Positions 1-13,860 of a stretch of 13,860 nt of DNA are shown here, piece after piece. The notes beneath the pieces are model-generated. The model was given only the letters and a program-made list of their open reading frames with translations, ran no database searches and was not told the origin of the DNA. This DNA is from Pseudomonadota bacterium (lineage in GTDB: Bacteria; Pseudomonadota; Alphaproteobacteria; Rhizobiales; Hyphomicrobiaceae), in assembly GCA_021813195.1 (NCBI GenBank), contig JAKALI010000046.1, positions 1 through 13,860 on the forward strand. The letters run 5' to 3'. Within the stretch, counting starts at the first letter, position 1; the number at the start of each line of letters is the position of its first letter. The translations under genes were made by a program, and so were the position numbers.

Positions 1-1613
1 GAGACGGTTTCTATACCAACCTCTACAACGGCTCGAACATCGACAAGCTGAACAGCAATACAATTCGAGGCTATCTGAAGTGGACACCGAACGCCAATTT
101 GGACGTGACGCTAGAAAGCCAAGTGCAGACAATCGATATTGGCGATACTCTTCTGCAAAATCTTGCCTATCCAGGCGAAGTGTTCTATCGCCCAAACACA
201 CCGGTCAATTTCACAATTTACGACAATGTTCCTGGGCTGAACAAGGTCAACACCCAGAGCCATACGATAACAGCCAATTGGAGTAGCGGTTTCGGTCAGG
301 TAACCTCAATTACAAATTACCAAGACTACAACACGACTGGAAACCTAGATGTCGCGGGTATCAACTGCTATTGCCTAGATCAATTTAGTCGGGACACTGG
401 CTGGCAGGCGTCAGAAGAGCTACGTGACGCGTTCCACGTAACCAAAAATCTGAGAATGCTCGTGGGCGTGTTCGGACAGACTTGGTACGACGACACCGAC
501 GGCCCCGCAACGATACCGTTTGTCTCGCCGAATCTTGTCACACGCGGCATTACCAAGGAGCGTAGCTCGAACCTATCTGCATTCGCACAAGGTTATTGGG
601 ATATTACAGATCGTTTGGAGGTGCAGGGCGGCGTGCGTGTCAGCTGGGACAAGGTATTTTTGAGCGAAGCAGCTTTGAACTACTTTCAACCGGCCGGCAC
701 CAGCCCGCTACTTCTCGGGGACAATTTGAGAGGCGCTATTCTACTGCCGTACACGCCTGGCAATCAACCAAACTCAGGCAAACACGATTGGCTAGACGTG
801 GGCGGAAAGATTGGTCTGAATTATCATGTCACCGATCAAATTATGACCTACGGCTACTATGCGCGCGGGTTCAAATCCGGTGGCTTCAACGGCCGCGTCA
901 CCGTCGCTCAGGCGATCGGGCCATACGACGCTGAAACCGTAGACACCTTTGAGGTTGGTGTTAAGTCGGAGTGGTTTAATCATCGCCTTCAATTGAACGC
1001 CTCTGCTTTCCTCAATAAGTGGGCGAATATGCAGGTTCAACAGTCAAATTATACTGGTCCGACGATTGCATCGGTTATTCTCAATGCCGGTAAGGCCACG
1101 ACGAAAGGGTTTGAGCTTCAGCTTACAGCTGTGCCGATCGAAGGGCTGCAGATCGGTGGAACCTTGGGTTATCTGAATGCGTCCTACGATCAATTCCTGT
1201 CGAGTAGCAATCCACTTTGTCCGCCGGCACCGGCGGCGCAACCACCAGGGTGCGCGGTAAGCTATGGAGGTCGTACCTTGCCATACGCGCCCCAGTGGAC
1301 CGGCTCTATTTTAGGCAGCTATACATTCGATGTTGCGCATGGAGCGGCGACGGCTAGCGTTCAGTACACCTATACCGGAAAGAAGTGGGGGAACTACACC
1401 TATGCGCCAACGGAAGCACTGCCAGCGGTCGGTCTTCTGAATGCAAACGTTTCTTGGGGACCGGATGACGCCAATTGGTCCCTTGAATTGTGGGGTCGGA
1501 ATATAGCCAACAAGACTTACGTGGCTACGGCATTGGATGTGCCGCCGTTGTTTACTGAAGCCACGTTGGGAAACCCCCGCGAGTGGGGAGCAACTCTCAA
1601 GTTCAATATGTAA
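1..1613 (+). CDS. TonB-dependent outer-membrane receptor, C-terminal part (5' end outside window)
   Basis: The reading frame is open from base 3 and ends at TAA 1611-1613, giving 536 residues of beta-barrel; the signal peptide and plug lie upstream of the window. The first residues, DGFYTNLY, match the second receptor (codon 13659 onward), so roughly 220-245 N-terminal residues are missing. Barrel hallmarks include alternating aromatic strands, YGYYARGFKSGGFNGR, a late-barrel segment (FEVGVKSEW, then LNASAFLNKWANMQV), and a C-terminal ELWGRNIANKTY...REWGATLKFNM. Two cysteine pairs (CYC, and C-PPAPAAQPPG-C) sit in probable extracellular loops. The family imports scarce or bulky ligands across the outer membrane using TonB/ExbBD energy. 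The downstream AttH/CrtC-like and dikinase-like genes suggest an organic hydrophobic ligand rather than a siderophore, but this is inference. An internal TTG at 99 is not a real start, because homology to the second receptor extends to base 3. Confidence 0.93.
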   Translation, partial: DGFYTNLYNGSNIDKLNSNTIRGYLKWTPNANLDVTLESQVQTIDIGDTLLQNLAYPGEVFYRPNTPVNFTIYDNVPGLNKVNTQSHTITANWSSGFGQVTSITNYQDYNTTGNLDVAGINCYCLDQFSRDTGWQASEELRDAFHVTKNLRMLVGVFGQTWYDDTDGPATIPFVSPNLVTRGITKERSSNLSAFAQGYWDITDRLEVQGGVRVSWDKVFLSEAALNYFQPAGTSPLLLGDNLRGAILLPYTPGNQPNSGKHDWLDVGGKIGLNYHVTDQIMTYGYYARGFKSGGFNGRVTVAQAIGPYDAETVDTFEVGVKSEWFNHRLQLNASAFLNKWANMQVQQSNYTGPTIASVILNAGKATTKGFELQLTAVPIEGLQIGGTLGYLNASYDQFLSSSNPLCPPAPAAQPPGCAVSYGGRTLPYAPQWTGSILGSYTFDVAHGAATASVQYTYTGKKWGNYTYAPTEALPAVGLLNANVSWGPDDANWSLELWGRNIANKTYVATALDVPPLFTEATLGNPREWGATLKFNM

Positions 1614-1619
1614 AGAGGA

Positions 1620-1653
1620 CGTGGGCTGTTCTGCTAGCGAAGAACAGCCCGTG
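1620..1653 (+). terminator. Perfect 10-bp stem-loop between receptor and AttH/CrtC-like gene
   Basis: GGGCTGTTCT (1623-1632) and AGAACAGCCC (1641-1650) are perfectly complementary around an 8-base loop. The stem can be extended by two G-T pairs and a C-G pair (1620/1653). It starts 6 bases after the receptor stop and lies about 30 bases before the next start. No T-run follows, so it is not a canonical intrinsic terminator. It may instead act as a 3' mRNA stabiliser or a partial terminator that gives the receptor and the downstream enzymes different expression levels. The structure is seen directly; the function is inferred. Confidence 0.45.
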
Positions 1654-1682
1654 CCCAGTTAGCTAGAAGGTAAGAGGGTAGA

Positions 1683-2672
1683 ATGGTACTCAAAGCCGAA
1701 GACGAGCTCCGCCACGCGGTGAGCGACGATTACTATTTCAGAGAAAGTCTATATTTCAATTTTAACGACACCAAGAATAATCTTGGCGCATGGTTCTATT
1801 TCTGGGTTACGCCGAACAGAGAATCGCCGGCAGGAATGCTGGTTAGCCTTTATCACGGTTGCTGGCCGGATAAGAAAGTCAACGACAAGGCGATGGCTGC
1901 ACCTGGGCACCGTCTCGTCGAAGGCGATCGGTGGATCTATTGTTTTACGCGTGAAGTCGATTTTCAATTCAACGGCAATTTCGACGATGCAGAGCTTTGC
2001 GGCTTGCGCTTGCACAGACTTGAGCCATTGAAGCACTACAAGATTCTGTTCGACGATAAGGAAGGTAACACCGTCGATATCGACGCAGCGTTCATGATGC
2101 CGCCCTACGATTATGCCGATGGCGTCAACAGGACGCCGTTATGGGTGGCGACCAATCGGTACCACCGAGCATGGTGGGCGAAGGGCACGCTCAAAATTGG
2201 CGGTCAAATTTACAAAGTCGATTGCACGGGCGATTCCGATCACTCCTGGGGACAACGGCATATGGGGGTGTTCGTAGAGAACTTGTTCAAGATGTGGTCG
2301 TTTCAGACGTCGGATGGCCGCACCGCGATTTCCGCGATCCAACAGGGCAAGGCGGGCGAGGAGTTCGCATTGGGCTACGTGGTTCTGGACGGAGAGGTTG
2401 CCTCTGTAGCGACCGTCAATGCCAAGTCCTTATATGACCGGAACGGTGTACCGCACGATGTCGATCTTGTGGTGACAGACGCGCTCGGGCGGACGGTACG
2501 AGCGCGGTTCGATAAGATGCAGTCACATCTCGGTTCAGGCGACGTGTTCTGGGGCTACGAAGGTGTGGGCAACTATCAAGTGGAAGGATTCGGAACAGTG
2601 CCAGGCCTGATCTCCTATTTCTGGCCGTCCAGTACGACGGCAGCTGAACTACACGCGGGAAAGAAGAATTGA
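1683..2672 (+). CDS. AttH/CrtC-like (hydroxyneurosporene-synthase-like) lipocalin-fold protein, copy 1
   Basis: This 329-residue protein has no signal peptide and is probably cytoplasmic. It carries a GDSDHSWG motif at residues 183-190 (His187, Trp189), a signature of the AttH/CrtC lipocalin-like superfamily that includes carotenoid 1,2-hydratase. A second conserved block near the C-terminus is GYEGVGNYQVEGFG. The N-terminus (MVLKA.DELRH) and most aromatic positions recur in the homologue at 9371-10375; identity is about half by eye. The start ATG 1683 has an AGAGGG ribosome-binding site at 1673-1678. The gene lies 69 bases after the receptor and 48 before the dikinase-like gene, in a likely operon. 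The superfamily acts on or binds hydrophobic molecules such as carotenoids; a hydratase reaction here is unproven. The repeated pairing with the dikinase suggests a shared substrate. Family placement is reasonably sure; function is not known. Confidence 0.85.
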   Translation: MVLKAEDELRHAVSDDYYFRESLYFNFNDTKNNLGAWFYFWVTPNRESPAGMLVSLYHGCWPDKKVNDKAMAAPGHRLVEGDRWIYCFTREVDFQFNGNFDDAELCGLRLHRLEPLKHYKILFDDKEGNTVDIDAAFMMPPYDYADGVNRTPLWVATNRYHRAWWAKGTLKIGGQIYKVDCTGDSDHSWGQRHMGVFVENLFKMWSFQTSDGRTAISAIQQGKAGEEFALGYVVLDGEVASVATVNAKSLYDRNGVPHDVDLVVTDALGRTVRARFDKMQSHLGSGDVFWGYEGVGNYQVEGFGTVPGLISYFWPSSTTAAELHAGKKN

Positions 2673-2707
2673 AAGTTCGTCACGTAGCGAGGCTGATTAT
2701 ACATTTC

Positions 2708-2713
2708 GAGGAG
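2708..2713 (+). promoter_or_regulatory. Ribosome-binding site of dikinase-like copy 1
   Basis: GAGGAG lies 7 bases before ATG 2721. It fixes the start of the protein at MGWIVLPSD, which aligns with MAWIFSHSD of the second copy. Confidence 0.7.
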
Positions 2714-2720
2714 TGAAGGT

Positions 2721-5258
2721 ATGGGTTGGATCGTGCTGCCATCCGATCCGCGGTGCGTAGAAGAGGAAGTCGCCGGAGGCAAGGGCGCGTCGCTGGCGCG
2801 GCTGTGTAATCTGGGGTTCAAGGTGCCACGGTTTGTGGTGATTGCCGCGTCGGCGTTCCGTCAGATGGCTCACTGCGAGCCGAGCGCGAGCTTCTTGGAA
2901 GATTTGCGCGAAGTGCTCAGGGAATTTGATCTGGAGGGCGGGATTGCAGTGCGCTCCTCGGCGATCGGCGAAGATGCAGCCGATAGTTCGTTTGCGGGTC
3001 TTTATCATACCTCTCTGGATGTGCGAAGCTTCGAGGAAGCGGTGGAGGCAATTCGGCTGTGTTGGGCGTCCTATCGCAATGCCGCTGCAGCAGAATATCG
3101 CGAAGAGCGCACGGTGGTACGAGATGGTGCCATGGCGGTGGTCTTGCAAGCGATGGTGCACGGCGAATGGTCCGGGGTGTGCTTCACCGCGAACCCGGTG
3201 AATTTGTCGCTGTCGCAAGGGCTTATTAATGCTGTGCCGGGCCTCGGCGAGGCGCTGGTGTCGGGCACGATCAACCCCGAAGAGATCACGGTTTTAGCGA
3301 ACGAGGGCGGGATCGTGGACCGCAAGGGGGGCGATCATACTCTTCCGCTACCGGCGGCGACTGCAGCAGCGGTATGGCAAGCAAGCAAGGCGATTGCGGA
3401 GAATTTGCGTTTTCCGCAGGACGTGGAATGGACTTGGCGCAATGGGGAGCTTTATGTCTTGCAGAGCCGCCCGATCACCACCATCGCCGACGTCTTCTAT
3501 AGCCGCATGCTGGAGCCATGGCAGGCCGATCCGTTGGCCGATCCTGACGATCCGGCCCGCATCTGGTCGCGAATGATGGCGGACGAGACCTGGGTCTCTC
3601 CAATCAGTCCGTTGTTCTATAATGTTCATAATCTATCGTTCGCGCGCATTAACTTCATTCGCCTTCATGGCGATCGCAGCTGGTTGCCGCCGGATATTTT
3701 CAAGTATCACCGGGCGACGGCGTATGCCGATGTGCAGATGATCCGGCGCATGTACAGTTTCCAGCCGCGGCTGGCGCGTATCCGGGGCATTTTGAATTTT
3801 CTGCCGGCTGGGATGCAAGAAGAATTCCGCCGCGAGCGCTTCCACTGGTTGGGCAGGCTCTACCGCATTTTGCGCTACGAATGTAGTAATCGCAAAATAC
3901 GGTCGTTCTTTCGAAATTATAGCTATGTCGCGGCGCAGTGGCCCGACTATGTCGCCAAGAGCGACCGCTGGCTGGATATGGATCTCGATGCGCTGACGCT
4001 GGAGCAATTGCGTGCGCACCAAGCCGAAGTCGGCCGGGCGATGGCGGAGGTCAGTCCGCCCTGTGGAATTGGTGTATTCCACGCATCCGATCTCCACTTG
4101 TTGCTGACTGGTCTGCTTGATCGCTGGTGTAAGCATCTTGGCTCGGACGGGGAGAATCTCTACGCGCGGATTAGCGCGGGCCTGGACGACAGCGAGACGG
4201 TGCGTGAGAGCGAGGAGTTGTGGGAACTGGCCCAACTTCTGCGGGCGCTGGGTTCGCAACTAGTGTCATTGGCGGACCGATTGGATTGGATAAGTTTCCG
4301 GCAGGCGGCTTCGGGCCATGTCCATGGCTCCCGCATGATCGCGGCATTCGAGACGTTCTGGCGTAACCATCGCCATCTAGGTTCGACCTACAAAGATCTG
4401 ATCTGGCCGCGCTGGGGCGACGACATGGATCAGTGCTTTGCGGTGGTGAAGGCCTATGCGCAAAGCACGGCGGAGCGGCCGAGCGTGGTGAACGCGCGTA
4501 GTGCGCAGTCACGGCGCGCAGCGCAGAAGCATATATTGGCTTCGCTACGCGGCCCGTTGGCGCCATTACGCCGGCAGGTTCTGCGTTTTCTGTTCCGCTA
4601 CAACGAGATCTACATGGCGGTGCGAGACAACCACCGATTCTACGTTGATCGCAATTGGTACGAAGTGCGTCGGATCTACCGCTCCTATGGAGCGCGGCTT
4701 GCGGCCGCCGGCGTTTTGCAGGCGCGCGATGAAGTATTTTTCCTGGGCACGGCTGAGGTAGAAGCGGGGCTAGCCGGAATGCTTGACGGGGCTGAGGCTT
4801 CGCGCCGCATAGCAGTACGACGGCGGGTGTGGGAAAGCACATTGAGACAACAGGGTCCAAAATTCTTGAAGGGCTGGGCACCTTATGCGGACCTGCTGGC
4901 AGGCGAAACCGGGGCAACGGCGCTGCGTGGCATCGCTGCGAGTCCAGGCTCTGCAGTGGGAACGGCGCGGGTGGTTTACGACGTGCGCGATCTCAGCCTC
5001 GTCAAGGACGGCGAGATTCTGGTGACGCGTCAGACCGATCCGTCCTGGACCACCGTGTTCGGGCGGATCGTCGGCCTCGTGCTGGAAACCGGGGGCGTGC
5101 TGTCTCACGGTACTTCACTATGCCGCGAGTATGGCTTGCCGTGTGTGACTTCGGTCGAGCAGGCAACAGTAAAAATTCCCAACGGCAGCACCATTGAGCT
5201 GATCGGCAGTGAGGGTGTCATCAATATCCTCGCCACACCCGTACTTCAATTATCCTAG
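2721..5258 (+). CDS. PEP-synthase/rifampicin-phosphotransferase-like dikinase, copy 1
   Basis: This 845-residue protein has an N-terminal PPDK/PEP-synthase ATP-binding domain at about residues 10-260: GGKGASL 19-25, AVRSSAIGEDAADSSFAG 76-93, SGVCFTANPVN 151-161, FPQDVEW 231-237 and LQSRPIT 247-253. A long, mostly helical middle region of about 260-735 follows. The C-terminal PEP-utilizer swivel domain, about 740-840, has GGVLSHGTSLCREYGLPCV with the presumed phospho-acceptor His796. The PEP/pyruvate-binding TIM barrel of true PEP synthase is absent. This is the layout of rifampicin phosphotransferase, where ATP phosphorylates the swivel histidine, which then modifies a substrate bound in the middle domain, giving AMP and phosphate. 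The natural substrate here is unknown. The protein is probably cytoplasmic. It follows the AttH/CrtC-like gene by 48 bases. Its codons look richer in G/C than those of its neighbours. Rifampicin itself is unlikely, given the catabolic context and the paralogue at 10385. Confidence 0.9.
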   Translation: MGWIVLPSDPRCVEEEVAGGKGASLARLCNLGFKVPRFVVIAASAFRQMAHCEPSASFLEDLREVLREFDLEGGIAVRSSAIGEDAADSSFAGLYHTSLDVRSFEEAVEAIRLCWASYRNAAAAEYREERTVVRDGAMAVVLQAMVHGEWSGVCFTANPVNLSLSQGLINAVPGLGEALVSGTINPEEITVLANEGGIVDRKGGDHTLPLPAATAAAVWQASKAIAENLRFPQDVEWTWRNGELYVLQSRPITTIADVFYSRMLEPWQADPLADPDDPARIWSRMMADETWVSPISPLFYNVHNLSFARINFIRLHGDRSWLPPDIFKYHRATAYADVQMIRRMYSFQPRLARIRGILNFLPAGMQEEFRRERFHWLGRLYRILRYECSNRKIRSFFRNYSYVAAQWPDYVAKSDRWLDMDLDALTLEQLRAHQAEVGRAMAEVSPPCGIGVFHASDLHLLLTGLLDRWCKHLGSDGENLYARISAGLDDSETVRESEELWELAQLLRALGSQLVSLADRLDWISFRQAASGHVHGSRMIAAFETFWRNHRHLGSTYKDLIWPRWGDDMDQCFAVVKAYAQSTAERPSVVNARSAQSRRAAQKHILASLRGPLAPLRRQVLRFLFRYNEIYMAVRDNHRFYVDRNWYEVRRIYRSYGARLAAAGVLQARDEVFFLGTAEVEAGLAGMLDGAEASRRIAVRRRVWESTLRQQGPKFLKGWAPYADLLAGETGATALRGIAASPGSAVGTARVVYDVRDLSLVKDGEILVTRQTDPSWTTVFGRIVGLVLETGGVLSHGTSLCREYGLPCVTSVEQATVKIPNGSTIELIGSEGVINILATPVLQLS

Positions 5259-5433
5259 TAGGAGCACTTTGCGCTTTTTAGGAATGTGCAGTTGGTGACG
5301 CCACCGCCGGGAGTTAATCTCGGTTGAACTTGAGTCTGGCACGTGTCTGATCGCGCTCATCGCGCGTTCGCGCTGGTGCTATCTGCGGGTAAGCTGCGAC
5401 TGCGTGCTGACAGAGCCGTGCCAGCCGCTGGTC
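5259..5433. other. Convergent intergenic gap
   Basis: This 175-base gap separates two converging genes, the dikinase-like gene and the acyl-CoA ligase. No strong intrinsic terminator was found. TGGCACG (5337-5343) and CGTGCCA (5417-5423) are complementary but about 73 bases apart. With adjoining TGTC/GACA they could close a large imperfect stem. No gene was recognised here. Confidence 0.5.
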
Positions 5434-7020
5434 TCAATTGACTCGGCGTTCCCGTCCGGTCCAGTAGGGTTCACGCAACTGCCGGCGCAGGATTTTGCCT
5501 GAGGCATTGCGCGGGAGGGCCCCGATAACATCCACGCTCTTTGGTGCTTTGAATGCGGCGATGCGTTCACGGGCGAAACGGATGATGTCGGCAGGGTCGA
5601 TGGCCTTGCCTGGCTTTGGCACGACGATAGCCTTCGGGACTTCACCCCACCTTTCGTCTGGCACGCCAATCACCGCCACCTCCAAGATGTCTGGGTGGCC
5701 GTAAACGGCACTTTCAACTTCCGCCGGGTAGATGTTCTCGCCGCCGGAGATGATCATGTCCTTGACGCGGTCCTGGATGAAGAGATAACCGTCCTCGTCG
5801 AGATAGCCCGCGTCGCCGGTCTTGAGCCAGCCTTCCGCGTCGATAGTCTTGGTCGTCGCCTCGGGAAGATTCCAGTAGCCGGCCATGTTCGCCACGGCGC
5901 GAACCGCAACCTCGCCAACCGTGCGCGGTGGTACGGCTTCACCATTCTCGCCGATCACCTTCAGTTCGACACCTGGCATCGGAATGCCCGCGGCCCGCAT
6001 GCGCGCATTGCCAGCCGGATCATGGTCCTCCGGAGGCAGGAAGACGATGGTGCCGCAAGTCTCTGTCATGCCGTATTGTTGAACAAAACCGCAGCCAAAC
6101 ACCTCCATGCATTCGCGCAAAAGGTCGAGAGGGATCGGCGAGGCGCCGTACAGGATGTATTTAAGGCGCGAATAATCGATCTCCCGCGCCCGCGGCAGAT
6201 TTACAACGATCTGCAGCGCAGCTGGCACCATGAACATCTTTGAGATTTTGTCCTTCTCGATGAAGTCGAGTACCTTCGTGGGATCGAATTCCCGTGCGAT
6301 TACACCCTTGGCGCCATTGTAGAGCCCAACCATGCCCCAGCCAGTGCCGCCGATGTGTGCCACCGGCATGGCTACAAGACTCACATCCTCCGGGCCCCAC
6401 TCATTCCATTCCATGTGCGAGCCGGCGGCAGCGCGTCGGCCGCCCAGCAAGTTCCGGTGCCGCAGCATCGCGCCCTTTGGATTGCCGGTCGTGCCCGAGG
6501 TGTAGAGCTGCAAGGTCACATCTTCTTCGGAGATCGGCAACAAGGGGTCACTGTCGGGTTGTTCGTCGCGCCAGTTTTCGAACAGAGGCCAACCACCGTC
6601 GCAGGGTTCCATGGCGATGATCTGCTGCACTGTCTTGAGTTCGCCCTCGATTTGCCTAACCAAGTCGGTGCATTCGGGCCCCACAAACAACAATTTCGCG
6701 TGCGCGTCGTTGATCATATACGCGACCTCACGCGGAGCAAGGCGCCAGCCCACAGGCGTCATAATAGTGCCAGCCTTGGCGCCACCGAATTGCAGCTCAA
6801 AATAGTGGTCGCTGTTCTTGCCCAGATAGCAAATGTGGTCGCCGTTCCTCACGCCGATAGCGACCTGCGCATTGGCGACCTGGCTGGTGTGACGGTCGAA
6901 TTCGCCGAAGGTCGTAATTCGGCCCTCGAAGGTGAGGGCAACCGCATTCGGCCGTTCGCGTCCGTGATAACGCGGAATGTCAGCTAGGGTCGGCATCTGA
7001 GAATGATCGATGGTCTGCAT
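5434..7020 (-). CDS. Acyl-CoA ligase (AMP-forming, ANL superfamily)
   Basis: This 528-residue protein, of full family length, has every ANL motif. These are the P-loop YTSGTTGNPKG at 173-183, YGMTE at 316-320, TGD at 401-403, DRVKDMIISGGENIYPAEVE around 417-436, and PRNASGK ending in the catalytic Lys509. These enzymes adenylate a carboxylic acid with ATP and transfer it to CoA. The sequence reads like the medium/long-chain or cyclic-acid CoA ligases of catabolic operons; substrate class cannot be read from it. It is the last gene of a minus-strand operon with the SDR and VOC genes, 72 bases behind the VOC gene. The start at 7020 has AGGGCAGG just upstream; Met9 is a possible alternative. It probably activates a carboxylate formed from the imported compound for beta-oxidation-type breakdown, which is inference. 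Confidence 0.95.
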   Translation of the reverse strand: MQTIDHSQMPTLADIPRYHGRERPNAVALTFEGRITTFGEFDRHTSQVANAQVAIGVRNGDHICYLGKNSDHYFELQFGGAKAGTIMTPVGWRLAPREVAYMINDAHAKLLFVGPECTDLVRQIEGELKTVQQIIAMEPCDGGWPLFENWRDEQPDSDPLLPISEEDVTLQLYTSGTTGNPKGAMLRHRNLLGGRRAAAGSHMEWNEWGPEDVSLVAMPVAHIGGTGWGMVGLYNGAKGVIAREFDPTKVLDFIEKDKISKMFMVPAALQIVVNLPRAREIDYSRLKYILYGASPIPLDLLRECMEVFGCGFVQQYGMTETCGTIVFLPPEDHDPAGNARMRAAGIPMPGVELKVIGENGEAVPPRTVGEVAVRAVANMAGYWNLPEATTKTIDAEGWLKTGDAGYLDEDGYLFIQDRVKDMIISGGENIYPAEVESAVYGHPDILEVAVIGVPDERWGEVPKAIVVPKPGKAIDPADIIRFARERIAAFKAPKSVDVIGALPRNASGKILRRQLREPYWTGRERRVN

Positions 7021-7092
7021 GTTCCTGCCCTGAAAGGTAAAATGTTAGTGTTGTAGAAGGAGAGGGGCGGCAATGTTTCGCACCTCCAAACA

Positions 7093-7482
7093 TCAGAGCC
7101 TCTCAAGAAACTCAATCTCTCGGCCCTCAGGATCCTGTACGAATGCCACGCGCAAACCGGGCACATCGAAAGGGCTCCTTTGAGCCACCGCACCTTGCGC
7201 TATTGCGTGCGCAAACGCTGAATCCGCGCTTTCGACGTAGATACCGAGAGGGCCATATCTGTTCCCAATTACAGCAACGATTTCGTCTGTCGGCTTATAG
7301 AGAACTAGGCAGAATCCTTGCGTATTTCCAGCAGGACGCAAAACAACTTCCGTAGCTGTGCCAGCATCGATCGTCCGAACTACACGCAGGTCCAATAGGC
7401 ATTCATAAAAGGCCGTCATTGCCTTAAGGTCGTGAACGACAAATTTCATAAAGGCAAATTCGATTTCCGATGCGACCGCCAT
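7093..7482 (-). CDS. VOC/glyoxalase-fold protein
   Basis: This 129-residue protein is the size of a single VOC unit with two beta-alpha-beta-beta-beta repeats. It begins FAFMKFVVHDLKAMTAFYECLL and ends FVQDPEGREIEFLERL, the classic first and last strands of the glyoxalase/bleomycin-resistance/dioxygenase superfamily. His17 and Glu124 sit where metal ligands are usually found. Members include lyases, epimerases (for example methylmalonyl-CoA epimerase), extradiol dioxygenases and binding proteins; none can be picked here. Its ATG shares one base with the TAA of the upstream SDR gene (TAATG, 7480-7484), indicating translational coupling. A role in the same pathway as the SDR and ligase is therefore likely. 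Confidence 0.85.
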   Translation of the reverse strand: MAVASEIEFAFMKFVVHDLKAMTAFYECLLDLRVVRTIDAGTATEVVLRPAGNTQGFCLVLYKPTDEIVAVIGNRYGPLGIYVESADSAFAHAIAQGAVAQRSPFDVPGLRVAFVQDPEGREIEFLERL

Positions 7483-8255
7483 TACGCGCTCTGTCCACCA
7501 TCAACAGCAAGCATTGCTCCGGTCAGGAAGCTCGCTATCGGGCTGAGAAGGAATGCGGCCACAGTGCCGATTTCGTCTGGAGTTCCGAATCGCTGAAGAG
7601 GAGTCTCGCGGCGGATCCAGCGGTCCCACGCTTCGTGGCGGGGCCCTCTCATGCGTTCGTCCCATTCACCTCCCGGGAAAATAATATTACCAGGCGCGAG
7701 TGCGTTCACACGGATGCCAGAGCGGCCGGCAATCTTCGCAAGTTCGCCGCTAAGATGATTTACCGCTGCCTTTGCGGTGCCGTATGTCAACCCTGTGCCC
7801 ATTGCGCTAAGGCCCGCGATCGAGCTGATCAAGAGAATTGCACCTTCTTTGCGTGGCGTCATACGTCGAAGAGCAGATCGCGCGACCCGGAAAGAGGCGC
7901 CCAAATTTTGATCGATGCCAGCCGCCCAAGCATCGTCCCCCACGTCGAAGCCGGGAGGGCAGGCGTGAATGCCAACATTGGCGACCACGCCCCAGATGGA
8001 TCCAAGCTGATCTTCGCAGGCAGATACAGCTCCTTCCACATCCGTGGTGTTGCGCATATCTGCCGCGACGGACCAGATCCTATCCCGGCCGTAGGTGCTT
8101 GCGAGGTGGTCTGTCGTTACATTGAGCGGTTCGGCCCTGCGCGCCACCAGGCAAACTTTCGCACCCTCTCTAAGGCAAGACTCGGCTATACCGAGGCCGA
8201 TCCCCCGACTGGCTCCCGCCAAAAAAATGACCTTGCTCTCCAGTTGCAAATCCAT
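7482..8255 (-). CDS. Short-chain dehydrogenase/reductase (SDR)
   Basis: This is a classical SDR of 257 residues counted from ATG 8255 (MDLQLESKVIFLAGASRG). A TTG four codons upstream (8267) is a less likely start. Motifs are the dinucleotide-binding GASRGIG (14-20), the tetrad Asn117, Ser145, Tyr158 and Lys162 in YGTAK, and a C-terminal LAVDGG. The usual NAG motif reads NVG (93-95), a mild variant. A basic ARR after the second strand suggests, weakly, NADP(H) preference. The family interconverts alcohols and ketones, including on steroids, terpenoids and hydroxyacyl-CoAs. It is the first gene of the minus-strand operon, divergent from the TetR gene and coupled to the VOC gene by TAATG. It probably oxidises a hydroxyl on the pathway intermediate; the substrate is unknown. 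Confidence 0.93.
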   Translation of the reverse strand: MDLQLESKVIFLAGASRGIGLGIAESCLREGAKVCLVARRAEPLNVTTDHLASTYGRDRIWSVAADMRNTTDVEGAVSACEDQLGSIWGVVANVGIHACPPGFDVGDDAWAAGIDQNLGASFRVARSALRRMTPRKEGAILLISSIAGLSAMGTGLTYGTAKAAVNHLSGELAKIAGRSGIRVNALAPGNIIFPGGEWDERMRGPRHEAWDRWIRRETPLQRFGTPDEIGTVAAFLLSPIASFLTGAMLAVDGGQSA

Positions 8256-8292
8256 TGCACTGTCCAAATATCATGCCCGTGCAAAACTTATT

Positions 8293-8320
8293 CAAGTCAC
8301 TAGCGAAATCAAGTAACTAG
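8293..8320. promoter_or_regulatory. Direct repeat CAAGTNACTAG in the divergent SDR/TetR gap
   Basis: CAAGTCACTAG (8293-8303) and CAAGTAACTAG (8310-8320) are 11-base direct repeats with one mismatch, 17 bases apart start to start. They lie 38-65 bases upstream of the SDR start. The core TNACTAG also occurs as an inverted pair at 9227-9254, before the second AttH/CrtC-like gene. This is a candidate binding site for the divergent TetR regulator. The repeat is seen; the operator role is inferred. Confidence 0.45.
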
Positions 8321-8329
8321 AATTATCAA

Positions 8330-8360
8330 GACGGCCTGACACGCGAATCGCAGGCCGGTC
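8330..8360. promoter_or_regulatory. Inverted repeat upstream of the TetR gene
   Basis: CGGCCTG (8332-8338) and CAGGCCG (8351-8357) are perfectly complementary around 12 bases. The pairing extends outward to GAC/GTC if one bulged base is allowed. A shorter palindrome, GCGAATCGC (8343-8351), is nested inside. It lies in the divergent gap about 90 bases before the TetR start. It could be an operator or a leader hairpin; there is no T-run after it. Confidence 0.35.
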
Positions 8361-8449
8361 TGCTTTGTCGTCAAGGCTTTGCCTCCGGCGCCGTAGGGCG
8401 TACTGGAGAAGTCCCCTCCACATTCTAAAGAGGTCACTTAGAACTCGAT

Positions 8450-9130
8450 ATGTCGCTCAGAGAACGCAAAAAGGCCGCTACCCGCGCAGCACTGATCGCA
8501 ACCGCACGCAGACTGTTTGCCGAGAAGGGATATGACAATGCCACGCTTGGCGAAATCTGCGAGGCCGTCCAAATCCATCCAACAACCTTCTTTTCTTATT
8601 TCCAAAGCAAGGAAGAGCTTGCCTTCGCGCGGACGCTAGACATGCTCGAGATGTTCAAGAAGGAGATGGCTGAGAAGCCTCCAGAAATCGACGCGACAAC
8701 ACTATTCTGGAATTTTATGCATGAATTCAGCCTACGGGCACGCTCCGAAGAGAGTGCCCTTATGCAAAGCATGGACGCGGTTCCGGCTCTTCGTAGCCGC
8801 TATACGAGCATCGTGCGGGCCTACGAAGACGAACTGGCCACTGCATTCGCAAGGGAAGATGGTGTTGACCCAAAGGCAGATCTCTATGCACGTCTAAAAG
8901 CTGCCGCGCTTCTCAGCACAGTAGTTGCGACCGCACGCTGGCTCGTTGAGGTCTGGGGCGCACGAGATGCATGGGGATCAGATCCAGAAATCTTCCCCAA
9001 GATGATTTTGGCAAATTTTCCTACACGCAAGCAATTTGAGACCGAACAAGCTCGGTTCATGCGCAACTCCAAGCGCAAACGATCACATACCGCCACAAAG
9101 CCCGCTCCTGTGCGAACCCGGCGCCGATAG
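8450..9130 (+). CDS. TetR/AcrR-family transcriptional regulator
   Basis: This 226-residue protein has a standard N-terminal TetR DNA-binding domain. RERKKAATRAALIATARRLF is helix 1, and TLGEICEAVQIHPTTFFSYFQSKEEL (about residues 32-57) is the helix-turn-helix. The C-terminal ligand-binding domain, about 60-205, is poorly conserved, as is usual. The last ~20 residues form a strongly basic tail (KRKR, RTRRR), which is not typical and may be disordered. The gene is divergent from the SDR-VOC-ligase operon, a common arrangement for a repressor controlling its neighbour. Its ligand is probably the pathway substrate or a CoA thioester. The start ATG 8450 has only a distant purine stretch (AAGAGG, 8428-8433), so the ribosome-binding site is weak. 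Confidence 0.92.
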   Translation: MSLRERKKAATRAALIATARRLFAEKGYDNATLGEICEAVQIHPTTFFSYFQSKEELAFARTLDMLEMFKKEMAEKPPEIDATTLFWNFMHEFSLRARSEESALMQSMDAVPALRSRYTSIVRAYEDELATAFAREDGVDPKADLYARLKAAALLSTVVATARWLVEVWGARDAWGSDPEIFPKMILANFPTRKQFETEQARFMRNSKRKRSHTATKPAPVRTRRR

Positions 9131-9215
9131 CCACTTAGTCGCGAACAGCCCGCCCGTCCGCCGGTTTCTTCCGAAGGCCTACTGGCCTAGTTCGGTAGTG
9201 CGACATTCTGCCTCA

Positions 9216-9259
9216 TACAATAAAAGCTAGTCAATAGAAAAATCATATGACTAGATAAT
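9216..9259 (+). promoter_or_regulatory. A/T-rich candidate promoter for the second AttH/CrtC-like operon
   Basis: Two -10-like hexamers occur in an A/T-rich stretch of the gap 9131-9370: TACAAT (9216-9221) and GATAAT (9254-9259), each five of six to consensus. Neither has a good -35 at standard spacing. The palindromic pair at 9227-9254 overlaps this stretch, as expected for a repressed promoter. The leader to the start codon would be about 105-145 bases. Confidence 0.35.
9227..9254. promoter_or_regulatory. Inverted repeat CTAGTCA-N14-TGACTAG, candidate operator
   Basis: CTAGTCA (9227-9233) and TGACTAG (9248-9254) form a perfect 7-base inverted pair in a 28-base frame. That length is acceptable for a TetR-family operator, including ones bound by two dimers. 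The half-site TNACTAG is shared with 8297-8303 and 8314-8320 in the SDR/TetR gap. It is therefore likely to be regulated by the adjacent TetR protein, although binding is not shown. Confidence 0.5.
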
Positions 9260-9335
9260 AAGGCAGGATCGAAAATCCGGAGCCGCAGCAAGCGAAGACG
9301 CCCAATTTAAGGGTCGCTGCAGTTCGGAAAGTATT

Positions 9336-9354
9336 TGCGCTGACGGCGAGCGCA
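9336..9354 (+). other. Small stem-loop just before the ribosome-binding site
   Basis: TGCGCT (9336-9341) and AGCGCA (9349-9354) pair perfectly around a 7-base loop, ending 2 bases before the AGGGAGAGG ribosome-binding site (9357-9365) of the next gene. It might shield or stabilise the leader. In G+C-rich DNA such short stems also arise by chance. Confidence 0.25.
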
Positions 9355-9370
9355 GCAGGGAGAGGCGCGA

Positions 9371-10375
9371 ATGGTTTTGAAGGCTTCGGATGAACTACGC
9401 CATAAATGGGATAAGGATCGTTTGTGGCGTGAGAGCTGGTACTACAACTATTCCGATCCGAAGAACGAAATCGGCGCATGGCTGTATCTGTGGATCGTAC
9501 CGAACCAGCCTCTCAAATCGGGAATGCTGGTCTGTTTCTATCACGGCATCGCGGCCCACTTTAACTCGACCGACGTTGCGTGGGGTTCTTCCGGCCACCT
9601 TCTCAAAGGATCAAACGGCAGTTGGACGTATTGCTACAAACGGGACGTGCCAGATCTCATAGATGCCGATCTCGACGACGTTGAATTGTGCGGCCTGTCG
9701 ATGAAACGGCTGAGACCGCTGAAGCAGTACCACCTACAGTTCGTCGATGGCGCCAATTGCATTTTCGATGTCGACTGCCAGTTCATGTCAGAGCCTTGGG
9801 ATTTCGACGACAACATACACCCGACGCCGCGCTGGCTAGCGAAAAACAGATACCATCGGGGCTGGAAGGCACGAGGCCGTCTCACAATCGCGGGGCAAGA
9901 TTACGAGGTGGATACAACGGGCGATTCGGACCATTCCTGGGGTACCCGGGACATGGGAATCTTCGAACAAAACAATTTGAAGACCTACGCGCTGCAGTCC
10001 CCCGATGGAGCGCTTTCGGTGAAAGCTCAGATGCTGGGGTCGCCTGGCAAAGAGTTGCCTCGCGGATATATCGCTCACAGCGAGAAAATGTGGGCTGTGA
10101 AGTCGATTATCGAAAGCTCCCGTTACACGGAAACTGGTGAAATGTACGATATCCGCTTACGCGTCGAAGACGTCGAAGGACACGTCGTTGAAGCCCATAT
10201 GGACAAGATGTACGCAGCGGTAGCGGGAGGCGGACCAAACGTCGGCTATGAAGGGGCAGGCATTTACGATGTGAAAGGCTGGGGAAAGTGCGCTGGTCTT
10301 GCGTCGTGCTGGTGGTCGAACGCTGTTACACGCGACCAGCTTCGCAACGGGGACGCGGGGAAAACTTCATCCTAG
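9371..10375 (+). CDS. AttH/CrtC-like lipocalin-fold protein, copy 2
   Basis: This 334-residue homologue of the product of 1683-2672 is collinear from MVLKA.DELRH to the C-terminus. GDSDHSWG is at 184-191 (His188), preceded by the shared segment RYHR.W.A.G.L.I.GQ.Y.VD. The C-terminal block is GYEGAGIYDVKGWG. Both copies also keep GMLV..YHG and DD.ELCGL. There is no signal peptide. The start has a strong AGGGAGAGG at 9357-9365. The stop lies 9 bases before the next dikinase-like gene, tighter than in module 1, so the two proteins are probably made together. The family handles hydrophobic molecules (CrtC hydrates carotenoids); the reaction here is unknown. The middle portion (about residues 65-95 and 200-245) differs most from copy 1, which could reflect a different ligand. 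Confidence 0.86.
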   Translation: MVLKASDELRHKWDKDRLWRESWYYNYSDPKNEIGAWLYLWIVPNQPLKSGMLVCFYHGIAAHFNSTDVAWGSSGHLLKGSNGSWTYCYKRDVPDLIDADLDDVELCGLSMKRLRPLKQYHLQFVDGANCIFDVDCQFMSEPWDFDDNIHPTPRWLAKNRYHRGWKARGRLTIAGQDYEVDTTGDSDHSWGTRDMGIFEQNNLKTYALQSPDGALSVKAQMLGSPGKELPRGYIAHSEKMWAVKSIIESSRYTETGEMYDIRLRVEDVEGHVVEAHMDKMYAAVAGGGPNVGYEGAGIYDVKGWGKCAGLASCWWSNAVTRDQLRNGDAGKTSS

Positions 10376-10384
10376 GGCACGGAC

Positions 10385-12916
10385 ATGGCTTGGATCTTCA
10401 GCCATTCCGACACGCTTTGTCTGGAAGAGCGTGTGTCGGGCGGCAAAGGTGCCTCACTTGCACACCTCCGCCGAATGGGCGCAAACGTGCCCCGCTTCTT
10501 TGTGGTTGCAGCACAAGCCCATCGTGATCTCGAACATGGTCTGACGAACGACTTTCTATCGGAATTACGAGCAGCTGTCTCCAAGTTTGATGTCGGGACG
10601 GAACTCGCAGTGCGGTCCTCCGCCATAGGAGAGGATGCGGCCGACAGCTCTTTCGCTGGCCTTTATCATACTGAGCTTCAAGTCCGCGGATTCGAAGCCA
10701 TTGTTGAAGCTATCAAAGCCTGCTGGGCGTCGTACCGCAATGTTGCCGCTCAAAAATATCGTGACGAGCGGACCTCTGAGCGCCCAGATGGCGCGATGGC
10801 AGTTGTCATCCAGGAGATGATCGTAGGCGACTGGTCTGGTGTTTCCTTTACTGCCAATCCGGTCAACCAGTCCCTTTCTGAAGGTCTGATCAATTCAGTA
10901 AGTGGGTTAGGGGAGGCGTTGGTATCCGGCAACGTGAACCCAGAAGAAATCAAAGTGAGCGCCCATGATGCGAGGATATTGGCCCGCAATCCTGGCGACC
11001 AACTGAAACCCCTCCCCGACGAAGTAGTTGCCGAAATTTGGCGTGTATCAAAGCAAATCGCGGACGAGCTTGCCTTTCCACAAGATGTTGAATGGGCGTG
11101 GCGCAATGGTAGACTGTTCGTACTCCAGAGCCGGCCTATCACAACCATCGCCGACGTCTTCTACAGCCGCATCCTCGAACCGTGGAAAGGCAATCCAGAA
11201 GCCAAGCCTGACGATCCGAATCGGATCTGGTCACGGATGCTGGCCGACGAGACCTGGGTTTCACCCATCAGCCCCTTATTTTACAATATTCACAATTCCA
11301 CGCCAGGTCGGGTCGGGTTCATACGCTCCCACGGCGACAAGTCCTACCTGCCACCAGACCTATTCAAGTATCACCGCGCAACGGCATACGCCGATATCCA
11401 GTTGATCCGGCGAATGTATGAGTATCAGCCACAGATTGCGCGCATCCGCGGCATCCTGAATTTCCTTCCAACGCACATACAGTCGGATTTCAAAAAGAGT
11501 CCGTTCCGCTGGGCAGGTCGATTAAGGCGCATGCTCAGCTACGAGTTCACAGGACGGCAAACTCGGTCACTCTTTGAAAATTATCGATACGTCAACACCC
11601 AATGGCCGGACTATGTCGCCGTAAGTAATCGCTGGCTGGATATCGATTTGGATTCCCTAAGCCTTGAGGAGTTGCGCATACATCAGGCGCTGGTGCGAGA
11701 GGAGATGGCAAAGGTCGGCGCGCCCTGCGCCATAGCGGTCCTATCACACGCGCAAGATCTGCACTTGCTCCTGACAGGTCTACTCGACAAATGGTTTGCG
11801 CACCTCGGATCGGACGGAGAAAATCTCTATGCTCGCATCAGCTCAGGCCTCGATAACAGCGAGACCGTCAAAGTGGCCGAGACCCTGTGGGGTATATCCC
11901 AAAGGATCAAAGAGCTCGGGCAGCAAGCGACTTCATGGGCTCAAAGTAGCAGATGGCGATCGTTCAAAGAAAGAGTTGAGCAGCTGGAAGGTGGGCCGGC
12001 ACTCATAGATGCCTTTGAAACCTTCTGGCGTAACCATCACCATCTGGGCTCAACTTATAAGGACGTGATTTGGCCTCGATGGGGAGACGATATCGATCAA
12101 TGTTTCGCCGTCGTGGTCGGCAATCTTGAAAGCGCTGGGCCGCGCCCCTATGAATTCAATGTGCGCAGTGCCCAGGTGCGACGCGACAGCCAGCGCGAGC
12201 TGTTGAATGCCCTGCGCGGGCCGATGGCGGCGTTCCGTCGTCGCACATTGCGCTGGCTGTTTCGATACAATGAATACTACATGTCCGTACGGGACAATCA
12301 CCGCTATTACGTGGACAGAAACTGGTACGAAATCCGGCGGATTTATCTGTCGTATGGGAAAAGGCTAACTGACCTTGGTGTACTCAAATCGCGCGATGAC
12401 GTGTTTTTTCTTGGCACCGAGGAGGTCGAAGCAGGGCTCGTCGGCACCTTAGAAGGCGAAGAAACGTCACGGAGAATCGCGGTGCGCCGCAAGGTTTGGA
12501 ATGATACCTTGCGTTCCCAGGGACCAAAATTTCTAAGGGGATGGGCGCCGCTCTTAGACACTCAGAGCGTTGCCGCAGCGGGCGCAGTCAGAAGCTTGAA
12601 CGGAATCGCGGCAAGCCCAGGTACCGCAGTCGGAACAGCTCGCGTCGTATACGACGTGCGAGAACTCCCTAACGTCAAAGACGGTGAAATTCTCGTCACG
12701 CGGCAAACGGATCCTTCATGGACAATGGTCTTTGGACGGATCAGTGGCCTTATCCTCGAAACCGGGGGAGTACTCTCGCACGGGACGTCGCTCTGTCGCG
12801 AGTACGGCTTGCCGTGCGTCACAGCGGTTGAGCAGGCGACGGTAAAAATTTCCGATGGCAGCAAAATCGAACTCATTGGGAGTGAAGGAACGATACGTCT
12901 CTTGGATATTGTTTAA
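10385..12916 (+). CDS. PEP-synthase/rifampicin-phosphotransferase-like dikinase, copy 2
   Basis: This 843-residue protein is collinear with the product of 2721-5258 (roughly 60-70% identical by eye). The ATP-grasp motifs are GGKGASL 19-25, AVRSSAIGEDAADSSFAG 75-92, SGVSFTANPVN 151-161, FPQDVEW 231-237 and LQSRPIT 247-253. The swivel domain carries GGVLSHGTSLCREYGLPCV with presumed phospho-acceptor His799. The PEP-binding barrel is again missing. Middle-domain blocks are strikingly kept between the copies: DETWVSPISPLFYN, FKYHRATAYAD, ARIRGILNFLP, HLGSDGENLYARIS, GSTYKD.IWPRWGDD and VRDNHR.YVDRNWYE. These may line the acceptor site and suggest the same substrate class. Likely role: ATP-dependent phosphorylation or activation of an organic substrate through a phosphohistidine. 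The gene is followed by the TonB receptor start after 13 bases. Confidence 0.9.
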   Translation: MAWIFSHSDTLCLEERVSGGKGASLAHLRRMGANVPRFFVVAAQAHRDLEHGLTNDFLSELRAAVSKFDVGTELAVRSSAIGEDAADSSFAGLYHTELQVRGFEAIVEAIKACWASYRNVAAQKYRDERTSERPDGAMAVVIQEMIVGDWSGVSFTANPVNQSLSEGLINSVSGLGEALVSGNVNPEEIKVSAHDARILARNPGDQLKPLPDEVVAEIWRVSKQIADELAFPQDVEWAWRNGRLFVLQSRPITTIADVFYSRILEPWKGNPEAKPDDPNRIWSRMLADETWVSPISPLFYNIHNSTPGRVGFIRSHGDKSYLPPDLFKYHRATAYADIQLIRRMYEYQPQIARIRGILNFLPTHIQSDFKKSPFRWAGRLRRMLSYEFTGRQTRSLFENYRYVNTQWPDYVAVSNRWLDIDLDSLSLEELRIHQALVREEMAKVGAPCAIAVLSHAQDLHLLLTGLLDKWFAHLGSDGENLYARISSGLDNSETVKVAETLWGISQRIKELGQQATSWAQSSRWRSFKERVEQLEGGPALIDAFETFWRNHHHLGSTYKDVIWPRWGDDIDQCFAVVVGNLESAGPRPYEFNVRSAQVRRDSQRELLNALRGPMAAFRRRTLRWLFRYNEYYMSVRDNHRYYVDRNWYEIRRIYLSYGKRLTDLGVLKSRDDVFFLGTEEVEAGLVGTLEGEETSRRIAVRRKVWNDTLRSQGPKFLRGWAPLLDTQSVAAAGAVRSLNGIAASPGTAVGTARVVYDVRELPNVKDGEILVTRQTDPSWTMVFGRISGLILETGGVLSHGTSLCREYGLPCVTAVEQATVKISDGSKIELIGSEGTIRLLDIV

Positions 12917-12918
12917 GC

Positions 12919-12924
12919 GGGAGG
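12919..12924 (+). promoter_or_regulatory. Strong ribosome-binding site that sets the receptor start
   Basis: GGGAGG sits 5 bases before ATG 12930 and directly after the dikinase-like stop (12914-12916). It favours 12930 over the in-frame ATG at 13002, which has a weaker AGGGG about 8-9 bases upstream. Confidence 0.6.
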
Positions 12925-12929
12925 AAACG

Positions 12930-13860
12930 ATGAGGCCCATAAAGCGGCCCGGGCAAACGGCGGCATCAGCTTTGTTCCACAACCAGTCAGGGGCAGAAAG
13001 CATGAGATACCCAAATAGGCGCGCGGCGAGATCATTGCATTTATTGCTTATGGTAAGCACCTGCGTGCTTACGCTACCTGTCAGCGCATCAGCACAAAGC
13101 AGCACACCGCAAGGCAAAAAGGTTGGCGGTATCGAGACTGTTGTGGTGACGGCAGAAAAAAAACAAGAGGATGTGCAGACCGTTCCGCTGTCGGTTACGC
13201 CCATTTCGGGTGGGGAGATGCAGAAGCTGCATGTTCAGGACTTCAAAGATATTACTGGTATGGTTCCTAATGTCCAGGTTCAGGTAAATGCAGGACTTAG
13301 CCTAGCGGCGTCTTATGTCATCCGCGGCATTGGTATTGCTGCGAACCCATCGCCGTACGTAGGCACTGAAGTAGGAACAGTCATAGATGGAGTCGTCCAA
13401 ACCGTAAATGAGCTGGGGCTTATTGATCAGTTTGATGTTGATCGAATCGAGGTTCTCCGCGGTCCGCAAGGAACGCTGTTTGGCGCCAATACGACCGGTG
13501 GCGTAATCAATGTCGTGACGCGCCAGCCGACAGGAAAATACGGCGCCTATGGCACGGTTACTTTCGGCAGCTATAACGAGTTGGATGGCGCGCTAGCAGT
13601 CAACTTCCCGATCAGCGACGATCTCGCCGGGAAAATATCTTTCTCGCACCGCGCCCGCGATGGCTTCTATACCAACCTCTACACTGGAAGCCGAATCGGC
13701 GGAATCGATAGTAATCAGCTTCGCGCGTACCTGAAATGGACGCCAACGGAAAATTTCGACGCCACGCTGGAATATTACTTCCAGAACAAGGGCTTCATCG
13801 CGGCCGGCGCTTATTACAAGAACATCAAGAACCGCATCATCAGCCAGAGCGACGTCGAGA
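12930..13860 (+). CDS. TonB-dependent outer-membrane receptor, N-terminal part (3' end outside window)
   Basis: The frame is open from ATG 12930 to the window end (310 full codons). A hydrophobic core (LHLLLMVSTCVLTLPV) precedes an ASA|QS cleavage site after about residue 55. The n-region is long with this start; the alternative ATG 13002 would give an ordinary 31-residue signal peptide. A TonB-box-like IETVVVTAEKK (68-78) follows. The plug domain contains VIRGIG, the RIEVLRGPQGTLFGANTTGGVINVVT motif and the first barrel strands. RDGFYTNLY and AYLKWTP match the start of the receptor at 1-1613, so the two are paralogues. From about residue 282 (13773) the sequence no longer follows the first receptor. 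YYFQNKGFIAAGAYYKNIKN resembles a late barrel strand, and codon usage changes. It is last in the operon with the AttH/CrtC-like and dikinase-like genes. It imports an unknown ligand. Confidence 0.9.
   Translation, partial: MRPIKRPGQTAASALFHNQSGAESMRYPNRRAARSLHLLLMVSTCVLTLPVSASAQSSTPQGKKVGGIETVVVTAEKKQEDVQTVPLSVTPISGGEMQKLHVQDFKDITGMVPNVQVQVNAGLSLAASYVIRGIGIAANPSPYVGTEVGTVIDGVVQTVNELGLIDQFDVDRIEVLRGPQGTLFGANTTGGVINVVTRQPTGKYGAYGTVTFGSYNELDGALAVNFPISDDLAGKISFSHRARDGFYTNLYTGSRIGGIDSNQLRAYLKWTPTENFDATLEYYFQNKGFIAAGAYYKNIKNRIISQSDVE

What the first reader, a model, noticed from the sequence alone, without database searches (positions are those of the whole stretch)
1..13860. A three-gene module (TonB receptor, AttH/CrtC-like protein, dikinase-like phosphotransferase) occurs twice around a catabolic operon
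The two AttH/CrtC-like genes, the two dikinase-like genes and the two receptors are paralogous pairs, visible from shared motifs and collinearity. They flank an SDR-VOC-acyl-CoA ligase operon and a TetR gene. From family knowledge, the parts are outer-membrane import, a hydrophobic-molecule-binding fold, an ATP-driven phosphohistidine transferase, and oxidation plus CoA activation. Inference: this is an uptake-and-activation system for a bulky hydrophobic substrate, with phosphorylation as an early step. I know of no characterised pathway with this exact set.
Basis: partly seen in the sequence, partly recalled or inferred. Interest (0 to 1): 0.75.

Follow-up and report, generated by a model that had tools for sequence, protein, structure and literature searches.

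The report
Duplicated kinase and phospho-lyase gene pair
Two neighbouring copies of a gene pair look like one enzyme that puts a phosphate on an alcohol and a second that removes it again to leave a double bond, which would give bacteria an ATP-powered way to take water out of bulky, greasy molecules.

Summary
The window has two anciently diverged pairs of an AttH-fold gene and a dikinase gene (43% and 67% identity between copies), each beside a TonB receptor (53%), around a CoA ligase-VOC-SDR operon and tetR. The receptor comes first in module 1 and last in module 2. The pairing is conserved: 26 of 44 AttH contig lengths of 10 kb or more (the window's included) equal the length of a listed dikinase contig (0.04 by offset control). 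The new point is the AttH-like protein. By Pfam it is DUF7065/DUF7064; its model best matches 25-phosphosteroid lyase (25-PSL), which eliminates phosphate from a tertiary phosphoester in anaerobic sterol breakdown (narrowly ahead of AttH). A DUF7065 profile finds 25-PSL at E 7e-24. The aspartate that is N in the product-bound 25-PSL chain is invariant in 60 aligned relatives. The dikinase matches rifampin phosphotransferase over its whole length. Best reading: the dikinase phosphorylates an alcohol and the lyase eliminates phosphate to an alkene. DUF7065 genes elsewhere adjoin kinases of two folds (44 of 60 in 20 selected actinobacterial genomes; 10 of 23 in one alphaproteobacterial order), and some are fused to a kinase domain. 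Activity and substrate are untested.

The parts
1..1613 (+). TonB-dependent receptor 1, C-terminal 536 residues (gene runs off the window start)
   Evidence: PF00593 E 3.3e-42; full-length identical protein P0241, 757 aa, on a 14,097-base contig
1622..1651 (.). hairpin (11-base arms, one mismatch) between receptor 1 and AttH1; role unknown
   Evidence: no shuffle control was run
1683..2672 (+). AttH1: DUF7065/DUF7064 protein, putative phospho-lyase, clade B; motif residue D186
   Evidence: PF23212 34.3 bits, over its cut-off; PF23213 24.4 bits, under it; NF053593 E 7.6e-10, under its cut-off; tree
2721..5258 (+). DIK1: rifampin-phosphotransferase-like dikinase, 845 aa
   Evidence: PF01326 and PF00391; 67% identical to DIK2; tree
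5434..7020 (-). acyl-CoA ligase (AMP-binding)
   Evidence: PF00501 E 4.1e-78; NF004837 629 bits, cut-off 476
7093..7482 (-). VOC/glyoxalase-fold protein
   Evidence: PF00903 E 1.9e-8
7482..8267 (-). short-chain dehydrogenase/reductase
   Evidence: PF13561 E 1.7e-46
8450..9130 (+). TetR-family regulator between the two divergent gene groups
   Evidence: PF00440 E 9e-14; 58% and 70% relatives at the same relative place in L011 and L001
9371..10375 (+). AttH2: DUF7065 protein, putative phospho-lyase, clade A; motif residue D187
   Evidence: PF23213 29.8 bits, cut-off 27; AlphaFold2 model pLDDT 94.0; fold matches; D187 invariant in 60
10385..12916 (+). DIK2: rifampin-phosphotransferase-like dikinase, 843 aa; swivel histidine H799
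13002..13860 (+). TonB-dependent receptor 2, N-terminal part (gene runs off the window end)
   Evidence: PF07715 E 4.4e-17; 75% identical to P0279 over 257 residues

Best explanation
Each AttH-dikinase pair is a two-step, ATP-driven dehydration module. The dikinase loads its swivel histidine from ATP (giving AMP and Pi) and phosphorylates a hydroxyl group, most likely a tertiary or otherwise hard-to-eliminate alcohol of a terpenoid- or steroid-like compound. The AttH-fold protein then eliminates the phosphate, leaving a C=C bond, as 25-phosphosteroid lyase does. The TonB receptor next to each pair probably brings the substrate in, and the SDR and CoA ligase oxidise and CoA-activate a product. 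The two diverged copies probably act on different positions or substrates. Shown: gene content, duplication, conserved linkage, predicted folds, invariant catalytic-type residues, association of the lyase-like family with kinases. Inferred: the reactions, their order, the substrate class, the receptor's role and the division of labour.
Against: No activity is shown. The profile of the close subfamily alone finds 25-PSL only at E 0.13, and single distant members do not find it. 25-PSL leads AttH 2ich by only about 1 Z unit (25.1 against 24.0), and Diels-Alderases follow at 23.7, so fold alone does not decide the reaction. Both window proteins are below the NF053593 cut-off (38.3 and 27.8 bits against 150). 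An aspartate lies at a similar place in AttH 2ich as well, so the D alone is not lyase-specific. 13 of 23 DUF7065 genes in the G001 order (a subgroup with GLRDKSWGPRYWQ) have no kinase found within the fetched flanks, and 16 of 60 in the actinobacteria have none found. The Sterolibacterium kinase is an ADP-forming phosphotransferase, not a dikinase (PMC8449060), so the precedent for the kinase half differs.
Confidence: 0.6

Rival explanations
1. The dikinase makes a stable phosphoester to trap or mark the substrate (as proposed for HpeHI), and the AttH-fold protein is a phosphate-independent hydratase, isomerase or cyclase acting later in the same pathway.
Against: 25-PSL is nearest by Foldseek and far nearer by sequence profile (7e-24 against 5e-4 for AttH; the hydratase and the cyclases are not in the list at E up to 10). 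Pairing and fusion of DUF7065 with kinases of two folds is expected of a lyase that uses the kinase product.
Confidence: 0.2
2. The dikinase is a detoxifying phosphotransferase like rifampin phosphotransferase, so the module protects against a natural product instead of feeding the cell.
For: Closest solved structures are RPH.
Against: Far below the NCBI RPH cut-off (233.9 and 277.1 bits against 999); neighbours are a TonB receptor, CoA ligase, SDR and, in L012, a P450; a dedicated partner gene is conserved.
Confidence: 0.08
3. The dikinase is a PigC/RedH-like ligase that uses ATP to condense two molecules, and the module belongs to biosynthesis.
For: PigC and RedH models score 270 to 299 bits.
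Against: These are far below their cut-offs of 1300 and 1350 and comparable to PEP-synthase and RPH models; no other biosynthetic gene was recognised among the window's ten genes.
Confidence: 0.05

Closest known systems
25-hydroxysteroid kinase (25-HSK) plus 25-phosphosteroid lyase (25-PSL) of Sterolibacterium denitrificans
   Same: Lyase half: same fold, profile-level homology, shared D-x-S-W-G-x-R motif. Proposed logic: ATP-dependent dehydration through a phosphoester.
   Different: The kinase half is an ADP-forming phosphotransferase family enzyme there and an RPH-type dikinase here; there the 2021 paper found no lyase candidate near the kinase gene, here the genes are 9 to 48 bases apart and duplicated with receptors.
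Rifampin phosphotransferase (RPH, PDB 5fbs/5hv1)
   Same: Same three-domain order and swivel histidine; alignable over 758 residues.
   Different: 21-24% identity in the structural alignments, far below NCBI's RPH cut-off; no antibiotic context.
Two-component phenolic dikinases HpeHI, CreHI, PpsAB
   Different: Single polypeptide here; partner is a lyase-fold protein; more distant DUF7065 loci do show a swivel half without an ATP-grasp match (L030, L035, L039).
Rv3169 family (NF053593), DUF7065/DUF7064
   Same: Window proteins match at E 7.6e-10 and 1.2e-6; 25-PSL is itself inside this family by NCBI's model.
   Different: Below the family cut-off; a distinct subfamily, at most 31% identical to the first row in alignment A3 apart from that row's own near relatives.

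Membership tests
25-PSL / Rv3169 family (NF053593) | score over NCBI's cut-off (150 bits) | tested here: not met
   38.3 and 27.8 bits
25-PSL / Rv3169 family (NF053593) | 25-PSL fold over the whole chain | tested here: met
25-PSL / Rv3169 family (NF053593) | D-x-S-W-G-x-R motif with the aspartate that is N in the product complex | tested here: met
   D187, S189, W190, G191, R193 invariant in 60; chain comparison
25-PSL / Rv3169 family (NF053593) | phosphate elimination from a phosphoester | not testable with these tools
   needs enzyme assay
DUF7065/DUF7064 (PF23213/PF23212) | score over at least one Pfam gathering cut-off | tested here: met
   AttH1 DUF7064 34.3 against 24.7; AttH2 DUF7065 29.8 against 27; AttH1 fails DUF7065 (24.4)
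AttH/CrtC family | match to an AttH/CrtC Pfam model | tested here: not met
   only DUF7064/DUF7065 reported at E up to 0.001
RPH-type small-molecule dikinase (architecture) | ATP-grasp, substrate domain and C-terminal swivel histidine in this order | tested here: met
Rifampin phosphotransferase proper (NF041857) | score over NCBI's cut-off (999 bits) | tested here: not met
   233.9 and 277.1 bits
PigC/RedH ligases (NF052631/NF052632) | score over cut-off (1300/1350 bits) | tested here: not met
   270 to 299 bits
ATP-dependent dehydration system | kinase and lyase encoded together | tested here: met
   9 and 48 base gaps; conserved linkage
ATP-dependent dehydration system | alcohol converted to alkene at the cost of ATP | not testable with these tools
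   needs enzyme assay

The most novel reading that the evidence does not exclude
DUF7065/DUF7064 proteins (the Rv3169/25-PSL superfamily) are a general class of phospho-lyases that work with kinases recruited from at least two unrelated folds (RPH-type dikinases and APH/ecdysteroid-kinase-like enzymes), as neighbours or as one fused polypeptide. ATP-driven dehydration is then a widespread catabolic reaction in soil bacteria and not a curiosity of anaerobic sterol degraders; this window shows a dikinase-powered version duplicated with its own TonB receptors.
Probability: 0.5. Interest if true: 0.85.

Novelty: new variant of a known kind. Interest (0 to 1): 0.72.

Why it matters
It gives a concrete, testable reaction to a domain-of-unknown-function family and to a group of dikinases that databases call PEP synthase, pyruvate,water dikinase or rifampicin phosphotransferase. 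Activating a tertiary alcohol by phosphorylation so that it can be eliminated has been described for one anaerobic sterol pathway (three papers, passages seen); if the pairing means what it seems to, bacteria of several phyla use the same chemistry on other hydrophobic compounds, with two different kinds of kinase. It would also predict a phosphoester substrate for Rv3169-family proteins, whose function NCBI's model name leaves open.

Tried and rejected
Own genome: none is held for this window. Rfam: no match at gathering scores. Plasmids, tblastn at E up to 1e-60: no match. Viral contigs: one pattern match, no relative. The genome-contig scan gave only two loci, one of them a weak Streptomyces match.

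Apparent AttH-dikinase fusion P0066: rejected; after the AttH part the frame turns to low-complexity sequence and then enters the start of a neighbouring dikinase, so it looks like a frameshift read-through. A recent tandem duplication: rejected by the trees (quick method, SH-aLRT only): AttH1 and AttH2 lie in two deep groups (56 rows, support 93; 66 rows, support 100), and DIK1 and DIK2 in separate starred sets (7 and 9 rows) of one dikinase clade. A simple 'whole module duplicated' story is therefore also too simple: AttH1 is of clade B while its partner DIK1 is of the same clade as DIK2, so partners have been exchanged or have diverged at different times.

TetR operators: the best shared stretches between the gaps flanking tetR (8295 and 9229) have 3 mismatches in 16, with no shuffle control; not claimed. 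Direct homology of single distant DUF7065 proteins to 25-PSL: not found (the fusion L050, found only kinase structures). My first local AttH profile search returned no rows, so that column is empty and was not used; DUF7065 places were taken instead. Papers: searches gave no paper with this gene set in what was listed; (DUF7064) found 0 papers; (Rv3169) listed 14, none with the name in title or abstract; (phosphosteroid lyase) found 2, in whose passages the lyase is still putative or its gene unknown.

Full report
WHAT IS THERE. The window holds ten protein genes: receptor 1 (C-part), AttH1, DIK1, then on the minus strand a CoA ligase, a VOC protein and an SDR, then tetR, AttH2, DIK2 and receptor 2 (N-part). 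The three pairs are true paralogues: AttH 139 of 327 identical, dikinase 561 of 841, receptors 136 of 258 using the full-length protein P0241, which is identical to receptor fragment 1. The modules are not strictly collinear: the receptor is upstream in module 1 and downstream in module 2.

IS IT CONSERVED. I listed relatives in a database of 5.8 billion proteins: 120 of 122 AttH hits, the best 120 of 2300 dikinase hits, the best 120 of 207 receptor hits. The tool gives no gene context, so I used identical lengths of the longest contig as a proxy. Of 44 distinct AttH contig lengths of 10 kb or more, 26 also occur in the dikinase list (one of them is the window itself), against 0.04 on average when lengths are offset by 1 to 50 bases; over all lengths 32 are shared against 0.23. 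Of 30 receptor contig lengths of 10 kb or more with at least 45% identity, 17 occur in the AttH or dikinase lists (0.1 by offset), against 2 of 31 for receptors below 45%; seen from the other side, 17 of 69 dikinase and 9 of 44 AttH contig lengths share with the capped receptor list. Ten contig lengths carry two listed AttH proteins and ten carry two listed dikinases, so a two-module state is common.

In whole genomes the subfamily is rare: a dikinase at E up to 1e-100 in 4 of 96 genomes of the order of G001 (a Rhizomicrobium MAG), and at E up to 1e-150 in 1 of 398 of the phylum and 1 of 289 of the class, that one being G001 itself. L011 (G039) has receptor-AttH-DIK-TetR in the order of module 1 (68%, 72%, 65%, 58%); L001 (G001) has VOC, SDR, TetR, AttH and DIK in the order and orientation of module 2 (55%, 73%, 70%, 83%, 74%), without a ligase or first module on its 7.1 kb; L012 (G020) has dikinase, TetR, receptor, AttH, P450, AttH, dikinase. 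The 14,097-base contig that carries proteins identical to receptor 1 and DIK1 probably comes from the same source as the window.

HOW OLD. In quick maximum-likelihood trees (SH-aLRT only) AttH1 and AttH2 fall in two deep groups of 56 and 66 rows (support 93 and 100; 124 rows). DIK1 and DIK2 both fall in one clade of 63 rows (96) but in different starred sets of 7 and 9 rows (both 99; 118 rows). So neither pair is a recent tandem copy, and lyase and kinase partners do not have the same history.

GUILT BY ASSOCIATION. If DUF7065 proteins are phospho-lyases they should keep company with kinases. In 96 genomes of the G001 order I counted 23 DUF7065 genes. Six have a PEP-utiliser (swivel) domain within 5 kb and four an APH-like gene (both lists were truncated, so these are lower bounds), against 0.18 and 0.76 expected from densities in the 17 genomes concerned (50 and 216 genes in 65.4 Mb); binomial p 1.8e-8 and 0.006, treating genes as independent, which they are not fully. 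The other 13 showed no kinase in the fetched flanks; these form a similar-looking subgroup often next to an acyl-CoA ligase, and they count against a universal rule. In Actinomycetes 48 of 296 genomes have DUF7065. I took 20 of these 48, mostly the best-scoring and four for their long frames, so the sample is selected. They hold 60 DUF7065 genes: 20 with a swivel-dikinase gene within 5 kb (1.39 expected), at least 25 with an APH-like gene (2.64 expected), 44 with either. Among the 20 loci fetched, 19 have such a kinase and L036 has none; Pfam confirmed 13 of the 16 APH-bearing loci. In L050 and L041 one frame holds an APH/ecdysteroid-kinase-like domain followed by DUF7065 and DUF7064; L051 to L053 look the same by local search.

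HOW IT PROBABLY WORKS. In Sterolibacterium a tertiary steroid alcohol is phosphorylated by 25-HSK and phosphate is then eliminated to a trisubstituted alkene, because phosphate is a better leaving group than water (PMC7411048, PMC8449060, PMC11061730; passages found by term). The 2021 paper says that no lyase candidate lies near the kinase gene. Here a 25-PSL-like gene lies 9 or 48 bases from a dikinase gene. Phenolic dikinases such as HpeHI show that this kinase fold can start a catabolic pathway (PMC12167813, abstract and Discussion). Putting these together, I read each pair as a dikinase-driven dehydration module. The step from structure to reaction is inference.

VERDICT. The kind of reaction is known; the dikinase version, the tight linkage, the duplication with receptors and the family-wide kinase pairing were not found in the papers searched, in a library that misses most subscription journals, including any paper on the 25-PSL structures.

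Noticed in passing
L050:2125-4074, L041:3525-5636 (also L051, L052, L053): Single reading frames fusing an APH/ecdysteroid-kinase-like domain to DUF7065-DUF7064 in actinobacteria.
   Followed up: partly
G833, G760, G783 (unnamed actinobacterial genomes): 21 to 23 swivel-dikinase domain matches per genome, an unusual expansion, many beside DUF7065 genes.
   Followed up: no
L016:7178-10735: One frame with two PEP-utiliser swivel domains next to a DUF7065 gene.
   Followed up: no
L012:10210-11547: A cytochrome P450 gene between two AttH-like genes in G020, reminiscent of the recalled CreHI-P450 p-cresol system.
   Followed up: no
window 1622-1651: Strong hairpin between receptor 1 and AttH1, GGGCTGTTCT...AGAACAGCCC; attenuator, processing site or terminator not distinguished.
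   Followed up: no
window 8295-8321 and 9229-9255: AT-rich near-repeats in both gaps flanking tetR, possible regulator sites; 3 mismatches in 16, no control.
   Followed up: no
L017, L018, L019, L021 to L029, L031: A DUF7065 subgroup with motif GLRDKSWGPRYWQ or similar in most aligned members, without a kinase neighbour and in several cases beside an acyl-CoA ligase.
   Followed up: partly
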